DNA from: Tritonibacter mobilis
Lineage (GTDB): Bacteria > Pseudomonadota > Alphaproteobacteria > Rhodobacterales > Rhodobacteraceae
Reading direction: 5' to 3'
Length of the DNA stretch: 64,000 nucleotides
Assembly (NCBI RefSeq): GCF_001681715.1
Contig: NZ_LNWY01000001.1
Span: 62,001 to 126,000 of the forward strand
The first letter of the stretch is position 1. The number at the start of each line of letters is the position of its first letter. The notes beneath the pieces are model-generated. The model was not told the origin of the DNA. It worked only from the letters and a program-made list of their open reading frames with translations, and searched no databases. This document shows positions 1 to 64,000 of this stretch, piece after piece. Position numbers and translations under genes: made by a program.

Positions 1-216
1 ATCAATGGGGCCACGGTCGCGAGTGTCAAAGATCACCTCGCCGCCGTCCGTGTCCAGATGACCCGCAAGGCAGTTCAGCAAGGTGGATTTGCCGGAACCG
101 GACTCGCCCACGATGCCCATGACTTCGCCCGGATAAAGGTCAAAGGAGACATCCGTACAGCCGATGCGATGGCCATACATCTTTTTGATATTGTTGACTT
201 TCAGAAGGGGATGCAT
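1..216 (-). CDS. phnK: PhnK, C-P lyase ABC-type ATPase (partial, N-terminal 72 aa)
   Basis: The reverse strand from 216 encodes a protein beginning [15 protein letters not shown] with a Walker A motif GESGSGKST, typical of PhnK, the ATPase that binds the PhnGHIJ core complex of carbon-phosphorus lyase. The gene is cut by the left window edge, so the signature and Walker B motifs are not visible. Its ATG overlaps the phnJ stop codon (TGATG), indicating translational coupling and one operon. PhnK rather than PhnL is preferred because it directly follows phnJ. Confidence 0.9.
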
Positions 217-1097
217 CACGCGGCCTCCGGTCCGGTGGTGAGAGGAGCGTCCTGGCCCAGACGACCCACATGGCCCGCCTCACGCCGAGAGCGACAATAG
301 TCGGTGTCGGAGCAGACGAACATCCGCCCGCCCTGATCATCGAGGATCACCTCGTCGAGATAGCTGTCCTCTGCGGCGCAGAGATCGCAGGGGTGGTCGG
401 CCTTGGTGGCCTCGAACGGGTAGTCCTCGAAATCGAGAGAGACCACTTTGGTGTAGGGCGGAACCGCGTAGATACGCTGCTCCCGCCCCGCACCAAAGAG
501 CTGGATCGCGGCCATTTCCATCTTGGGGTTGTCGAACTTCGGAATGGGAGACGGATCCATCACGTAGCGCCCTTCCACCTTCACCGGATAGGCGTAGGCG
601 GTGGCAATGGCGCCATGTTGGCTGATGTCTTCATAGAGTTTCACATGCATGAGGCCGTATTCCTCAAGCGCGTGCATCTTGCGGGTCTCGGTTTCGCGCG
701 GCTCCAGAAAGCGCAGGGGTTCCGGGATCGGCACCTGATAGACAATGATCTGATCCTCGCGCAGATCGGCCTCCGGTATGCGGTGGCGGGTCTGGATGAT
801 CGAGGCTTTTTCGGTTTCCTCGGTAGTGGCGACACCTGCGGTGCGTTCAAAGAACTTACGGATAGAGACCGCGTTGGTGGTGTCATCGGCACCCTGATCA
901 ATGACCTTGAAGGTATCATCCGGCGTCAGCGCCGCCGCAGAGACCTGCACGCCGCCGGTGCCCCAGCCATAGGGCATGGGCATTTCGCGGCTGGCAAAGG
1001 GAACCTGATAGCCGGGAATGGCCAAACCCTTGAGGATCGCGCGACGGATCATCCGCTTGGTCTGCTCGTCGAGGTATGCAAAGTTGTAGTCAGACAT
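216..1097 (-). CDS. phnJ: PhnJ, alpha-D-ribose 1-methylphosphonate 5-phosphate C-P lyase
   Basis: This 293-residue protein is the radical-SAM subunit that cleaves the carbon-phosphorus bond of ribosyl alkylphosphonates and releases the alkane. The family's characteristic cysteine arrangement C-x2-C-x21-C-x5-C is intact at C237, C240, C262 and C268 and should bind the 4Fe-4S cluster and supply the catalytic cysteine. A glycine-rich stretch near residues 45-50 (WGTGGV) also matches the family. Length and position in phnGHIJK are as expected. A 276-bp gap separates it from phnI, unusually wide for this operon. Confidence 0.97.
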
Positions 1098-1149
1098 GTT
1101 AACGACCCCTTACCGGATTTCTGTGACCTGCATTTGAGGGCGATCCCAA

Positions 1150-1371
1150 ATGAGCTTTGAACAAAAATTGGCTTTCGCATTTGGAGGAGGTTTTTTCCTG
1201 TTGATCTATTGTCTCGTTCGGTTGGCGATTAGATTTCGCCGAGGAGATTTTGACAGCGCCCCAGCCAAAGGCGATCAAACGAAAGCGCATAATTCGATAG
1301 ATCCAATCGATGTAGCGGTCGGCACGGGACATTACGGAGGTGGTGCAATCCATAGAGACGGAGAAGATTAA
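1150..1371 (+). CDS. Possible small membrane protein between phnJ and phnI
   Basis: A 73-codon frame on the strand opposite to phnI and phnJ fills the gap between them. It encodes a short N-terminus, one hydrophobic segment (about residues 8-27, LAFAFGGGFFLLIYCLVRLA), a basic cluster (RFRRG) and a polar tail ending in HYGGGAIHRDGED. This is the layout of a single-pass inner-membrane protein with a cytoplasmic tail. The upstream GAGG is rather far (about 11 nt) from the ATG. No family is recognised. It may be a real insertion in the operon or a chance frame. Confidence 0.4.
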   Translation: MSFEQKLAFAFGGGFFLLIYCLVRLAIRFRRGDFDSAPAKGDQTKAHNSIDPIDVAVGTGHYGGGAIHRDGED

Positions 1372-1373
1372 GC

Positions 1374-2477
1374 TCATTCCGCCGCCTCCCGCGCCTGCTC
1401 CGCTGCGACACGCGCGGCTTCGGCCTCGCGGCGCAGCTTGCGCACCAGTTCAAGTTCGGACTGGAAATCGACGTAGTGCGGCAGCTTGATATGTTCGAGA
1501 AAGCCGGTCGCCTGAATGTTGTCGCAATGGCTGAGGACAAATTCCTCATCCTGCGCGGCGGCTCCCAGATTGTCCTCGCCCAATTCCTTCCAGCGCAAAG
1601 CCCGATCCACCAGCGCCATGGAGATCGCCTTACGCTCTGTCTGACCGAACACCAGACCATAGCCACGGGTGAACTGCGGCGGCTCGGTCTTGGAACCTTT
1701 GAACTGGTTCACCGTCTCGCATTCCGTCAGTTCCACCTCGCCGATTTCGATGGCAAAGCCCAGCTCGGGGATGTCCATTTCGACCGCCACGGTGCCGATG
1801 CGCAGCTCGCCCACAAAGGCGTGGTTGCGCGCATAGCCGCGCTGGGTGGAATAGGCCATGCCCAGCACAAAGCCCTCATCGCCGCGTGTCAGCGTCTGCA
1901 ACCGGGTGGCACGATCCGCCGGGAAGGACATCGGCTCGCGGGTGATGTCCTTGGGCGTCGCATCCGACTCTTCCTCGGTCTGGATGATATCCTCGCCACG
2001 CAGGAAGGACGTCACATGCGGCGTCGGCTCGCGACGCGGCTCCGCAGCAGGAGCCTCGGGCACTTCGCCTTCGGCGGCGAGTTTGAAATCCAGCAAACGG
2101 TGCGTATAGTCAAATGTCGGCCCCAGCACCTGCCCACCCGGCACATCCTTGAAAGTCGCGGAAATCCGGCGGTCGCAGGTCATATCGGCGGTCTCCACCG
2201 GGCGCGAGTTGCCAAAACGTGGCAGCGTCGTGCGGTAGGCACGGATCAAAAAGATCGCCTCGATCAGATCGCCCCGCGACTGTTTGATCGCCAGTGCGGC
2301 CAGATCGGGATCATAGAGCGAGCCTTCGGCCATCACCCGGTTCACCGCCAGTTTCAGCTGCTCTCGGATCTGTGCCAGCGTCATCTCTGCGATGCTTTGA
2401 TCGCCCCGGCGTTCTTCGGCAAGCCACGCATGCGCGTTGTCGATGGCGCGTTCACCGCCTTTTACGGCTACATACAT
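1374..2477 (-). CDS. phnI: PhnI, C-P lyase core subunit
   Basis: This 367-residue protein matches PhnI, which with PhnG, PhnH and PhnL couples the phosphonate to ribose by displacing adenine from ATP. The start chosen (MYVAVKGGERAIDNAH) matches the conserved N-terminus of the family and lies 4 nt after the phnH stop; longer in-frame starts would run into phnH. It is an internal gene of the phnGHIJK operon. Confidence 0.95.
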   Translation of the reverse strand: MYVAVKGGERAIDNAHAWLAEERRGDQSIAEMTLAQIREQLKLAVNRVMAEGSLYDPDLAALAIKQSRGDLIEAIFLIRAYRTTLPRFGNSRPVETADMTCDRRISATFKDVPGGQVLGPTFDYTHRLLDFKLAAEGEVPEAPAAEPRREPTPHVTSFLRGEDIIQTEEESDATPKDITREPMSFPADRATRLQTLTRGDEGFVLGMAYSTQRGYARNHAFVGELRIGTVAVEMDIPELGFAIEIGEVELTECETVNQFKGSKTEPPQFTRGYGLVFGQTERKAISMALVDRALRWKELGEDNLGAAAQDEEFVLSHCDNIQATGFLEHIKLPHYVDFQSELELVRKLRREAEAARVAAEQAREAAE

Positions 2478-2481
2478 CTGC

Positions 2482-3057
2482 TTAGCCCTCCGCTTGGATC
2501 TGGGTCGAGCGCGGCAGCGCCGACACTTCCGACCCGCAGGTGAAGAACAGATCCACCCCAAGCGGGTAGAGCATTGAATTGCGCTGCATCAGCGCCACAT
2601 CGGGCAGGTTCATCCGCACGGTGTCCTTGATGCCCGGGCCGGTGAGCGTGGCATTGGAGGCGGCAAACTCCGCCAGTTCCACCACTAGTGTGGCGGAGCG
2701 GTCCGGGTACTCCGAGGTGCCGATGCGGTATTGATCGATGGGCATCAGCGCCTCCCAGCCCCCCACGGCAAAATCAGCCTCCGCTGCGGGCACAATCGGC
2801 GCGCCGGTGTGGAAGGTGATCCAGCCGCGCAAGGCGGTGCTGTCGACATCCGGCGCGAGATAGATGCCGGTTTCAGGATCGCAGAGCGTCAGGATCAGGC
2901 TCGCCGCCGCAATGCTCAGCCCCTCCGGAGCCACACCACCCGTGATTTCGCGGATCTCGCCCGGACGTGCCATCACGTCCATCGCAGCCCGGAACCCATG
3001 GGCCGAGGCCACCGCCGGGTCGGCAAAGCCGCCTGTGTAGATATTGGTCTGCGTCAT
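2482..3057 (-). CDS. phnH: PhnH, C-P lyase core subunit
   Basis: The 191-residue product resembles PhnH, a subunit of the PhnGHIJ complex with a degenerate PLP-transferase-like fold. It sits between phnG and phnI; its start codon touches the phnG stop at 3057, as in compact phn operons. Typical segments include the N-terminal GFADPAVASAHGFRAAMD and the middle RIGTSEYPDRSATLV. Function is assigned from family and gene order. Confidence 0.94.
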   Translation of the reverse strand: MTQTNIYTGGFADPAVASAHGFRAAMDVMARPGEIREITGGVAPEGLSIAAASLILTLCDPETGIYLAPDVDSTALRGWITFHTGAPIVPAAEADFAVGGWEALMPIDQYRIGTSEYPDRSATLVVELAEFAASNATLTGPGIKDTVRMNLPDVALMQRNSMLYPLGVDLFFTCGSEVSALPRSTQIQAEG

Positions 3058-3509
3058 CAGTCCTCTCCTCGCACCATGGTGAAGAAATCGACCTTGGTGG
3101 CAGCCGCTTTGGCGGCGCGGGCATCGCGAGCCGCATCACGCTCAGTACGCAGGGGTGTCAGGATCTTGTCCTCGACCTCTGCCGCAGCCTCTGTCTGCAT
3201 CATCGCATCGAGCTTTGCGGCCAATTCTGCTTGCCGTTTGCTGCGTCCCTGCACGTACCCATGCCCCACCGCGCCGGACGCCAGTTTCAACGTGCAGCGG
3301 GTGACGGTCATCTCACCGAGGTTAAAGGGCGCGCCGGTGCCCCCTGCCCGGCCCCGCACCATCACGCCACCGGTTTCCGGCGCGCGCAGGGTGTCGTGGT
3401 CGGGGCTGTTGTCCAGCTTGTCGAAGAGCGCGGCTAGCCGGGCCTCGGGCGCGGTGGACAGCAGGCTCATCCAAGCCTTGCGTGCCTCCGGCGTGATTTC
3501 TTGTGTCAT
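3057..3509 (-). CDS. phnG: PhnG, C-P lyase core subunit
   Basis: This 150-residue protein is the first gene of the leftward C-P lyase operon. PhnG forms the core complex with PhnH, PhnI and PhnJ. The start MTQEITPEARKAW was chosen because a GAGG lies upstream at a good distance and because a longer frame would extend into the operator region. The segment GEMTVTRCTLKLASGAVGHGYVQGR is family-typical. The gene starts 25 nt from a strong inverted repeat probably bound by PhnF. Confidence 0.93.
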   Translation of the reverse strand: MTQEITPEARKAWMSLLSTAPEARLAALFDKLDNSPDHDTLRAPETGGVMVRGRAGGTGAPFNLGEMTVTRCTLKLASGAVGHGYVQGRSKRQAELAAKLDAMMQTEAAAEVEDKILTPLRTERDAARDARAAKAAATKVDFFTMVRGED

Positions 3510-3533
3510 GTCTGGTGTCGCCTCTTGGCAGAT

Positions 3534-3568
3534 TTGTCTACATGTCCTATACAACTAGACAAATACTA
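3534..3568. promoter_or_regulatory. Candidate PhnF operator, phnG/phnF intergenic region
   Basis: A perfect 7-bp inverted repeat, TTGTCTA (3534-3540) and TAGACAA (3556-3562), separated by 15 bp, encloses the tract CTATACAACTAGAC (3547-3560). It is followed by ATACTA (3563-3568), which on the reverse strand reads TAGTAT, a plausible -10 element for phnG. The same arrangement recurs at 5187-5219. Binding by the adjacent GntR/HutC regulator is inferred. Confidence 0.65.
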
Positions 3569-3631
3569 CATGAGTCGGCTCCAGGGACGCAAGCCGCTCT
3601 CTCGTGAAGGTTTCGTGACAGAGGATTGAAC

Positions 3632-4354
3632 ATGGCCAAATCCGCCACCCGCACACCGGTCTGGAAGTCGATCGCGATCACTTTGATCGATGACATTGCG
3701 CAGGGCCGTTATGAGACGGGAACAAAACTGCCAGCCGAGGCGCAGCTCGCCGAACGCTTTGGCGTCAACCGCCACACGGTTCGGCGCGCATTGGCGGATA
3801 TGGCGGAACAGGGGCTGGTGCATACACGGCGGGGCGCTGGCGTGTTTGTCGCGGCAAAGCCCACCGATTATCCGGTGGGCAAGCGCATCCGTTTTCACCA
3901 GAATATTCGTCGCGCAGGACGTGTACCGAGCAAGAAAGTCCTGCGTCTGGAAATACTTGCAGCAGATGCGCGCGAGGCGGATGCGCTGGATCTGGACCCC
4001 GGCGATCCGGTGGTGGTCTATGAGGGGTTGTCTTATGCGGACGACCACCCCGTAGCCTTGGCGCGTACGGTGTTCCCGGCAGAACGGCTACCCGGAATCC
4101 TCGACGCGCTGGAAGCACATGAGTCGATTACGGCTGCGCTGAACGCCTGCGGGGTGGAGGACTACACCCGCCGGGAAACCCGGATCACCGCCAAGCTCGC
4201 CACCGCGACGCAAGCGCTGCACCTGCGCACATCAGAAGGCGCGCCCATCCTGCGCACCACCGGCATCTCGGATGATGCGAACGGCACACCGATCGAATTT
4301 GGCCGCACTTGGTTTGCAGGGGACCGGGTGACCCTCACCGTCGGAGACGATTGA
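3632..4354 (+). CDS. phnF: PhnF, GntR/HutC-family regulator of phosphonate genes
   Basis: The 240-residue protein has an N-terminal winged helix (residues about 8-75, with LPAEAQLAERFGVNRHTVRRAL) and a C-terminal UTRA-type ligand-binding domain, the layout of PhnF repressors. It is divergent from phnG and shares a 122-bp intergenic region with a strong inverted repeat. The ATG at 3632 is preferred over a TTG two codons upstream because GAGG lies 5-8 nt before it. It probably represses phnGHIJK and the acetyltransferase gene when phosphonate is absent. Confidence 0.9.
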   Translation: MAKSATRTPVWKSIAITLIDDIAQGRYETGTKLPAEAQLAERFGVNRHTVRRALADMAEQGLVHTRRGAGVFVAAKPTDYPVGKRIRFHQNIRRAGRVPSKKVLRLEILAADAREADALDLDPGDPVVVYEGLSYADDHPVALARTVFPAERLPGILDALEAHESITAALNACGVEDYTRRETRITAKLATATQALHLRTSEGAPILRTTGISDDANGTPIEFGRTWFAGDRVTLTVGDD

Positions 4355-4364
4355 TCAAACAAGG

Positions 4365-4549
4365 GGGCACTCCCGCCCGTCGCTGGATCACGGGTGCGAT
4401 CCGCTCCCGTTGGGGGTGGCGCCGCCGGTGTACCGGCGGCGCGCCAGGCGTCCCCGAAGGGGACGCGCGGCCGGGCCCAACTCCGCCAAGGGGGTTTGGC
4501 CTTCTAAGGCCAAGGCACCTGCGGAGGCGGGAGCGCCCCCTTATGGCGC
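4365..4549. repeat. Palindromic intergenic repeat, copy 1
   Basis: The 3' spacer between phnF and the acetyltransferase is almost filled by an imperfect inverted repeat. The outer arms are AAGGGGGCACTCCCGCC and GGCGGGAGCGCCCCCTT, with an inner stem CGCCGCCGG/CCGGCGGCG and the internal motif CCCGTTGGG. Related copies lie at 12262-12355 and 31450-31690. It sits between convergent gene ends and could act as a bidirectional terminator or be a non-autonomous mobile repeat. Confidence 0.75.
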
Positions 4550-4561
4550 ATACCCCTTATT

Positions 4562-5176
4562 TCATTCGTATTTCTCCAAAAACTCTTCCGCCTTTAGGCT
4601 GCGAAAATCCGCAAGCCTCTCGCGCAAAACTGCGTGATCCCAATCCCACCAGGCAAGTGCCATCATCCGGTCCGCGACCTGCTCCGGATACCGCCGCCGG
4701 ATCAGCTTGGCGGTGTTTCCCCCCACGATGGTATAAGGTGCCACATCCTTCGTCACCACGGTCCCGGAGGCCACCACCGCCCCGTGGCCAATCGTGACCT
4801 CTGGTTTGATCAGCGCCCCATGGCCGATCCATGTGTCATGCCCAATCACGGCGCGGCGGCTCTTGCGGTGCTGAAACCAATCCGCGTCATCCTCGGCATC
4901 TTCCCAATAACTCGCGGAGCGATAGAGGAAATGATGCAGTGAGGCCTTCTCCATCGGGTGATCCGTCGCCCCAATCCGTACGGAACTGGCGATATTGGCG
5001 AATTTTCCGATCTCGGCATTGGCGATGTCGCACATCCGGTCGCAATAGCTGTAGTCGCCAAAATGACTGTTGGCGACCCGGGTGTCGGCCCCGATCTCAA
5101 CCCAAGCCCCAAAGGTGCTGTTGGTCAGGCTGCACCCGGGGTGCACAAGCGGTTCAGTGGCGGAAAGTCTGGGCAT
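4562..5176 (-). CDS. Phosphonate-associated hexapeptide-repeat acetyltransferase
   Basis: The 204-residue protein is a left-handed beta-helix (hexapeptide repeat) transferase of the chloramphenicol/xenobiotic acetyltransferase type. Repeats such as VIGHDTWIGHGALI and VTIGHGAVVASGTVVTKDV are clear, and the region around GATDHPMEKASLHHF carries the usual catalytic-type histidines. A dedicated transferase family of this kind occurs with C-P lyase operons (TIGR03308 type). It follows a second copy of the putative PhnF operator, supporting a role in phosphonate metabolism. Its substrate is not known from the sequence; detoxifying acetylation of aminoalkylphosphonates, as by PhnO, is an analogy. 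Confidence 0.88.
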   Translation of the reverse strand: MPRLSATEPLVHPGCSLTNSTFGAWVEIGADTRVANSHFGDYSYCDRMCDIANAEIGKFANIASSVRIGATDHPMEKASLHHFLYRSASYWEDAEDDADWFQHRKSRRAVIGHDTWIGHGALIKPEVTIGHGAVVASGTVVTKDVAPYTIVGGNTAKLIRRRYPEQVADRMMALAWWDWDHAVLRERLADFRSLKAEEFLEKYE

Positions 5177-5186
5177 CTGGGCACCT

Positions 5187-5219
5187 GTCGAGATTCACTA
5201 TACAACTAGACTTATACTA
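5187..5219. promoter_or_regulatory. Candidate PhnF operator, acetyltransferase promoter
   Basis: The 14-bp tract CTATACAACTAGAC (5198-5211) is identical to that before phnG. The flanking GTC (5187-5189) and ATACTA (5214-5219) lie at exactly the same distances as at 3534-3568. The site is 11 bp upstream of the acetyltransferase start and in the same orientation relative to it as the first site is to phnG. Confidence 0.65.
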
Positions 5220-5266
5220 TCATCGCGACTGTCATGAGGCCATCTGAAACACCACGAACCGGATGC

Positions 5267-5303
5267 AAAAAGACCCCTCTCACGACTGCGAAAGGGGTCT
5301 TTT
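5267..5303 (-). terminator. Rho-independent terminator after phnE2
   Basis: AAAAAGACCCCT (5267-5278) pairs with AGGGGTCTTTT (5293-5303) around a 14-nt loop. Read leftward it gives a G/C stem followed by a T run, just past the phnE2 stop. The A/T arms make it potentially bidirectional. Confidence 0.8.
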
Positions 5304-5332
5304 GACAGGGATCCGATATCGGCGGTGATCCT

Positions 5333-6652
5333 TTAGTGGCCGCCCTCGTCCCCACTGATCAGACGCTTGCGCAACCAGCCGGAGAACCAGTCCATGAACA
5401 TCACCATGACGATGATCAGCACGATATAATAGGAGACCTCTTCCCAGTCCTTCTGGGTGATGATCGCCTGCGTCAGCAACAGACCAATCCCGCCGCCGGT
5501 GATCGCCCCGATGATGGTGGCCGACCGCGTATTGGACTCGAGGAAGTACAACAACTGCGACAGCAGAACCGGCGTGATCTGCGGGATCACCCCAAAGCGG
5601 TAGCGCTGGATCGGCTTGGCCCCAGTGGAGGACACGCCTTCGATCTGCTTCTCATCGACGTTTTCCAATGCCTCGGAGAAGATCTTGCCAAAGGTGCCGG
5701 TATCCGTGATCAGGATCGCCAGCGCGCCCGTGAGCGGACCGGGCCCAAAGGCGCGGGCCAGAACCACGGTCCAGATGAGCGAATCCACCCCGCGGACAAA
5801 GTCAAAGAACCGCCGCGCCGCAAAGCGGACCACCCGCACGGGCATGAAGTTGCGCGTCCCGAGGAAGGCCAGCGGCAGCGCCACCAGACCCGCACCAAAG
5901 GTGCCGAGGAAGGCCATCAAAATGGTCTCGCCAATGGCCCATGCCACATCGCCGTGGCGCCACATCTTGTTGTTCCAGAAGTCATTCCAGATCGCCCCGG
6001 CCTCGCCAGACACCGCACGGCCCGCCAGTTCAAACGGGTTCAGACCGTGATAGGGGCTGTCGAGCGTGAAGAAAAACAGCTCCCAGCCGTAGAAATAGCG
6101 GAAAACCTCGGCCCGGTTGCGAGTCACGGTCAGGCGGCCTGCATCGGTGGTAATCGCCAGCCGGTTTTTCGACAGGTTAATCCATTGAGGCACGTCACCT
6201 TCGGGCAGGATGGCCTGTACCCCCTGGGTGCGTGATGGCGTTGCGGTGACCAGACCGTAGCCCGGAATATCATATTCGATGGTCTCGGGGCCAAAGCGGA
6301 CCACATGCCCACCGGTCAGATCGATCACTGTTGTTGTGCCGGGGGTGACCCATTCGGGGCTCATGCCCTCGGGGTATTCGCCTTTGCGTTCCCCCTCGAC
6401 TGCATAGGTCACATCGCCTGTGCGATTGTCGCGGGTCACATGGGTTTTATAGCTATAGGTGTCAGACACCAGCGTGCGCGCATTGTCCATCGACGCGCGT
6501 TCCCACAGGCCCGGCACGTCAAAGGCAAAGAACACATAGGTCAGATAGGCCAGGATCACGGCAGGGATGCCGAAGTTCATCAGCCGTTTCTTGAAAAACA
6601 GCTTGTCCATCTGCCCTTTGAGCGGCGCGGTGTTGAGGTCCATGGTAGTCAT
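5333..6652 (-). CDS. phnE: PhnE2, phosphonate ABC transporter permease, long form
   Basis: The C-terminal half (residues about 225-435) is a standard PhnE-type inner-membrane permease domain with several hydrophobic segments and the coupling-loop region EALENVDEKQIEGVSSTGA. At 439 residues it is about 150 longer than usual PhnE. The extra part lies between a first membrane segment (about 28-46, FGIPAVILAYLTYVFF) and the second hydrophobic block and is predicted to be periplasmic. It is the second of two tandem permease genes, 3 nt after phnE1, probably forming a heterodimer in the PhnCDE1E2 importer. Confidence 0.92.
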   Translation of the reverse strand: MTTMDLNTAPLKGQMDKLFFKKRLMNFGIPAVILAYLTYVFFAFDVPGLWERASMDNARTLVSDTYSYKTHVTRDNRTGDVTYAVEGERKGEYPEGMSPEWVTPGTTTVIDLTGGHVVRFGPETIEYDIPGYGLVTATPSRTQGVQAILPEGDVPQWINLSKNRLAITTDAGRLTVTRNRAEVFRYFYGWELFFFTLDSPYHGLNPFELAGRAVSGEAGAIWNDFWNNKMWRHGDVAWAIGETILMAFLGTFGAGLVALPLAFLGTRNFMPVRVVRFAARRFFDFVRGVDSLIWTVVLARAFGPGPLTGALAILITDTGTFGKIFSEALENVDEKQIEGVSSTGAKPIQRYRFGVIPQITPVLLSQLLYFLESNTRSATIIGAITGGGIGLLLTQAIITQKDWEEVSYYIVLIIVMVMFMDWFSGWLRKRLISGDEGGH

Positions 6653-6655
6653 GTC

Positions 6656-7534
6656 TCAGGCCCCTTTCCGGTTGCCGTGGGTCAGACGATCACGCAGCGC
6701 ACCAGAAATCTGGTCCACCACAACAATGGTCACAAACAGCAGAATGAAGATCGCCGCCGCCTCGTCGTATTTGCCCTGACCCCAGGACATGGAGTTCTTG
6801 AGCTCATACCCGATGCCGCCCGCGCCAACAAAACCGAGGATCGCAGAGGCGCGAATATTGATCTCAAACCGCAGGAGCGCATAGGATACATAGTTCGGCC
6901 CCACCTGCGGGATCACCCCAAGCCACATGCGTTGTGCCCAAGAGGCACCGGTGGAATTCAGCCCCTCTACAGGTTTGAGCGAGGCGTTTTCATTGACCTC
7001 GGAGAACAGCTTACCCAAGGCGCCCGCCGTATGGATCGCAATGGCGATCATCGCGGGCACCGGGCCGCCGCCCAGCAGGAAAATCAGCACCAAGGCGATC
7101 ACGATTTCAGGGATCGCGCGACAAATGTCCATCACCCGACGAAACACCGGTATCAATGCGGGCCAAGGGGCCATGCCGCGGGTCGACAAGAGTGACAGGA
7201 GCGTGCCGAGAATCGCGCCGAGCAACGTCGCGGCGCCGGCGATGTTGAGAGTCTCGACCAAGGCCGGGAAGAAATGGACCACATGGGCGGGCAGCTCGGC
7301 CACCTTTTCCCCCGCCTCAGAGAGCACTTCTGCGGGGTAGTCAAAGATGCGCTGATACCCATCAGCAAAAGAGCCAGCATTGCGGTCATCGGCGGTGCGG
7401 AACCCTGCCATCATCAGCGCGATGAACAGAGCCAGCAAAACCCCGCCATAGATGCGCTTGCGACGGGTGAGATCGGCGTATTGCGCCTGAATCTCAGCCA
7501 CCGATCCGGGGGCCTGAGCGGTCAGATCAGCCAT
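6656..7534 (-). CDS. phnE: PhnE1, phosphonate ABC transporter permease
   Basis: The 292-residue protein is a PhnE-family integral membrane permease: an N-terminal membrane segment (about 29-45, IYGGVLLALFIALMMAG), five or so further hydrophobic stretches, and the ATPase-coupling region LFSEVNENASLKPVEGLNSTGA. It lies between phnD and phnE2 in the leftward phnCDE1E2 operon. Both permeases conserve the coupling loop, so both probably contact PhnC. Confidence 0.94.
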   Translation of the reverse strand: MADLTAQAPGSVAEIQAQYADLTRRKRIYGGVLLALFIALMMAGFRTADDRNAGSFADGYQRIFDYPAEVLSEAGEKVAELPAHVVHFFPALVETLNIAGAATLLGAILGTLLSLLSTRGMAPWPALIPVFRRVMDICRAIPEIVIALVLIFLLGGGPVPAMIAIAIHTAGALGKLFSEVNENASLKPVEGLNSTGASWAQRMWLGVIPQVGPNYVSYALLRFEINIRASAILGFVGAGGIGYELKNSMSWGQGKYDEAAAIFILLFVTIVVVDQISGALRDRLTHGNRKGA

Positions 7535-7595
7535 TGAATTCTTCCTGAGTCATTGGGAGTGGCCAGCGGCAGAAAATGCATTGCGGGCCACGAAA

Positions 7596-7625
7596 GCGGG
7601 GTCCGGACCTTGGCCCGAACCCCGC
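7596..7625 (-). promoter_or_regulatory. Intercistronic hairpin between phnD and phnE1
   Basis: GCGGGGT (7596-7602) pairs with ACCCCGC (7619-7625), with additional inner pairing of CCGG and CCGA. It has no long T run, so it more likely attenuates readthrough or protects the abundant phnD mRNA 3' end than terminates fully. Confidence 0.55.
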
Positions 7626-7643
7626 GAAGACGTAAACGCGCGC

Positions 7644-8546
7644 TTAGTTGGATTTCAGCTTGCGCGCTTCGATGATGACTTCATAAGCCTCATGCGTGAT
7701 CGGCTGGAAGCCTTTGGAGTCGCCCGCTGCAACAGAGTAGTAGCAGTCGTAATCCATCGCCGGCATGGAGGCCATCAGCGCGGTCATCTTGACTTTGACA
7801 TCCTCGGGCAGGGCTTTGCGCAGAACAACCGGGCCTTCGGGGATCGGCTTGGACTGCCAGATCTGGACCAGATCGTTCATGTCGATGAGACCTGCATCAA
7901 CCGCCTTGCGCAGCGCGCCGGAGTTGTAGCCATCTTCCCAGTTGCCCAGACCGTCGGCCCAGGTCACGCCAGCATCGATGTCGCCGTTTGCAACCGCGAC
8001 GATGGTCTGCTCGTGACCGCCAGTGAACTTGACCTCACCAAAATACTCGCCCGACTGCATGGTGGAACCAGTTTGCTGCGGGATCTCGATGGAGGGGATC
8101 AGGAAGCCGGAGGTGGAGTTCGGATCACCAAAGCCAAAGACCTTGCCCTTGACGTCCTCAAGCGCGTTGATGCCGCTGTCCTTGCGGGCAAAACCAACGG
8201 AGTAGTAGCCGTAGCCGCCATCGACGTTGACCTTGACCAGAACCGGCTCAACCGCTTCGGGGTCGGAGAGATAGGTCTTTGCGTAGCCAGATGCGCCCAG
8301 CCATGCCATGTCGATGGTGCCGCCCAGCAGACCCTGGATCACGCCGTTGTAGTCGGCAGGGGCAAACAGCTTGGTTTCAACACCCAGCAGCTCTTCGGTC
8401 TTGGCGCGCAGGCACTCGTTGGAGTTCAGACGGTCCTGAGCGTTTTCGCCGCCAAGGATGCCGATGCGGAATTCAGAGATTTCTTCTGCCATGACCGGGG
8501 TGGTCAGGGCGGTGGTGGCCAGTGCGGCAAGGATCAGTTTTTTCAT
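7644..8546 (-). CDS. phnD: PhnD, periplasmic phosphonate-binding protein
   Basis: The 300-residue protein begins with a signal peptide (MKKLILAALATTALTTPVMA, cleavage near A20), followed by the PhnD fold, recognised from segments such as EFRIGILGGENAQDRL and the GGTIDMAWLGASGYAKTYL region that builds the phosphonate pocket. The ATG at 8546 is preceded by GGAG at 9 nt; the longer frame has no such site. It delivers phosphonates to PhnE1/E2 and PhnC. A hairpin downstream may keep its expression above that of the permeases. Confidence 0.96.
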   Translation of the reverse strand: MKKLILAALATTALTTPVMAEEISEFRIGILGGENAQDRLNSNECLRAKTEELLGVETKLFAPADYNGVIQGLLGGTIDMAWLGASGYAKTYLSDPEAVEPVLVKVNVDGGYGYYSVGFARKDSGINALEDVKGKVFGFGDPNSTSGFLIPSIEIPQQTGSTMQSGEYFGEVKFTGGHEQTIVAVANGDIDAGVTWADGLGNWEDGYNSGALRKAVDAGLIDMNDLVQIWQSKPIPEGPVVLRKALPEDVKVKMTALMASMPAMDYDCYYSVAAGDSKGFQPITHEAYEVIIEARKLKSN

Positions 8547-8614
8547 CGTGGAACACTCCGGTTGTTGGTTGGCCCGAGACCACACCGGCCCCGAGGTGAT
8601 GAAAGGGGTCAGGA

Positions 8615-9433
8615 TCAGACGTAGGCTTCTGCCGTGCGTACGGCTTGGGTCTTGTCGAGCGTCTCAATCTCAGTGGAGGTGGCGGCCTCAGAGAAATCCG
8701 CGCCAGCGCCATAGATTTCACGGGCAACGCCGGTGGTCAGCTGCTCTGGCAGGCCGTCAAAGACGATGCGCCCATCGCGCATGCCCACCACTCGGTCACA
8801 ATAGCGGCGCGCGGTATCCAGCGTGTGCAGGTTGGCGATGACGGTGCGGCCGTCTTCTTCGTGGATGCGGCGCAGGGCCTCCATCACGGTTTGTGCATTC
8901 ATCGGATCGAGCGAGGCAATCGGCTCATCGGCGAGGATGATCTTGGGGTCTTGCATCAGCGCGCGGGCAATCGCTACTCGCTGCTGCTGACCACCCGAGA
9001 GGGCCTCGGCGCGTTTGGGCGCATGTTCGGCGATACCCAGACGATCCAGAATCTCGATCGCCTTGTGAATGTCCGCCATCGGATAGAGGTTGAACATGGT
9101 CGCCAGCGTCGAGCGCCGGTTGAGCGTGCCGTGCAGTACGTTGGAGACCACATCCATACGTGGCACCAGATTGAACTGCTGAAAGATCATCGCACATTCA
9201 GACTGCCATGCGCGTTTGTCTTTACCCTTTAGGGTGGTGATTTCGCGGCCCTCAAAGCTGATCGAGCCCTCAGAGGCATCGCCCAGACGGTTGATCATCC
9301 GCAGCAAGGTGGATTTACCTGCGCCGGAACGTCCGATGATGCCCAGCATGCAGGGTTTGTCGATATCAAGCGTCGCGGCTTCTACAGCCGTTTTGTCGCC
9401 GAATCTCTTAGTCAGTTTATTGATGCGCAGCAC
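8615..9433 (-). CDS. phnC: PhnC, phosphonate ABC transporter ATP-binding protein
   Basis: The 272-residue ATPase shows Walker [10 protein letters not shown] (residues 34-42), the signature LSGGQ (145-149) and Walker B IILADE (165-170), in the PhnC arrangement. It is the first gene of the leftward phnC-D-E1-E2 operon and powers phosphonate import. The 116-bp upstream region contains the repeat TTTACA-N5-TTTACA on the coding strand, with the 11-bp period of a Pho box but a poor match to its consensus, plus the lysR terminator. Confidence 0.96.
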
Positions 9434-9514
9434 TTGGCGGCCCCCTTTGGTTCCGCGATGGCTTACGCATTTCGCTCAAATCATTTGTGTCGAACGTGTA
9501 AAACTTTTGTAAAC

Positions 9515-9540
9515 GGCCCCGAATTCAACGGGGCTGCTTT
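9515..9540 (-). terminator. Terminator downstream of the LysR gene
   Basis: GCCCCG (9516-9521) and CGGGGC (9529-9534) form a stem. Read leftward, the stem is followed by a T/A-rich tract (GTTTACAAAAGTTTT), close behind the lysR stop at 9550. Confidence 0.55.
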
Positions 9541-9549
9541 GGCATCGCC

Positions 9550-10482
9550 CTAAATCTGGGCAAACCTCGCGCGTTCTTGGTGTGAGGCGGAGCCTAGACG
9601 CGCGCTCAGGTAGTCCAACATCACCCTAAGCCGGGTCGGCATATAGGTGCGGCTGGGATAAAGCGCCCATGCGCCGCTTTCAAATCCGGTGGCGCTGACC
9701 TGCCAGTCTGGAAACAAGGGAACCAAACGCCCTTGCGCCAGATCATCCGCAACCAGCCAATCTGCAAGTAAAGTCGGCCCCAGCCCGACCCGCGCCGCCT
9801 GTCGCAGCGCCAATGGGCTTGTCATCACCACTTTGCCGGTGACGGGCACTGTCTCCTGTTGTCCACTGGGGCTGCAAAAACGCCATGTGCCGTCGAACCC
9901 GCGCAACGGCATGCGCAGGCAATCATGGCCGTTCAGGGCCGCCGGCGACGGCAGATGCCCTGCGCGCGCCAGATAGTCCGGCGATGCACAGACCAGATAT
10001 CGGGTACACCGCAGATGGGTGCTGACCAAATCGCCCTGCGGCGCAGGTGCAAGACGAATTGCCAGATCGATCCCTTCGGCCAGCAGGTCCAGATAGCTAT
10101 CGGTAAAGATAAGCTCCAGCTCAATTTCCGGGTAACGGCTGCGAAACTCGGGCAACAAAGGCACCAAGCATTCCTGCCCCCATGCCACGGAGGCTGTGAT
10201 CCTCAATTTACCGGTGGGCGCGCGCCGGGCAGAGCGCGCCTCTTCTGCGGCGAGGTCCAGTTCTTCTACAAGCGGCGCAATCCGGTCCAGATATCCGCGC
10301 CCCACACCCGTCACCGCAAGCCTGCGCGTGCTGCGTTCAAACAGTCGCACGCCGAGACGTGCCTCTGCCGTCGCCACCACACGCGAAATGGCCGAAGGGT
10401 CCTGATCCAGAGCACGCGCTGCAGCGGCAAAGCTGCCGAGACGCGCGACCGTTAGAAGGGTTTTGAGTTGCGAGATATCCAT
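9550..10482 (-). CDS. LysR-family transcriptional regulator
   Basis: The 310-residue protein has the LysR N-terminal helix-turn-helix (residues 1-60, LKTLLTVARLGSFAAAARAL and PSAISRVVATAEARLGVRLF) and a periplasmic-binding-like effector domain. It is divergent from the SDR gene at 10588, with a 105-bp spacer, which suggests it controls that gene and itself. The effector is unknown. Confidence 0.93.
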   Translation of the reverse strand: MDISQLKTLLTVARLGSFAAAARALDQDPSAISRVVATAEARLGVRLFERSTRRLAVTGVGRGYLDRIAPLVEELDLAAEEARSARRAPTGKLRITASVAWGQECLVPLLPEFRSRYPEIELELIFTDSYLDLLAEGIDLAIRLAPAPQGDLVSTHLRCTRYLVCASPDYLARAGHLPSPAALNGHDCLRMPLRGFDGTWRFCSPSGQQETVPVTGKVVMTSPLALRQAARVGLGPTLLADWLVADDLAQGRLVPLFPDWQVSATGFESGAWALYPSRTYMPTRLRVMLDYLSARLGSASHQERARFAQI

Positions 10483-10587
10483 TCATGCGAATTTCGCATC
10501 AAGGTCACGATGAAACAAGCATTTCGACGCGAATTCAGCAGCAATAAGATACGAGAGACTTTGACATACCGCAGGAGCCTCTCCCCG

Positions 10588-11361
10588 ATGACCGACATGA
10601 CTGGAAAAACTGTCATAATCACTGGTGCCAGCCGTGGCATCGGGGCGGCAGCGGCAGAAGCCTTTGCAGGCGCGGGCGCAAATGTGGTGCTTGCCGCGCG
10701 CAGCCAAGATGAGATCGCCGCGATTGCGGCAAATATCACCGCTGCGGGGGGCAATGCGCTGGCCTTGCGCTGTGATGTGGCCAACTGGGATGCGGTTGCA
10801 ACTTTGGTGGCTCAGGCAGAAGAGGCCTTTGGACCGACCGATCTATTGATCAACAATGCAGGCCTCATCGACCCAATCGCGCGCCTTGGCGACAGCGATG
10901 TCGAAGGCTGGAACAAGGTGATCGATGTGAACGTCAAAGGCGTTTACCACGGCTTGCGCGCGGTGCTGCCGGGGATGCAGGCACGCGGCAAGGGCACCGT
11001 CATAAACATCTCATCTGGCGCGGCGACAAGCGTGCTTGAAGGCTGGAGCCACTATTGCGCCTCCAAAGCGGCGGTGCTGTCACTCACCCGCTGCGCCCAT
11101 GAAGAATATGGCGCTCAGGGCCTGCGCATTATGGGGCTTAGCCCCGGTACGGTCGCAACCGCGTTGCAAACCAGCATCCGCGCATCGGGCATCAATCCGG
11201 TATCGCAGCTAGATCCCGCCGTGCACATCCCCGCCGAGTGGGTCGCAAAAGCGCTGGTCTGGTTGGCTGGTCCCGGCGGGGACGACTGGGTTGGACAGGA
11301 TTTCGCCCTCAAAAGTGATGAGGCGCGGGAAAAGGTCGGGCTGCCGCCGGTCTCCGGCTGA
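10588..11361 (+). CDS. Short-chain dehydrogenase/reductase
   Basis: The 257-residue protein is a classical SDR: the cofactor motif TGASRGIG lies at residues 12-19, NNAG near residue 90, and the catalytic S-YxxxK appears as SHYCASK. It probably oxidises an alcohol or reduces a carbonyl using NAD(P). The ATG at 10588 with AGGAG upstream gives a family-typical N-terminus; a longer frame reaches into the lysR gene. Substrate is not inferable. Confidence 0.9.
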   Translation: MTDMTGKTVIITGASRGIGAAAAEAFAGAGANVVLAARSQDEIAAIAANITAAGGNALALRCDVANWDAVATLVAQAEEAFGPTDLLINNAGLIDPIARLGDSDVEGWNKVIDVNVKGVYHGLRAVLPGMQARGKGTVINISSGAATSVLEGWSHYCASKAAVLSLTRCAHEEYGAQGLRIMGLSPGTVATALQTSIRASGINPVSQLDPAVHIPAEWVAKALVWLAGPGGDDWVGQDFALKSDEAREKVGLPPVSG

Positions 11362-11379
11362 GCGGCGCGTCCGGGCGGA

Positions 11380-11413
11380 TGCTGGCGGGTATTATCGAGG
11401 GCACCCGTCAGCA
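11380..11413 (+). terminator. Hairpin downstream of the SDR gene
   Basis: TGCTGGCGGGT (11380-11390) and ACCCGTCAGCA (11403-11413) pair with one G-T wobble. There is no T run, so it may be an mRNA 3' structure or weak terminator. Confidence 0.45.
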
Positions 11414-11556
11414 CCCGCGTCGGCGAGCAGTCATATTCGGCGTCCAGTCATATATAGAAATGCGACCCTGTGCAGCAGCACAGAGACGCGTTATATGGCG
11501 CGCAGAAACATGAGACTCATCCCGTCTCGACCATTTTGCTCCAAGGAACCCTGCTA

Positions 11557-12240
11557 ATGTCCTTCGACCGCTCCATCAAGATCGCCCCCTCCATTCTGTC
11601 GGCGGATTTTGCCAACTTCGGCCAGGAAATTCGGGCCATCGAGGCCGAAGGCGCAGATTGGGTTCATGTGGATGTGATGGACGGGCATTTTGTACCCAAC
11701 CTCACCTTTGGTCCTGCTGCGGTAAAGGCCTTTCGCCCGCATGTGAAAACCGTGATGGACGTGCACCTGATGATCGCACCGGTTGACCCTTACATTGACG
11801 CATATGCGGATGCGGGCGCAGATGTCCTTACCGCCCATGTGGAGGCCGGACCGCACATTCACCGGACCCTGCAAGCCATCCGTGGGGCAGGCATGAAGGC
11901 CGGTGTTGCCCTCAATCCCGGCACCCCCGCCGAAGCGGTGGCACATCTTCTGGACCTCACCGATCTGATCTGCGTGATGACTGTAAATCCCGGATTTGGC
12001 GGCCAAAAGTTCATCGACATGACCGCCAAGATCCGCTCTCTGCGAGAGATGATCGGTGACCGTCCAGTGCATATTGAAATCGACGGTGGCGTGGATCCGA
12101 GCACCGCACCTTTGGTGGTCGAGGCCGGAGCTGACGTTCTGGTGGCAGGCTCTGCGGTCTTCCGGGGCGGCTCTGTCGACGCACCGCAGGTTTATGGCGA
12201 AAATATCCGCAAGATCCGCGAAGCTGCCTCCACCGCTTGA
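11557..12240 (+). CDS. rpe: Ribulose-phosphate 3-epimerase
   Basis: The 227-residue TIM-barrel protein interconverts ribulose 5-phosphate and xylulose 5-phosphate. Family signatures are IAPSILSADFANFG near the start, VDVMDGHFVPNLTFGP with the metal/catalytic aspartate, HLMI, and the C-terminal phosphate-binding region EIDGGV and GADVLVAGSAVF. AAGGA upstream of 11557 supports this start over a longer frame. It stands alone between the SDR gene and a convergent thioesterase. Confidence 0.96.
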   Translation: MSFDRSIKIAPSILSADFANFGQEIRAIEAEGADWVHVDVMDGHFVPNLTFGPAAVKAFRPHVKTVMDVHLMIAPVDPYIDAYADAGADVLTAHVEAGPHIHRTLQAIRGAGMKAGVALNPGTPAEAVAHLLDLTDLICVMTVNPGFGGQKFIDMTAKIRSLREMIGDRPVHIEIDGGVDPSTAPLVVEAGADVLVAGSAVFRGGSVDAPQVYGENIRKIREAASTA

Positions 12241-12261
12241 TCACGAAGATCGCTTTTCCAT

Positions 12262-12355
12262 GGCGGGCGCTCTCCCGCCCGTCACGGATGCATTGATAAA
12301 TGCACCCCTTCCCGTTGGGCCGGGCGCCGGGCCTTGCGGCCCGGCGTATCAGCGC
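12262..12355. repeat. Palindromic intergenic repeat, copy 2
   Basis: This stretch shares with copies 1 and 3 the motif CTCCCGCCCG, the core CCGTTGGGCCGGGCGCCGG and a terminal G/C stem. Its inner hairpin CGCCGGGCC-TTGC-GGCCCGGCG (12325-12346) is perfect. It lies between the convergent rpe and thioesterase genes and lacks one outer arm seen in copy 1. Confidence 0.7.
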
Positions 12356-12768
12356 GGGTTGATCCGTCGGAAGATCGCGGTCGCCGTTGCCAACAGCCGA
12401 CCGTCAGCATCGTGCAACTCACCCAGCACATGAGCAGTGCTTTTGCCGCCACCGGTCGCGCGCGCAGTTGCAGCCACCCGCCCGATCTTGGTCGACGCGA
12501 TGTAGGATAGGTTCAATGCAACCGTCACCAAGGCGGCACGGCCATCGGGGTCGAAATACTGCGCAGCCGTGTTGCCACAGGCCACATCCATAACGGTCGC
12601 AACCATCCCACCGTGCAAAATTCCGTGCCGGTTGAGATGCCGCGCCGCGACCTCCAGAGTGACTGTGCAGATCCCGGAGGCGTCTATTATTGTCTCATAC
12701 CCCACCATGTTCTGACATCCCGGATCGGAAATCTCTCTTCCACCCACGTCATGCGTCTCAGATGTCAT
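12349..12768 (-). CDS. PaaI-type hotdog-fold thioesterase
   Basis: The 139-residue protein has the hotdog thioesterase signature HGILHGGMVATVMDVACGNTA, where the HGG motif and following acidic residue hydrolyse acyl-CoA thioesters. The start at 12768 has AAGGGG at 5 nt. It may act on phenylacetyl-type CoA esters because paa genes occur 14 kb away, but that link is speculative. It ends inside the right edge of a palindromic repeat. Confidence 0.85.
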   Translation of the reverse strand: MTSETHDVGGREISDPGCQNMVGYETIIDASGICTVTLEVAARHLNRHGILHGGMVATVMDVACGNTAAQYFDPDGRAALVTVALNLSYIASTKIGRVAATARATGGGKSTAHVLGELHDADGRLLATATAIFRRINPR

Positions 12769-12900
12769 CATTGCCCCTTCTCGCCTGCACAGCTTGATGG
12801 CGACTGTGACCCGGACCTCACCTGAGGTCCAGCCCACTTTCCGACAGGAAAGATGGGCGCGGCGCATCCGGCCTCGATGGTCGGATGCGCCGCCCTCCCC

Positions 12901-14133
12901 TCAGTGCGAGATCACGCCTTCTGCAACCCAGCGATCAAAACGTGCAAGCACCGCATCGGTAAAAGCCACATCATTGATATGGCAAGGCAATTCCAGCACA
13001 TCGACATTTACAGGCGATCTGCTACGCATCTCCTCGCAAAAAGCAGAAAGCCCTGCTGCGTCATGCAATTCACCGCCCGCGCGATCCCATTCATTGCACC
13101 CCGCAGTGGGCAAAAAGAACGCCACCGGGGCAGCTGCACCAGCCAGCTTCTCACATATGGATCGCGCCACCGCACGCCGTTCCTCCGCCGCCAGCATGGC
13201 CGAGGTCAACAGGCGATTATGCGCGTGACACTCCCGCCCCCGAAGCGGTGCGGGCACGCCCTGCCACCCCACAAAATCCACCAGATCGTAACAGCCCGGT
13301 GCGATCATCTGCGGGATGCCCGCGCGACCCGCATGGGTCATGCGCCCCTCACCGGCCGAAAGCCCGCCAAACAGATGATTACCCACCTCTTGCGGTGCAA
13401 AATCCATTACGGCAGCAAAGGCACCATCGCCTGCGAGGCTCTCAAACGCCCGTCCGCCCATTCCAGTGGCATGAAACACCGCCACATCAAACCCGCGCCG
13501 TTCAAGCTCCGGTTTCAGCGTCACCATGTAGCGCAGCACCGTCTTGCCAAAGGAGGTCATCCCGATCATCGGCCGCATAAACGTCGGCGCTTCTACCGCG
13601 CGGGATGCACCCAGAACCGCCCCCGCCGCCTGACTGAGCGACGCCTTGCAGATGTCATTCAATCCATAAAGTCCCCCGGCCCAGAGGATCATCTGCACAT
13701 CCGCCGGAATGCGATCCGGCGGCAGCAGCGGCGAAAACGCCACGGTGGACACCACATATTTCGGCACCCCAAGCGGCAGTGCTCCGCAGAGATCCAGAGC
13801 CAGATCGGTGCCCATGGTCCCGCCCAGTACGATCACGCCGTGAATGCGCCCCTCCCGCCACAGATCGAGCGCAAGCCGGGCCGACCCTGCCCCCATGATC
13901 TGCATCGCGGTGTTCTCATCCCCGCTGTCAATGGCCGCCTGAATGGAACTGCCCGCCGCCTCGGCCACCTCGTGTTTTGACACATCCGTGGGCAGCTTTG
14001 GATCGCCCAAGACACTCACATCCATGCTGAGCACCTGACCGCCCTGCCCCCGGATCACGTCTGACAGATAGGACAGCTCATCATCCTTGGTATCCCAAGT
14101 TCCGGCCACAAGGATCGTCTTTTCACCGCTCAT
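12901..14133 (-). CDS. Tm-1-like ATP-binding (UPF0261) protein
   Basis: The 410-residue protein begins KTILVAGTWDTKDDELSYL and contains VIVLGGTMGTDLALDL, PKYVVSTVAFSP and FHATGMGGRAFE, marks of the UPF0261 family related to the plant Tm-1 resistance protein. Members have two Rossmann-like lobes; a biochemical role is not firmly established. GGAGG 5 nt before the ATG at 14133 fixes the start. It follows an aldehyde dehydrogenase gene in a tct transporter operon, suggesting a part in degrading the transported compound. Confidence 0.88.
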   Translation of the reverse strand: MSGEKTILVAGTWDTKDDELSYLSDVIRGQGGQVLSMDVSVLGDPKLPTDVSKHEVAEAAGSSIQAAIDSGDENTAMQIMGAGSARLALDLWREGRIHGVIVLGGTMGTDLALDLCGALPLGVPKYVVSTVAFSPLLPPDRIPADVQMILWAGGLYGLNDICKASLSQAAGAVLGASRAVEAPTFMRPMIGMTSFGKTVLRYMVTLKPELERRGFDVAVFHATGMGGRAFESLAGDGAFAAVMDFAPQEVGNHLFGGLSAGEGRMTHAGRAGIPQMIAPGCYDLVDFVGWQGVPAPLRGRECHAHNRLLTSAMLAAEERRAVARSICEKLAGAAAPVAFFLPTAGCNEWDRAGGELHDAAGLSAFCEEMRSRSPVNVDVLELPCHINDVAFTDAVLARFDRWVAEGVISH

Positions 14134-14234
14134 CTCATCCTCCCCGCAGGCGCCTCCCGCGCCCGTCTTCATCTTCTTCCAAATATCCCCGCCGGAGGCC
14201 GCGCGGTCCGGGCGCAGCCAGGGCCGCGCTTCCT

Positions 14235-15719
14235 TCAAAGCTGAATCCAGGCGGTTTTTAGATCGACGTATTTTTCCAGCGCATGCAGGGACTTGTCATG
14301 TCCGTTGCCGGACTGGCCAACACCGCCCAAAGGCACCGTATTATCCGCACCGCCATAGGTGTTCACATGCACCACACCGGCGCGTATGCCCGCGACACAG
14401 CGATGCGCCCGCGACAGATCCTGCGTCCAGACCCCGGCGGCGAGGCCATAGTCGGTGGCGTTCGCGAGCCGCAGAGCCTCTTCTTCCGTCTCGAACGGTG
14501 TCACCGACAGAACCGGCCCAAACACTTCGCGCTGAAACAGGCTCGCCTGCTGGGTCACGCCGGTCACGACTGTGGGGGCCATATAGGTGCCGCCAGTGTC
14601 CTGCAAAATTCGCCCGCCGCCACACAGCACCTCGCCGCCTTCGGCGATGGCGCGCTCCACATGCGCGAGGTTAGCCTCTAATTGAACCTCAGAATTCACC
14701 GCGCCGATCTGTGTGCCCAGATCCAACGGATCGCCGGCCGTCAGTGCTTTGGCATGGTCCACCACCCGCGCGACAAATTCATCATGGATCGACGCCTCCA
14801 CCAGCAGGCGGGAGCCTGCGACACAGACCTGCCCGGAGTTGCGAAAGATCCCCATAGCGGAGACCTTGGCGGCATGGTCCAGATCCTTGGCATCGGCAAA
14901 AACGATGTTGGGGGACTTGCCGCCCAACTCCAGATAGCAGCGTTTGAGGTTCGAACGCGCCGAGGCCTCCAGCAACCGCCGTCCCGTCGCGCCAGAACCG
15001 GTAAAGACCATCACATCCACATCCATATGCTCCGACAGGGCGGCACCTGTCACAGCACCCGGCCCGGTCACAACATTCAGCACGCCATCCGGCAGGCCGC
15101 AGTCCGAACAAATCTCCGCCAGCCGAAGCAGCGACAGCGACGCGGTCTCGGCCGGTTTCAACACCACGGAGTTGCCCATCGCGAGCGCGGGCGCCAATTT
15201 CCACGCGCCGATCATCAGCGGGAAGTTCCATGGCACGATCGCGCCCACCACACCGACGGGCGCGCGCTGCACCAGCCCCAGCACATCCGGCGCGGTGGGG
15301 GCCACTTCGCCCGCCACCTTGTCCAGCGCCTCGGCGTAATAGCGAAAGGTCCCGGCAGCAGAGCCAGCCTCAGCCTTCAGCGCCATGTTGAACTCGGTGC
15401 CGTTGTCGCGCACGCCAAGCACCGTAAGCGCCACCGCCTCGGCCTCGATCTTATCGGCGATCCGGTGCAGTACTTTCTTGCGCGCCGCAGGCGCCAGCCC
15501 TGACCAGCGGCCATCCTCGAACGCCCGCCGCGCAGAGGCAACGGCCCGGTCGACATCCGCCGCCGTGGCCGTGGCCAATGTGGTCAGAACAGATCCGTCA
15601 ATCGGCGAAGTAGTTTCGCGTGGCGTGCCCGAACCTTGCGTCCGTGCTCCTTCAAGAAAGAGGTTCTGCGGCGCAACAGGAGTGCTCCGAAGCGTGTTGA
15701 TGAGGTCTTGGTTTGCCAT
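14235..15719 (-). CDS. NAD(P)-dependent aldehyde dehydrogenase
   Basis: The 494-residue enzyme shows VPWNFPLMIGAWKLAPALAMGN (cofactor region), LELGGKSPNIVFADA with the general-base glutamate, and GQVCVAGSR with the catalytic cysteine. It resembles PuuC/BetB-like dehydrogenases acting on amino- or hydroxy-aldehydes. The ATG at 15719 has an excellent AAGGAGG at 4 nt. This Shine-Dalgarno and the first 45 codons lie inside the tctA reading frame, giving a 136-bp overlap. The aminotransferase at 19830 could supply its aldehyde substrate. Confidence 0.92.
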   Translation of the reverse strand: MANQDLINTLRSTPVAPQNLFLEGARTQGSGTPRETTSPIDGSVLTTLATATAADVDRAVASARRAFEDGRWSGLAPAARKKVLHRIADKIEAEAVALTVLGVRDNGTEFNMALKAEAGSAAGTFRYYAEALDKVAGEVAPTAPDVLGLVQRAPVGVVGAIVPWNFPLMIGAWKLAPALAMGNSVVLKPAETASLSLLRLAEICSDCGLPDGVLNVVTGPGAVTGAALSEHMDVDVMVFTGSGATGRRLLEASARSNLKRCYLELGGKSPNIVFADAKDLDHAAKVSAMGIFRNSGQVCVAGSRLLVEASIHDEFVARVVDHAKALTAGDPLDLGTQIGAVNSEVQLEANLAHVERAIAEGGEVLCGGGRILQDTGGTYMAPTVVTGVTQQASLFQREVFGPVLSVTPFETEEEALRLANATDYGLAAGVWTQDLSRAHRCVAGIRAGVVHVNTYGGADNTVPLGGVGQSGNGHDKSLHALEKYVDLKTAWIQL

Positions 15720-17203
15720 TCGGCCTCCTTCAGCTCGCGCGCTTCCTTGCGAATGCGAAGGATATGCGTCGCCAGCACGATCAAGATGATAGTGAACAGG
15801 ATGAACGCCACCGGGCGGTCAATGAAATCAAAGGGTGTTTTCACCCGCGCCATGGCGGCGCGCAGCTTCACTTCCATGATGCCACCCAGCACCATGCCGA
15901 GGATGATCGGCACCGCGGGCAGTTGTAGGCGCTTGAGGATGAAGCCAAAGAGACCAAAGCCTGCCGCAATAAAGCAATCGGTGGCGGAGTTTCGCAGGGA
16001 GTAAACGCCCACAAAGCTGAGGGTGAGGATCGCGACACCCAGAAACCGATTTGGGATACGCACCACCTGAATGAGCGATCTGGTTGCACCCAAGAGGAAG
16101 ACCAGCACCAGCACATTGAGGATCAGCAGCGCCAGATAAAGTGCGACGACAAAATCCATCTGGTTCTGAAACAACCCCGGCCCTGGCACCACGTTGTGCA
16201 CGTAAAAGACCGAGAGCATCATCGCCGTCAGCGCCTCACCCGGGATGCCAAGCGCCAAGAGCGGCACCATGGCGGCGGCGGGCACGGCGTTGTTGGCGGT
16301 CTCGGCGGCGATCAGCCCCTCGGAAGAGCCATTGCCAAAATCCTGCGGCCGTTTCGACGTCTTCTGCGCGTAGGTGTAGGACATGAACTGCGCAGTGAAC
16401 TCGCCCACGCCGGGAATCATGCCCATCACAACGCCAAAGCCAGCCGACACGGAGGCTACACGCGGGTGGCGCGCCAGCTCGCGCAGGCCCTGAAACATGC
16501 CGCCCCGCAGCTTGGTGAGACGGATTTTCTCGTCCTCATCGGTCAGCAGCACAAAGGCCTGCGAAATCGCAAACAGCCCCAGCACCACCACGATGAGGTT
16601 GATGCCCGATCCAAGCGCATCCGTGCCAAATGTGTAGCGCTGGGTGTATTTCACCGGCTCCATGCCGATGGTGTTGAGAAAGATCCCGAGACAGGCCAGC
16701 GCCCCTGCAATCAGCGCCTGTCCGCGATGGGCCACCACTACCAGCAGCAAGCCCAGCAGCGCGGCGAGGAAGATCTCGCGCGTGCCAAACAGCGGCGCGA
16801 TTTTCGCCAGCACCGGCGCAAACAGGATCAGGCAAATCACCGAGAAGATGCCGCCGAAGAAGCTCGCAGAGTACGCAAGGCTAAGGGCGCGGCGCGGCTC
16901 GCCCCGGGCGGTCATCGGGTAGCCGTCATAGGTGGTGAGCGCATTGACGGCGGTGCCGGGCGTATTGATCAGGATCGCAGGGATCGCGCCGCCATACATC
17001 GACGAGCCATATATGCCCAACAGGACCGTCAGCCCCACGATGGGATCAAGCGAGAAGGTTGCGGGCAGCAGAATCGCAATGGCGACCGCCGGGCCGACGC
17101 CGGGGATCGCCCCGATCAACACACCGCCGACGGAGCCCGCCAAAAGCGCCAGCGCCACATCCCAGCGCATCAGGATTTCAATTGCAGAGAGGATCAGGTC
17201 CAT
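15584..17203 (-). CDS. tctA: TctA-family large membrane subunit of a tripartite tricarboxylate transporter
   Basis: The 539-residue protein has about a dozen hydrophobic segments and the TctA hallmarks GAIPGVGPAVAIAILLPATF (about residues 32-51) and GMIPGVGEFTAQFMSY. It is the large permease of a secondary, binding-protein-dependent carboxylate uptake system with TctB and TctC. The family is usually about 500 residues. Here the last 45 residues (after KEAEW) are basic and read in another frame through the start of the aldehyde dehydrogenase gene, so the native stop was probably lost. Confidence 0.93.
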   Translation of the reverse strand: MDLILSAIEILMRWDVALALLAGSVGGVLIGAIPGVGPAVAIAILLPATFSLDPIVGLTVLLGIYGSSMYGGAIPAILINTPGTAVNALTTYDGYPMTARGEPRRALSLAYSASFFGGIFSVICLILFAPVLAKIAPLFGTREIFLAALLGLLLVVVAHRGQALIAGALACLGIFLNTIGMEPVKYTQRYTFGTDALGSGINLIVVVLGLFAISQAFVLLTDEDEKIRLTKLRGGMFQGLRELARHPRVASVSAGFGVVMGMIPGVGEFTAQFMSYTYAQKTSKRPQDFGNGSSEGLIAAETANNAVPAAAMVPLLALGIPGEALTAMMLSVFYVHNVVPGPGLFQNQMDFVVALYLALLILNVLVLVFLLGATRSLIQVVRIPNRFLGVAILTLSFVGVYSLRNSATDCFIAAGFGLFGFILKRLQLPAVPIILGMVLGGIMEVKLRAAMARVKTPFDFIDRPVAFILFTIILIVLATHILRIRKEARELKEAEWQTKTSSTRFGALLLRRRTSFLKEHGRKVRARHAKLLRRLTDLF

Positions 17204-17230
17204 GCGCGCGCGTCTTTCTGAAACAGGGCC

Positions 17231-17761
17231 TTAGAGGTAGAGAATGGCAAAGCTGCGCCATGCATCCGGCAGGTATTCATAAAGCGCCGCACCGGGGATA
17301 CGCACAGCCAGAACGCCCTTGAAGAACAGGACGATAAACACCGCAAACCCGGCACTGATCGCCATCATCTGCGGGCTGCGATAGCCCATCCGCCATGCCA
17401 GCAGCGGCACGAACACCAGTGTCACGGGCAGGTAGCCAATAAGCGGCACCAGCACGACATAGCCCATGAACCACAGCGTATATTCCAGTGCGGCGGCCCA
17501 GCGCAGCGCCTCACGCAAGTCCGTGCGTTCAATCCGGCGAAAGGGGAGCCGCCACAGGTGTAAAGCGGTGAACAGAACCATGCCGCCCACGCCCACTGCG
17601 GGCCAAAATCGCGGCTGGGCAAAGAAATCGGTTTTCTTCACCCATACGGTCTGCGTGCCGATCTGCGACAGGAGCAGCACCGAGAGGGTCAGGAAGGTCA
17701 GGACAAACAGAAGCTGTCCCCGGCGCGGGCCGACAAATCTGCGTTCGCGTTCGCTTTGCAT
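17231..17761 (-). CDS. tctB: TctB-family small membrane subunit
   Basis: The 176-residue protein has four predicted membrane helices (for example LLFVLTFLTLSVLLL, AVGVGGMVLFTALHLW, LWFMGYVVLVPLIGYLPVTLVFV and MAISAGFAVFIVLFF), the profile of the TctB/DUF1468 subunit. It sits between tctC and tctA, the standard order. Its sequence is poorly conserved, so the call rests on topology and neighbours. Confidence 0.88.
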   Translation of the reverse strand: MQSERERRFVGPRRGQLLFVLTFLTLSVLLLSQIGTQTVWVKKTDFFAQPRFWPAVGVGGMVLFTALHLWRLPFRRIERTDLREALRWAAALEYTLWFMGYVVLVPLIGYLPVTLVFVPLLAWRMGYRSPQMMAISAGFAVFIVLFFKGVLAVRIPGAALYEYLPDAWRSFAILYL

Positions 17762-17858
17762 GGAAGGTCTCTGGCTGGGAAGGCGGATCGTGTGGGTGCG
17801 TTCAGCGCTGAAAAATCCGCCGGGTCATATAGATGACACCGGCGGAAGGTCGGGGAGG

Positions 17859-18803
17859 TTACTCCAGTGTTTCGCTGATCCGGGCCATGGTCTCGATGTC
17901 GTTGGCGACTCGCGCCGCGCTTTCATCTGCGTTTTGCCAATAAACGAGCGCGCCGGTTTCAGCCGCCACAGCTTGCGCGCGCTCCGAGAAGACGGTTTCC
18001 TGCGCCACTTCGATGATCTTGTCGCGTACGTCCTGCGGCGTGTCCTTGGTCACGAACAGCCCATTCCAGAGCGCGATATCCAGATCCGGGTTCAATTCAC
18101 CAATGGCAGGCGCGTCCGGCGCCAGAGGAATACGCTGGTCGGTAATGGACACCAGCACTTTGACATCATCAATGCAGGGCAGGATCAGCTGCAGCGTGGT
18201 GTTGATCACATCCGCATCGCCCGAGGCCAGCGTGTTACAATCCAGCGCATCAAAGGCCGCGTCAGATCCCCACTCAAAGCCCGCCGATTTGGCATAGGCC
18301 TTGGTCACCTGGGTCGGCGTCAGCACATCGCCAAAGTGGCCAAGCACCACATCGTTGTCCTGTGCATATTCTGCCAACTCCTCCATGGTGCTGTAAGGCG
18401 CATCGCCCGAGGTCGCGATGACAAAGGGATAGGTCAGGAAAATCCCCAGTGGGTCGAATTTTGCAGGTGTGAGCGGCGGGATGTCGATCTGATGCCCCAT
18501 CACCGGCACGCCGATCACAAAGGAACCCACGGTGTAGCCATCCGCAGGCGCATTGGCGACCTCAATCGCGCCGGGGAACGGCCCACCGCCGCCGCCGGGC
18601 TTGTTCACCACCGCTGCCGCAACGCCGTATTTCTCTTGAAAATCTTCGGCGATCATACGGGTCAGTACGTCCTCAAGATCACCCGGCGGCCACGGCACAA
18701 TAAAGTTCACGGGCTTTTCCGGGTAGTCCGCAAACGCGGCCCCCGCTGTCAGTGCAAGGCCGGCTGCGGCCACACATCCCTTGAGTACAGATGTCACGGT
18801 CAT
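17859..18803 (-). CDS. tctC: TctC-family periplasmic substrate-binding protein
   Basis: The 314-residue protein has a signal peptide (cleavage near the A-F-A at residues 23-25) followed by YPEKPVNFIVPWPPGDLEDVLTR, which is close to the TctC/Bug consensus. The usual PGGG loop appears as NKPGGGGGPFPG. Bug proteins bind carboxylates, aromatic acids or amides. It is the first gene of the leftward operon and is divergent from an IclR regulator; the ligand cannot be read from sequence. Confidence 0.92.
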   Translation of the reverse strand: MTVTSVLKGCVAAAGLALTAGAAFADYPEKPVNFIVPWPPGDLEDVLTRMIAEDFQEKYGVAAAVVNKPGGGGGPFPGAIEVANAPADGYTVGSFVIGVPVMGHQIDIPPLTPAKFDPLGIFLTYPFVIATSGDAPYSTMEELAEYAQDNDVVLGHFGDVLTPTQVTKAYAKSAGFEWGSDAAFDALDCNTLASGDADVINTTLQLILPCIDDVKVLVSITDQRIPLAPDAPAIGELNPDLDIALWNGLFVTKDTPQDVRDKIIEVAQETVFSERAQAVAAETGALVYWQNADESAARVANDIETMARISETLE

Positions 18804-18885
18804 TGGCTGTCTCCCTGTTCGCCATTCGAGTTGCCGTTGGTCAGTTGGCGACGTTTTTCGCCGCTCGCTTGGTTGGAATCTTATT

Positions 18886-18902
18886 GGTTCATTATTTGAA
18901 CC
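18886..18902. promoter_or_regulatory. Candidate IclR-family operator
   Basis: A perfect inverted repeat, GGTTCA-N5-TGAACC, lies in the tctC/iclR divergent spacer, 83 bp from the tctC start. IclR-family regulators commonly bind such palindromes. Partially similar half-sites (GGTTTGAA) follow at 18906. Confidence 0.55.
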
Positions 18903-19020
18903 GTTGGTTTGAAATTAGATTGACAGCCATAGGGGATATCTGTCAACAAAAATGAAAGCGCATCGGTCGGCCGTGACTGTCTGCGCCAGAATTTCAGGCA
19001 AGCTAGGACTGCGATCACTC

Positions 19021-19800
19021 ATGGGAACCGTCTCCAAAGCACTGACTTTGCTCACGTATTTCAACCACGGACGGTTGGAGATCGGCCTGAGCGACCTCAC
19101 GCGGTTGTCAGGTATGAACAAAGCAACCGTCTACCGTTTAATGGCAGAATTGCAGAGTGCAGGATTCGTCGAACAGGTCGATGGCGCCCGATCTTATCGC
19201 CTTGGTCCGCAGGTTTTGCGCCTCGCGGCGCTGCGCGAAGCCAGCGTGCCGATTCTGTCGGCCTCGCGTCGGGTTCTGCGGGAACTCTCTGAGGAAACCG
19301 GCGAAACCACCCACCTGTCGCTCTTGCAGGGCGATCAGCTGGCATCACTCAGCCATGCATATTCGCCCCGCAATGCGACCAAGGTGATGATGGAAGATGC
19401 TGAGGTGCTGACTTTTCACGGCACCGCCTCGGGTCTGGCGGTTCTGGCCTACTCGGATGCGAGTTTTGTTGATGCAGTGCTGACACAGCCGCTGACCGCG
19501 CGCACAGCCCACACGCAAACCGACCCAGCCGCCATCCGCGCCGAGCTTCTGGAGGTCCGTCAAACGGGGCTTGCGCAATCCATTGGTGGTTTTGAGGCGG
19601 AGGTGCACTCTCACGCGGTGCCGATCTTTGGCCCTGACCGCGCCGTTCTGGGTGCCTTGGCCGTGGCTGCACCCACGTCTCGCATGACCGACGAACAAAG
19701 AACCGCCATTCCACGCGCGCTGCGTGCGGCTGGCCTTGCCCTCACCGAACGCATCGGCGGCGCTTGCCCGCCAGAGTTCCCCACCGACATCGCGGCTTGA
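19021..19800 (+). CDS. IclR-family transcriptional regulator
   Basis: The product (259 residues from 19021) has an N-terminal winged helix (LSDLTRLSGMNKATVYRLMAELQSAGFVE) and a C-terminal IclR effector domain. An in-frame start at 18952 is possible, but the alignment of the N-terminus (GTVSKALTLLTYF) favours 19021. It is divergent from tctC and directly upstream of the aminotransferase gene, so it probably regulates both in response to the transported substrate. Confidence 0.9.
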   Translation: MGTVSKALTLLTYFNHGRLEIGLSDLTRLSGMNKATVYRLMAELQSAGFVEQVDGARSYRLGPQVLRLAALREASVPILSASRRVLRELSEETGETTHLSLLQGDQLASLSHAYSPRNATKVMMEDAEVLTFHGTASGLAVLAYSDASFVDAVLTQPLTARTAHTQTDPAAIRAELLEVRQTGLAQSIGGFEAEVHSHAVPIFGPDRAVLGALAVAAPTSRMTDEQRTAIPRALRAAGLALTERIGGACPPEFPTDIAA

Positions 19801-19829
19801 GACGCCGCGCCGCGACAAGGAGACAAACC

Positions 19830-21197
19830 ATGACCGCACATCAGCCCGACGCCAATTTCCTGAAAGAACACAACGCCCGGAGCCTCTGGCATCCGATGGC
19901 ACACCCCGGCGATAGCCTCGCCAATCCGCCCACCATCATAACCGGCGCCTCCGGCGTTCGGATCAAGGATGTGGACGGGCATGAGGCCGTTGACGCCGTG
20001 GGCGGCCTGTGGAACGTGAACCTCGGGTTTTCCTGCCAGCCCGTAAAGGACGCCATCGCCGCACAACTGGATGTGCTGCCCTATTATTCGATATTTCGCG
20101 GCACCACCAATGATCAGGTGATCCAGCTGGCCGAGGAACTGCGGGCGTTTTTCGCGCCCGACGGCCTCAGCCGCGCGTTTTTCACCTCGGGCGGCTCAGA
20201 TTCGGTGGAGACCGCCCTGCGGCTGGCGCGGCAATACCACAAGGTACGCGGGGAGCCGTCGCGGGTGAAATACCTGAGCCTGAAGAAAGGCTATCACGGC
20301 ACCCATTTTGGTGGTGCTTCGGTCAACGGTAACGCCAATTTCCGCACTGCCTATGAGCCGCTGTTGGCGGGCTGCCACCACATCCCGGCGCCCTATACCT
20401 ATCGCAATCCGTTTAATGAAACGGACCCGGAGCGGCTGGCGCAACTGTGCCTCTCGGCGCTGGAGGACGAGATCGCCTTTCAGGGCGCCGGCACGATTGC
20501 CGCCTTCATCATGGAGCCGATCCTGGGCGCTGGCGGCGTGATCCCACCGCATGAAAGCTTCATGCCCGGTGTCGCGGAGATCTGCCGCAAACATGGCATC
20601 TTGTTGATCGCGGATGAGGTCATCACTGCCTTTGGCCGCACCGGGTCGTGGAGCGGATCACGCCATTGGGGCGTGCAGCCGGACATGATGTGCACCGCCA
20701 AGGCGATCACCAATGGCTACTTCCCCTTTGGCGCGCTGATGATTTCTGAGCGGTTGGTCGAGGTTTTTGAAAAGGACGAGAGTGGCAAGGCCGCGATCGG
20801 CCATGGCTATACTTATTCAGGCCACCCAGTAGGAGCGGCGGCGGCGCTGGCCTGTCTGGCCGAGACCAAGCGGCTTGATGTGCCAAGCAATGCCGCTGCG
20901 CGTGGAACGCAAGTATTCAACGGCCTCAAGTCCTTGCAGGATAAATATTCTCTGATCGGCGACGTGCGTGGTGGCCACGGCTTGATGAGTGCGCTGGAAC
21001 TGGTCAGTGACCGCACAACCAAGGCTGCAATTGACAAGAAGACCATCAACACCATTCAAGAGGTCGCCTATCAAAACGGTGCCATGGTGCGGGTCAGCGG
21101 GTCCAATATCATCCTGTCGCCGCCGCTGGTCCTGACGGAGGTGGATGCCGCGCAAATCCTGTCGGCACTGGACGCGGGCTTTGCTGCGGTGAGCTAA
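19830..21197 (+). CDS. Class III (omega) aminotransferase
   Basis: The 455-residue PLP enzyme contains TSGGSDSVETALRLARQYH, the cofactor aspartate in LIADEVITAFGRTG and the Schiff-base lysine in CTAKAITNGYFPFGA. This is the omega-amino acid:pyruvate transaminase group, which converts terminal amines or omega-amino acids to aldehydes. AAGGAG lies 7 nt before the ATG. With the divergent aldehyde dehydrogenase it would oxidise an amine to a carboxylate in two steps; the substrate is inferred only in that general sense. Confidence 0.92.
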   Translation: MTAHQPDANFLKEHNARSLWHPMAHPGDSLANPPTIITGASGVRIKDVDGHEAVDAVGGLWNVNLGFSCQPVKDAIAAQLDVLPYYSIFRGTTNDQVIQLAEELRAFFAPDGLSRAFFTSGGSDSVETALRLARQYHKVRGEPSRVKYLSLKKGYHGTHFGGASVNGNANFRTAYEPLLAGCHHIPAPYTYRNPFNETDPERLAQLCLSALEDEIAFQGAGTIAAFIMEPILGAGGVIPPHESFMPGVAEICRKHGILLIADEVITAFGRTGSWSGSRHWGVQPDMMCTAKAITNGYFPFGALMISERLVEVFEKDESGKAAIGHGYTYSGHPVGAAAALACLAETKRLDVPSNAAARGTQVFNGLKSLQDKYSLIGDVRGGHGLMSALELVSDRTTKAAIDKKTINTIQEVAYQNGAMVRVSGSNIILSPPLVLTEVDAAQILSALDAGFAAVS

Positions 21198-21261
21198 CAC
21201 ACGCGTTCAGGCGCGACCACCTCCGGGCCCCAATGGGGCGCGGAGGCCATCAGATACCATG

Positions 21262-21292
21262 GCGGCCCCGAAGCCATCGGCTTCGGGGCCGC
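21262..21292. terminator. Perfect 14-bp stem between convergent genes
   Basis: GCGGCCCCGAAGCC (21262-21275) and GGCTTCGGGGCCGC (21279-21292) pair completely around a 3-nt loop, followed by CTTTT. It lies between the aminotransferase and methyltransferase genes, which converge, and probably terminates both. Confidence 0.7.
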
Positions 21293-21336
21293 GCTTTTCG
21301 GCAGCGCCGCTGGCGCGGGGCGGTCGCGCGTGGAGT

Positions 21337-22071
21337 TTAGGGCGCCGCACCTTCGCGGGTGCAGGTCCAGACAGTCCGGCTGGAAACCTCATCGAGTTTT
21401 TGAAAACCGGCCTCGCGCAAGATGGTCTTGCAACGGCGCATGCCTTTAACCTCATAGGCCTCCGGGTGGAATTCGATGACGATGGCCCGGAAGGCGCTGA
21501 GGTCCATCGCTTCCAGCAATGCCAACTCGCCGCCCTCGATGTCCATCACCAGCACAGTGGGCTGAAGTTCAGCCACCACCTCGCCCATATCTGCGGTCGG
21601 GATCTCCACCACGCGCGACGGACGCCCGCCCTCGTTTAGCAGCGAAGAGCCGAGAAAGCTGTTGCGCAGGTGAAATTCCATACTGTCAGGTCGGTCCGTA
21701 CCGGCAAAGAGCACCTGATTGCGCAGTTCCACCCGATCGCCAAGATCATTCATCTGGTGCAGGGCGTGGATGACGGGCACCAATTCCGGGTTGGCCTCGA
21801 ACGACAAAACTTTTTCGGGCTTGGCGTTGGTTGCGATCACCGCCCCCACCACGCCAAGGCCTGCGCCAACCTCCAGCACCCGGTCGTCTTCACGTATTAC
21901 ATGCAGGGCGCCGGCAATTTCTTGGCCCTCGTACCGCGCCGCATTGATCCGATTGATCCGCGTTTCGGTCAAAAAGGACGACTGCGGCACCTTTACGCCA
22001 AGGCAGGTCGCTGCGACTTCCTGCGTCACCACCGGGCCCGCATCATGCGGTGCCACTTCTGTATCAGACAT
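21337..22071 (-). CDS. FkbM-family methyltransferase
   Basis: The 244-residue protein has a SAM-binding Rossmann core, DDRVLEVGAGLGVVGAVIAT, followed by VLSFEANPELVPVI, VLVMDIEGGE and the C-terminal VIEFHPEAYE, the pattern of FkbM methyltransferases, which usually modify a hydroxyl of a secondary metabolite or sugar. It stands alone between convergent and same-strand neighbours. No substrate is suggested. Confidence 0.87.
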   Translation of the reverse strand: MSDTEVAPHDAGPVVTQEVAATCLGVKVPQSSFLTETRINRINAARYEGQEIAGALHVIREDDRVLEVGAGLGVVGAVIATNAKPEKVLSFEANPELVPVIHALHQMNDLGDRVELRNQVLFAGTDRPDSMEFHLRNSFLGSSLLNEGGRPSRVVEIPTADMGEVVAELQPTVLVMDIEGGELALLEAMDLSAFRAIVIEFHPEAYEVKGMRRCKTILREAGFQKLDEVSSRTVWTCTREGAAP

Positions 22072-22196
22072 GTTCTGCTCGTTTCGCCTGAGTTGATTAT
22101 GCCGACACTCTGACGCGGTCTTCGATGCAAAAGCAAGCGCAGGCCACAGCGGGCCTGCGCATCGACCATCATCTGTGTCCCGGTTCAGACAATCCG

Positions 22197-23486
22197 TCAG
22201 ACAAAATGCACGTAGAAATCGCGCAAGGCGTCGCCCTCCAGATCACGGGTTTTGCGGACCTCTTTTTGTTTCATGTAGACGTGATTGGCGACAAGATCAG
22301 CGCCCACAGCCTCGGTGAGGGCCGTGTCCTTCTCCAGATCCGCCACCGCGCCCTTCAGCGTCATTGCGGTGCTTTCGCGGGTATCGGTGCGGTCAAACCC
22401 GTCGCCGGTTTCCATCGGCCCCAATTCATAGCCCTTCTCCACCCCAAGCCGTGCCGCCTGCAACAGTGCCGCCACCGTGGTGTAGGGGTTTGATGAGGCA
22501 TCTGCCATCCGATGCTCCAGCCGTGCCTTGGCACCGCCCTCGGAACTGATCCGCGTGGTGACATTGCGATGATCGCCGCCCCAATTCTGCCAAAAGCCCG
22601 ACAGGCTGCCGGGCTGCAACCGCATGTAGCTGTTGGCGGTGGGCGCGATCAGACCGGCCAGACCCTTGTGGTGATGCAGAAACCCGGCAAGGCAGCCGCG
22701 CGCCAGATCGTTCATGTGCTCCGGCCCGCCTTTAGGTCCGGACGAGAGCGCATTGCCCCCGGCCTCATCCGCAAATGACAGGTTCACATGCATGCCCGAG
22801 CCTCCGGCCTGCGCCACCGGTTTGGGCATGAAGGTCAGGACGATGCCATATTCCAGCGCAATCTCCCGCGCCATCAGGCGAAACAGAACGATGTCATCCA
22901 CCGCCTTCACGGCATCGTCAAAGGTCAGCGTATATTCGAACTGCGGGCTGTCAAACTCGGCGGTGATCATATCAAGCGAGAAGCCCATCTCATCCGCCAT
23001 CGCCCAGATCCGGTCGTTAAACCGCAACGGGTCGGCAAAAGGCCCGGTGCCATAGACCACGCCGCCCGGCGCATCATAGGGCACCAACCGGCCATAATCG
23101 TCCGGCTGCAGCGCAAAGGCCTCCAGCTCGATGCCGATTTTTGGCGAGAGCCCCTTGGCCTGCCAATCCGCCACCGCGCGTTTCAGCGCCCCCCGCGGAC
23201 ACAGCGTGAGCGGCGCGCCCGCATCATCATAGAGATCGCCCAACACGATCTTGGTGGAGGCATGCCAGCTGTCGCGGATCTCCTCGCCGCGCCAGCGCAG
23301 TTCCATATCCGGCAGACCCTGTTTCACCATCGACCCCGGCGCATCCAGCAGATCGCGGTCATAATGGGTGCCAAAGACAGAGCGGCAGAACCGGGTGTCA
23401 TCGTCTCCGATCTTTGAATAAGGCAGGTATTTTCCGCGCATGATACTGAGATGGTCGCAGAAAAGCGCACGCAGGCGGGTTTTCAT
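22197..23486 (-). CDS. Glutamine-synthetase-like ligase (PuuA-type)
   Basis: The 429-residue protein matches the glutamine synthetase catalytic fold: IGIELEAFAL and GGSGMHVNLSF supply metal and glutamate ligands, and RLEHRMADASSNPYTTVAALL is the C-terminal signature. It is shorter than biosynthetic GlnA and lacks the adenylylation-site NLYDLP segment, as in gamma-glutamyl-amine ligases such as PuuA. It neighbours a glutamine amidotransferase that could remove the glutamyl group. The accepted amine is unknown. Confidence 0.82.
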   Translation of the reverse strand: MKTRLRALFCDHLSIMRGKYLPYSKIGDDDTRFCRSVFGTHYDRDLLDAPGSMVKQGLPDMELRWRGEEIRDSWHASTKIVLGDLYDDAGAPLTLCPRGALKRAVADWQAKGLSPKIGIELEAFALQPDDYGRLVPYDAPGGVVYGTGPFADPLRFNDRIWAMADEMGFSLDMITAEFDSPQFEYTLTFDDAVKAVDDIVLFRLMAREIALEYGIVLTFMPKPVAQAGGSGMHVNLSFADEAGGNALSSGPKGGPEHMNDLARGCLAGFLHHHKGLAGLIAPTANSYMRLQPGSLSGFWQNWGGDHRNVTTRISSEGGAKARLEHRMADASSNPYTTVAALLQAARLGVEKGYELGPMETGDGFDRTDTRESTAMTLKGAVADLEKDTALTEAVGADLVANHVYMKQKEVRKTRDLEGDALRDFYVHFV

Positions 23487-23654
23487 TTGGCTTCCTTTCC
23501 TGTTGGTGGCCTGCGCATCTTTGGCGTGCGTCTTGGCCCAGATTGGGTCCCAACAGAGGGCAGTGACCGACCTCGGGTGGGTGCGAAGCGCCCTCCCGTG
23601 GGGGGGAGGTCGGGCGCTGTCCGGGCGGCCGCCCGAACGGGTCTTCTGTTGAGC

Positions 23655-24914
23655 CTACGCGGCTTCCACCCGAACCGGCAATTCCTTGATGCCCCCGACG
23701 AAATTCGAGCGCAGGAATTTATGGGCACCGGCTGGCTCGATGGACTTGATCCGCTTGGCAAGCTCCTGAAACAGCACGGTAACCTCCAGCCGCGCCAGCC
23801 ACATGCCAAGGCAGACATGCGGGCCGAACTGGCCAAAGGACAGGTGCCGGTTGGGATTGCGCATCAGGTTCACCCGGAACGGATCGTCAAAATAGCTGTC
23901 GTCGCGATTGGCCGAGGCAAACCAATAGAGCACCTTGTCGCCTTCGCGGATGGTCTTGCCGTGCATCTCAACATCCTGCGTCGCGGTGCGGCGGAAATAG
24001 AGCGCGGGCGTCGCCCAGCGGATGATCTCGTCCGCCGCCGTTTCCCAGACATCGCCGCCCGCCTGCATCTGCGCCAAAAGCTCCGGCTGGTGACACATCG
24101 CTTGAATGCCAGCCGCGATGGAGTAACGCGTGGTGTCATTGCCCGCCGCCACCAAGAGGCAGAAGAAATTGCGAAACTCGGTCTCGGTAATGACAGATCC
24201 GTCGCGGGCCGGCTGCAAGATCATGTTGAGCACGCCGGATGTGTCGCCCGCCTTCTCCTTCGCTTCCATCAACTCCTTGGCATAGACGTATAATTCCGCA
24301 CCCGCAGGAGAGTTGAAGGGCATCATGCGGAATTCATCCGTGTCCATCTTGTCCAGCACATGCGAGGTGAAATCCGGATCGGTATTGGCGATCAGTGCGT
24401 CACCTTTTTCCACCAGCCACGGCAGGTCCGCGTCCGGCAGGCCCACCACGCGCCCCAGCATCCGCATCGGCAGTTGCCGGGCGATCTCCTTAGTGGCGTC
24501 AAAGGTGCCCTTTGCCAGCGCCGCGTCCAAAATTTCGGCGCAGAGGTCGCGAATATCCGCCTCGTATTGCGCCATGGTGGTCTTGGAAAACGCCTTCAGC
24601 AGTTTCATCCGCACCTGTGAATGTTCGGGCGGGTCGGTTTCCTGAAAGGTGCGCCGCGCGAGGTATTCCTCATAGGTCTGATCTTCCATACGGATGCCGC
24701 GCGCCGAGGAGAACACCTCTGTGTTCTTGTTCATCTTGGTGATGTCATCGTAGCGGGTCACCGACCAGAAATTCTGCCCGGCCGGGTAGTCTGTCCAATG
24801 CAACGGATCATCACACCGGAGGCGGGCAAAGGTGTTGTGCGGCGCACCACCGGCAAAGGCGTCATGGCTCGACAGGTCCGCGTATCCATCATCGGTCGGG
24901 GTCCAGATCGTCAT
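23655..24914 (-). CDS. Cytochrome P450
   Basis: The 419-residue soluble P450 has the oxygen-activation motif AGNDTT (257-262), the EIIR (296-299) ExxR motif and the heme-binding FGQFGPHVCLG (360-370) with ligand C368. The N-terminal sequence resembles bacterial CYP125/CYP142-like enzymes, but no substrate can be set. The ATG at 24914 with AAGGAAG upstream is the start. No ferredoxin or reductase gene lies beside it, so redox partners must be elsewhere. It is divergent from the amidotransferase gene with a 73-bp spacer. Confidence 0.93.
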   Translation of the reverse strand: MTIWTPTDDGYADLSSHDAFAGGAPHNTFARLRCDDPLHWTDYPAGQNFWSVTRYDDITKMNKNTEVFSSARGIRMEDQTYEEYLARRTFQETDPPEHSQVRMKLLKAFSKTTMAQYEADIRDLCAEILDAALAKGTFDATKEIARQLPMRMLGRVVGLPDADLPWLVEKGDALIANTDPDFTSHVLDKMDTDEFRMMPFNSPAGAELYVYAKELMEAKEKAGDTSGVLNMILQPARDGSVITETEFRNFFCLLVAAGNDTTRYSIAAGIQAMCHQPELLAQMQAGGDVWETAADEIIRWATPALYFRRTATQDVEMHGKTIREGDKVLYWFASANRDDSYFDDPFRVNLMRNPNRHLSFGQFGPHVCLGMWLARLEVTVLFQELAKRIKSIEPAGAHKFLRSNFVGGIKELPVRVEAA

Positions 24915-24987
24915 GGCGGGGCTTCCTTTGGGTTGCTTCACATGTATATTATTAAGCACTGTAAATATGCATATGGGAAGCCTGAAC

Positions 24988-25698
24988 ATGCGCATTGCGA
25001 TTTTGATGACCAATACGGACGACAGCGGCTTTGCACACACGCACCCGATGGATGGTGAGAAGTTCACCACTTTGGTGCAGATGGCGCGCCCCGCGTGGCG
25101 CTGTGACGTCTACGCCGTGAAGGATGGCATTTTCCCCGATGATATAGTCACTTATGACGGTGCGATGATTACCGGCAGCCCTACCTCAACACGGTCTGGC
25201 GCGTCATGGGTGACGCGTCTTCTGGCGCTGATCCGGCAGATCCATGATCGCAAGATTCCGCTTTTTGGCGCGTGTTTTGGTCATCAGGCGATTGCGCTCG
25301 CCCTGGGCGGGCGCGTCGACAATCTGCCCGGCGGCTGGGTGCATGGCCGCACCGAGAATCACCTGGTTGCGCGCCCGGAGTGGGCCGCAGAGCTGCCGGA
25401 GGTGGTCTCGATCTACGGCTCTCATGTGGAATATGTGCGCGAATTGCCGAAAGAGGCCGACCCGTTGATGACCCGCGACGGCCACAACACCGGCTTTACC
25501 CTCGGCAGCCATATCGCCACCAGCCAGCATCACCCGGAAATGACACATGCGTTTATCAGCGCGCTGACCGAAGAGCTGCGGCAGGACATGGGCCCCGAGG
25601 TCTACGCCCGCGCGCAGGAGAGCCTAAAGCAAAAGGTCGACCAGCCCGCACTGGCAGAGGCCATCGCGCGGTTTTTCGAAGCTGCGCGCGCTGCCTAG
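24988..25698 (+). CDS. Class I glutamine amidotransferase-like hydrolase
   Basis: The 236-residue protein has the triad-type motif FGACFGHQAIALALGG with nucleophile C96 and a later SQHHPEM with the catalytic histidine, as in GMP-synthase-type amidotransferase domains standing alone. Such proteins hydrolyse gamma-glutamyl amides, fitting the nearby PuuA-like ligase. Its stop codon overlaps the stop of the convergent gntR gene. Start at 24988 is preferred; an ATG 15 nt upstream is possible. Confidence 0.86.
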   Translation: MRIAILMTNTDDSGFAHTHPMDGEKFTTLVQMARPAWRCDVYAVKDGIFPDDIVTYDGAMITGSPTSTRSGASWVTRLLALIRQIHDRKIPLFGACFGHQAIALALGGRVDNLPGGWVHGRTENHLVARPEWAAELPEVVSIYGSHVEYVRELPKEADPLMTRDGHNTGFTLGSHIATSQHHPEMTHAFISALTEELRQDMGPEVYARAQESLKQKVDQPALAEAIARFFEAARAA

Positions 25699-26345
25699 CC
25701 AAGGGCTGCGAGCAGATCCATCACCGTGACCTGATCAAACAGCACATGCGCCTGCATCGCGGCTTCGGCACCGTCGCGGTCATGCGACAGGATCAGCGTT
25801 GCGATCTCGCGATGCTCTAGCGCCGATTGCGCAATGGCACCGGGATATTGGTAGCGGGCGCGATAATAGGCCATCAGCTTGCGGGCATTGGTCTTGATCA
25901 TCTCGACCAGAAACGGGTTTGCCGAGCCCAGCGCGACCGTTTCATGAAACCGCAGGTTCAACTGGTAATACCCATCGGGGTCGGCGTCGCCTTTTTGGGA
26001 CGCATGTGTCTCGCAGGCTGCGACCACCGAGTGCAGCTGCTCTCGCAACACGGGCGAGATCCGCCGCGCGGCCAACCCCGCCGCCTGCCCCTCCAGCTGC
26101 GCATGCACCTCCTGGATGGCGAGGAATTCCTCCAGCGTGGGTTTGAACAGCACCGCGCCCTTGCGGGGCAGACGCCGGATCAGGCCAGAGGCTTCGAGCT
26201 GGATATAGGCCTCACGGATCGGGGTACGCGACACGGAATGTCGCGCGGCCAATGCGGCCTCGTCAATCTCCTGCCCCGGCGCCAGCCGCCCGGCGTCGAT
26301 ATCCTCAAGGATCGCGGCAATCAGCGTATCTGTCTGCCCGGCCAT
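25695..26345 (-). CDS. GntR-family regulator, FCD type
   Basis: The 216-residue protein has an N-terminal GntR winged helix (IDEAALAARHSVSRTPIREAYIQLEASGLI) and an all-helical FCD ligand domain. It is divergent from paaA and convergent with the amidotransferase gene, so it could regulate either the paa operon or the ligase/P450 group. The 244-bp spacer to paaA is A/T-rich near 26430-26480. Confidence 0.9.
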   Translation of the reverse strand: MAGQTDTLIAAILEDIDAGRLAPGQEIDEAALAARHSVSRTPIREAYIQLEASGLIRRLPRKGAVLFKPTLEEFLAIQEVHAQLEGQAAGLAARRISPVLREQLHSVVAACETHASQKGDADPDGYYQLNLRFHETVALGSANPFLVEMIKTNARKLMAYYRARYQYPGAIAQSALEHREIATLILSHDRDGAEAAMQAHVLFDQVTVMDLLAALG

Positions 26346-26589
26346 CGCTTTCTCCTGCTGCCTGCCCCCTGCTTACGGCAGTATGGTTGGATTTGGCAAC
26401 GCAGCAGGCCGACCCGCGTGGGAGGTTAGCACATTGCGTTACCGTTTTTTTCTAATGTGTATTTTTGTGTTACATTTCTCTTGAGCCGAATCGAGCGCGG
26501 GCGTAGATTGATCCTGCGTCGCGCAACATGCGGCGATGCACGCCAAGTTATTCGGGCCGAGTATTGGGCCAGGACCGGAGGAGCCAGCT

Positions 26590-27582
26590 ATGTACGCGCA
26601 AATGGTCAAATCGACCGGCACGGGACTAAAATCCGCGGACGAGATGAGCGCCGAGGAGCGCGCGTTTCAGGCCCGCATCGACGCGGGCGAAAAGATCGAG
26701 CCCAAGGACTGGATGCCCGAAGGCTATCGCAAAACGCTGATCCGCCAGATCGGTCAGCACGCCCATTCCGAAATCGTCGGCCAACTGCCGGAGGGCAACT
26801 GGATCACCCGCGCGCCAACATTGGAGCGCAAGGCGATCCTCTTGGCCAAGGTGCAGGATGAGGCCGGTCACGGGCTCTATCTCTATTGCGCCGCTGAAAC
26901 GCTGGGAGTCAGCCGCGATGAGATGACCGAGATGCTCTTGGATGGGCGGATGAAGTATTCGTCGATCTTCAACTACCCGACCCTGACATGGGCCGATATG
27001 GGCGCGGTCGGCTGGCTAGTGGATGGCGCCGCGATCATGAATCAGGTGCCGTTGCAGCGCACCTCCTTTGGCCCCTATTCGCGTGCGATGATCCGCGTCT
27101 GCAAGGAAGAGAGCTTCCACCAGCGTCAGGGCTTTGACATCATGATGAAGATGGCGCAGGGCACGCCGCAGCAAAAAGCGATGGCTCAGGATGCGCTCAA
27201 CCGCTTCTGGTATCCGGCGCTGATGATGTTCGGCCCCTCGGACAAGGACTCGGTCCATTCCGCGCAGTCGATGGCGTGGAAAATCAAGATGAACACCAAT
27301 GACGAGCTGCGTCAGAAGTTCGTCGACCAGACCGTGCCACAGGCGGAATACCTCGGCCTGACGGTGCCGGACGAGAACCTCACGTGGAACGAAGAAAAGG
27401 GCGGCTATGACTTTTCCGAGCCCGATTGGGAGGAGTTCTTTGAGGTCATCAAAGGCAACGGCCCCTGTAACACCGACCGTCTGGCCGCACGTAACAAAGC
27501 TTGGGACGACGGGGCTTGGGTACGCGAGGGCATGATGGCCCACGCCGAGAAAAAACGCGCCCGCAAGATGGCGGCGGAATAA
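26590..27582 (+). CDS. paaA: PaaA, phenylacetyl-CoA epoxidase catalytic subunit
   Basis: The 330-residue protein is the ferritin-like di-iron monooxygenase subunit that epoxidises phenylacetyl-CoA. Iron-ligand motifs are visible as [12 protein letters not shown] (around E91 and H94) and [16 protein letters not shown] lies just before the ATG at 26590. The gene leads a compact paaABCDE operon and would act with PaaC as the catalytic core. Confidence 0.97.
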
Positions 27583-27670
27583 GCGCCCCCTTCGTTTTGA
27601 CATTCCCTGCGGCAGCGCCGCGCGCCCGCAGCCTCGGGCGCGCCCTGTCTCAGCACCGAAAGGACCAAAC

Positions 27671-27955
27671 ATGAAAACCGAATGGCCCCTCTGGGAAATC
27701 TTCATCCGCGGCCAGCATGGCCTCAGCCACCGTCACGTCGGCAGCCTGCACGCGCCCGATGCGGAAATGGCGATCAAAAACGCCCGCGACGTCTACACCC
27801 GCCGCAACGAAGGCGTGTCGATCTGGGTGGTCGAGGCTGCGGCCATCACCGCCTCCTCGCCCTCCGACAAGGGGCCGATGTATGAGCCGTCGGAGAGCAA
27901 GGTCTACCGCCACCCGTCCTTCTACGACATCCCCGATGACGTGGGAGCGATGTGA
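27671..27955 (+). CDS. paaB: PaaB, phenylacetyl-CoA epoxidase subunit
   Basis: The 94-residue protein matches PaaB (WPLWEIFIRGQHGLSHRHVGSLHAPDAEMA), a small subunit that bridges PaaA-PaaC heterodimers in the epoxidase complex. Its stop codon overlaps the paaC start (TGATG). Length is normal for the family. Confidence 0.96.
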   Translation: MKTEWPLWEIFIRGQHGLSHRHVGSLHAPDAEMAIKNARDVYTRRNEGVSIWVVEAAAITASSPSDKGPMYEPSESKVYRHPSFYDIPDDVGAM

Positions 27956-28716
27956 TGGCGCGGGAGGCTGCTTTTTACGAATTCCTGCTTCGGATGGGGG
28001 ACAATACCCTGATCCTCGGCCACCGGGTCAGCGAATGGTGCGGCCATGCTCCGGTGCTGGAGGAGGACATCGCCCTTGCCAATACCGCGCTGGATCTGAT
28101 CGGCCAGACCCAGATGTGGCTCGGCCTCGCGGCTGAGGTGCAGGGGGCGGGCAAAACCGCCGATGACCTTGCCTTCCTGCGCGACGCTTGGGACTTTCGC
28201 AACCTGCTGCTGGTCGAGATGCCGAATGGCGATTTTGGCCAGACCCTGATGCGGCAATTCCTGTTCGACGCTTGGCATGTGCTGCAACTACGCGCCCTGA
28301 CCGCCTCCTCCGACGCGCGTGTGGCCGCGATTGCTGCCAAGTCGGTGAAGGAAGCGACCTACCATCTGGAGCGCTCTGCCGAGACCGTGGTGGGCCTTGG
28401 CGACGGCACCGCGGAAAGCCACGCCCGGATGCAGGCGGCGCTTGATTACCTTTACCCCTATGTGGGCGAAATGTTCCTGAGCGACGCGGTGGATGCCGCG
28501 CTGGTAGAGGCCGGAATTGCCCCTGATCCCGCGAGTTTGCGCGCGGACTACGATGATACACTCGCCCGTGTCTTGGGCGAGGCGACGCTGACGCTCCCCG
28601 AGGCGCGCCGCGCCCGTGGCGGTGGCCGCGATGGCAAGATGCACACCGAACACCTCGGGCATCTGCTGACCACCATGCAGTGGATGCAGCGCGCCTATCC
28701 GGGCGCGACGTGGTGA
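27955..28716 (+). CDS. paaC: PaaC, phenylacetyl-CoA epoxidase structural subunit
   Basis: The 253-residue protein is the second ferritin-like subunit, which pairs with PaaA but does not carry the active iron site. Family-typical segments are LGHRVSEWCGHAPVLEEDIA and KEATYHLERSAETVVGLGDG. The ATG at 27955 within TGATG is preferred over the GTG one codon earlier. Confidence 0.96.
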   Translation: MAREAAFYEFLLRMGDNTLILGHRVSEWCGHAPVLEEDIALANTALDLIGQTQMWLGLAAEVQGAGKTADDLAFLRDAWDFRNLLLVEMPNGDFGQTLMRQFLFDAWHVLQLRALTASSDARVAAIAAKSVKEATYHLERSAETVVGLGDGTAESHARMQAALDYLYPYVGEMFLSDAVDAALVEAGIAPDPASLRADYDDTLARVLGEATLTLPEARRARGGGRDGKMHTEHLGHLLTTMQWMQRAYPGATW

Positions 28717-28734
28717 TGCTGCTGAGGGCAGATC

Positions 28735-28837
28735 CCGTCCGCGGGTGGGGGTGTAGCCCCCGCCCGTCAAACCGCAGGTTTGCCTTCGGCAAAACGGGGC
28801 GGACGGGGGCTGCCCGGCCTTCGTCCGGGCAAGGTGC
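28735..28837. repeat. G/C-rich stem-loop spacer between paaC and paaD
   Basis: The spacer holds three nested or adjacent stems: GGGTGGGGG against CCCCCGCCC, CCCGTCCG against CGGACGGG as an outer arm, and TGCCCGG-N7-CCGGGCA near the end. It separates paaABC from paaDE and may tune their ratio or act as an intergenic repeat; no T run follows. Confidence 0.5.
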
Positions 28838-28841
28838 TTAA

Positions 28842-29318
28842 ATGGCAAATACAACATCCAACCAACCCTCCGTCGCGCAGATCTGGGAATGGCTCGATGC
28901 GGTGCCTGATCCGGAAATTCCGGTGATCTCCCTCGTCGATCTCGGCATCGTGCGCGATGTTGAGTGGAGCGACGACGGGCTGATCGTCACCCTGACGCCG
29001 ACCTATTCGGGCTGCCCGGCGACGTCGATCATTCGGCTGGATGTGGAAACCGCGCTGGCCTCTCACGGGGTTGAGCGCGTAGAGATCAAGACCCAGATCG
29101 CGCCGCCCTGGACCACCGACTGGCTCTCGGAGAAAGGCCGCGCCCGGCTGGAGGAATACGGCATCGCGCCCCCCTCCCCCGCTGGCGGCCCCGACCACTG
29201 CCCTCGCTGCGGCAGTCCCGATGTGACCCGCGTGAGCCAGTTCGGCTCCACTCCGTGCAAGGCCCATTGGCGCTGCAACAGCTGCCTGGAACCTTTCGAC
29301 TATTTCAAGTGTATCTGA
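28842..29318 (+). CDS. paaD: PaaD, phenylacetate degradation Fe-S assembly factor
   Basis: The 158-residue protein has an N-terminal MIP18/DUF59 domain (VPDPEIPVISLVDLGIVRDV and PTYSGCPATSII) and a C-terminal zinc-ribbon-like region with CPRCGSP and WRCNSC. PaaD is needed for maturation of the epoxidase system, probably of its iron-sulfur reductase. It directly precedes paaE. Confidence 0.94.
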   Translation: MANTTSNQPSVAQIWEWLDAVPDPEIPVISLVDLGIVRDVEWSDDGLIVTLTPTYSGCPATSIIRLDVETALASHGVERVEIKTQIAPPWTTDWLSEKGRARLEEYGIAPPSPAGGPDHCPRCGSPDVTRVSQFGSTPCKAHWRCNSCLEPFDYFKCI

Positions 29319-29331
29319 GGAGGCTCGCTCC

Positions 29332-30423
29332 ATGGCCCGCTTTCACCCTCTCGAAGTCACCGACATCAAACACACCATCCGCGACGCGGTGGTGGTCACG
29401 CTGAAGCCCATCAATGGCGCGGCGGCAGAGTTTGACTTCACCCAAGGCCAATACCTCACGTTTCGCCGCGATTTCGACGGCACCGAGTTGCGCCGCAGCT
29501 ATTCGATCTGTGCCGGCAAGGACGAGGGTATCCTGCAAGTCGGCATCAAACGGGTCGATGGCGGCGCTTTCTCGACCTGGGCCAACACCGACCTCAAGGT
29601 CGGCGATACGGTCGAGGCGATGCCGCCGCAGGGTCGGTTTTTCACTGATCTCGATGCAGCAGCCGAGAAACACTATCTGGGCTTTGCCGGTGGCTCCGGC
29701 ATCACGCCGGTGCTGTCGATCCTGAAAACCACCCTGCAGGCAGAACCCCAGTCCCGTTTCACGCTGGTTTACGCCAACAAGGGCATCAACTCGATCATGT
29801 TCCGCGAGGAAATCGAGGACCTGAAGAACCGCTACATGGGGCGTCTGTCGGTGATCCATGTGCTGGAGGCCGACGCGCAGGAGGTGGATCTGTTCACCGG
29901 ACTGGTCACGCAGGAGAAATGCGCCCAGCTGTTTGAGCGCTGGATTCCGATCCAAAGCATCGACACCGCGTTCATCTGCGGACCGGAGCCGATGATGCTT
30001 GGCATTGCCGAGGCACTGCGCACAGCAGGCCTCTCGGACGCGCAGATCAAGTTCGAACTCTTCGCCTCCAACCAGCCCGGACGCGCTGCGAAAAAAGCCG
30101 CCAGCGGAAATGCCGCCGCGAGCGCGCCGGTTACCGCCGCGAGCGCGCCGGTTACCGCTGCGATCACGCTGGATGGGGCCACCCGCTCGGTGACGCTGGA
30201 TCGCAATACCAGCGTGCTAGAAGCCGCATTGGACAACGCCATGGATGCTCCGTGGTCGTGCCGCGCCGGTGTCTGCTCCACCTGTCGCTGTCGCGTGATC
30301 GAGGGCGAGGTTGAAATGGCCGCCAACCACGCGCTGGAGGATGACGAGGTGGCCAAGGGCTTTGTGTTGTCCTGTCAGGCCTATCCGCTGACCGACAAGC
30401 TGGTCGTAAGCTACGACGAATAA
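29332..30423 (+). CDS. paaE: PaaE, phenylacetyl-CoA epoxidase reductase subunit
   Basis: The 363-residue protein has an FAD-binding ferredoxin reductase domain (RRSYSIC, then GGSGITPVLSIL for NAD(P)H) followed by a C-terminal plant-type 2Fe-2S ferredoxin domain (CRAGVCSTCRCRV and a later SCQ). It passes electrons to PaaA. The linker between the domains contains a duplicated SAPVTAA heptapeptide. It closes the paaABCDE operon. Confidence 0.95.
   Translation: MARFHPLEVTDIKHTIRDAVVVTLKPINGAAAEFDFTQGQYLTFRRDFDGTELRRSYSICAGKDEGILQVGIKRVDGGAFSTWANTDLKVGDTVEAMPPQGRFFTDLDAAAEKHYLGFAGGSGITPVLSILKTTLQAEPQSRFTLVYANKGINSIMFREEIEDLKNRYMGRLSVIHVLEADAQEVDLFTGLVTQEKCAQLFERWIPIQSIDTAFICGPEPMMLGIAEALRTAGLSDAQIKFELFASNQPGRAAKKAASGNAAASAPVTAASAPVTAAITLDGATRSVTLDRNTSVLEAALDNAMDAPWSCRAGVCSTCRCRVIEGEVEMAANHALEDDEVAKGFVLSCQAYPLTDKLVVSYDE
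30118..30159 (+). repeat. Tandem 21-bp duplication in the paaE linker
   Basis: The unit GCGAGCGCGCCGGTTACCGC(C/T) occurs twice without a gap (30118-30138 and 30139-30159), differing in the last base. It stays in frame and lengthens the alanine-rich linker between the reductase and ferredoxin domains by seven residues. Confidence 0.9.
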
Positions 30424-30567
30424 GCGCGCCTTAGCGCGACAGATCGATACATTTCTGGCAGATTGCTCGATATGTGTCGATCTGGCCTTTCGGCTGGACC
30501 TCGCCGCGCCTGCCCCCTAACGTCCCGACAAATCACCCAAGACGTTCCAAGAACCCGAGGTTTCCCA

Positions 30568-31431
30568 ATGGCTGTCGGCAAGACGATCCGCACCTATTTC
30601 AACGGCCAATGGCATGATGGCGATGTGCCGATCATGTCCGCCGCCGACCATGCCGCGTGGCTTGGCTCTTCCGTCTTTGACGGAGCACGCTGGTTTGACG
30701 GCGTCAGCCCCGACCTCGACAAACACTGCGCCCGCGCCAACGCCTCTGCCGAGGCGCTGATGATGGCCGCCACAGTGCCCGCCGATCAGATGGTGGAAAT
30801 CGTGAACGAGGGGCTAAAGGCCTTCTCCCCCGACAGCGCCGTCTATATCCGCCCGATGTATTGGGCCAGCGAAGGCGATCAGACCCTGATCGCGCCCGCA
30901 CCTGAGGCCACGCAATTTGCGATCTGCCTTGAGGAAATCCCGATGGCACCAGAGGCGGCCTCTGCCACCCTGACCCGCACCCGCTTTCGTCGCCCGGTTC
31001 TGGAATCCTCAGTCGTGAACGCCAAAGCCGGCTGCCTCTATCCAAACAATGCCCGCATGCTGCGCGAGGCGCGCGCCAAAGGGTTCACCAACACTCTGAC
31101 CTGCGATGTCATGGGCAATGTGGCTGAAACCGCGACAGCCAATGTCTTTATGGTAAAGGACGGCGAGGTCTTTACGCCAATTGCCAATGGCACGTTCCTT
31201 GCCGGTATCACACGGGCGCGCCACATCGAGAACATGCGCGCAGACGGGATCGCGGTGCATGAAACCGTGCTGAGTTATGCCCATTTTGAAAGCGCGGATG
31301 AGATCTTCCTGTCCGGCAACATGTCCAAAGTCACGCCTGTGACGGCCTTTGACGATGTGAGCTATCAGCATGGCTCTGTTACGCGCCGCGTGCGGGAACT
31401 TTACTGGGATTGGGCGAAATCCGGCAACTGA
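30568..31431 (+). CDS. Branched-chain amino acid aminotransferase (class IV)
   Basis: The 287-residue class IV PLP enzyme contains LGSSVFDGARWFDG near the N-terminus, SVVNAKAGCLYPNNARMLREA with the Schiff-base lysine in NAKAG, and NVAETATANVFMVKDG with the cofactor-binding glutamate. It resembles IlvE-type or related D-amino acid/branched-chain transaminases. GAGG lies 8 nt before the ATG at 30568. It follows paaE but has its own 144-bp upstream region. Confidence 0.88.
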   Translation: MAVGKTIRTYFNGQWHDGDVPIMSAADHAAWLGSSVFDGARWFDGVSPDLDKHCARANASAEALMMAATVPADQMVEIVNEGLKAFSPDSAVYIRPMYWASEGDQTLIAPAPEATQFAICLEEIPMAPEAASATLTRTRFRRPVLESSVVNAKAGCLYPNNARMLREARAKGFTNTLTCDVMGNVAETATANVFMVKDGEVFTPIANGTFLAGITRARHIENMRADGIAVHETVLSYAHFESADEIFLSGNMSKVTPVTAFDDVSYQHGSVTRRVRELYWDWAKSGN

Positions 31432-31449
31432 CCCCCCGGTTGTACTGCC

Positions 31450-31690
31450 CAACCCACAGCGGGAACGCTCCCGCCCCCGCGCGATCTTCTGGCTGCGCCA
31501 AAGATCCCTGGCGGCGTTGGGCCGCGCATCTCAGCCCTAACGGACTGCGATGCGGTTGCACCCAGATCCTGCCTTCACCGCAAAACGCAACTGCGCCGGA
31601 CGGCAGTCCGGCGCCCGGCCCAACGGATTGCATGGCATTTTTAATGCAATGAAATCGGGCGGGAGCACCCCCTTCCTCCGGCGACGTTCC
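31450..31690. repeat. Palindromic intergenic repeat, copy 3 (reverse orientation)
   Basis: Read on the reverse strand, this 352-bp gene-free stretch (31432-31783) contains GGTGCTCCCGCCCG, CCGTTGGGCCGGGCGCCGG and a G/C hairpin, as in copies 1 and 2. Its outer ends GAACGCTCCCGCCC and GGGCGGGAGCACCCCC form an inverted repeat about 220 bp apart. It has more internal sequence than copy 1. Confidence 0.7.
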
Positions 31691-31783
31691 ACCCGACACG
31701 GATGACAAATGCGATCACAGGCCTCTATTGCGCGGGAGGGTTGCATCGGCCAATATAGCCGAGACACGACAACAGAGGTTTTG

Positions 31784-32239
31784 ATGCGCAAATTCTTGGT
31801 CGTCCTCGACGACAGCCGTGAATGCCTGAACGCCATGCGCTTTGCCGCGATGCGCGCTTCCAACACCGGTGGTGGCGTGGTGATTCTGTCGGTCATCCCA
31901 CCGGATGAATTCAACCACTGGATCGGTGTTGGCGAAGTGATGCGCGAAGAAGCCCGCGAACGCATCCATGCTCATTTCGAGGTCTTTGCCAAATGGATGC
32001 GTGACCGCCAAGGTGTCGATCCTGAACTGGTGATCCGCGAAGGTGACATCGTGCCGGAAATTCTCGCCCAGATCGAAGCCGACCCGGAAGTCGGCATTTT
32101 GGTTTTGGGTGCCGCCAGTGATCGCAAAGGCCCCGGTCCCATTGTCACCCAATTGACCCGCACCGCAGGTACGCTGCCGTTTCCGATCACGATTGTGCCT
32201 GGTGATATGTCCAAAGAAAAACTGGAAGCAATCACTTAG
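31784..32239 (+). CDS. UspA-type universal stress protein
   Basis: The 151-residue protein has the single-domain UspA fold: FLVVLDDSRECLNAMRFAAMRA at the start and GILVLGAASDRKGPGPIVTQLT with a nucleotide-binding-type glycine-rich loop near the end. GAGG lies 7 nt before the ATG at 31784. Role in stress adaptation is known only at family level. Confidence 0.88.
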   Translation: MRKFLVVLDDSRECLNAMRFAAMRASNTGGGVVILSVIPPDEFNHWIGVGEVMREEARERIHAHFEVFAKWMRDRQGVDPELVIREGDIVPEILAQIEADPEVGILVLGAASDRKGPGPIVTQLTRTAGTLPFPITIVPGDMSKEKLEAIT

Positions 32240-32541
32240 GATCAGAGTTCACGGCCTATCAGCATTGCAGAGCGATCATCAAACATCCGGTTTACCAAGC
32301 GCGCAGGTCGGTGTTCATCACATCAGCCCCCATGAAACGGCACGTCGCAACCTCGCCACCGCACATTCGACAGAAGACGGGACAACCAAAGCCTTTGCAG
32401 TGCGGGAAGGATAGTTCAGAAGTTCGCCGAACCCAATATATACAGTGACGGCCCAACCAACGATCAGCTCAAACCAACTGAAAAGGGCTGAATAAGCCAG
32501 CTTCAGCAGCTTCTGGGTATACTGGTGTGCAACTGATTTCA
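32240..32541. other. Gene-free spacer before tRNA-Thr
   Basis: No convincing coding frame or RNA gene was found in these 302 bases. The composition is less GC-rich than the neighbourhood; the short frames present lack ribosome binding sites and protein-like composition. Confidence 0.6.
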
Positions 32542-32616
<75 letters not shown>

Positions 32617-32699
32617 GCCGTGTGGGGGCTTCTATGCATATTCTCAGGAGAGCGCAAGAGCATCTGGACGGTTTTTTTTGACTAAGTTAGACAAGCTCT

Positions 32700-32855
32700 A
32701 TGGCAGAGAAAAAGAAACCCACCGGTAACCGATCCGAGGCCTCTCGCGAGGACCGCTTAAAAGCGGCACTCAAGGCGAATATGGCCCGGCGCAAGGCGCA
32801 AGCCAAAGCACGGTCCGAACAAAAAGACGGCGCCTCGGGCGACGCTGAAGGATAG
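32700..32855 (+). CDS. Small basic hypothetical protein upstream of murA
   Basis: A 51-codon frame starts [20 protein letters not shown] and ends six bases before murA. The product is rich in K, R, A and E ([20 protein letters not shown]) and probably helical. Small proteins of this kind precede murA in related bacteria, as far as I recall. The close spacing suggests an operon with murA. No Shine-Dalgarno sequence is obvious, and no function is proposed. Confidence 0.7.
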
Positions 32856-32860
32856 AGCAG

Positions 32861-34132
32861 ATGGATTCGATTTTGGTAACTGGCAACGGCCCGCTAAACG
32901 GAGTGATTCCGATTGCCGGGGCCAAAAACGCGTGCCTGACGCTGATGCCCGCCACCTTGTTGAGCGAAGAACCGCTGACCCTCACAAATGCACCGCGCCT
33001 CAGCGACATTCGCACCATGACCTCATTGCTGCAATCGTTGGGGGCGGAAGTCTCCGCGCTGCAAGAAGGGCAAGTGCTGGCCATGTCCAGCCATGGGCTC
33101 GACAATCACACGGCACATTATGACATCGTGCGCAAAATGCGGGCATCGATTTTGGTGCTCGGCCCCATACTGGCCCGCGAAGGGCATGCGGTGGTGTCAT
33201 TGCCGGGTGGCTGCGCCATCGGTGCACGTCCGGTTGATCTGCACCTCAAAGCGCTGGAAGCGATGGGTGCGGAACTGGATCTACGCGACGGCTACGTCCA
33301 TGCCAAAGCACCGGGCGGACGTCTTACCGGTGGAACCGTGGATTTCCCTATTGTCTCGGTGGGGGCGACGGAAAATGCGCTGCTGGCAGCAACTTTGGCC
33401 AAAGGCACCACAGTGCTGAAGAACGCGGCGCGTGAGCCTGAAATTATCGATCTGGCCGAGTGCCTTATTAAGATGGGCGCTCAGATTGAAGGGCACGGCA
33501 CCAGCACGATCACCATTCAGGGCGTTGATCGACTGCATGGCGCGACTCATCCGGTGGTCACAGACCGGATTGAACTGGGCACCTATATGCTGGCCCCTGC
33601 GATCTGCGGCGGCGAAGTGGAACTGCTGGGCGGTCGGCGCAATCTGCTGGAGGCCTTCTGCGCAAAGCTCGAAGAGGCTGGCGTGGACATCTCAGAAACC
33701 GATGCGGGCCTGAAAGTGAGCCATAAATCGGGCCGCGTCAAAGCCGTCGATGTGGTCACGGAACCCTTCCCCGGCTTTCCGACCGACCTGCAAGCGCAGA
33801 TGATGGCATTGATGTGCACCGCCGAGGGTGAATCGGTGCTGGAAGAAAAGATCTTTGAGAACCGCTTTATGCACGCCCCGGAACTGATGCGGATGGGGGC
33901 ACAGATTGATGTCCATGGCGGCACCGCCAAAGTCACCGGCGTTGAACGCCTGAAGGGTGCGCCCGTGATGGCGACAGATCTGCGCGCCTCCGTGTCGCTG
34001 ATCCTTGCAGGGCTGGCGGCAGAAGGTGAGACGCGCGTCAGCCGGGTCTACCACCTGGATCGCGGCTATGAACATGTGGTGCGCAAGCTCTCTGCGGTGG
34101 GCGCCAAGATTGAACGCATCAAGGAAGACTAA
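32861..34132 (+). CDS. murA: MurA, UDP-N-acetylglucosamine 1-carboxyvinyltransferase
   Basis: The 423-residue enzyme transfers enolpyruvate from PEP to UDP-GlcNAc, the first committed step of peptidoglycan synthesis. The K22-N23 pair and the catalytic cysteine C118 within [11 protein letters not shown] are present, so it should be fosfomycin-sensitive in principle. Its stop overlaps the start of the next gene by one base. Confidence 0.97.
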
Positions 34133-34608
34133 TGTCCGATGCCAGCTTTGAAGACGGCCGCGAACGCCCCCTGAACCTCGGTGCCTATGAGGCTGAGGAT
34201 CTGGAGGTCATCTCCTCGCTTGTTCAGGATGCAGTGTTTCCTGTCACGGAAATGAGCTGGCGCGCCTCTGCGCGCCGCTTCGCCATTCTCCTGAACCGGT
34301 TTCGCTGGGAAGACCGCGTCGCTGCCGAGCGTCGCGGGCGTGCCTATGAGCGGGTACAATCTGTGCTGCTTGCCGAAAACGTCCTGAACGTGGCCTCTCA
34401 GGGGATTGATCGCACCGATAAGGATATGATCCTGTCGGTGCTATCCGTTACTTTTGAGCCGGGCCAAGATGGCGCCGGGCATCTGTTGCTGACGCTTGCA
34501 GGGGACGGAGCAATCCGCCTGTCCGTGGAGGCACTTGAAGTCACACTCAAGGACGTGACACGCCCCTACCGCGCACCGTCCAAACACATGCCACAGCACG
34601 ATACATGA
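34132..34608 (+). CDS. DUF2948-family protein
   Basis: The 158-residue protein matches the DUF2948 family found between murA and hisD in many Rhodobacteraceae (LNLGAYEAEDLEVISSLVQDAVFPV and RRFAILLNRFRWE are typical). Its ATG shares a base with the murA stop, indicating coupled translation. No function is known; conserved linkage with hisD and murA is the main clue. Confidence 0.88.
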   Translation: MSDASFEDGRERPLNLGAYEAEDLEVISSLVQDAVFPVTEMSWRASARRFAILLNRFRWEDRVAAERRGRAYERVQSVLLAENVLNVASQGIDRTDKDMILSVLSVTFEPGQDGAGHLLLTLAGDGAIRLSVEALEVTLKDVTRPYRAPSKHMPQHDT

Positions 34609-34688
34609 CACCACGCGCAATCTCGCGGCCAATCAAACTTGAGGCAGACGCACAGGCAGGGTAAGGCTCCACACAAAGGAGTGCCGTA

Positions 34689-35993
34689 ATGCCCGTATTT
34701 CTGACCTCTTCCGATGCCGACTTCGAACAGTCCTTCACCGCGCTGCTGGGCGCAAAGCGTGAGGACAGCCCGGATGTGGACGCAATTGTTGCAGATATCA
34801 TTGCTGACGTGCGCCACCGGGGGGATGACGCGCTGCTGGAGTTGACGGAAAAATTCGACCGGCTCGCCCTCAAGGATGCAAACGCGCTGCGGATTTCGGC
34901 TAAGGAGGTCGATGCGGCCATCGCAACTGTATCAGACGCAGAGCGCAGCGCACTCGAACTCGCGGCCGACCGCATTCGCGCCTATCATGCCGAGCAGATG
35001 CCCGAGAACAAGACCTGGACCGATGCGAGCGGTGCAACGCTGGGCTGGCGCTGGTCGGCGGTGTCTGCGGCGGGGCTCTATGTGCCCGGCGGTCTGGCAA
35101 GCTACCCGTCGTCCGTGTTGATGAACGCCATTCCGGCCAAGGTTGCAGGTGTCGAGCGCCTTGCGGTGACCGTGCCCACCCCGGACGGGCAAATCAATCC
35201 GCTGGTTCTGTTGGCCTGCCGCATTTCTGGCGTGGACGAAATCTACCGCGTGGGGGGCGCGCAGGCCGTGGCCGCGTTGGCCTATGGCACCAAAACCATC
35301 GCGCCTGTCGACAAGATCACCGGCCCCGGCAATGCCTTTGTTGCGGCGGCCAAGCGCCGTGTGTTCGGCAAGGTCGGCATCGATATGATTGCGGGGCCTT
35401 CGGAAATCCTTGTGATTGCCGACAAGAACAACAACCCCGACTGGATCGCGCTCGACCTCCTGAGCCAGGCCGAGCATGACGAGAGCGCGCAATCCATTCT
35501 GATCACGGATGATGCAGACTTCGGCAAGGCCGTCGCGGCTGCGGTGGACAAACGGCTGGAAACGCTGGAGCGGCGCGCCATCGCAGGTGTGAGCTGGCGC
35601 GATTTTGGTGCCGTGATTGTAGTGCGCGATCTGGATGAGGCGGCCATGCTTTCTAATCGGATTGCACCGGAGCATCTGGAGCTGTGCGTCGCCGATCCCC
35701 AAGATCTGAGCGAGAAAACCATCCATGCCGGTGCGATCTTTATGGGGCAGTATACTCCAGAGGCTATCGGAGATTATGTCGGTGGCCCCAACCACGTCTT
35801 GCCCACCGCCCGTTCGGCCCGGTTTTCCTCTGGCCTGTCGGTGATGGATTTCATCAAGCGCACCACGCTCAGCCAGATGACACCAGAGGCACTGCGCGCA
35901 ATCGGCCCTGCCGCAGCAACGCTTGCCAAAAGCGAGAGCCTTGAGGCACATGGGTTGTCGGTCTTGGCACGGCTGGACGCATTAAACACCTGA
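34689..35993 (+). CDS. hisD: HisD, histidinol dehydrogenase
   Basis: The 434-residue zinc enzyme carries out the last two oxidations of histidine synthesis. Diagnostic segments are AGLYVPGGLASYPSSVLMNA, the signature region IDMIAGPSEILVIAD, LSQAEHDE with metal-binding residues, and PEHLELC near the active site. The CDS is followed by a strong palindromic hairpin. Confidence 0.97.
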   Translation: MPVFLTSSDADFEQSFTALLGAKREDSPDVDAIVADIIADVRHRGDDALLELTEKFDRLALKDANALRISAKEVDAAIATVSDAERSALELAADRIRAYHAEQMPENKTWTDASGATLGWRWSAVSAAGLYVPGGLASYPSSVLMNAIPAKVAGVERLAVTVPTPDGQINPLVLLACRISGVDEIYRVGGAQAVAALAYGTKTIAPVDKITGPGNAFVAAAKRRVFGKVGIDMIAGPSEILVIADKNNNPDWIALDLLSQAEHDESAQSILITDDADFGKAVAAAVDKRLETLERRAIAGVSWRDFGAVIVVRDLDEAAMLSNRIAPEHLELCVADPQDLSEKTIHAGAIFMGQYTPEAIGDYVGGPNHVLPTARSARFSSGLSVMDFIKRTTLSQMTPEALRAIGPAAATLAKSESLEAHGLSVLARLDALNT

Positions 35994-35999
35994 ATGCGA

Positions 36000-36039
36000 A
36001 GGTTCAGCCAGTGGGGCTGCCCTCCCGCTGACTGAACCT
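36000..36039. terminator. Strong hairpin downstream of hisD
   Basis: AGGTTCAG (36000-36007) and CTGAACCT (36032-36039) form the outer stem, extended inward by CAG-TGGG against CTCC-CGCTG. It starts 7 nt past the hisD stop. No T run follows, so it may act with Rho or stabilise the mRNA 3' end. Confidence 0.6.
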
Positions 36040-36176
36040 GTTGCAGGCCGAAACTTGACGCTTCGGACACAGGTTGATGAAAGTGCCGTCACGGTTAATA
36101 GAGTATTGACGCCAAGGCGCGACAGCTCGCTTTTCTCTCAACTCTCACAGATTTAATGCAGCGATGACGTGACACT

Positions 36177-36193
36177 TGCGCAATGATTGCGCA
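36177..36193. promoter_or_regulatory. 17-bp palindrome upstream of the UPF0262 operon
   Basis: TGCGCAAT-G-ATTGCGCA is perfectly symmetric around one base. It lies 80 bp before the UPF0262 start in a 279-bp spacer and is a good candidate binding site for a dimeric regulator; the regulator is unknown. Confidence 0.55.
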
Positions 36194-36272
36194 GGGTCAG
36201 TCAACACGCCCGATTGTGCGAGAGGAAGCGATCCGCTAGGTCATGAGGGGAGACAGTACTGGGACCAGAGCC

Positions 36273-36752
36273 ATGAGCCGGATCAGCCAAATTGAACTAG
36301 ACGATCGCAACCTGCCGCCGCCAACGCCGGAAATTGAGCAGGAACGCAAAGTCGCAATTTTCGATCTGATCGAAGACAATAGCTTTGTACTGCCCAAACG
36401 TGATGAGCGCGACACGCCCGAGGGGCCTTATCACCTCGCACTCTCGATCCGCGAAAAGCGTCTGGTCTTTGATATCGAGACTGAAGGCGGCGACAAGGCG
36501 GCGGAGTTTCACCTGTCGCTGTCGCCCTTTCGTCAGGTGGTCAAAGACTACTACCAAATCTGCGAAAGCTACTTCACCGCGGTCAAAACCCTGCCTCCGA
36601 GCCAGATCGAGACCATCGATATGGCGCGCCGGGGCATTCACAACGAAGGCAGCCGCGTCCTGCAAGAACGCCTTGAAGGCAAGGCGGAGGTGGATACCGA
36701 TACCGCCCGTCGCCTGTTCACCCTGATCTGCGTTTTGCACTTCGGAGGCTGA
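36273..36752 (+). CDS. UPF0262-family protein
   Basis: The 159-residue protein matches the UPF0262 family (FDLIEDNSFVLPKRDERD and DMARRGIHNEGSRVLQERL). Function is unknown. It is followed 3 nt later by a low-molecular-weight phosphatase gene, a conserved pair in Rhodobacteraceae. The internal ATG at 36273 gives the family N-terminus; a start 30 nt upstream is possible. Confidence 0.88.
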   Translation: MSRISQIELDDRNLPPPTPEIEQERKVAIFDLIEDNSFVLPKRDERDTPEGPYHLALSIREKRLVFDIETEGGDKAAEFHLSLSPFRQVVKDYYQICESYFTAVKTLPPSQIETIDMARRGIHNEGSRVLQERLEGKAEVDTDTARRLFTLICVLHFGG

Positions 36753-36755
36753 TGC

Positions 36756-37211
36756 GTGACGGAGCTGCCGCAGTCCATTTTGTTCTGCTGTGACCACAAC
36801 GCGGTCCGATCCCCAATGGCCGAGGGGATCATGAAAAAACTTTATGGAACCGGCACCTATGTGCAATCCGCCGGGGTCAAGAACGATCTTGAGATCGATG
36901 GGTTTTGCATCTCCGTCTGTCAGGAGATTGACGTGGAGCTGTCCCGGCATCGCTCCCGCTCCTTTGACGAGATGGAGCAATGGGGCGATGATATTTCCTC
37001 ATACGATTTGGTGATTGCGCTTTCTCCGGCGAGCCAGCGCCGCGCGCTGGAACTCACCCGTTTTTTTCACCTCGATGTCGAATATTGGCCAATTATGGAC
37101 CCAACTGGGCTCGGCGAGTCGCGGCAAGCAAAGCTAGAAAGCTACAGACAAACCCGAGACCAGATCCTCGAGCGGCTGATTGCGCGCTGGGGAAACCCGA
37201 CGGAGACATAA
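36756..37211 (+). CDS. Low-molecular-weight protein tyrosine phosphatase-like protein
   Basis: The 151-residue protein has the phosphatase P-loop C-x5-R-S as CDHNAVRS near residue 12 and a later catalytic-type DP in MDPTG. It starts with GTG, preceded by GGAGG. It may dephosphorylate proteins or small molecules; arsenate reductases share the fold but usually have extra cysteines. It abuts the next gene directly. Confidence 0.87.
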   Translation: MTELPQSILFCCDHNAVRSPMAEGIMKKLYGTGTYVQSAGVKNDLEIDGFCISVCQEIDVELSRHRSRSFDEMEQWGDDISSYDLVIALSPASQRRALELTRFFHLDVEYWPIMDPTGLGESRQAKLESYRQTRDQILERLIARWGNPTET

Positions 37212-37607
37212 ATGAACGACACAATTGCGCGCTATTTCAACGCCTTCAACGCCGGTGACACCGATGGCATGCTTGCATGCCTCGCCGATGATGTGGCCCA
37301 TCACGTCAACGAGGGGAATATCCGCGTCGGCAAAGAGAAATTCGCAGACTTCTGCGCCCATATGAGCCGCTGCTACCGCGAAGAGCTGACCGATATGGTG
37401 ATCCTTGCCAACACGGATGCGACACGGGCAGCGGCGGAATACACCGTAAATGGCACCTATTTGCAGACCGATGAAGGCCTGCCGGAAGCGCATCAGCAAA
37501 CCTACAAGCTGCCCGCGGGATCATTTTTTGACCTGCGCGACGGCCTCATCACCCGCGTCACCACCTATTACAACCTCTCTGACTGGATCAAACAGGTCTC
37601 TGCCTGA
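37212..37607 (+). CDS. SnoaL/NTF2-like protein (ketosteroid-isomerase-related)
   Basis: The 131-residue protein has the NTF2-like cone fold signature (YFNAFNAGDTDGMLACLADDVAHHVN and TAYYNL-like TTYYNLSDWIKQV at the end). Such proteins bind or isomerise small hydrophobic molecules. It starts immediately after the phosphatase stop and overlaps the next gene by one base, so the three are co-transcribed. Confidence 0.85.
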   Translation: MNDTIARYFNAFNAGDTDGMLACLADDVAHHVNEGNIRVGKEKFADFCAHMSRCYREELTDMVILANTDATRAAAEYTVNGTYLQTDEGLPEAHQQTYKLPAGSFFDLRDGLITRVTTYYNLSDWIKQVSA

Positions 37608-38194
37608 TGGTCCTGCGGATTGAGACCCTGACCGGCGCAGCACTTGAGGCCGCGCTGGACGATGTGGCGCGCCTGCGGATCGAGGTGTTTCGCGCGTGGC
37701 CCTATCTCTATGATGGCGATCTTGCTTACGAGCGTGATTATTTACAAAGCTATCGCGACAGCGCAGGCGCGGTCGTTGTCGGCGCATTTGATGCAGATCG
37801 TTTGGTGGGGGCGGCGACTGGCACCCCTCTGGCCGATCACGCAGATGACTTCGCCGCAGCCTTCGCCCAAAGCACGCTCAACATGGCGGACATTTTTTAC
37901 TGCGCGGAATCGGTGCTTTTGCCTGCTTATCGCGGCCAAGGCGCAGGGCACGGTTTTTTCAATGCCCGAGAGGCTCACGCGCGCGAGCTGGGGTTCGCCA
38001 AGTCCGCATTCTGCAGCGTGATACGCCCCAAAGAGCATCCGCTGCACCCTACGGGATATACCCCGCTTGATCCGTTTTGGCGCAAACGTGGCTATCAGCC
38101 ACTGCCGGGGGTTGTTGCAGAATTCGCTTGGAAGGACATAGACCAGCCCAAGGAAAACACCAAAGCCTTGCAGTTCTGGCTCCGGGATCTCTAA
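37607..38194 (+). CDS. GNAT-family N-acetyltransferase
   Basis: The 195-residue protein has the GNAT acetyl-CoA loop in LPAYRGQGAGHGFFNAREAHA and the preceding strand YCAESVLL. The acceptor substrate is unknown. It is coupled to the NTF2-like gene and followed by a nitrilase-type hydrolase gene, suggesting a small detoxification or salvage unit. Confidence 0.86.
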   Translation: MVLRIETLTGAALEAALDDVARLRIEVFRAWPYLYDGDLAYERDYLQSYRDSAGAVVVGAFDADRLVGAATGTPLADHADDFAAAFAQSTLNMADIFYCAESVLLPAYRGQGAGHGFFNAREAHARELGFAKSAFCSVIRPKEHPLHPTGYTPLDPFWRKRGYQPLPGVVAEFAWKDIDQPKENTKALQFWLRDL

Positions 38195-38300
38195 AACTCT
38201 CCTCGACCCCAACGTCCCCTGGCCGTGGCAGCGCCGCACACACTGTTCGACGGTCGCATAATCGGCTAGCCATATGGCAAGACCTTTAATGGAGTTCCCT

Positions 38301-39179
38301 ATGAAGATCGCAACCGCCGCCTATCCGCTTGACTGGCTTGAGAGTTGGAACCACTACGAGGACAAACTATCGAAATGGGTCTCGAACGCGGCAGGCAACG
38401 GCGCGGATTTGCTGGTGTTTCCCGAATATGGGGCGATGGAACTCGCCACACTCGATGGCACTGAGATCGCAGGCAACCTCGAAGCTTCCATTCAATCCGT
38501 CTCCGACAAGATGGAAGAGGCGGCCGCGCTTCATCTGAAGCTGGCGGCAGAGCACAATGTACACATCCTCGGAGCCTCTGCCCCCGTGCATGCAGGCTTT
38601 GCGCGCCCTGTGAACCGAGCGGAGTTTTATACGCCCACAGGCCAGCGCGATCATCAGGATAAACAAATCATGACGATGTTCGAGCGCGCCCCATGGGATA
38701 TCGCGCCGGGCGGCCCGCTCAAGATGTTCGACACAACACTTGGCAAGATTGCAGTATTGATCTGTTATGACAGCGAATACCCGCAGCTGGCACGCGCATT
38801 GTCTGAGGCAGATATGATCCTTGTGCCATCCTGCACCGAAGCCTTGGCCGGGTACTGGCGGGTTCGCATTGGTGCCATGGCGCGTGCGCTGGAACAGCAA
38901 TGCATTACCGTAATGGCATCGGTGGTCGGCTCTGCCGCATGGTCAGAGGCCGTCGACGAAGGCTGCGGCATGGGCGGTATCTTTGGCCCACCAGATACGG
39001 GGTTTCCCGGCACCGGCGTGATCGCAGAAGGCACGCTCAATCAGCCGGGCTGGACATATGGCGAGGTGGATCTTCAGGCGGTTCACCACGTGCGCCGCGC
39101 CGGTGTTGTCCGCAACCGCAGCCACTGGGATGAGCAGGAAACGCGGGTCAAAGATGTTGTTAACCATAAACTGCTATAA
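38301..39179 (+). CDS. Carbon-nitrogen hydrolase (nitrilase superfamily)
   Basis: The 292-residue protein has the three catalytic elements of the nitrilase superfamily: E in LLVFPEYGAMEL, K in HQDKQIM and C in VLICYDSEYPQLARAL. It should hydrolyse an amide, carbamoyl or nitrile group. GGAG 7 nt before 38301 fixes the start. It ends just before infA. Confidence 0.9.
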   Translation: MKIATAAYPLDWLESWNHYEDKLSKWVSNAAGNGADLLVFPEYGAMELATLDGTEIAGNLEASIQSVSDKMEEAAALHLKLAAEHNVHILGASAPVHAGFARPVNRAEFYTPTGQRDHQDKQIMTMFERAPWDIAPGGPLKMFDTTLGKIAVLICYDSEYPQLARALSEADMILVPSCTEALAGYWRVRIGAMARALEQQCITVMASVVGSAAWSEAVDEGCGMGGIFGPPDTGFPGTGVIAEGTLNQPGWTYGEVDLQAVHHVRRAGVVRNRSHWDEQETRVKDVVNHKLL

Positions 39180-39263
39180 AAGCGCTCTTGAAAAATGGGG
39201 CAAATAGGCCCATTTAAGCGCACGTCCCGTCTGTATTCGGGAAAACACAACTATGGAGACAAC

Positions 39264-39482
39264 ATGGCCAAGGAAGATACGCTCGAATTTCCCGGTGTCG
39301 TGAAGGAACTCCTGCCAAACGCGACGTTTCGGGTCGAGCTGGAAAACGGCCATGAAATCATAGCACATACGGCAGGCAAGATGCGTAAGAACCGCATCCG
39401 TGTCCTCGCAGGCGACCGGGTCCAGGTGGAAATGACACCTTACGACCTCACCAAAGGACGGATCAACTACCGCTTCAAGTAA
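39264..39482 (+). CDS. infA: Translation initiation factor IF-1
   Basis: The 72-residue S1-like protein starts [20 protein letters not shown] and ends KGRINYRFK, essentially the universal IF-1 sequence. It occupies the ribosomal A site during initiation. GGAG precedes the ATG; a strong terminator follows at 39508. Confidence 0.98.
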
Positions 39483-39507
39483 GCGCGATTCGTTTTAGAT
39501 GGTAAGA

Positions 39508-39535
39508 GCCCGGCCCGGTGCCGGGCTTTTGTTTT
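39508..39535 (+). terminator. Rho-independent terminator after infA
   Basis: AGCCCGGC (39508-39515) pairs with GCCGGGCT (39521-39528), followed by TTTGTTTTG. It is 26 nt past the infA stop. Confidence 0.88.
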
Positions 39536-39614
39536 GCCGCCGCTTTCGGTTTCATGGTTTTCTGCCGCTGCCTGCAGGCCTAGAACAGGGCGGCACAACA
39601 GCAGGAGTTCAGGC

Positions 39615-40196
39615 ATGGGGTTTATTCTTGGCTCGGGTAGCCCGCGTCGGTTGGAACTATTGGCACAACTGGGCGTAACCCCCGATGATATCCGCCCGCC
39701 GGATATTGATGAGACTCCACTCAAAGGGGAACTGCCCCGCGATTATTGCGCGCGCGTAACCCGTGAGAAAGTACAGGCCGTGACTGCAGCGCCCGACGAT
39801 CTGGTACTATGTGCTGATACCACGGTGGCGCTTGGGCGGCGCATTATGGGCAAGCCTCGCGACGCAGGCGAGGCCGCAGAATTCCTGCTCGCCCTGTCTG
39901 GTCGCCGCCACCGCGTCATTACCTCCGTGGCGCTGCGCCAAAACGATAAACTGTGGCAGCGTGACGTCGTGAGCCAAGTCAAAATGAAGCGCCTCTCGGA
40001 CGAAGAACTTAACGGCTACCTCGCGACAGGCGATTGGGACGGCAAGGCAGGCGGCTACGCCATTCAGGGTTCTGCGGGTGCTTTGATCCCGTGGATCAGT
40101 GGTTCTTTCACCGCCATCGTGGGCCTGCCATTGGCCGAGACCGCCACCCTGCTGCAAACGGCGGGATATCCCCTCTACAAGGACAAAGCACCATGA
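39615..40196 (+). CDS. maf: Maf-like nucleotide pyrophosphatase
   Basis: The 193-residue protein starts [15 protein letters not shown], the Maf substrate loop, and contains [13 protein letters not shown] and GGYAIQG near the C-terminus. Maf proteins hydrolyse non-canonical or methylated nucleoside triphosphates. Its stop overlaps the next start (ATGA), as in other Rhodobacteraceae. Confidence 0.93.
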
Positions 40197-41215
40197 AGGG
40201 CACTCAGATCATTCTCGATCACATCAACGGGCGTGAAGCCGCGGCCCTGATGATCGATGGAACACTCGACGATTTTCTGATCGCAGGCGATGCACCCCTG
40301 CCCGGCACCATCTATCGCGCCCGCGCCGATCGCCCCGTAAAAGGCCAGGGGGGCATGTTCCTCAGCACGCCCGACGGTCCTGCCTTCTTGCGTCAGGTGA
40401 AGGGTCTCGCGCCCGGACAGATGCTGCTGGTTCAGGTCACAGGCTACGCTGAACCCGGCAAAGCCCTACCCGTCACACAGAAGCTGCTGTTCAAGAGCCG
40501 CTATGCAATCGTGACTCCGGACGCGCCGGGGCTGAATATCTCCCGCGCAATTCGCGATGAAGACGAACGCGACCGTCTCCTTGAAATTGCACATACGGAG
40601 ATGGATGGCGTGGATTTTGGATTGATCCTGCGCTCGGTCTGCGCTGGTGCCGATCCGGAGGACATTGCCGAGGATATCGCCACCATGGTCGCCACCGCCC
40701 GCCAGGTGCTTGAGGATCCGTCGGAGACATCCGAAGTTCTACATGAAGGCGACGCGCCCCATCTGCAGGCTTGGCGCGAATGGACCGATCCGGCACAAAT
40801 CGAACAAGACCCCGGCGGTTTTGAGCGCTGCGGTGTTCTGGACGCGCTCGACTCCGTCCGCACTGGCAAAATTTCCATTGGAGCGGGCGCTTTTCTTTAC
40901 GTGGAGCGCACTCGTGCGCTGGTAGCAGTAGATGTGAACACCGGTAGCGACACCTCGCTTGCCGCAGGCGTTAAGGCCAACATGGCCTGTGCGCGTGCCT
41001 TGCCCCGTGCGCTGCGCTGTCTCGGCCTCGGTGGCCAGATCGTCATTGACGCCGCACCCATGCCAAAGAAAGATCGCCGTGCGTTTGAAAGCGCTCTGCG
41101 TGCGGCCTTCAAATCTGACCCCGAAGAAACCACGCTCGTGGGTTGGACCACCCTCGGACATTTCGAGCTACAACGAAAACGCGCGCGCCTGCCCCTGTCG
41201 GAGATTCTGTCATGA
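40193..41215 (+). CDS. Ribonuclease E/G-family protein (short form)
   Basis: The 340-residue protein has the RNase E/G DNase-I-like catalytic core, with DVNTGSDTS and [14 protein letters not shown] carrying the two metal-binding aspartates, but lacks the long C-terminal scaffold of RNase E. It lies in the conserved infA-maf-rne/rng-yacG block and overlaps both neighbours by ATGA. RNA processing or decay is the expected role; specificity is uncertain. Confidence 0.88.
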
Positions 41216-41394
41216 GTTGCCCGATTTGTGGCGAGCCCACCCTACAGAGCTACCGCCCCTTCTGCAGCAAACGCTGCGCCGATCTGGACCTCGCAAAATG
41301 GCTGAACGGTAGCTATTCGGTCCCGAGTGAGGATCAGGAAGATCTTGAAAATGCACTAGAACAGCAAGAGTCGCAGTCCCTGACCGAACATTAG
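41212..41394 (+). CDS. yacG: YacG-type zinc protein (DNA gyrase inhibitor)
   Basis: The 60-residue protein has the YacG zinc motif CPIC-N15-CSKRC (CPICGEPTLQ and FCSKRCADLDLAKWL) followed by an acidic tail. YacG binds GyrB in E. coli and inhibits gyrase. It is coupled to the RNase gene by an ATGA overlap and is the last chromosomal gene before tRNA-Phe. Confidence 0.92.
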   Translation: MSCPICGEPTLQSYRPFCSKRCADLDLAKWLNGSYSVPSEDQEDLENALEQQESQSLTEH

Positions 41395-41475
41395 TGATTT
41401 TCTTTCAAAAAGCCTCTGGACACTGTCGCACACAGCGCATAGAAGGCCCTCACCCAAGGCGAGACGCCTTCCCGT

Positions 41476-41550
41476 GCCCGGGTAGCTCAGGGGTAGAGCA
41501 GTGGATTGAAAATCCTCGTGTCGGTGGTTCGATTCCGCCCCCGGGCACCA
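41476..41550 (+). tRNA. tRNA-Phe (anticodon GAA)
   Basis: A 75-nt cloverleaf with acceptor GCCCGGG/CCCGGGC, anticodon loop TTGAAAA, T-loop TTCGATT and encoded CCA. Island genes begin directly downstream, with an integrase 760 bp away, so its 3' end is the probable attachment site of the island. Confidence 0.97.
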
Positions 41551-41899
41551 TTCATCACCCTAGATGTAATGAAATCAGCGCCTTAAGAGATGGATTTGTC
41601 CCACCGCCGTCCGGCATGGGCAAAAGTGGGACTTTTTTGTTCGCGCTCTGTGCTTGGAGACATCATTATCTTGGCCGTCGGCCATCCTCCCCATCTTCGC
41701 TGCCATCGCCTTTCACTCTTTTGGTGATCGCCCTTGAAGTTATCGTCCGCGACCTTGCCAGCGGTCGCGTTGCCTTCAATGTCCGGCCCGCACCATCCGC
41801 CAAGGCGGACCGTGTTAAACATGAAGCCCCCGCTTCTCCCGCCGTCTTTCCGGGGCGCGTCCATCAAGGACGCCAACCCAAGAGAGAAAGGAAAAGACA
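41551..41899. other. Island left-end non-coding region
   Basis: No gene is supported here. GTCCCAC (41598-41604) and GTGGGAC (41626-41632) form an inverted repeat followed by a T6 run, fitting either a tRNA-Phe terminator or integrase arm sites. From 41786 a leader contains GCCCGCACCATCCG and GACCGTGTT, both also found before the ardC gene (47282 onward). Confidence 0.6.
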
Positions 41900-42265
41900 A
41901 TGGGACTTGATATGTATGCAATGGTGACTGACGAGCAGTTCGACAGCGAGGTGGATTTCAAGCCAGAGCGGCCCACCGAACTGCACTACTGGCGCAAGCA
42001 TCCGAACCTTCACGGCTGGATGGAACAGCTCTACTTCGACAAAGGTGGCAGCGCTGACAGTTTCAACTGCGTCTGCGTGGCACTGACAGAGGCCGATCTG
42101 GATCGCCTGGAAGCTGATATCAAAGGGGCTGGTTTGCCAGAGACCTGCGGCTTCTTCTTCGGTGCCTCCGATGGCACGGAAACCGAAGACGATCTTGCCT
42201 TCGTCGCCAAGGCCCGCGAGAGGGTCAAAAACGGCTATACCGTCTTTTATGACTCGTGGTGGTAG
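41900..42265 (+). CDS. Island hypothetical protein
   Basis: The 121-residue acidic protein starts MGLDMYAMVTDEQFDSEVDF and has several Trp and Phe residues (LHYWRKHPNLHGWMEQLYF, NGYTVFYDSWW). It resembles hypothetical proteins common on plasmids and phages of alphaproteobacteria, but no function is known. AAGGA lies upstream. A leader similar to that of the ardC gene precedes it. Confidence 0.75.
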   Translation: MGLDMYAMVTDEQFDSEVDFKPERPTELHYWRKHPNLHGWMEQLYFDKGGSADSFNCVCVALTEADLDRLEADIKGAGLPETCGFFFGASDGTETEDDLAFVAKARERVKNGYTVFYDSWW

Positions 42266-42308
42266 TGATCCCCCCCCCCGAAGCGGTCGAAAGCCGCTTC
42301 GGCAGCTT

Positions 42309-43385
42309 TCAGCCTTGGTCGCGCGAGAGATGCTTCATGCCGGATGCTGCTAGCACCTTCTGGCGGGCAGCACGGGTATAGCGCGAGGCTTCCTTCATCG
42401 TGCTCCAGCCGAAGATCGCCATGAGCTGACGCTCGGTCGCGCCGTTCTCGGCCGCTAGCGCCGCACCGGCCTTGCGAAGACCGTGTGCCGAGCAGTGCTT
42501 AAGACCCGCTGCGTCGCACTGTTTGCGAAACCAGTTGCCGAAGCCATTCGAAGTGAAGGGCTTGCCGAACGCCGTCATCAGAAAAGCAAGGTTGCCTGTC
42601 GGCGTCGCATCGATCACGGCGTCCAGCTCCGGAAGGACGGGGATCGATAGCGTAACTGGTTTTCGGCTACGGTTCTTTTGCTGCGTTAGCGTTAGCCAGC
42701 CATCTTTGATGTGCTGGGGGCCGAGCCGCACAACGTCTGAGCGGCGCTGTCCGGTGTAGAGCAGCAGCGCAAGCGCGAGTCGTGCCTTCGAGCCAAGCGC
42801 ATGGTGTTGCTCAAACTGCGCAACTTCTTCCATCGTCCAGGAATGAAAGCCTTCGCTCGCCGAGCGGATATAAGGGACGTCTCGTGCGGGATTGCGATCG
42901 GCGAACTCATACTCGACCGCGAAGTTGAAGATTTGGCGCAGCGCTTTTACAACGCCGTTGGCCGCTTCCGGCGTGTCTGCCCTATCGTCGCGCATCTTGC
43001 GCACGTGGCGCGCTTCAAGCAGCGCGTACGGGTTCTTGCCATTCTTCTCGCAGACGCCATCGAGAATGCGGCGGCGGACATATTGCGTGCGCGGTGCCAG
43101 GCGCTTGAATTCAGCGGAAGCGAAGTATTGCTCACAGAGCCATTTGAACGTGCCCTTGTTGCCGCGCCGGTCGAGCGCAGGCGCTTGCGGCTTTTCCTGC
43201 GCGTCGTGCAGAGCCCTGCGATACTCATCCAGAAATTCCTGCGTGCCGGGCTGGCTCTTAAGTCTTATCTTCGGCTGACCGGGCTTGCGCAGGTAAACGC
43301 GCACATTGCCATGGCGGTCGGTGTCTTCGACCACGTGTTTCAGGCGAAAACTGCCTGTGCCATCTCTCATTCTGAATGTCGGCAT
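42309..43385 (-). CDS. int: Tyrosine-family site-specific integrase
   Basis: The 358-residue recombinase has an N-terminal arm/SAM-like region and a catalytic domain with R214 (TGQRRSD), H301-x-x-R304 (HGLRKAG), W327 in the second histidine position and nucleophile Y336 (EASRYTRA). Its position beside tRNA-Phe suggests it integrates the island at the tRNA 3' end. A small helix-turn-helix gene lies immediately upstream, as for excisionases. Confidence 0.92.
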   Translation of the reverse strand: MPTFRMRDGTGSFRLKHVVEDTDRHGNVRVYLRKPGQPKIRLKSQPGTQEFLDEYRRALHDAQEKPQAPALDRRGNKGTFKWLCEQYFASAEFKRLAPRTQYVRRRILDGVCEKNGKNPYALLEARHVRKMRDDRADTPEAANGVVKALRQIFNFAVEYEFADRNPARDVPYIRSASEGFHSWTMEEVAQFEQHHALGSKARLALALLLYTGQRRSDVVRLGPQHIKDGWLTLTQQKNRSRKPVTLSIPVLPELDAVIDATPTGNLAFLMTAFGKPFTSNGFGNWFRKQCDAAGLKHCSAHGLRKAGAALAAENGATERQLMAIFGWSTMKEASRYTRAARQKVLAASGMKHLSRDQG

Positions 43386-43406
43386 CGCTCTATGCCCTTT
43401 ATTGCA

Positions 43407-43646
43407 TCAATCATCCCATGGGTTGTCTTGAACGGTCTCTCCATCAGGAATCAGCTCGAAGGCCTGGTCAAGCCTTATCCTGTCCCAAACTGTTCGGCTG
43501 TTGATCCGCTTTGGTGGCGGCATCCGGCCATCGTAAACCAGAATGTCAAAGAGCGAGGGCGATACGCCGACATAGGCGGCGGCCTCCACACGGGAAAGGC
43601 CGCGCGGCGCCAAAGAATGGGGAAGTATGTTTTTGCTTTTGACCAT
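43407..43646 (-). CDS. AlpA/excisionase-like helix-turn-helix protein
   Basis: The product (79 residues from MVKSKNILPHS) contains a MerR/AlpA-type helix-turn-helix, GLSRVEAAAYVGVSPSLFDILVYDGRMPPPKRI. Such proteins direct excision or regulate integrase genes. A longer frame starts at 43748 but would overlap the next gene. A 20-bp sequence also found upstream of 51174 lies 36 bp before this start. Confidence 0.75.
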   Translation of the reverse strand: MVKSKNILPHSLAPRGLSRVEAAAYVGVSPSLFDILVYDGRMPPPKRINSRTVWDRIRLDQAFELIPDGETVQDNPWDD

Positions 43647-43713
43647 CTTGCCCCGGAATATGGAGCAAGACCTGCCTTGGCGCGCGGACACAAGCTGGAC
43701 AAGGTAAGCCTCG

Positions 43714-44016
43714 TCAGTTTGGTGAGAGTGTTCTGATGAGCGCTGCAAGAGTTTCGCGTGCTGCCATAGCGCGCAAGACTGGATCGCGAATTTCGAGGTT
43801 CTGTCTGAACCGCGTGCAGTGTTCCGGCCGGGTCATGTGCCTTTCCAGAAAGCGCAGCGCCTGTCTGACTTCATCACTGCGCGCGTCCTCATTCGCGCAC
43901 CGGAATACGGCATCGCTGAGGGTCGATACAGCATCGCGGATGAGCCGCTGATGGGAATTGCCATCAGCCCAATGCTCAAAATAAGCTACCTTATCTATAT
44001 CGTCAGAAGAGAACAT
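43714..44016 (-). CDS. Hypothetical island protein
   Basis: The 100-residue protein (MFSSDDIDKVAYFEHWADGN) is probably all-helical and rich in R, E and A. No family is recognised. It precedes the helix-turn-helix and integrase genes on the same strand and may belong to the same transcript. Confidence 0.6.
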   Translation of the reverse strand: MFSSDDIDKVAYFEHWADGNSHQRLIRDAVSTLSDAVFRCANEDARSDEVRQALRFLERHMTRPEHCTRFRQNLEIRDPVLRAMAARETLAALIRTLSPN

Positions 44017-44088
44017 TATAGGAACATATTCGAGATTCGGTTACGGAGCAACAAAATCCCTCACCCAAGATCGGGCGAGGGATGAGCC

Positions 44089-44280
44089 TTAGATTGTGGG
44101 CGTGTTCGCCGAGCGTTGGGCGATGGCGCGGCTGATATTCTCGATGCTGGCGATTGCGTTGCGGCGATCCACGCTTCCGGCTTCGCTTGCAACCATCTCT
44201 TCGTGAGCCTTGCGGAACAACGTTCGAAGTTCTGGGATGCTGCGTCCGTCCAGGGCTGCGGCTGTAAATATCTTTGACAT
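44089..44280 (-). CDS. Small hypothetical island protein
   Basis: A 63-residue helical protein (MSKIFTAAALDGRSIPELRTLF) with a very good AAGGAG 7 nt before the start. Small proteins with a similar start occur on mobile elements, but no function can be given. Confidence 0.65.
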   Translation of the reverse strand: MSKIFTAAALDGRSIPELRTLFRKAHEEMVASEAGSVDRRNAIASIENISRAIAQRSANTPTI

Positions 44281-44616
44281 GGTAATCTCCTTGTCTGTCG
44301 TAGTTGACCCCGACCACCGGGACCTTTCGCCGTTCCCCCCACATCATCATCGGCAGGAAGAAGGTTCCCGTGGACGGCAGGTCGAGCGGAGGCAGACAAG
44401 CGGGACGCCATACAGAAAAGAGATCAGCGCAGACCATCGGCGCAGGTAGCCCAGATGCGAAGTGACTGTTTCAGATCATGAAAGTTTGTCGGAAGATGGC
44501 TTGGAGAGCCGATTTCGCGAGCGCAGCATAGATAAAATGCAAGATAAATTTAACGAAATTCTAAGGACGGACTGCCAAGCTTAAAGAATATTTATATGAT
44601 TTTTTTAGGGCTTTTG
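44281..44616. other. Long spacer between divergent island genes
   Basis: This stretch holds the leader of the small gene at 44280 and an A/T-rich promoter region (about 44510-44600) for the genes at 44617 onward. The lower GC content contrasts with the neighbouring chromosome. No gene is supported. Confidence 0.5.
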
Positions 44617-44898
44617 ATGACGAGAAAATATCCGGGCAAGCCATCACCGTATCTGACGGTGGATTACTCCCGATTGGGCACAATATCGCTGGACGAGTTT
44701 CGGCAAGCAATCCTAACCGATCTCCATGTTCTGGAGGACGTGCACAACGTCCAGTTCATCACCGCACCGCTGCTAAGAGTTCAAGTTACCGATGAGTTTG
44801 GTGATCCACACTCTGTTCGTAATCTCGGTGACGGTAAGCCCATCTACCGTATGCATACACGTCATTTTCGGCCGTCCTGCTGGGACTACGAGCCGTAA
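44617..44898 (+). CDS. Hypothetical protein
   Basis: The product (93 residues from 44617) includes SLDEFRQAILTDLHVLEDVHNVQF and a C-terminal HTRHFRPSCWDYEP. AGGG lies 7 nt before this ATG; a start 21 nt upstream is possible. No family is recognised. It precedes a small gene and an integrase on the same strand. Confidence 0.6.
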   Translation: MTRKYPGKPSPYLTVDYSRLGTISLDEFRQAILTDLHVLEDVHNVQFITAPLLRVQVTDEFGDPHSVRNLGDGKPIYRMHTRHFRPSCWDYEP

Positions 44899-44921
44899 AG
44901 CTATGCTGAAAGGAGGGCGTT

Positions 44922-45155
44922 ATGGAACCGCCATGCTATCTGCGTATCGATCAAGTTAGAACTCTTTTGGCCGAAATGGGCATCGAACTATCCGAGCGCC
45001 AGATCAAGCGGGCTGCCGACCCTGATCCCAATGGCAAGCGGAAACTGCCATTCTTTGTCGATCCAATAGACGGGCGACTAAAGATCGAAAAAGGGACGCT
45101 TGTGCGAATTTATCGTGAAGCACAAATAGATGCTGAAAATAGTTCCAAGATTTGA
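44922..45155 (+). CDS. Small DNA-binding-like protein upstream of the second integrase
   Basis: The 77-residue protein (MEPPCYLRIDQVRTLLAEMGIELSERQIKRAADP) resembles excisionase-like helix-turn-helix proteins in length and position, though the motif is not certain. AAGGAGG precedes it. It ends 41 bp before the integrase start. Confidence 0.6.
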   Translation: MEPPCYLRIDQVRTLLAEMGIELSERQIKRAADPDPNGKRKLPFFVDPIDGRLKIEKGTLVRIYREAQIDAENSSKI

Positions 45156-45196
45156 TAGCGTGGAGAACTTTTCAAGAACAAAAATTGCAACAAGTA

Positions 45197-46405
45197 ATGT
45201 CGGATATAAGAAAAAGGACAGGTAAAAAGGGCACGACGTACCAAGTCAGATACCCAAATAGCGCAGCTAAGACAGGCTACGCTTACAAGACGTTCCGAAC
45301 GATGAAGGAAGCGCGGGCGTTTAGTGAAACGTTGGGAATGCGCCCTAACGTACCGGTCGATACATCCATCAGGACAGTCCCGCAGGCAATCGATCGATGG
45401 CTAGAGATTTGCTTCAAGGAAGGTCGCGATGGCCGCGATCCGGTAACGCCATACACTCACAAAATCTATTCCTACCGTGCCGATATCATGAAGGCTTATG
45501 GTTGGGAGAAAGACCTGCACGAACTGCAGACGCCAGATGTCGTCAAGTTTCGGTCCTGGCTTTTGCGAGATTATACACGAGATCAAGCCAAGAAAGTGAT
45601 GTCGTCCTTCCATTCCGTCGTGAAGGAAATGGCGCTGCGGGGCCACATAGCAAGCAATGTTGCCAGCGGCGTCAGTGTCCGGTCCGACTCTCGTTACGAC
45701 AAGCCGGTTGATCTCCCGAGCGCAAAAGATATTGCTGCGTTGCTCGCTGCCGCTGACCGTCTTGCAAACTCTTCTAACCGACAGACTGCGAGAACATGGG
45801 AACGCTATCGACCCATCCTTTACCTTGCAGCAGACAGCGGGATGCGCCCGCAGGAATATGTCGCGCTAGCGCGCGGCAACATCACAGATGGCGGTGTATT
45901 GGTAGACCGCGCCTTGGAACGCGGCGAAGCGCGTATCTCGGTGACAAAGACGCCCGCCGGTAGGCGGTTCATCGATCTGACGCCGGATGTCTTCGATATG
46001 GTTCGGCACTACGCTGATCACATCGCAGTCGATGGAAAGTATGATCTTGCCTTCCCGACGAAGTCAGGAAGATGGCTGACGCCCGATCATTGGCGCAAGC
46101 GCGGGTTCTATACAGCTTGCATTGAAGCTGGGCTCGTCGTGGAAGAGACCGTCGATGGGAGGATAGTGCAAAAGCCGAAGTTCAAACCGTACGATCTGCG
46201 GCATTTCTTTGCATCGATGCTGATAGAACAAAACTTGAACTTAAAGCGGATTCAGTATCTAATGGGACATGAAGACGTAACAACGACGTTGAACGTTTAT
46301 GGCCACCTGATCGATCAGAAAGACCGAAGAGATAAGAGCAAGTTCAATCTTTTAGGAACTCTTTCCCAAAATCTATGTGGCAATTCTGTGGCAGATGGCC
46401 GCTAA
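45197..46405 (+). CDS. int: Second tyrosine-family integrase
   Basis: The 402-residue recombinase has an AP2-like arm-binding N-terminus (RKRTGKKGTTYQVRYPN), a core-binding domain and a catalytic domain with R217 (SGMRPQEYVAL), Y332-D-L-R335 instead of HxxR, H358 (LMGHED) and nucleophile Y368 (NVYGHL). Its last codons (CGNSVADGR) are encoded by two TGTGGCA boxes that probably are arm sites. A tRNA-Arg fragment follows at once, so it likely targets that tRNA. A TTG start at 45152 is possible but lacks a ribosome site. Confidence 0.9.
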   Translation: MSDIRKRTGKKGTTYQVRYPNSAAKTGYAYKTFRTMKEARAFSETLGMRPNVPVDTSIRTVPQAIDRWLEICFKEGRDGRDPVTPYTHKIYSYRADIMKAYGWEKDLHELQTPDVVKFRSWLLRDYTRDQAKKVMSSFHSVVKEMALRGHIASNVASGVSVRSDSRYDKPVDLPSAKDIAALLAAADRLANSSNRQTARTWERYRPILYLAADSGMRPQEYVALARGNITDGGVLVDRALERGEARISVTKTPAGRRFIDLTPDVFDMVRHYADHIAVDGKYDLAFPTKSGRWLTPDHWRKRGFYTACIEAGLVVEETVDGRIVQKPKFKPYDLRHFFASMLIEQNLNLKRIQYLMGHEDVTTTLNVYGHLIDQKDRRDKSKFNLLGTLSQNLCGNSVADGR

Positions 46406-46637
46406 CCCGCTCTCAGAAACGTTTTCTCCGCAGCTTCCGGAGCCAAAGGCCGCAGGTTCGAATCCTGCAGGGCGCGCCATAACAAAATCAATGACTAAGC
46501 GGATTATTCTGGAAAGAAAATGACCAAAAATGCCGCTTTTGCCACAAATTGCTGATCCGCTGTAATCCGCAGAAATCCGCCCTCGTCTTTTTCGTTTTGA
46601 AATTCCTTGTGGCAATTTTGTGGCAAATCCTGTGGCG
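46376..46637. other. Probable attP: tRNA-Arg 3' core flanked by integrase arm sites
   Basis: Bases 46429-46479 match the anticodon-loop-to-CCA half of tRNA-Arg(CCG), including the loop TTCCGGA, the T-loop TTCGAAT and the end GGGCGCGCCA, but no 5' half precedes it. TGTGGCA boxes flank it: 46376 and 46387 on the left (11 bp apart); 46540 (reversed), 46608, 46619 and a variant at 46631 on the right. Arm boxes on both sides are what a phage-type attP has. Confidence 0.7.
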
Positions 46638-46643
46638 CGGCTA

Positions 46644-47024
46644 TTATGGATCAGTCGGGCAGAATAGCGCCGCAATATCGCGAACAGCACGTTCAACCGT
46701 TTTGTCATGCTCGTAAGTGTGCATGCTTCGGCGCTCGTAATCGATGACATCGAACAGTGTCTTCCATCCCATCGGCAACCGTTCCTGGATAGGATTGAAT
46801 ATCGAGCTGTAGAAGAGCGCCGTGATGCAATCTCTGCGAAACAATTCTTCGGCAGCCTCAGCTTCTTCTATCAGCTTTGCTGCCTCGTCTGTGATGATCT
46901 CGCCCTGCTGATCCTCGGTCATACCGTAGAAGTCGCGATAATCCGTTTCTGCCAGTGCTGGAGCGCCAAGCGCGGCTGCAATTGTCACCAACAAGACGGC
47001 CTTCGGTGCGTTCCTGTTCGGCAT
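46644..47024 (-). CDS. Secreted hypothetical protein
   Basis: The 126-residue protein has an N-terminal signal peptide (residues about 1-25, KAVLLVTIAAALGAPALA) followed by an acidic, helical domain (DYRDFYGMTEDQQGEIITDEAAKLIEEAEAAEE) with two cysteines (CITALF and ALFCPTDP). No family is recognised. It may be a periplasmic accessory of the element. Confidence 0.7.
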   Translation of the reverse strand: MPNRNAPKAVLLVTIAAALGAPALAETDYRDFYGMTEDQQGEIITDEAAKLIEEAEAAEELFRRDCITALFYSSIFNPIQERLPMGWKTLFDVIDYERRSMHTYEHDKTVERAVRDIAALFCPTDP

Positions 47025-47426
47025 GGCTTCAGTTCCCGTTTCTCATGCGTGACTTTCCGCTAGGGAGTGCAAATTTGTTCCCGTTGGTCACATCCGGTAT
47101 GGCGGCTCTTGCGCAGGTCTCAGCACTTTGCCCTGTCTAGGTGCATCGATCAATCTGTGCGGCTCAGTGTTCGAACGCCACGACGAGCGGGTTTCTTGTC
47201 TGTGGCCATGGCGCCTTCCGTAAAGGCCTTCCTCAATCTCTGACGCATACTTGGCCGGGGGCGCCTCCCGGTCAACGGCCTGCCCGCACCATCCGTCCTC
47301 ACCTCCGGTTCCGCCAGACCGTGTTGGCCGTACACGCGCCTAAAGGAGGCGCGATGACCAATCGGCTGAAACCCCCGTCCTTTTCGTGACGCGTCTTGAG
47401 GAAACGCCAAACGGAAGGAAATAGCC
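47025..47426. other. Leader region of the ardC gene
   Basis: No gene is supported in these 402 bases. GCCCGCACCATCCG (47282-47295) and GACCGTGTT recur in the leader before 41900. CGCGCCTAAAGGAGGCGCG (47335-47353) is an inverted repeat that exposes or hides AGGAGG. Confidence 0.55.
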
Positions 47427-48371
47427 ATGACCCGCAAAGACGAAAACACCCGCCTTAACAATCGTGGAGACATCTACACCCGCATCACAGATCAGATAAT
47501 TACCGCCCTGGAGCAGGGCATCAAACCCTGGACGCAGCCATGGAACGCCGCACACGCCGCTGGCCCCGTCTCACGTCCGCTCCGACATAACGGACAGCCC
47601 TATAGCGGCATCAACGTCCTGAGCCTCTGGGCCTCCTCGATGGAACGCCACTTCGCCGCCCCGATCTGGATGACTTTCAAGCAAGCCCGAGAACTTGGCG
47701 GACACGTCCGCAAGGGCGAGAAAGGGTCGCCTGTCGTCTACGCCAACACGCTGACCCGCACCGAGCGCGACGATGCCACAGGCGAGGAGGTCGATCAGAC
47801 CATCCCCTTCATGAAGGGCTATACGGTCTTCAACATCGAACAGATCGAGGGTTTGCCAGCGCACTACTACGCACCGGCGAAGACGCAGCGCAATCCCGAT
47901 CAGCGGGTCGCCGCCGCTGATGCCTTCTTCGCCGATACCGGTGCCGATATCCGCCACGGTGGTAACAGCGCATACTACTGCCCGCCGCAGGACTACATCC
48001 AGATGCCGGTCTTCGAGAGCTTCCGCGATGCAGAGAGCTATTACGCCACCCTTGCGCATGAATGCACGCACTGGACGCGGCATAAGAGCCGCCTCGATCG
48101 GGATTTTGGCCGCGAGAAGTTCGGCGATGCCGGATATGCCCGCGAAGAACTTGTCGCTGAGTTGGGCGCTGCGTTCCTCTGCGCTGATCTGGGGATCACG
48201 TTCGAAGATCGCGAGGATCACGCTGCCTATATCGGCAACTGGCTGAAAGTCCTGCGCGATGACAAGCGCGCCATCTTCACTGCCGCCGCCCACGCGCAGC
48301 GTGCCGCAGACTTTCTCTACAGTTTGCAGACCCTGATCGACGAAGACGACGCGAATGAGGCCGCCGCGTAG
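47427..48371 (+). CDS. ardC: ArdC-like antirestriction protein (ssDNA-binding plus zincin domain)
   Basis: The 314-residue protein has an N-terminal ArdC ssDNA-binding domain (about 10-130, including ALEQGIKPWTQPWN and RHNGQPYSGINVL) and a C-terminal zincin-like peptidase domain with HECTH at 211-215 and a downstream E for the third ligand (YAREELVAELGAAFL). ArdC proteins protect incoming conjugative DNA from host restriction. It lies at the start of the mobilisation region. Confidence 0.9.
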   Translation: MTRKDENTRLNNRGDIYTRITDQIITALEQGIKPWTQPWNAAHAAGPVSRPLRHNGQPYSGINVLSLWASSMERHFAAPIWMTFKQARELGGHVRKGEKGSPVVYANTLTRTERDDATGEEVDQTIPFMKGYTVFNIEQIEGLPAHYYAPAKTQRNPDQRVAAADAFFADTGADIRHGGNSAYYCPPQDYIQMPVFESFRDAESYYATLAHECTHWTRHKSRLDRDFGREKFGDAGYAREELVAELGAAFLCADLGITFEDREDHAAYIGNWLKVLRDDKRAIFTAAAHAQRAADFLYSLQTLIDEDDANEAAA

Positions 48372-48424
48372 GCGGCCTCACTTCTAGACGTCGAGGGCGG
48401 TGAACCCTTAACCCTTGCCGATGC

Positions 48425-48679
48425 TCAAAACGGTATTTCGCCCTCGTCAAACAGTTCAGGATCAGGCATGAGACCGGCTTCGAAAAAACATGTTTGAGCG
48501 AGGCGCTCATGGAGCGCCTCGCCGTCCTGCCGGTCCTGCTCTTCCCACTGATCAACGGCGTGGGCCAAAACCATGGCAGCAAATTCTTCCCGGTCATCAT
48601 ACGAAGCCCGTTCGGCGAGACGTTCGAGCTTTGGGCCGTAGGTCTCGCCGAGCTCGATGGTATAGAAATACCCGGTCAT
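48425..48679 (-). CDS. Small acidic hypothetical protein
   Basis: The 84-residue protein (MTGYFYTIELGETYGPKLERLAERASYDDREEFAAMVLAHAVDQWEEQ) is acidic and largely helical. Its start overlaps the stop of the upstream gene (ATGA) and AAGGAA precedes it. The length and helix pattern could suit an antitoxin-like or ribbon-helix-helix protein, but no motif is decisive. Confidence 0.65.
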   Translation of the reverse strand: MTGYFYTIELGETYGPKLERLAERASYDDREEFAAMVLAHAVDQWEEQDRQDGEALHERLAQTCFFEAGLMPDPELFDEGEIPF

Positions 48680-48927
48680 GTTGTTTCCTTTCTGCGCTGA
48701 CGGCGACCGCGTTTTGTGTTTCGGGGCTCAAGAGAGACATCGAGGCCATGAGCTTTTGCGAGTTCTTTGATCTTGGCGATGGCTGCGCGTGTGCGTTCAG
48801 CCTCGCGGGCTTCAAGGATGGCGCTCGCTTGCTTTATCAGCTCGGTCAGTTGCTGATCCGTGGCTTGATTGAGTGCCTGCGGTGCAAAGGTTTCGGCTTT
48901 GGTTGGCGTGAGTGTCTGGTTTTCCAT
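48676..48927 (-). CDS. Small basic protein, possibly H-NS-like
   Basis: The product (83 residues from 48927) has a helical middle (DQQLTELIKQASAILEAREAERTRAAIAKIKELAKAHGL) ending in a basic tail (NTKRGRRQRRKE), recalling short H-NS/MvaT-like oligomerisation-plus-tail proteins; this is tentative. The start at 48927 has GGAAA; an upstream ATG lacks a ribosome site. Confidence 0.6.
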   Translation of the reverse strand: MENQTLTPTKAETFAPQALNQATDQQLTELIKQASAILEAREAERTRAAIAKIKELAKAHGLDVSLEPRNTKRGRRQRRKETT

Positions 48928-48946
48928 TGCATTTCCTTTCATTGAT

Positions 48947-49462
48947 CTATGTCCAGCCCAGTTGTTTGCGAATTAGGTCCCGGGCGATGTTGATGGCCTT
49001 GGCGTGTGAAGGACTTCCCCCGAGATCGGGGTGCGCCTTGCGCATGGCCTTGCGGTAGGCTCGGGAGAGCTGTGCTTTGGTGAATCCTTCGACCGGCAGA
49101 CCGAGCAGTTTGCAGGCAGGTACCCAGCCATTGATGCGCACAATTGTGGCATCTTCCCTGGCTTCTTCGCGGCCGAGGCGCTGCCATTCGGGTTCGGCTC
49201 TGAATGCCGACAGACCGCGCGCCTTTCGGGCTTTCTGTGCCGCGATGGCTGCGCTGCATCTGTCGCTGATCAGGTTGATCACGCGAGCCGGGATGGACGG
49301 CAGCACTTCCAGCAGAACGATTTCTGCCGAGATCAGCACCAGCATGAACGCGAAGCAGATCAGCCGCGTGACCAGCACGAAGGTGATGGCCACAAGGCCG
49401 CCAATCACGCCGAGTGCGACTGCGCCCCCGAAATACGTCAGATACACATCACCCGCCGTCAT
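48947..49462 (-). CDS. J-domain membrane protein of the mobilisation region
   Basis: The 171-residue protein has two hydrophobic segments near the N-terminus (about 7-62, GGAVALGVIGGLVAITFVLV and FAFMLVLISAEIVLLEVLPS) and a C-terminal J-like region with HPD at 144-146 (MRKAHPDLGG). J domains stimulate Hsp70 ATPase. It overlaps traG by 4 nt, so it is co-expressed with the coupling protein. A role in DNA transfer is inferred only from context. Confidence 0.82.
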   Translation of the reverse strand: MTAGDVYLTYFGGAVALGVIGGLVAITFVLVTRLICFAFMLVLISAEIVLLEVLPSIPARVINLISDRCSAAIAAQKARKARGLSAFRAEPEWQRLGREEAREDATIVRINGWVPACKLLGLPVEGFTKAQLSRAYRKAMRKAHPDLGGSPSHAKAINIARDLIRKQLGWT

Positions 49463-51078
49463 GACAGAACTCCGATCAGTTTGTGAATCGCAACGCCAAG
49501 CAGGCCGAGATACAGGAAAGCTGCCGCCGGATGCGGCGCCAGCAGACAGACCAGCAGGTGATAGAGATCACCCCACAATCCCTTCAGGCCTGCGCCGAGG
49601 GTGACAGGCGGCTTGCGCGACTGATACGGGTTGCGGTTAAACTGGCCTCGTAGTTCAGGGCGCTCCCAGTAAGGCGTTTTCTTTAGCGGCTGGGCTTCGA
49701 GGTTGCGGATGAACACGAGCTGACGTGTTGCATCAAAATGCAGAATCTCGTCCACCGTTAGCAGGGCGCGGCGCGTCTCAGACGAGCTGGCCTGGCCCTG
49801 CGCATTGGTCGAGCGGCTATGGGTTGTCTGCTCGCCCAGGAGCTTGCTGACATACTCGGCCGTCTCCAAGTCGCTGACGCCAATGAACTGCCGCAGCCCG
49901 CAATTTGCGATGAAGGTCTGCCACTGCTCGCCATAGAGCGCTTTGACCTGACCGATATTCTGGAAGATCGGCCACAGCACGACCTTGTACTTGCGCAACG
50001 TGGCAAGCCAGTTTGGAAATCGCGTTATTTTGCCAAGTGCTGCAGCCTCGTCGATCAGGAATAGCACCTTCGCGCGGGCAAGCGGGGCGCGCTGCATCTC
50101 CCAGATCGCGCAGCCGAGCGCGAGACGCGGGATGGCCGCATGGCTTTCGTTATACTCAAGCGGCAGGACAACAGAGATGACACCGCCCTTAAGCGCCTTG
50201 CCGGATTTTTTGCGTCCTTTCAGGATCGAGAAATCAACATCACTGCGCTTTAGGCTCTCGCGCACAACTTTATCGCCGAGCCAGACCAGGTCCTGCTGGA
50301 CTGTGGACATCACCGCCGAGAATTCCGCCGGGGCTTGTTCTTCGCGGCGCTCCATCGAGGAAGCGGTCTTTGAGACGAACCCGTCGCCAGCAGTATTGGC
50401 GACCATCGCTTTGATCAGCGTCTCCCACTCATCAGCATCACCGTTGACCAGCGCATAGACCGTGCCGAGGTGGCGCGCACTTTTCGGCAGGGTGCTGATG
50501 ACGTGCATCAGCACCGCCTGCAGGAAGCTGGTTGCTGCGTTCTTGAAATAGAGTGAGCTGCCATCTTCCTTGCCCGAACGCGGGATTAGAAGCTCTGCGA
50601 TCAGCAGCGCTTCGGAGGCGAATGTCTCGCTATCGGCATCGAGGATGTCGAGCGGGTTGAAGCCGTGTCGCGGCAGCGCCCATGGCTTGTTTTCGAACAT
50701 CCCGAACGGGTTGATGACACAGACTTCATAGCCCGCTTTGCGCCAGGATTTGATCGCCACAGCCGTGTTTTCACCGCCAGGGTCGATGGCAAAGGCAAAG
50801 CCAGGGAGCATCAGGTTCGGCAGGATTGTACACGTACCCTTGCCGCTGCCCGAAGGCCCAAAAGAGATGGCATGGGTGTCTTCGTAGTAGACTGGAAGAA
50901 GGCCCGTCCAGTCGCCGACTAGAATGCCTTTGCGCTTGAACAGTCTCGCGCGCATGGCAGTCCACGGCTTAAGCCAGCCTGCGCTGCCATAGGTCTTGGG
51001 GTCTTGCTTGAAGCGCCAGCCTAGAAGGCCGAGACCAAGGACGCCAGCGGCGGCGTATGAGATGATGCTACCAGACAT
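49459..51078 (-). CDS. traG: TraG/VirD4-type coupling protein
   Basis: The 539-residue ATPase has a membrane segment at about 7-20, Walker A GPSGSGKG (74-81) and Walker B VLFLIDEAAAL, with a further hydrophobic C-terminal region. Type IV coupling proteins deliver the relaxase-DNA complex to a conjugation channel. No type IV secretion genes are visible in the window, so the element may be mobilisable or have them further right. It is divergent from the gene at 51174 across a 12-bp palindrome. Confidence 0.92.
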   Translation of the reverse strand: MSGSIISYAAAGVLGLGLLGWRFKQDPKTYGSAGWLKPWTAMRARLFKRKGILVGDWTGLLPVYYEDTHAISFGPSGSGKGTCTILPNLMLPGFAFAIDPGGENTAVAIKSWRKAGYEVCVINPFGMFENKPWALPRHGFNPLDILDADSETFASEALLIAELLIPRSGKEDGSSLYFKNAATSFLQAVLMHVISTLPKSARHLGTVYALVNGDADEWETLIKAMVANTAGDGFVSKTASSMERREEQAPAEFSAVMSTVQQDLVWLGDKVVRESLKRSDVDFSILKGRKKSGKALKGGVISVVLPLEYNESHAAIPRLALGCAIWEMQRAPLARAKVLFLIDEAAALGKITRFPNWLATLRKYKVVLWPIFQNIGQVKALYGEQWQTFIANCGLRQFIGVSDLETAEYVSKLLGEQTTHSRSTNAQGQASSSETRRALLTVDEILHFDATRQLVFIRNLEAQPLKKTPYWERPELRGQFNRNPYQSRKPPVTLGAGLKGLWGDLYHLLVCLLAPHPAAAFLYLGLLGVAIHKLIGVLS

Positions 51079-51089
51079 TTTTTACCTTT

Positions 51090-51101
51090 CGTCAATTGAC
51101 G
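51090..51101. promoter_or_regulatory. Palindrome CGTCAATTGACG in the traG divergent promoter
   Basis: A perfect 12-bp palindrome lies 12 bp before the traG start and 73 bp before the gene at 51174. Its place suggests an operator acting on traG. Confidence 0.5.
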
Positions 51102-51173
51102 CGGGTTCATGTGCTGGTTTTCTATGTTGGGCATATTTGCAGTAATTGCGCGGACACAAGCTGGACACGGAGC

Positions 51174-51977
51174 ATGGGCGATACGCCGTCGATCTATTCA
51201 GATTTCCAGTATGAGCGGCTGCGGCTGCGCTTACTCGCGTTCCAGCGCAAGCACAGCAAGAAGCCGCAGGGTTTGGCCAATGACATCGTAAACCGTACGG
51301 GCTATGCGATGACCTATGATGGCGGGCGCAAGCGCGTGGAACGCTTCCTGAACAACGCTAACCGCGTGACCGATGATTTCGTTGCGGCGGTCGAAGCCTT
51401 CCTCGGGGACTTTCAGCTCGTAGACTATGAGAGCGCGGCACTCGCTCTTTCGAAGCTGACGCGCGGGCCGCAGGGTTCGCCGAGTGAAGAGGACATTTTG
51501 CGGTATGCAGGGGTCTACCACGCCGAGATGATCGGCCTGATGACCACCGAACATGAAACCAGCGGTGCAGGAAACACGGAGGGCAAAAGGATATGCGTGA
51601 CGACTACCCTGCCTGATCCGGCCTATCCGGTGTTTCGGATGGCGCCGATGCATAATCATGCAGGGCTGTATGTCTGGGCAGCTAACGCATTGGTGAAGCC
51701 TGAAGAGGGGGCAAGGCCAGAGGACTTACAGAATGTCCCGTCACGCGGGATTGCATCTCGGTTCGGAGCGGATGGGCTGCTGATCGTGATCCGCGAGCCG
51801 CAATGCTCGTTCTATTACAATGTTCGCATTGCCAGCGATGCGCCGTTCACATTGTATGGCAATGGTCAGCATTTTTCTGACGATGATGGAGGCAGCCAAT
51901 CTGTTCGTCCGATGCTGCCGTTCGATCCGCATTGTGAAATTCGCATGGTGCGGATCAACGAACAGGATGGGGAATAG
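51174..51977 (+). CDS. Island hypothetical protein with N-terminal DNA-binding-like region
   Basis: The 267-residue protein begins MGDTPSIYSDFQYERLRLRL; the N-terminal 90 residues (helical, with GLANDIVNRTGYAMTYDGGRKRVERFLN) could bind DNA, and the C-terminal part is beta-rich (FRMAPMHNHAGLYVWAANAL). No family is recognised. A 20-bp sequence just upstream also occurs before the helix-turn-helix gene at 43646. Confidence 0.65.
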   Translation: MGDTPSIYSDFQYERLRLRLLAFQRKHSKKPQGLANDIVNRTGYAMTYDGGRKRVERFLNNANRVTDDFVAAVEAFLGDFQLVDYESAALALSKLTRGPQGSPSEEDILRYAGVYHAEMIGLMTTEHETSGAGNTEGKRICVTTTLPDPAYPVFRMAPMHNHAGLYVWAANALVKPEEGARPEDLQNVPSRGIASRFGADGLLIVIREPQCSFYYNVRIASDAPFTLYGNGQHFSDDDGGSQSVRPMLPFDPHCEIRMVRINEQDGE

Positions 51978-52069
51978 GGCGCGTCCCCGTTCGGGCCGGG
52001 CTCTAGGCAGTTGCACTGCCCCAAGCCTGTAGTCTTGGCCGGGTGGTAACGATCCCTCGCGCAGAAGGG

Positions 52070-52792
52070 CTACAGGTTCAAGTTCTCCACTTCGGGGCTG
52101 TTAGAAGAGAGCAGTGCGGCATTTTCAAGCAACCTGCGCGTTACCTTGTCGGCAAGGTTGGCAAAGGAAGAGCCATCGCCGGTATCCACCGTGGCACCAT
52201 GTTTGATCAGGTCAACGAAAATGGTTCCGCCCGCAGCAAGATGTTCCAGAAACGCGCTGTTAATCCTGAGATTGGTTGCCTGACTTGGTCCCGGTTTTCG
52301 GTAGTGGGCGAAGCGGCGGCGAACATTGGCTGTTTCACCAATATAGCTTTTGTCACCGGCTTTGGACAAAAGCCGAAATCGATAAAGTCCCGCCTCAGCG
52401 GCTACCTCTGGAAAGCGAAGTTCACCGTCCTCGCGCAATATTGCTCCAATTTCGTGCCATTGAAACTCCACGATTGCGCGTGTGGCCGGATACTCTTTAC
52501 TCGGAGCTATGTCTGCAACTTGTCTGAGCGTAGGCTTGGTTTTGTCAGCAGCGTTTTTGCAGAACGAGACAGTTTCCGCAGTAAGGTTCAAACGTTCGGT
52601 CCGGGCACCGGCCAGCAGCCAAGACGACGCGTGACGCCCCGCGCTTGCGTCATTCGCCCACCAAGCCGGAAATTTTCGCGCACTGTCTGGCAGGGAAAAA
52701 CCTAGGATGCGCTCAATTTCGGCAAAAGTCAGATGCAACTCGTCCACATCTTTGTCGTTCAGAAATTTGCCGAGCGCATCGTACTTTGCCAT
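52070..52792 (-). CDS. GIY-YIG nuclease-like protein
   Basis: The 240-residue protein has an N-terminal domain (LTFAEIERILGFSLPDSARKFPAWWAN) like the DUF7662 DNA-associated domain and a C-terminal GIY-YIG core: GLYRF (135-139) and SYIGETANVRRRF (149-161) with the catalytic arginine. GIY-YIG enzymes cut DNA. It may be a homing-type, restriction-type or defence nuclease; context in a mobile island fits any of these. Confidence 0.8.
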   Translation of the reverse strand: MAKYDALGKFLNDKDVDELHLTFAEIERILGFSLPDSARKFPAWWANDASAGRHASSWLLAGARTERLNLTAETVSFCKNAADKTKPTLRQVADIAPSKEYPATRAIVEFQWHEIGAILREDGELRFPEVAAEAGLYRFRLLSKAGDKSYIGETANVRRRFAHYRKPGPSQATNLRINSAFLEHLAAGGTIFVDLIKHGATVDTGDGSSFANLADKVTRRLLENAALLSSNSPEVENLNL

Positions 52793-52854
52793 GAAATCCT
52801 CATCTTCAAAAAGACAATCAAAATAACACTACAGCAACCTGCGAGCCATAAATT

Positions 52855-53193
52855 TCAGTTGGCTTTGTTAAAAGCGGCCAAACGCGGGGCAATCTTGTCA
52901 TTCAGCAATGCAATCAGCTCCGGATCGCCACGCTCGTACTCATCTGGGATATGAAGCGTGATGATGCGGTTGTCGGGCGGGCGCTGTTTGAACTTCTTCC
53001 TGATGCGTTCGCGGTGGTGATTTTCCATCGCGAAAATCATGTCCGCCGACGCGACCAGCTCTTTTGTCAGCGGCCGCGGTGACTCCGCATCCGTCCCGGC
53101 TGAAATCGCTTCAATACCCGGCCAGTCCCGAAAGACATCTTCTGCCGTCGGGCTCCTCAGCTTGTTGGCCGTGCAGACAAACAGGATGCGCAT
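52855..53193 (-). CDS. Low-molecular-weight phosphatase-like protein
   Basis: The 112-residue protein has the P-loop C7-x5-R13 (CTANKLRS) and a later DEYERGD, in the low-molecular-weight tyrosine phosphatase fold but about 40 residues shorter than usual. It is distinct from the chromosomal phosphatase at 36756. Its role on the island is unknown. Confidence 0.8.
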   Translation of the reverse strand: MRILFVCTANKLRSPTAEDVFRDWPGIEAISAGTDAESPRPLTKELVASADMIFAMENHHRERIRKKFKQRPPDNRIITLHIPDEYERGDPELIALLNDKIAPRLAAFNKAN

Positions 53194-53592
53194 GACTGCA
53201 GTTTAGCAGGCGATTGCGGCTGGCATAGACCCAAATTTTCCCCTGCTGATGTCAGCAAGGGAAAGGCCGTGTTCCGTCCTCAGCTATGCCGTGGCAATGC
53301 CTGCACCGCATATCGTCATGGCGGGCTCCGCATCGTCGGTGCCGATTGATCGCTGATCTGTTCCGCATGGCTTCATCACGTCTCCGAAAATCCGTTGCCG
53401 CTCGCATCGCCAGTCCGAGCAAGAAGCTGGCGGATAACGCGGGGCTCATGGCCGCAACTTGCTTTGTCGGCTCCCCCGTCCACTGACGTTTCCGGTCCCC
53501 CCAACAAAGCGTTGCAGCCGCCCCGGCGCATCCGCCGGTCGCATCCGCATCGGCTGGCATGGAGCTGGCCCAATTCAACAAGGAGACTTGAA
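53194..53592. other. Leader region of the DUF2958 operon
   Basis: No gene is supported in these 399 bases. A hairpin with TGCTG-N4-CAGCA inside CCC/GGG (about 53240-53261) is visible, and GGCCGTGTT follows. The high GC and lack of a start with a ribosome site argue for an untranslated leader. Confidence 0.5.
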
Positions 53593-53829
53593 ATGACGAA
53601 TGAAACCGAAACCAACGACCAGTCCAAGAGCACAGGCTCGCGCCCGAAATTCCGCGCATGGCTCGTGCAGGACACGCCCGAAGGCGAAGCGCATTGGACA
53701 GAACTCTCAGGCCTTTGGCCGACCAAATCCGGCAAGGGCTTCAAGGGCAACCTGACCACACCGCTGGCCGCAACAGAAGGCCGCCTCGTGATCCTTCCCG
53801 CGTCCTTCAAACCCGGCAAGGAGGGCTGA
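53593..53829 (+). CDS. Small DUF736-like island protein
   Basis: The 78-residue protein (KFRAWLVQDTPEGEAHWTELSGLWPTKSGKGFKGNL) resembles small single-domain proteins of the DUF736 type common on alphaproteobacterial plasmids. AAGGAG precedes the start. It leads a four-gene operon ending at 54717. Confidence 0.7.
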   Translation: MTNETETNDQSKSTGSRPKFRAWLVQDTPEGEAHWTELSGLWPTKSGKGFKGNLTTPLAATEGRLVILPASFKPGKEG

Positions 53830-53831
53830 CC

Positions 53832-54194
53832 ATGATGAAGCTCATTCTCGACAGCCAGTTTCAGAAGCTGATCGAGCAGGGTCGCGCAACGAGCGCGGCC
53901 CAACTCGAAGGAGCCGATGAACCTGACCATATGCCGGTCGTGAAATTCTTCACCCCCGATGCAAACTGCGCGTGGCTGATATCCGAGCTTGATCCCGACG
54001 ATCCCGACCTTGCCTTCGGGCTTTGTGATCTCGGATTTGGATGCCCGGAACTTGGCAGCGTGCGTATAAGCGAGATCGAAAGCGTACGCGGGGCCTTCGG
54101 CCTTCCCGTCGAACGCGACCGGCACTTCGTAGCAGATCGCAGTCTGTCAGCCTATGCCGATCTTGCCCGCGCAAACGGGAGGATCGTCGCATGA
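53832..54194 (+). CDS. DUF2958-family protein
   Basis: The 120-residue protein matches DUF2958 (PVVKFFTPDANCAWLISELDPDDPDLAFGLCDLG and ELGSVRISEIESVRG), found on plasmids and integrative elements, usually near antirestriction genes; function unknown. Its stop overlaps the next start (ATGA). Confidence 0.88.
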   Translation: MMKLILDSQFQKLIEQGRATSAAQLEGADEPDHMPVVKFFTPDANCAWLISELDPDDPDLAFGLCDLGFGCPELGSVRISEIESVRGAFGLPVERDRHFVADRSLSAYADLARANGRIVA

Positions 54195-54421
54195 CATACG
54201 AAGTGCAAACATATACGATCTGCGATGGCTGGGTGAACACCTGGCGTATCGAGCACCTTGATGGAACGGTCGAATACGAAACCTTCGCAACCGATGCGGA
54301 AGCCCAGGCGGCTCTGGATGAGTTCCTAGACGATCTTTGGGACGAAATCACCGCCGATCAAACGCATCCTGAAGCATACGATTCCAACCGATACCGCGTT
54401 GCGAAGGTAGGTGCGCCATGA
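54191..54421 (+). CDS. Hypothetical protein in the DUF2958 operon
   Basis: The 76-residue acidic protein (MTYEVQTYTICDGWVNTWRIE) is coupled by ATGA overlaps to both neighbours, which supports its reality. The middle region (TFATDAEAQAALDEFLDDLWDEI) is helical. Similar small proteins often accompany DUF2958, but no function is known. Confidence 0.75.
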   Translation: MTYEVQTYTICDGWVNTWRIEHLDGTVEYETFATDAEAQAALDEFLDDLWDEITADQTHPEAYDSNRYRVAKVGAP

Positions 54422-54717
54422 GCAGCACCTACCAAACATTCCGTATCGAATGGCAGGGTATCAGCATCGAAGTCCGTTGGGCGGCGCGGTGGACAAGTTC
54501 CACCGCGTACCCCATCGCGCATCTGGAACTGGTTTCTGACGGGCGGGCAAAGTTGCCCGTCACCGAGACAGGCTACCGCTCCCATTTTACCAATCGCGAG
54601 ACTGTGGAAGCCCACGGGGGTCCCGTGGCGTTTGCCATCGCCTGGCTCGATCACGAAGCGCAGAGTGATGCGTGGAAGCGCCACGTCCAACAGAGCAAAC
54701 AGCTCACGCTCTTCTAG
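54418..54717 (+). CDS. Hypothetical protein, last gene of the DUF2958 operon
   Basis: The 99-residue protein (FRIEWQGISIEVRWAARW and HLELVSDGRAKLPVTETGYRSHF) is coupled to the preceding gene by an ATGA overlap. It has a mixed alpha/beta pattern. Proteins like it are common in plasmid operons with DUF2958; no function is known. Confidence 0.75.
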   Translation: MSSTYQTFRIEWQGISIEVRWAARWTSSTAYPIAHLELVSDGRAKLPVTETGYRSHFTNRETVEAHGGPVAFAIAWLDHEAQSDAWKRHVQQSKQLTLF

Positions 54718-54735
54718 CTACGCAATTTTTGCCGA

Positions 54736-54766
54736 AGCCCTCTGCCAAGACCGGCGGAGGGCTCTT
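54736..54766 (+). terminator. Terminator of the DUF2958 operon
   Basis: AGCCCTC (54736-54742) and GAGGGCT (54757-54763) form the outer stem, with GCC/GGC pairing inside. The tract CTTGC follows, so termination may be imperfect. Confidence 0.6.
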
Positions 54767-55036
54767 GCACGTTCCGACTTGCCTGATCGGCAAGGATCGG
54801 CGCGGGGTCCGTGCTGGTGCACGTCTGTCCGCACCGATCCGATTCAGCCCGTGGTACAGGCGTTCAATTGGCGGCGTAAAGCGCGTGTCCAACTCTTGTC
54901 CGCTCGCCAATTTCAGCGTAAAAATGAATGTATATCAACGGGATCGCTTGCTCAGCGCTGGTTTGCGGGCAGGTTTTAAGAAATCCCTAATCTTGTTCCG
55001 ATATCATTAGCTGAATAGGTCGTTTTCAGAGCGATA

Positions 55037-55404
55037 CAAGATGTGCGCGGTGACACCGCGCCATCTTGGGAAGGGGGCTAAAGAGCCGCCCCCGTTCCAT
55101 CCCCCGCTCGTGTGGTGAGACCGAAAGAGAGACGAATCGTCCCCCTTGTTCATACCACAGCAGCATTTCGTTGCTGCACCACGACCGAAGAGCCTTCGTG
55201 CCCTTTGGAAACCTGAGCAGGAGACTTCGCTCTCCTGCACCATCGACCGGACCTTGGGAGATATGCTTCTCCCATCCGGACTGAACCCATGCACCAGGGA
55301 AATTCGCACCCTGGACGGCGACCAAAAGGGAGACTTCGGCTCTCCTCTTGGAACTCCATCGACCAACATTTCGGTGTTGGATCACGAGCAGGAAACGGTC
55401 CTGC
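55037..55404 (+). ncRNA. Tandem stem-loop array upstream of mobC (candidate structured RNA or oriT)
   Basis: Ten hairpins follow each other within 368 bp. The first is CAAGATG-T-GCGCGGT paired with ACCGCGC-CATCTTG (55037-55068), then GGGGGC/GCCCCC (55073-55093). Eight smaller ones follow at 55160-55177, 55186-55198, 55217-55238, 55255-55274, 55294-55314, 55327-55348, 55363-55380 and 55388-55404, with stems of 5-8 bp, several loops containing TTCG, and spacers such as CATCGACC used twice. The rest of the gap (54767-55036) shows no gene. Confidence 0.6.
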
Positions 55405-55441
55405 ACCCGGTGGCCTACGAGAGGTGAAACGGGAATACGCT

Positions 55442-55795
55442 ATGGCTGGCAGCGGCAGCAACAAAAGAGAGCGCCAGATCATTCTCAAGGCGCGCTTTAA
55501 CGAGCAGGAAGCCTCGCTCGTTAAGCAGCAAGCCGATGCTGCCGGTCTGTCTGTGTCTGCGGTGATCCGTTTTGCTCTTCTCGACCAAGCGCCCCTTCGC
55601 GCATCGCGCACACCACCCCTTGATCGCGAACTTGCCGCACGTTTGCTGGCTGCTCTTGGGTCGATCGCGTGCTCCATGAGGCAGGCTGCCGATGCGGGCG
55701 ATATCGATCATCTTTCCGAGACGGTCATCGCCGCGCAGCGCGATCTCGCAGAACTCCGCACCGTTGTCATGTCTGCCTTAGGGAGGAAACCATGA
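55442..55795 (+). CDS. mobC: MobC-like relaxosome accessory protein
   Basis: The 117-residue protein has a ribbon-helix-helix-like N-terminus (RQIILKARFNEQEASLVKQQADAAGLSVSAVIRFALL) followed by a helical part (LAALGSIACSMRQAADAGDIDHLSETVIAAQRDLAEL), as in MobC/MobB proteins that bind oriT beside the relaxase. Its stop overlaps the relaxase start. The first ATG after the stem-loop array is chosen. Confidence 0.85.
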   Translation: MAGSGSNKRERQIILKARFNEQEASLVKQQADAAGLSVSAVIRFALLDQAPLRASRTPPLDRELAARLLAALGSIACSMRQAADAGDIDHLSETVIAAQRDLAELRTVVMSALGRKP

Positions 55796-57366
55796 TCCTC
55801 AAAGGCAGCTGCCGGACGAACGGTTCCGATCTCGCGACCCATCTCATGAATGGCTACGACAACGAGCGTGCCGAGCTCTGCGAAGTGCGCGGCACTATCG
55901 CCGATGATCTGCACGGCGCCTTTGCGGAAGTAGAGATGATCGCATCGGGGACGCGCGCGCAAAAGCCACTCTTCTCCCTGTCCATCAACCCCCATGAGGC
56001 GCTGACGCGCGAGCAGTATTTCGAGGCGATTGACGCCATCGAATCCAGACTGGGGTTTGCAGGACAGCCGCGTGCCGTTGTCTTCCACGAGAAGGAAGGC
56101 CGCGAGCATTGCCATGTCGTCTGGTCGCGCATCGATGCGGAGTCGATGAAGGCGATCCCGGACTCGTTCTACAAGGCGCGGCTCTGCGACATGGCGGTCG
56201 TTCTTGCCGAGAAATTCGGGCACGAGTTGCCGGAAGGGCTCAAGCAGTGGCGCGATAAGAACCGCGAGCTTGGTGACAAGCTTGAGCCTAGCCTTGCTGA
56301 AACCGCGGGCGCCAAGAAGACGGGCGTCAGCCCTGAGCAGCGGCGTGAAGACATCACAGCTGCTTACGTGCAGGCCGATAGTGCCGCCGCATTTGTAAAC
56401 GCGCTCGAAGAGAAGGGCTATGTGCTTGCCAAGGGTGATAGCCGCGCTTTTGTTATCGTCGATGAGTTCGGCGATGTGCACAGCTTGACGCGCTACGTCA
56501 AAGGCGTGCGCGCCAAGGAAATAAAGGCTCGGCTCGCCGATCTCGATATGGCGTCACTGCCAAATGTTGCGCAGGCGCAGGAGCAAGCCAAAGCCCGGCT
56601 TGCAGCCCAGGAAGACCGGCTGCGTGAACAACAGGACCTGCAGCATGATCGTTGGCATGATGATGAGCGTTTTAAGCGCAGCATCGATCAGAAACGCACC
56701 GCCATGGAAGCGCGGCAGCGCGAGCGAAGGCTGGAATTTGTGCAGGCCGAACAGCAGGTGCTGACGCGCCATCAAGATGAAAAGCTCGCGCTCGATGCAG
56801 CACAAAAATCCGAGAGCGGGGGGCTCTTGTTCCGCATGCGCGCCCGGGTGGCCGATCTGATTTCAGAGCGTCCGGCGCTGCGTTCCGTGCTCAGTCACAT
56901 AACCGAAAAAGCCGGGCTTGATCCGCGTGATCGTCATCGCCTGGAGCAGCACGCCCTTGCGCGTCGTCATGAGCGCGAACGTGTTGCTCTGGCTGGTCGC
57001 AAGCGGTCGATCGAGAAGATCGAAAAACGCGAGCTCGCTTCGCTTGAGCGTGATCTCAAGCAGGAAATGCTGCAGCGGATGGTGCGGCAGGAGCAGCTGC
57101 GTGCTGCAGCAAAGGCGAGAGGTTTGGATGCCGCTGAAGCAGTAGACTTCATGCGCACCGACCCGCGTCTTCTTGAAGAACGCGCCTTCCAGGATGAATT
57201 TAATCACGAGGCGGCCGGTGATCATCACTACGACGATGATGATCGTGGCGGTGATGATGATGACGACGGTCAAAAGAAGAAGCGGAACTGGAAGCAGCGC
57301 GCGAAAGACAAAGGCCTAAAGCAAGGGCGCGAGCGTGGCGGGTATGGGTACCGGCGCGGGGATTGA
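55792..57366 (+). CDS. mobA: Relaxase (mobilisation nuclease, MOBP-like)
   Basis: The 524-residue protein has a relaxase domain at about 1-250 with the metal-binding histidines H99, H106 and H108 in VFHEKEGREHCHVVWSRID. A long charged, coiled-coil-like middle (about 280-470) is followed by an acidic DDDDRGGDDDDDG tract and a basic tail. Relaxases nick oriT and pilot the strand in conjugation. GGAGG lies 5 nt before the ATG at 55792, which overlaps the mobC stop. Confidence 0.9.
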   Translation: MILKGSCRTNGSDLATHLMNGYDNERAELCEVRGTIADDLHGAFAEVEMIASGTRAQKPLFSLSINPHEALTREQYFEAIDAIESRLGFAGQPRAVVFHEKEGREHCHVVWSRIDAESMKAIPDSFYKARLCDMAVVLAEKFGHELPEGLKQWRDKNRELGDKLEPSLAETAGAKKTGVSPEQRREDITAAYVQADSAAAFVNALEEKGYVLAKGDSRAFVIVDEFGDVHSLTRYVKGVRAKEIKARLADLDMASLPNVAQAQEQAKARLAAQEDRLREQQDLQHDRWHDDERFKRSIDQKRTAMEARQRERRLEFVQAEQQVLTRHQDEKLALDAAQKSESGGLLFRMRARVADLISERPALRSVLSHITEKAGLDPRDRHRLEQHALARRHERERVALAGRKRSIEKIEKRELASLERDLKQEMLQRMVRQEQLRAAAKARGLDAAEAVDFMRTDPRLLEERAFQDEFNHEAAGDHHYDDDDRGGDDDDDGQKKKRNWKQRAKDKGLKQGRERGGYGYRRGD

Positions 57367-57438
57367 GTTCATGGGGGACCGCAAAGCGGTCACCAATGTC
57401 GAAAACCGTCTACAGCAATTCCGCCTGTCCGGTGAGCC

Positions 57439-58725
57439 TTACGCGAATTTCTTATTCATGATGTTGTAGATGCAGTTTTGCTGCACGGTCCAGTGACCAT
57501 CATCGCCCGGCATCGCCACATTCCCTTCTTCGTTGTACCGCGCGAGCATGAGCATGAACTCGCCCTCAACCTCCTTGGTCAAAGTCTTTGCCCGCGCCCA
57601 GATATGAACGTCGCATCGCGCCACGTTCGAATATCGGATTGAGCTGATTTCGTAGTCCAGCAGTTCCACATACTCAGCCATTAGCCTAAGTTCACCCGCC
57701 ATCTTGTTGGCGGGCTTGTTCACTAAGTTGACGGCGACTGTTCCCATCTTGCCATAGTTCTTGGCTTTCCAGCCCGACAGAAATTCCGTTACCGCCATCT
57801 CCGGTCCGTCAGGTACCAAAGGCTCCTCGAACGGTCCCGCCTTCTCATATGGTTTAAACGCATCGATAACCCGTTTGTCAGCCTGGGTCTTGGAAAAGCT
57901 TCGGAGGTCATCGGCCAGCGTCCGGCTCTGCTTTTCTTCATACTCCCGCCGCCGTTCCTCTTCAGATGACTTGTCGATCGCCCAATCAACGAGCGCCATC
58001 ATCAGAAGCCATGCTTTCGCGCAGACCTTCTTGTTTGCGTAACCGAGCGATCGCCCGTGAAGAATGCCGTGCCGCAAAGGTATATCAATCTCATCATCGC
58101 GGGACTTGCGAACGCCCTTGGTGATCAGCTTGATCAGTGCAGGCAAGGACGTGTCGTGCCCTGTGATCGAGTCAAAGCAACTGAGATCGGCGTCTTTCTC
58201 GAACGGGCTGACGGGCGCGACATCAGATGCAAAACCATCGCAGGCGATCAGGATCAGGGGAACCGCCGCCATATAGCGCTCTTCCAGGTAGAGCCGCAGG
58301 GCTTCTTCCAATTGGTCGTCCCGAAGCTCTGCTTCGTGGAAACGCCGCGCGCGCAGGATCGCGAAGAGTTTGATGTGGTCTTCGGTGAACCACTCGACTA
58401 GAACGTCTTCAGCTTCATCGGCCTTGCCGTTCTCGTAAAGCTCCAACGCTTCTTTCATGACATCAACAGACATAGCACCGCCAACGGCGATCCAACCGCG
58501 TTCGCCGAATGCGGCGTTGAAACGGTCGGGCAGATCGAGAATGTCGGCCTGCTTCATCATATCGTCTACTTTCTCCTTGAACCCTGTAAGCTTATCGCTT
58601 TTGAACCCAAGGCTCCCGAGAAGACCTGATGCACTACTGAGTGCCTGCAACCCCGGCAGCAGCTTCTTCATCTCTTCCGTGCTTGGATTGTCGGAGATTT
58701 TCTTTTTTGGGTCGTCGTCGTTCAT
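57439..58725 (-). CDS. Hypothetical protein with HEPN-like and NTF2-like regions
   Basis: The 428-residue protein has no clear family. A helical central part contains PLRHGILHGR (R-x4-H), the residue pattern of HEPN RNase domains, followed by a helix. The C-terminal 120 residues (FLSGWKAKNYGKMGTVAVNLV and VQQNCIYNIMNKKF) could form an NTF2-like cone. It is adjacent to the AbiE pair and near BREX, which fits a defence or toxin role, but this is inference only. Confidence 0.6.
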   Translation of the reverse strand: MNDDDPKKKISDNPSTEEMKKLLPGLQALSSASGLLGSLGFKSDKLTGFKEKVDDMMKQADILDLPDRFNAAFGERGWIAVGGAMSVDVMKEALELYENGKADEAEDVLVEWFTEDHIKLFAILRARRFHEAELRDDQLEEALRLYLEERYMAAVPLILIACDGFASDVAPVSPFEKDADLSCFDSITGHDTSLPALIKLITKGVRKSRDDEIDIPLRHGILHGRSLGYANKKVCAKAWLLMMALVDWAIDKSSEEERRREYEEKQSRTLADDLRSFSKTQADKRVIDAFKPYEKAGPFEEPLVPDGPEMAVTEFLSGWKAKNYGKMGTVAVNLVNKPANKMAGELRLMAEYVELLDYEISSIRYSNVARCDVHIWARAKTLTKEVEGEFMLMLARYNEEGNVAMPGDDGHWTVQQNCIYNIMNKKFA

Positions 58726-58752
58726 GGCTGTTTGTCTACTTTGCTTGAAAAT

Positions 58753-59670
58753 TTACTTGAAAAGCTCTTCAAGCGCTTCCTTCTGGGCTTCGAATTTCGC
58801 CTGGTTTTCCGACTTCAATTTTTTGATGTTTTGCTGCTTCCAACGGACGGCTGGCAGGTCTGCAGCATGCGGCACGCCGATCAGTGAAAAGTCAGCAGTC
58901 CCGTCATAGAGGCCACGCAGGAATGCTTTGGCATCCTCATCGAGGCGTGTATTCAGGTCAGCGACCAGTCGCTCTCGCGTCTTGATCAGATCGGCAAGCG
59001 GCACGGGTGTTGTCGTCATACCCTCGAATTCTTTGGCGTAGGGTTGGTCGAGATCGATCATGTTCGGGTTCAGAAGCTCGTGTGCCGGGCGCTTGGCACT
59101 TGCCACATATACGAGAAACGTCTGGAATAGGGCATCAGTGAGGCCTTCGTTCTCATAGAGCAGTTTCACATCGTAGAGATCGCGCGGATGCTGCCGATCA
59201 GTGGCCGCGCAAAGCTTGCCGCCGAAGAGGTCTTCAAACGAAACGACCTGGATTTCAGCGAATCCGAATTCATCTTCGACCGCTTCCGTGACCCCCATCA
59301 ACTTAGGCTCGTGAACAACACCACGCGTCACAGGTGACGTCTCGATCTTGATCGTGGCGGTGCCCATGCTGACCTGCACGCGTGTCGGATTCTTACCGCC
59401 GCCATCTATGCGGCGAACCTTCGCGTCGGCGATGCCTGCGTCGATGGCCCCGGCGATGCGTTCTAGCGACTCGTTGATTTCGATAAGGCTTTCGGCGCGG
59501 TCTTTGATCGGCAGGTAAGTCAGGTCAATATCGACCGACAGGCGCGGCAGATCACGGTAAAACAGGTTGATCGCCGTGCCGCCTTTGAGCGCAAATATCT
59601 CCTCCTGCGCGACATACGGAAGTATGCGCACGAGCAGCGCGACCTGGGCTTCATAGATGTCACGCGCCAT
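58753..59670 (-). CDS. abiEii: AbiEii-type nucleotidyltransferase toxin
   Basis: The 305-residue protein has the nucleotidyltransferase motif ALKGGTAINLFYRDLPRLSVDIDL (GG at 30-31, D47 and D49), the core of AbiEii/AbiGii toxins of type IV toxin-antitoxin systems. A typical DLYDVKLLYENEG follows. It overlaps the antitoxin gene by 11 nt. AbiE pairs give abortive-infection phage resistance; the toxin modifies a cellular RNA target in characterised members. Confidence 0.9.
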   Translation of the reverse strand: MARDIYEAQVALLVRILPYVAQEEIFALKGGTAINLFYRDLPRLSVDIDLTYLPIKDRAESLIEINESLERIAGAIDAGIADAKVRRIDGGGKNPTRVQVSMGTATIKIETSPVTRGVVHEPKLMGVTEAVEDEFGFAEIQVVSFEDLFGGKLCAATDRQHPRDLYDVKLLYENEGLTDALFQTFLVYVASAKRPAHELLNPNMIDLDQPYAKEFEGMTTTPVPLADLIKTRERLVADLNTRLDEDAKAFLRGLYDGTADFSLIGVPHAADLPAVRWKQQNIKKLKSENQAKFEAQKEALEELFK

Positions 59671-60481
59671 CGCTCGCCTCCGTGCTCACAAATTCTTCCG
59701 GCACCATGATCCGGTAGCGCGGGTGTATCTTGCCGCCTTTGACAAGAGCGCGGTCGCCGCTCCCAAGGTTGAATTCTTCCGGATCGAGACGCTTGCGCCA
59801 GGCGTGGTTGTGGCGGTCGGCAAAGACGAAGAACAGGCGCTTCACTTTGATCTTCTTGCAACTGTGAAGCAGCGCTGACAGCGTTCGCGGGCGCAGCGTG
59901 GTCAGGCTTTGAAACACCATATCGAGGTTATGGAAGCTCTCGTGGTCAGGCAGTTCGTCCATCGCCTCCATGATCGCCCGCTCAGGGGATGACATCTTGA
60001 GTTTCCAGTCCCACGGGAGGGTGGTGCTGGCGTCAGTCTCGTCTTTGGTTAGGCCGAGGGACGGATCGGCGAACAGCGAGGTGCTGCGGGTTTCTAATGG
60101 TGCGTTCAGTGGCAGTTTGGCGAGCCAGTTCGGTATGGTATCGCCATAGACCCAGACAGGGGCGTTGTTGCCAAGGCGCAAATAGTGGTCGTAGCCTTGC
60201 TGGCCGAGGGCAGTCGTACCGCCGACATGGACGTCATAGCCCATGATGTGCTGCAATGAGAGCAGGCAGGTCTTCCAGTCGAGTGTGTTGGCTTTCGAGG
60301 CGTTCGGTGCAGGGCGGCGGAAGACGCCGCGATGGACGCGGTCTAGCCAGCCGCGTTTGACGTAGTCGCGGAACGTCTCATAGGCGACGCCGTGGTCAGT
60401 GAGCCATGCCGCATCGACCAGATACCCTGCAGGCACTGCTTCAAGAACTTTCTTCAGATTTTGCGATCTTTCGGTGTCCAT
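59660..60481 (-). CDS. abiEi: AbiEi-type antitoxin/transcription regulator
   Basis: The 273-residue protein has an N-terminal winged helix (PAGYLVDAAWLTDHGVAYETFRDYVKRGWLDRVHRGVFRR) and a C-terminal antitoxin domain, the layout of AbiEi. It precedes and overlaps abiEii, the usual order. AbiEi represses its own operon by binding inverted repeats; a candidate pair is at 60503-60530. Confidence 0.9.
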   Translation of the reverse strand: MDTERSQNLKKVLEAVPAGYLVDAAWLTDHGVAYETFRDYVKRGWLDRVHRGVFRRPAPNASKANTLDWKTCLLSLQHIMGYDVHVGGTTALGQQGYDHYLRLGNNAPVWVYGDTIPNWLAKLPLNAPLETRSTSLFADPSLGLTKDETDASTTLPWDWKLKMSSPERAIMEAMDELPDHESFHNLDMVFQSLTTLRPRTLSALLHSCKKIKVKRLFFVFADRHNHAWRKRLDPEEFNLGSGDRALVKGGKIHPRYRIMVPEEFVSTEASDGA

Positions 60482-60502
60482 GACGCTTATGATGGCATAT
60501 TT

Positions 60503-60530
60503 TTAAAGAGTACGCCACAACTCTCTTTAA
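60503..60530. promoter_or_regulatory. Candidate AbiEi operator
   Basis: TTAAAGAGT (60503-60511) and ACTCTCTTTAA (60520-60530) form an inverted repeat with a 2-base length difference, 22 bp before the abiEi start. AbiEi proteins are known to autoregulate through inverted repeats. Confidence 0.5.
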
Positions 60531-60733
60531 GAAAGTCTGCTCTTCAGCGTCCTTGGCGCTGCAATCAGGGGTTTTGTAAAGGCAAAGAGCTGTTCTGGGC
60601 CTCACCAGCAAAGCAGGGCGGGCGTTGGTGCCTGCTGCGTCCTCGCCGCCGCACCCCCATCAGCAAGTGAGGGGTGACGGACGGCTCCGGCGAAGCAGGG
60701 CGGCAAGTGCCGGAAAAATATTGATAAATTTGC

Positions 60734-60747
60734 TACACAAATGTGTA
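60734..60747. promoter_or_regulatory. Palindrome before the ribbon-helix-helix gene
   Basis: TACACA-AA-TGTGTA is a perfect 6-bp inverted repeat with a 2-bp centre, 23 bp upstream of the small gene at 60771. It probably is the operator bound by that protein and may thus control the BREX genes downstream. Confidence 0.55.
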
Positions 60748-60770
60748 TCCATTGGCTACACTGCTATCCG

Positions 60771-60998
60771 ATGAAAGATGTAGGGTTTCGCATTAGGGTG
60801 CAGCGCGAGCTGCGCGAAAGCTTTCTTGAGGCCTGCAAAGCGGAAGACAAGCCAGCCGCGCAGGTGCTTAGAGAATTTATGCGAACCTATGTTCGCGATC
60901 ATAACAATACAGAGGGAGCGGATGCAGACGCAGTGCCAAGTGGAAAAGGGGCAAGCGGTACAGGGGCTGGCGGACAAGACGTTGTACCACGGCGATAG
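60771..60998 (+). CDS. Small ribbon-helix-helix-type protein upstream of brxA
   Basis: The 75-residue protein starts MKDVGFRIRVQRELRESFLEACKAEDKPAAQVLREFMRTYV, the beta-helix-helix pattern of MetJ/Arc-type regulators or antitoxins, with a disordered tail. No partner toxin follows; instead brxA begins 76 bp later on the same strand, so it may regulate the BREX operon. An upstream in-frame ATG is less likely because it lies within the promoter palindrome region. Confidence 0.75.
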   Translation: MKDVGFRIRVQRELRESFLEACKAEDKPAAQVLREFMRTYVRDHNNTEGADADAVPSGKGASGTGAGGQDVVPRR

Positions 60999-61074
60999 CG
61001 AGTCGCTGACCCTTGAGGCGGTGTCACCCCGAATGCCCGCGCGAAAGGCTGCGACCGCTGCCGAAAGTAGGCCG

Positions 61075-61674
61075 ATGAAGAAGTCAAAGTACAAAGCCGA
61101 TATCGCGGGGGGCTCGTTAAAGCTCCAAGAGAGCCGCATTGTCGCTGGGCTCCTGCTGGATGAAGTTTCAGCGGAGGAATGGCGCTATGCGATCGAAGAC
61201 CAGAATGTCTTACAGAAGCGCTCGCCTGGCACAGCCATGCGTCAAGCATCACTCCTAAGGGCAAGGCTTCAAACCATGGGGCCGGGGCTGTGGCAGATCG
61301 TCCGAGACGGATCGAAAGAAACTGCGACGCACGCCCTCTTTGCGGCCGCGATCAAGCACAGCGCAATTTTGGCGGCCTTCCTGGACCGCGTTGTCAGGGA
61401 GCAATTTCGCACCTTTAGGCACGACCTGCCGCGCAAGCTCTGGCCCGAATTCGTTGAGCATCTACGAAATGAGGACGAGGCCATGCCAGTCTGGAACGAT
61501 GCTACAACCAACAAGCTCGGTGACAGCATCTTCCAAATTTTGAAGGAGGTCGGGTTCATCACCGACACGAAGACCTACCGTTTGCAACCGGTACAGATTT
61601 CGTCCGAGGTTCTCGCCTACCTGCGGGATCATGATGAGAGATACGTCATCGAGAGAATGCAGGTGGCGTTATGA
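61075..61674 (+). CDS. brxA: BrxA, BREX phage-defence protein (DUF1819)
   Basis: The 199-residue protein matches BrxA: KYKADIAGGSLKLQESRIVAGLLL and WQIVRDGSKETATHALFAAAIKHS near residues 65-90. BrxA is a DNA-binding, NusB-like protein at the head of type I BREX clusters. Start at 61075 is chosen because AAGTAGG lies upstream and family length fits. Its end overlaps brxB (ATGA). Confidence 0.92.
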   Translation: MKKSKYKADIAGGSLKLQESRIVAGLLLDEVSAEEWRYAIEDQNVLQKRSPGTAMRQASLLRARLQTMGPGLWQIVRDGSKETATHALFAAAIKHSAILAAFLDRVVREQFRTFRHDLPRKLWPEFVEHLRNEDEAMPVWNDATTNKLGDSIFQILKEVGFITDTKTYRLQPVQISSEVLAYLRDHDERYVIERMQVAL

Positions 61675-62243
61675 CTGACCTCGACGAGCGCCTTAACAAG
61701 ATTCTAGACCGTGTCACCTCTGATGACTTTCTTTCGGGGCGCAAACTGTCAGGGGAAATCCCATTCTACGCGTTCGACTACGACCCTAAAGAGGAACTTG
61801 CCGTTCGTGAGCATATCAATTTCGTCCTTTCCCAGATCGCTAAGAGGCGACCCGAGCTGCGCGTTCAGCACGTGAACCTGTGGAAGCTTGTCGTAGACTA
61901 TCTAAAGGATCGAAAGCTCTATGATCGAGCGGTTGAGATGCAGCGGGCCAAGGGCGGCGATGCAGCCCTTAAAGCGCTCAAAGCACCGCTGGACGCCTCT
62001 AAGCTGGCGAAAGCACTCGTCGAGAAGGCACCGCCTGTAGATCAAGACCTAATCATTGTGTCAGGTGTTGGCGCTGCGTACCCGCTAGTTCGTACCCACA
62101 ACCTCCTGAACAACCTGCACTCGCTTATGGGGGGCATGCCATTGGTGCTGTTCTACCCCGGCAAATATGACGGCCAGAGCCTGCGGCTGTTTGGCCTCCT
62201 GAAAGACAACCCGTATTACCGCGCCTTCCGGCTGGTGGACTGA
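61671..62243 (+). CDS. brxB: BrxB, BREX protein (DUF1788)
   Basis: The 190-residue protein matches BrxB: REHINFVLSQIAKRRPELRVQHVNLWKLVVDYL and the C-terminal PLVLFYPGKYDGQSLRLFGLL-type segment. Its biochemical role is unknown; in E. coli BREX it is required for defence and methylation. It overlaps brxA and is followed 15 bp later by brxC. Confidence 0.93.
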   Translation: MTDLDERLNKILDRVTSDDFLSGRKLSGEIPFYAFDYDPKEELAVREHINFVLSQIAKRRPELRVQHVNLWKLVVDYLKDRKLYDRAVEMQRAKGGDAALKALKAPLDASKLAKALVEKAPPVDQDLIIVSGVGAAYPLVRTHNLLNNLHSLMGGMPLVLFYPGKYDGQSLRLFGLLKDNPYYRAFRLVD

Positions 62244-62258
62244 GAAGAGAAGTAAGAT

Positions 62259-64000
62259 ATGCAAGTAAAGTCCCTTTTTGAAAGACCTATCGACAGACCT
62301 ATCAACGGTGTGATCAAGGCCGAGCAATTTGATGCTGAATCCGTCTGGCAGGAGCTTGAAGAGTATGTCGTCACCAAAGAACTCGACGTTCATCTTAGAA
62401 AATTCTTCGAATCGTATCTGAACGCGATCGACAATTCGCGCGATCCCGACATCGCAAGCAAGGTGGGCGTTTGGGTTTCCGGTTTTTTTGGCTCGGGTAA
62501 ATCCCACTTCATTAAGATTCTTTCCTACCTTCTCGAAAACCGTGAAGTCACCAAGGATGGGCAGACCAAGCAGGCCATCGATTTCTTTAAGGACAAGATT
62601 CAAGACGCCATGCTGGCAGCGGATATTAAGCGCGCCGTCAGCAGCAATATCGATGTAATCTTGTTCAACATCGATAGTAAGGCCAGCAATGCCGACGGGC
62701 GGGACGTGATCCTGCGCGTGTTCTTGAAGGTCTTCAATGAGCGACTGGGCTATTGCGGAGACCACCCGCATATCGCGCACATGGAGCGCTACCTCGATAA
62801 GAAGGGTGAGTTCCAGTCTTTCAAAGACACTCTGAAGGCTGAGCATGGCCTCGTCTGGGAAGATGAGCGCGATGCTTATCAGTTCCATTCGGATGCGTTG
62901 GCAGATGCGCTCTCCAAGGCGCTCGGCGAGGACATTAAAGACGCTGATGCCTGGCTCGAAAGGTTCGAGCAGGATTTCTCCCTCTCGGTTGAGAGCTTTT
63001 CCAAATGGGTCAAGGAGTACCTAGACAGCCAAGGGCCAGACCACCGTATCATCTTCCTCGTCGATGAGATTGGACAGTTCATCGGTCAGGACACTCACCT
63101 GATGCTCAACCTGCAAACGATCACCGAGAACCTCGGAACGACTTGCGGTGGCCGTGCGTGGGTATGCGTGACGTCGCAAGAAGACATGGATGCTGTGCTC
63201 GGCGAGTTGCGTGCGTCCAAGTCCAATGACTTTTCCAAAATTCAAGGCAGGTTCAAGACGCGCTTGTCTCTGTCGGGCGCGAACGCGGATGAAGTTATTC
63301 AGAAGAGGCTTCTCTCCAAGGTGGAATTGGCCAAGGAAGAGCTGGGCAAAGTTTACGACCAGAAGGCCGATATCCTCAAGAACCAGCTCAGTTTCAAGAA
63401 CGTTGGCATGACCTTTAAGCCCTATGCTGACAAAGATGACTTCATCGATGTTTATCCGTTCGCGCCTTACCAGTTTCAGCTGGTCCAGAAAATTTTCGAC
63501 AGCAGCCGCCGTTATGGTGCTACCGGCCTTCACCTGGCAAAAGGCGAGCGCTCAATGCTGGACGCATTCCAAACAGGTGCGATGGATGTGGCGAACGAAG
63601 AAGTGGGCGTTCTCGTGCCCCTGTACCGTTTTTATCCTGCCATCGAGAGCTTCCTCGAAGGCGTGGTGCGCAGAGCGATTGAAAGCGTCAAGAGCAACCC
63701 CAATCTCGAAGAGTTCGACGAAAACGTTCTCAAGACGCTTTTCCTCATTCGCTACGTTGATGAGATCACAGGCAACGTCGATAACCTCGTAACGCTCTTC
63801 GTCGATGAGATTGACGCTGATCGCCTAGAATTGCGCAAAAAGATCGAGGCCAGCCTGCAACGTCTGGAGAAAGAGACGCTCGTCAATCGTAATGGCGAAG
63901 ACTACTTCTTCCTGACCAACGAAGAACGCGACATCAGCCGCGAAATCAAAGATGTCGATCTCGGGTCGGGTGAGGAAACCAAGCTCCTCGGCGACATCAT
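62259..64000 (+). CDS. brxC: BrxC, BREX P-loop ATPase (partial, first 580 aa)
   Basis: An open frame from the ATG at 62259 runs through the right window edge without a stop. It begins MQVKSLFERPIDRPINGVIKA, carries Walker A GFFGSGKS (residues 75-82) and Walker B IIFLVDE (264-270), and continues with a helical segment, matching BrxC, the roughly 1200-residue AAA-type ATPase of BREX. About half is visible. The methylase (pglX), pglZ and brxL expected next lie beyond the edge. Confidence 0.94.
   Translation, partial: MQVKSLFERPIDRPINGVIKAEQFDAESVWQELEEYVVTKELDVHLRKFFESYLNAIDNSRDPDIASKVGVWVSGFFGSGKSHFIKILSYLLENREVTKDGQTKQAIDFFKDKIQDAMLAADIKRAVSSNIDVILFNIDSKASNADGRDVILRVFLKVFNERLGYCGDHPHIAHMERYLDKKGEFQSFKDTLKAEHGLVWEDERDAYQFHSDALADALSKALGEDIKDADAWLERFEQDFSLSVESFSKWVKEYLDSQGPDHRIIFLVDEIGQFIGQDTHLMLNLQTITENLGTTCGGRAWVCVTSQEDMDAVLGELRASKSNDFSKIQGRFKTRLSLSGANADEVIQKRLLSKVELAKEELGKVYDQKADILKNQLSFKNVGMTFKPYADKDDFIDVYPFAPYQFQLVQKIFDSSRRYGATGLHLAKGERSMLDAFQTGAMDVANEEVGVLVPLYRFYPAIESFLEGVVRRAIESVKSNPNLEEFDENVLKTLFLIRYVDEITGNVDNLVTLFVDEIDADRLELRKKIEASLQRLEKETLVNRNGEDYFFLTNEERDISREIKDVDLGSGEETKLLGDI

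Follow-up and report, generated by a model that had tools for sequence, protein, structure and literature searches.

A conserved two-hairpin leader with a variable hairpin array, probably an origin of transfer, beside the mobilization genes of Tritonibacter mobilis

What is the role of the row of stem-loops standing directly before mobC and a relaxase gene in Tritonibacter mobilis? The row occupies positions 55037-55404 of the window, i.e., the whole stretch of DNA analyzed, 64,000 nucleotides of contig NZ_LNWY01000001.1 (positions 62,001 to 126,000), and is accompanied by the following transfer genes:

49459..51078, minus strand: coupling protein (T4SS-DNA_transf, TraG-D_C), of the kind usually found to the left
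55442..55795, plus strand: mobC, NikA-like (PF21983)
55792..57366, plus strand: relaxase, MobA/VirD2-like (PF03432)

The hairpin row is real and conserved. With RNA parameters, 55030-55440 folds at -173.9 kcal/mol versus -137.6 +/- 5.8 kcal/mol in shuffled sequences (z -6.24), and with DNA parameters z amounts to -6.10; none of 100 shuffles was as good in either case. The comparison with shuffled controls proposed in the first-pass annotation of this DNA, which had reported about ten stem-loops, therefore bears out the structure, with z values of about -6 for both sets of parameters. The row of stem-loops was seen correctly, whereas their number has to be corrected: the consensus structure of seven sequences contains eleven local stem-loops, of which hairpin 3 is long and imperfect, a further 3-bp stem-loop being left uncounted. 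These stem-loops fall into two parts, a two-hairpin leader (55036-55105) and a variable hairpin array on one side of it, and are listed here with the tract that ends the leader (no strand is assigned to any of them):

55037..55068: hairpin 1, leader; outer stem CAAGATG/CATCTTG, inner stem GCGCGGT/ACCGCGC; CAAG present in 109 of 111 leaders
55069..55098: hairpin 2, leader; GGAA-GGGGGC/GCCCCC-G-TTCC
55099..55105: pyrimidine tract ATCCCCC 3' of hairpin 2, whose 3' arm it repeats in mirror form
55111..55159: array hairpin 3, long and imperfect, with both-side changes in three pairs (seven close relatives)
55160..55177: array hairpin 4; GCAGCA-TTTCGT-TGCTGC
55185..55208: array hairpin 5, from the consensus structure of seven sequences
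55217..55238: array hairpin 6; GCAGGAGA-CTTCGC-TCTCCTGC
55247..55279: array hairpin 7, with a two-part stem, from the consensus structure of seven sequences
55294..55314: array hairpin 8; CCAGGG/CCCTGG
55328..55346: array hairpin 9, which has GGAGACTTCG in common with hairpin 6
55361..55383: array hairpin 10; CCAACA-TTTCGG-TGTTGG
55388..55404: array hairpin 11; GCAGGA-AACGG-TCCTGC

The strings previously said to recur in hairpins and spacers were all found, each of them twice: GGAGACTTCG at 55220 and 55329, GCTCTCCT at 55229 and 55339, and CCATCGACC at 55240 and 55356. Translation of the region is unlikely, in agreement with the earlier remark that it holds no convincing gene. The frame at 55146-55427 gave no Pfam match, and although it is open in L034 and L035, it is shifted by 1-nt indels in the other four of six close relatives (L036, L037, L038, and L039); the protein-coding reading was rejected on these two grounds. 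The loci nearest in sequence belong to Roseovarius, Lutimaribacter, Sedimentitalea, and other Rhodobacteraceae. The window shares 95-99% identity with the six close relatives in the leader and 89-99% in the array, as compared with 81-89% in the first 900 nt of the relaxase gene; in mobC, the identity is 76-79% in five of them and 99% in L034, where that of the array is also 99%. The stretch at 55037-55404 is therefore better conserved than the adjoining mobC in five of the six relatives. Variable columns were rarer in stems (18/158) than at unpaired positions (30/148; Fisher p 0.04, the structure being drawn from the same alignment), a pattern that likewise speaks against coding.

The same 5' leader was identified by DNA search and profiles in other Rhodobacteraceae and in Bradyrhizobium and Sphingopyxis. 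A covariance model of the leader (R1) gave a match in 52 of 394 Rhodobacteraceae genomes and in 22 of 385 genomes of Alphaproteobacteria, and a second model (R2) detected it in 6 of 279 genomes of the phylum, three of these lying outside the class; each tally counts the window's own genome and, given the strict filters, may be low. The leader search yielded 89 matches, all of which were used for alignment A3, model R2, and the leader covariation test; the context and array tests were based on 86 of them (three weak matches on the opposite strand were omitted), and the array tests needing full length on 85 loci. With R2, plasmids of Acidithiobacillus, Nitrosospira, Xanthomonas, and Desulfosarcina (a genus outside the phylum) were also found to carry the leader upstream of mobC; the distance is only 30-75 nt (pTF4.1, Nitrosospira, Xanthomonas hortorum, and Desulfosarcina), while in Frigidibacter and Sinorhizobium the leader lies about 450-550 nt upstream of mobC. 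In the relaxase-bearing plasmid records (18 in all), 9 of the 11 regions examined carry the leader, the exceptions being the plasmid regions of Sphingobium (L256) and Peteryoungia (L260).

No family corresponding to the element was found in Rfam at either gathering or permissive thresholds (the best weak match scored 20.5 bits versus a threshold of 50), the only matches being two tRNAs in the window and one tRNA in 17 relatives. The element of one relative (L072) had no match among phage records, and the Desulfosarcina leader had none in E. coli genomes. In IMG/VR, 45 contigs show the pattern CCCGTTGCATCCCYC and six of these carry the leader; since a serine recombinase is present on three of the six and a coupling protein on one, these contigs might represent integrative elements instead of viruses.

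Compensatory base changes, for which the first-pass annotation had proposed a test, are present in these homologues. In 85 distinct rows of the leader, 97.2% of 1886 cells are paired, versus 31-51% when the structure was slid along the alignment, and both-side changes occur in 18 of 23 pairs (8 of the 13 modelled pairs of hairpin 1 and all 10 of hairpin 2), giving 242 cells versus 55.7 in shuffles (0/500). In 22 further leaders, 96.3% of the cells are paired and 77 show both-side changes (19.3 when shuffled). The corresponding values for the first two array hairpins in 28 motif-picked loci are 89.7% and 60 versus 20.4, counts that are favored by the choice of loci, since this alignment (A7) comprises 28 of the 31 loci with the CATTGA motif, window excluded, and L079, L080, and L177, in which a later hairpin is different or absent, were omitted before counting. 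Since alignments A3 and A5 were produced by fitting to the model, they lean towards it, but the effect size and the slid control argue against model fitting as the cause of the covariation.

The tract 3' of hairpin 2 varies along with the arm that it mirrors: where the arm reads CTCCC, the mirror position is T in 19 of 20 leaders, and where it reads CCCCC, in 4 of 70 (101 of the 111 leaders were parsed, and the relatedness among them is uncorrected). This pattern makes the mirror tract at 55099-55105 a candidate for triplex or H-DNA.

The array is not universal among the leader loci. The 430 nt 3' of the leader contain on average 4.4 hairpins in 85 loci, versus 1.46 after shuffling and 1.48 in a later 430-nt stretch, and in 71 of 107 loci the 300 nt 3' of the leader fold with z < -2 whichever strand is taken, versus 4 of 85 control stretches. 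On the plus strand, the median z was -4.7 where a relaxase is adjacent (17 loci), -2.6 in another 68 loci, and -2.4 in seven non-alphaproteobacterial loci. Closely spaced perfect hairpins were also counted strictly, alongside the folding z-scores because long imperfect hairpins interrupt the chain: the window scores 3, the median is 2 in the 17 adjacent-relaxase loci (shuffled mean 0.33) and 0 in 69 other loci (shuffled mean 0.13), and the seven non-alphaproteobacterial loci score 0 or 1. Since the strict counts and the folding z-scores both differ among loci, an array as dense as that of the window is a feature of part of the family.

The leader tracks one relaxase family. At cut-offs of E 1e-20 for the relaxase and E 1e-3 for the leader, 45 of the 394 genomes carry both, 7 the leader only, 24 the relaxase only, and 318 neither (Fisher p 5e-34); no leader match was obtained in 24 of the 69 genomes with the relaxase. 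A relaxase is present on the same contig within 32 kb of 49 of 67 leaders, and on the array side in 47 of these 49. Two layouts were observed: the relaxase gene is located either 0.46-1.04 kb from the leader (nine cases, eight on the same strand and one on the opposite strand) or at a distance of 2.7-30 kb and on the opposite strand (38 of 49). Only one of the 24 relaxase loci L005-L028 (1.5 kb flanks, some shorter) has a leader alongside, so that a distant leader is not replaced by a second one near the relaxase. Protein profiles, constructed from members of the loci themselves, detected a coupling protein in 52 of the 86 leader contexts and a relaxase in 34. Coupling-protein ORFs are on the left and on the minus strand in 45 of 54 cases, as are serine recombinases in 36 of 37. 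To the right of the leader, the first identified genes are on the plus strand in L070, L072, L075, and L078 and on the minus strand in L071 and L074, and ORFs of at least 250 aa number 39 on the plus and 29 on the minus strand (mechanical calls, spurious ORFs included). Where no relaxase is adjacent, restriction-modification and other defence-like genes are found there in either orientation (L070-L075 and L078).

In L070, L071, L072, and L075, the side to the right of the leader carries different restriction-modification genes (MmeI-like, Eco57I-like, type I, and C5 methylase), as in a cargo hot spot. Two loci carry two leaders, 1.5 kb apart and in opposite orientation in L187 (9252-9318 and 10789-10855) and 7.5 kb apart in the same orientation in L185 (9911-9975 and 17395-17460), which suggests the presence of neighboring or nested elements. 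MOBP relaxases have a tyrosine at motif I. At this position, most relaxases of the present family have a histidine (A.HLM), and those of L076, L152, L248, L259, and L266 a tyrosine; the histidine might serve as the nucleophile, as in MobM.

Every mobilizable element requires an oriT. The leader is a conserved non-coding piece lying between the coupling protein and the relaxase side, and in the plasmids it stands at the position expected of an oriT. For these reasons, we consider it probable (about 0.6) that the leader at 55036-55105 is the oriT of a MOBP-type mobilizable element and that the array is an enlarged oriT-side structure that acts during the single-stranded state of the transferred DNA. 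Two features by which an oriT can be recognized are present: the link to a cognate relaxase gene, in the 394 genomes and through the adjoining mobC in the plasmids, and an inverted repeat forming a hairpin beside the putative nick, in the form of the covarying hairpins 1 and 2. The nick would lie at the base of hairpin 1:

55036..55037, minus strand: candidate nic, 5'-CATCTTG/T (the slash marks the nick)

On the minus strand, the base of hairpin 1 reads CTTG, mostly CATCTTG, and the next base is a pyrimidine in 107 of 111 leaders; on the plus strand, CAAGAT occurs in 73 of 111 leaders and other CAAG forms in 36. The MOBP nick consensus is (C/T)ATCCTG(C/T) (PMC3772185), from which the minus-strand CATCTTG(C/T) differs by one mismatch in the core, the motif being located within a hairpin arm. 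From this closeness we infer that nicking occurs here and that the mob genes of the window enter the recipient last. The relaxase would then recognize hairpin 1 and cut the base of this hairpin, probably on the minus strand (CATCTTG/Y). With such a nick, the array would belong to the trailing part of the strand in transfer, as a platform for the relaxosome or for coupling. After unwinding or transfer of that strand, the nine hairpins of the array would fold as single-stranded DNA and might form a loading platform beside the nick for the coupling protein, an accessory protein of the relaxosome, or proteins of strand synthesis. The idea of a multi-site relaxosome platform put forward in the first-pass annotation comes close to this reading, and its views that the region is tied to mobilization and holds more structure than a minimal oriT needs both stand.

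A broader proposal, which we regard as doubtful, is that the leader and array constitute a class of transfer DNA or RNA that is modular and conserved in structure, in which a core with a mirror-repeat (triplex-like) clamp precedes interchangeable hairpins. Carried on alphaproteobacterial mobile elements between transfer genes and defence-like cargo, it would be needed for processing or establishing the transferred strand.

If the plus strand were transferred instead of the minus strand, the array would be a leading region, and a single-strand promoter or origin would become likelier: the array would enter the recipient first, and its hairpins would prime complementary-strand synthesis or early transcription, like Frpo or an sso. 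The array does adjoin the putative oriT, and the restriction-modification and ArdC genes on its side fit this arrangement, since such genes occur in leading regions (PMC11541004); the leading-region-like position of ArdC, found to the right in 17 of 20 loci, favors the other strand, and the tract at 55099-55105 is another nick candidate, one that would place the array in the leading region. However, this explanation requires a plus-strand nick, whose candidate ATCCC is unconserved in pTF4.1, in Sinorhizobium, and in the Xanthomonas plasmid, and the genes identified to the right of the leader stand in mixed orientation; we rate it as unlikely.

Wobble pairs also bear on whether the structure acts as DNA or as RNA, since selection for an RNA from one strand should leave wobble on that strand. 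In the covarying stems, G.U and A.C cells amount to 9 and 14 of 1886, 3 and 3 of 490, and 7 and 9 of 418, i.e., 19 and 26 of 2794 in total, as compared with 90 G.U in the 1228 pairs of 58 tRNAs from the collected loci (the program marks standard pairs only). G.U is thus not commoner than A.C, as would be the case in a structured RNA of the plus strand, and the virtual lack of wobble in the leader and early array argues against such an RNA. In the array stems as a whole, A.C outnumbers G.T by 60 to 28 in unique hairpins and by 37 to 9 in stems of at least 8 bp, versus 21 to 19 in a flank control, and by locus A.C exceeds G.T in 35 cases and the reverse holds in 10, with 40 ties; these counts are not independent, the array hairpins being partly related. 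An excess of A.C over G.T on the plus strand is an excess of G.U on the minus strand, which hints that the structure, with its wobbles, belongs to the minus strand. In folding energy, neither strand is preferred (55 versus 52 of 107 loci), while a control stretch leaned towards the minus strand (47 versus 38, p 0.03), so that the wobble counts and the folding energy disagree.

The minus-strand hint is what one would expect of a large structured non-coding RNA, transcribed leftward from the minus strand and needed in trans for mobilization. There is a precedent in SGI1, the mobilization of which requires the sgm-sRNA encoded beside its oriT (PMC9299015), and the region is compact, conserved, and stable. 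Nevertheless, the leader and hairpins 3-4 are nearly devoid of wobble on either strand, and neither a strand preference in folding energy nor an Rfam match was found; a consensus scan of 54700-55800 gave no sigma-70-like promoter and one terminator-like site versus 1.2 in shuffled sequences, which is weak evidence in this group. The separate non-coding RNA envisaged in the first-pass annotation is therefore conceivable, but it is disfavored by the G.U and A.C counts of the covarying stems, and we rate it as quite unlikely.

Possible control elements were found upstream of the leader. The first resembles the CtrA consensus TTAA-N7-TTAAC (PMC4046655):

54976..54990, plus strand: CtrA-like box TTAA-N7-CTAA, 60 nt upstream of the leader

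Boxes of the form TTAA-N7-(T/C)TAA are located at -55 to -65 in 11 of the 85 leader loci (background 0.0028 per 118 nt), namely in the window, L034-L039, L079, L080, L189, and L196, seven of these being the window and its close relatives, and a relaxase is present within 1.1 kb in each. It is possible, on the strength of this motif, that CtrA controls mobilization. The second is a GTA(C/G)TAC-type palindrome found upstream of the leader in 15 of 85 loci (background near zero), which might be the operator of a dimeric protein. A palindrome GTANTAC is also present in the hairpin-1 stretch (in the loop) in 60 of 85 loci, and in 13 of these 60 a GTA(C/G)TAC-type palindrome occurs again upstream (e.g., L070-L075).

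The CtrA-like box in 11 of 85 loci and the position of mobC directly downstream in the window are compatible with a structured 5' untranslated region controlling the mobC-relaxase mRNA. This is very unlikely, since there is no excess of G.U and since, of the 49 leaders near a relaxase gene, 38 are separated from it by 2.7-30 kb, with the gene on the opposite strand. Because the genes to the right of the leader stand in either orientation, the element does not in general belong to an mRNA leader. These two observations on gene position rule out the leader RNA of mobC, another suggestion of the first-pass annotation, as a general role; in the window, a 5' untranslated function could be an added one. 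Lastly, that the hairpins are chance or repetitive structures without function, for which nothing but G+C richness speaks, is already refuted by the z of -6, the covariation, and the conservation above that of the adjoining gene in five of six relatives.

Should the leader be an oriT, its covariance model would find transfer origins in Alphaproteobacteria and beyond, including those of elements in which the oriT is far from the relaxase and which gene-based surveys could misplace. If the array acts in transfer, it would be a testable case of a DNA secondary structure serving conjugation and conserved above the adjoining mobilization gene.

No described counterpart of the element was found in the literature searched, the coverage of which was limited and left oriTDB outside. 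The Frpo of the F plasmid is a folded single-strand promoter region next to oriT; the window differs from it in having many short hairpins, and the likeness is one of description. GOLLD and ROOL RNAs are carried on mobile DNA. They resemble the present element in being large conserved structures (PMC12286853), whereas the window and 17 relatives have no Rfam match and a low G.U content. The sgm-sRNA of SGI1 is likewise a non-coding determinant beside the oriT of an integrative mobilizable element, but it has been shown to act in trans as RNA, and SGI1 has the tyrosine-recombinase-like MpsA and no relaxase (PMC9299015). In the IncU plasmid RA3, a 417-bp region comprising oriT and the mobC promoter lies upstream of mobC-nic and contains a number of inverted and direct repeats, not all of which have a known role; it has about seven named repeats, two of them with arms 26 and 75 nt apart, and no row of short hairpins (PMC4175270). 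In the MOBP oriTs of RP4 and of tfs4 of H. pylori, as in the leader, an ATC(C/T)TG-like motif has an inverted repeat next to it, and mob genes with a cognate MobA/VirD2-like relaxase follow downstream (PMC3772185). In the window, the nic-like motif is located in a hairpin arm and reads ATCTTG instead of ATCCTG, and a second hairpin with a mirror tract and nine more hairpins are added. As compared with these systems, the element would be an oriT whose conserved leader is unusual and which, in some members of the family, is accompanied by an enlarged array of hairpins.
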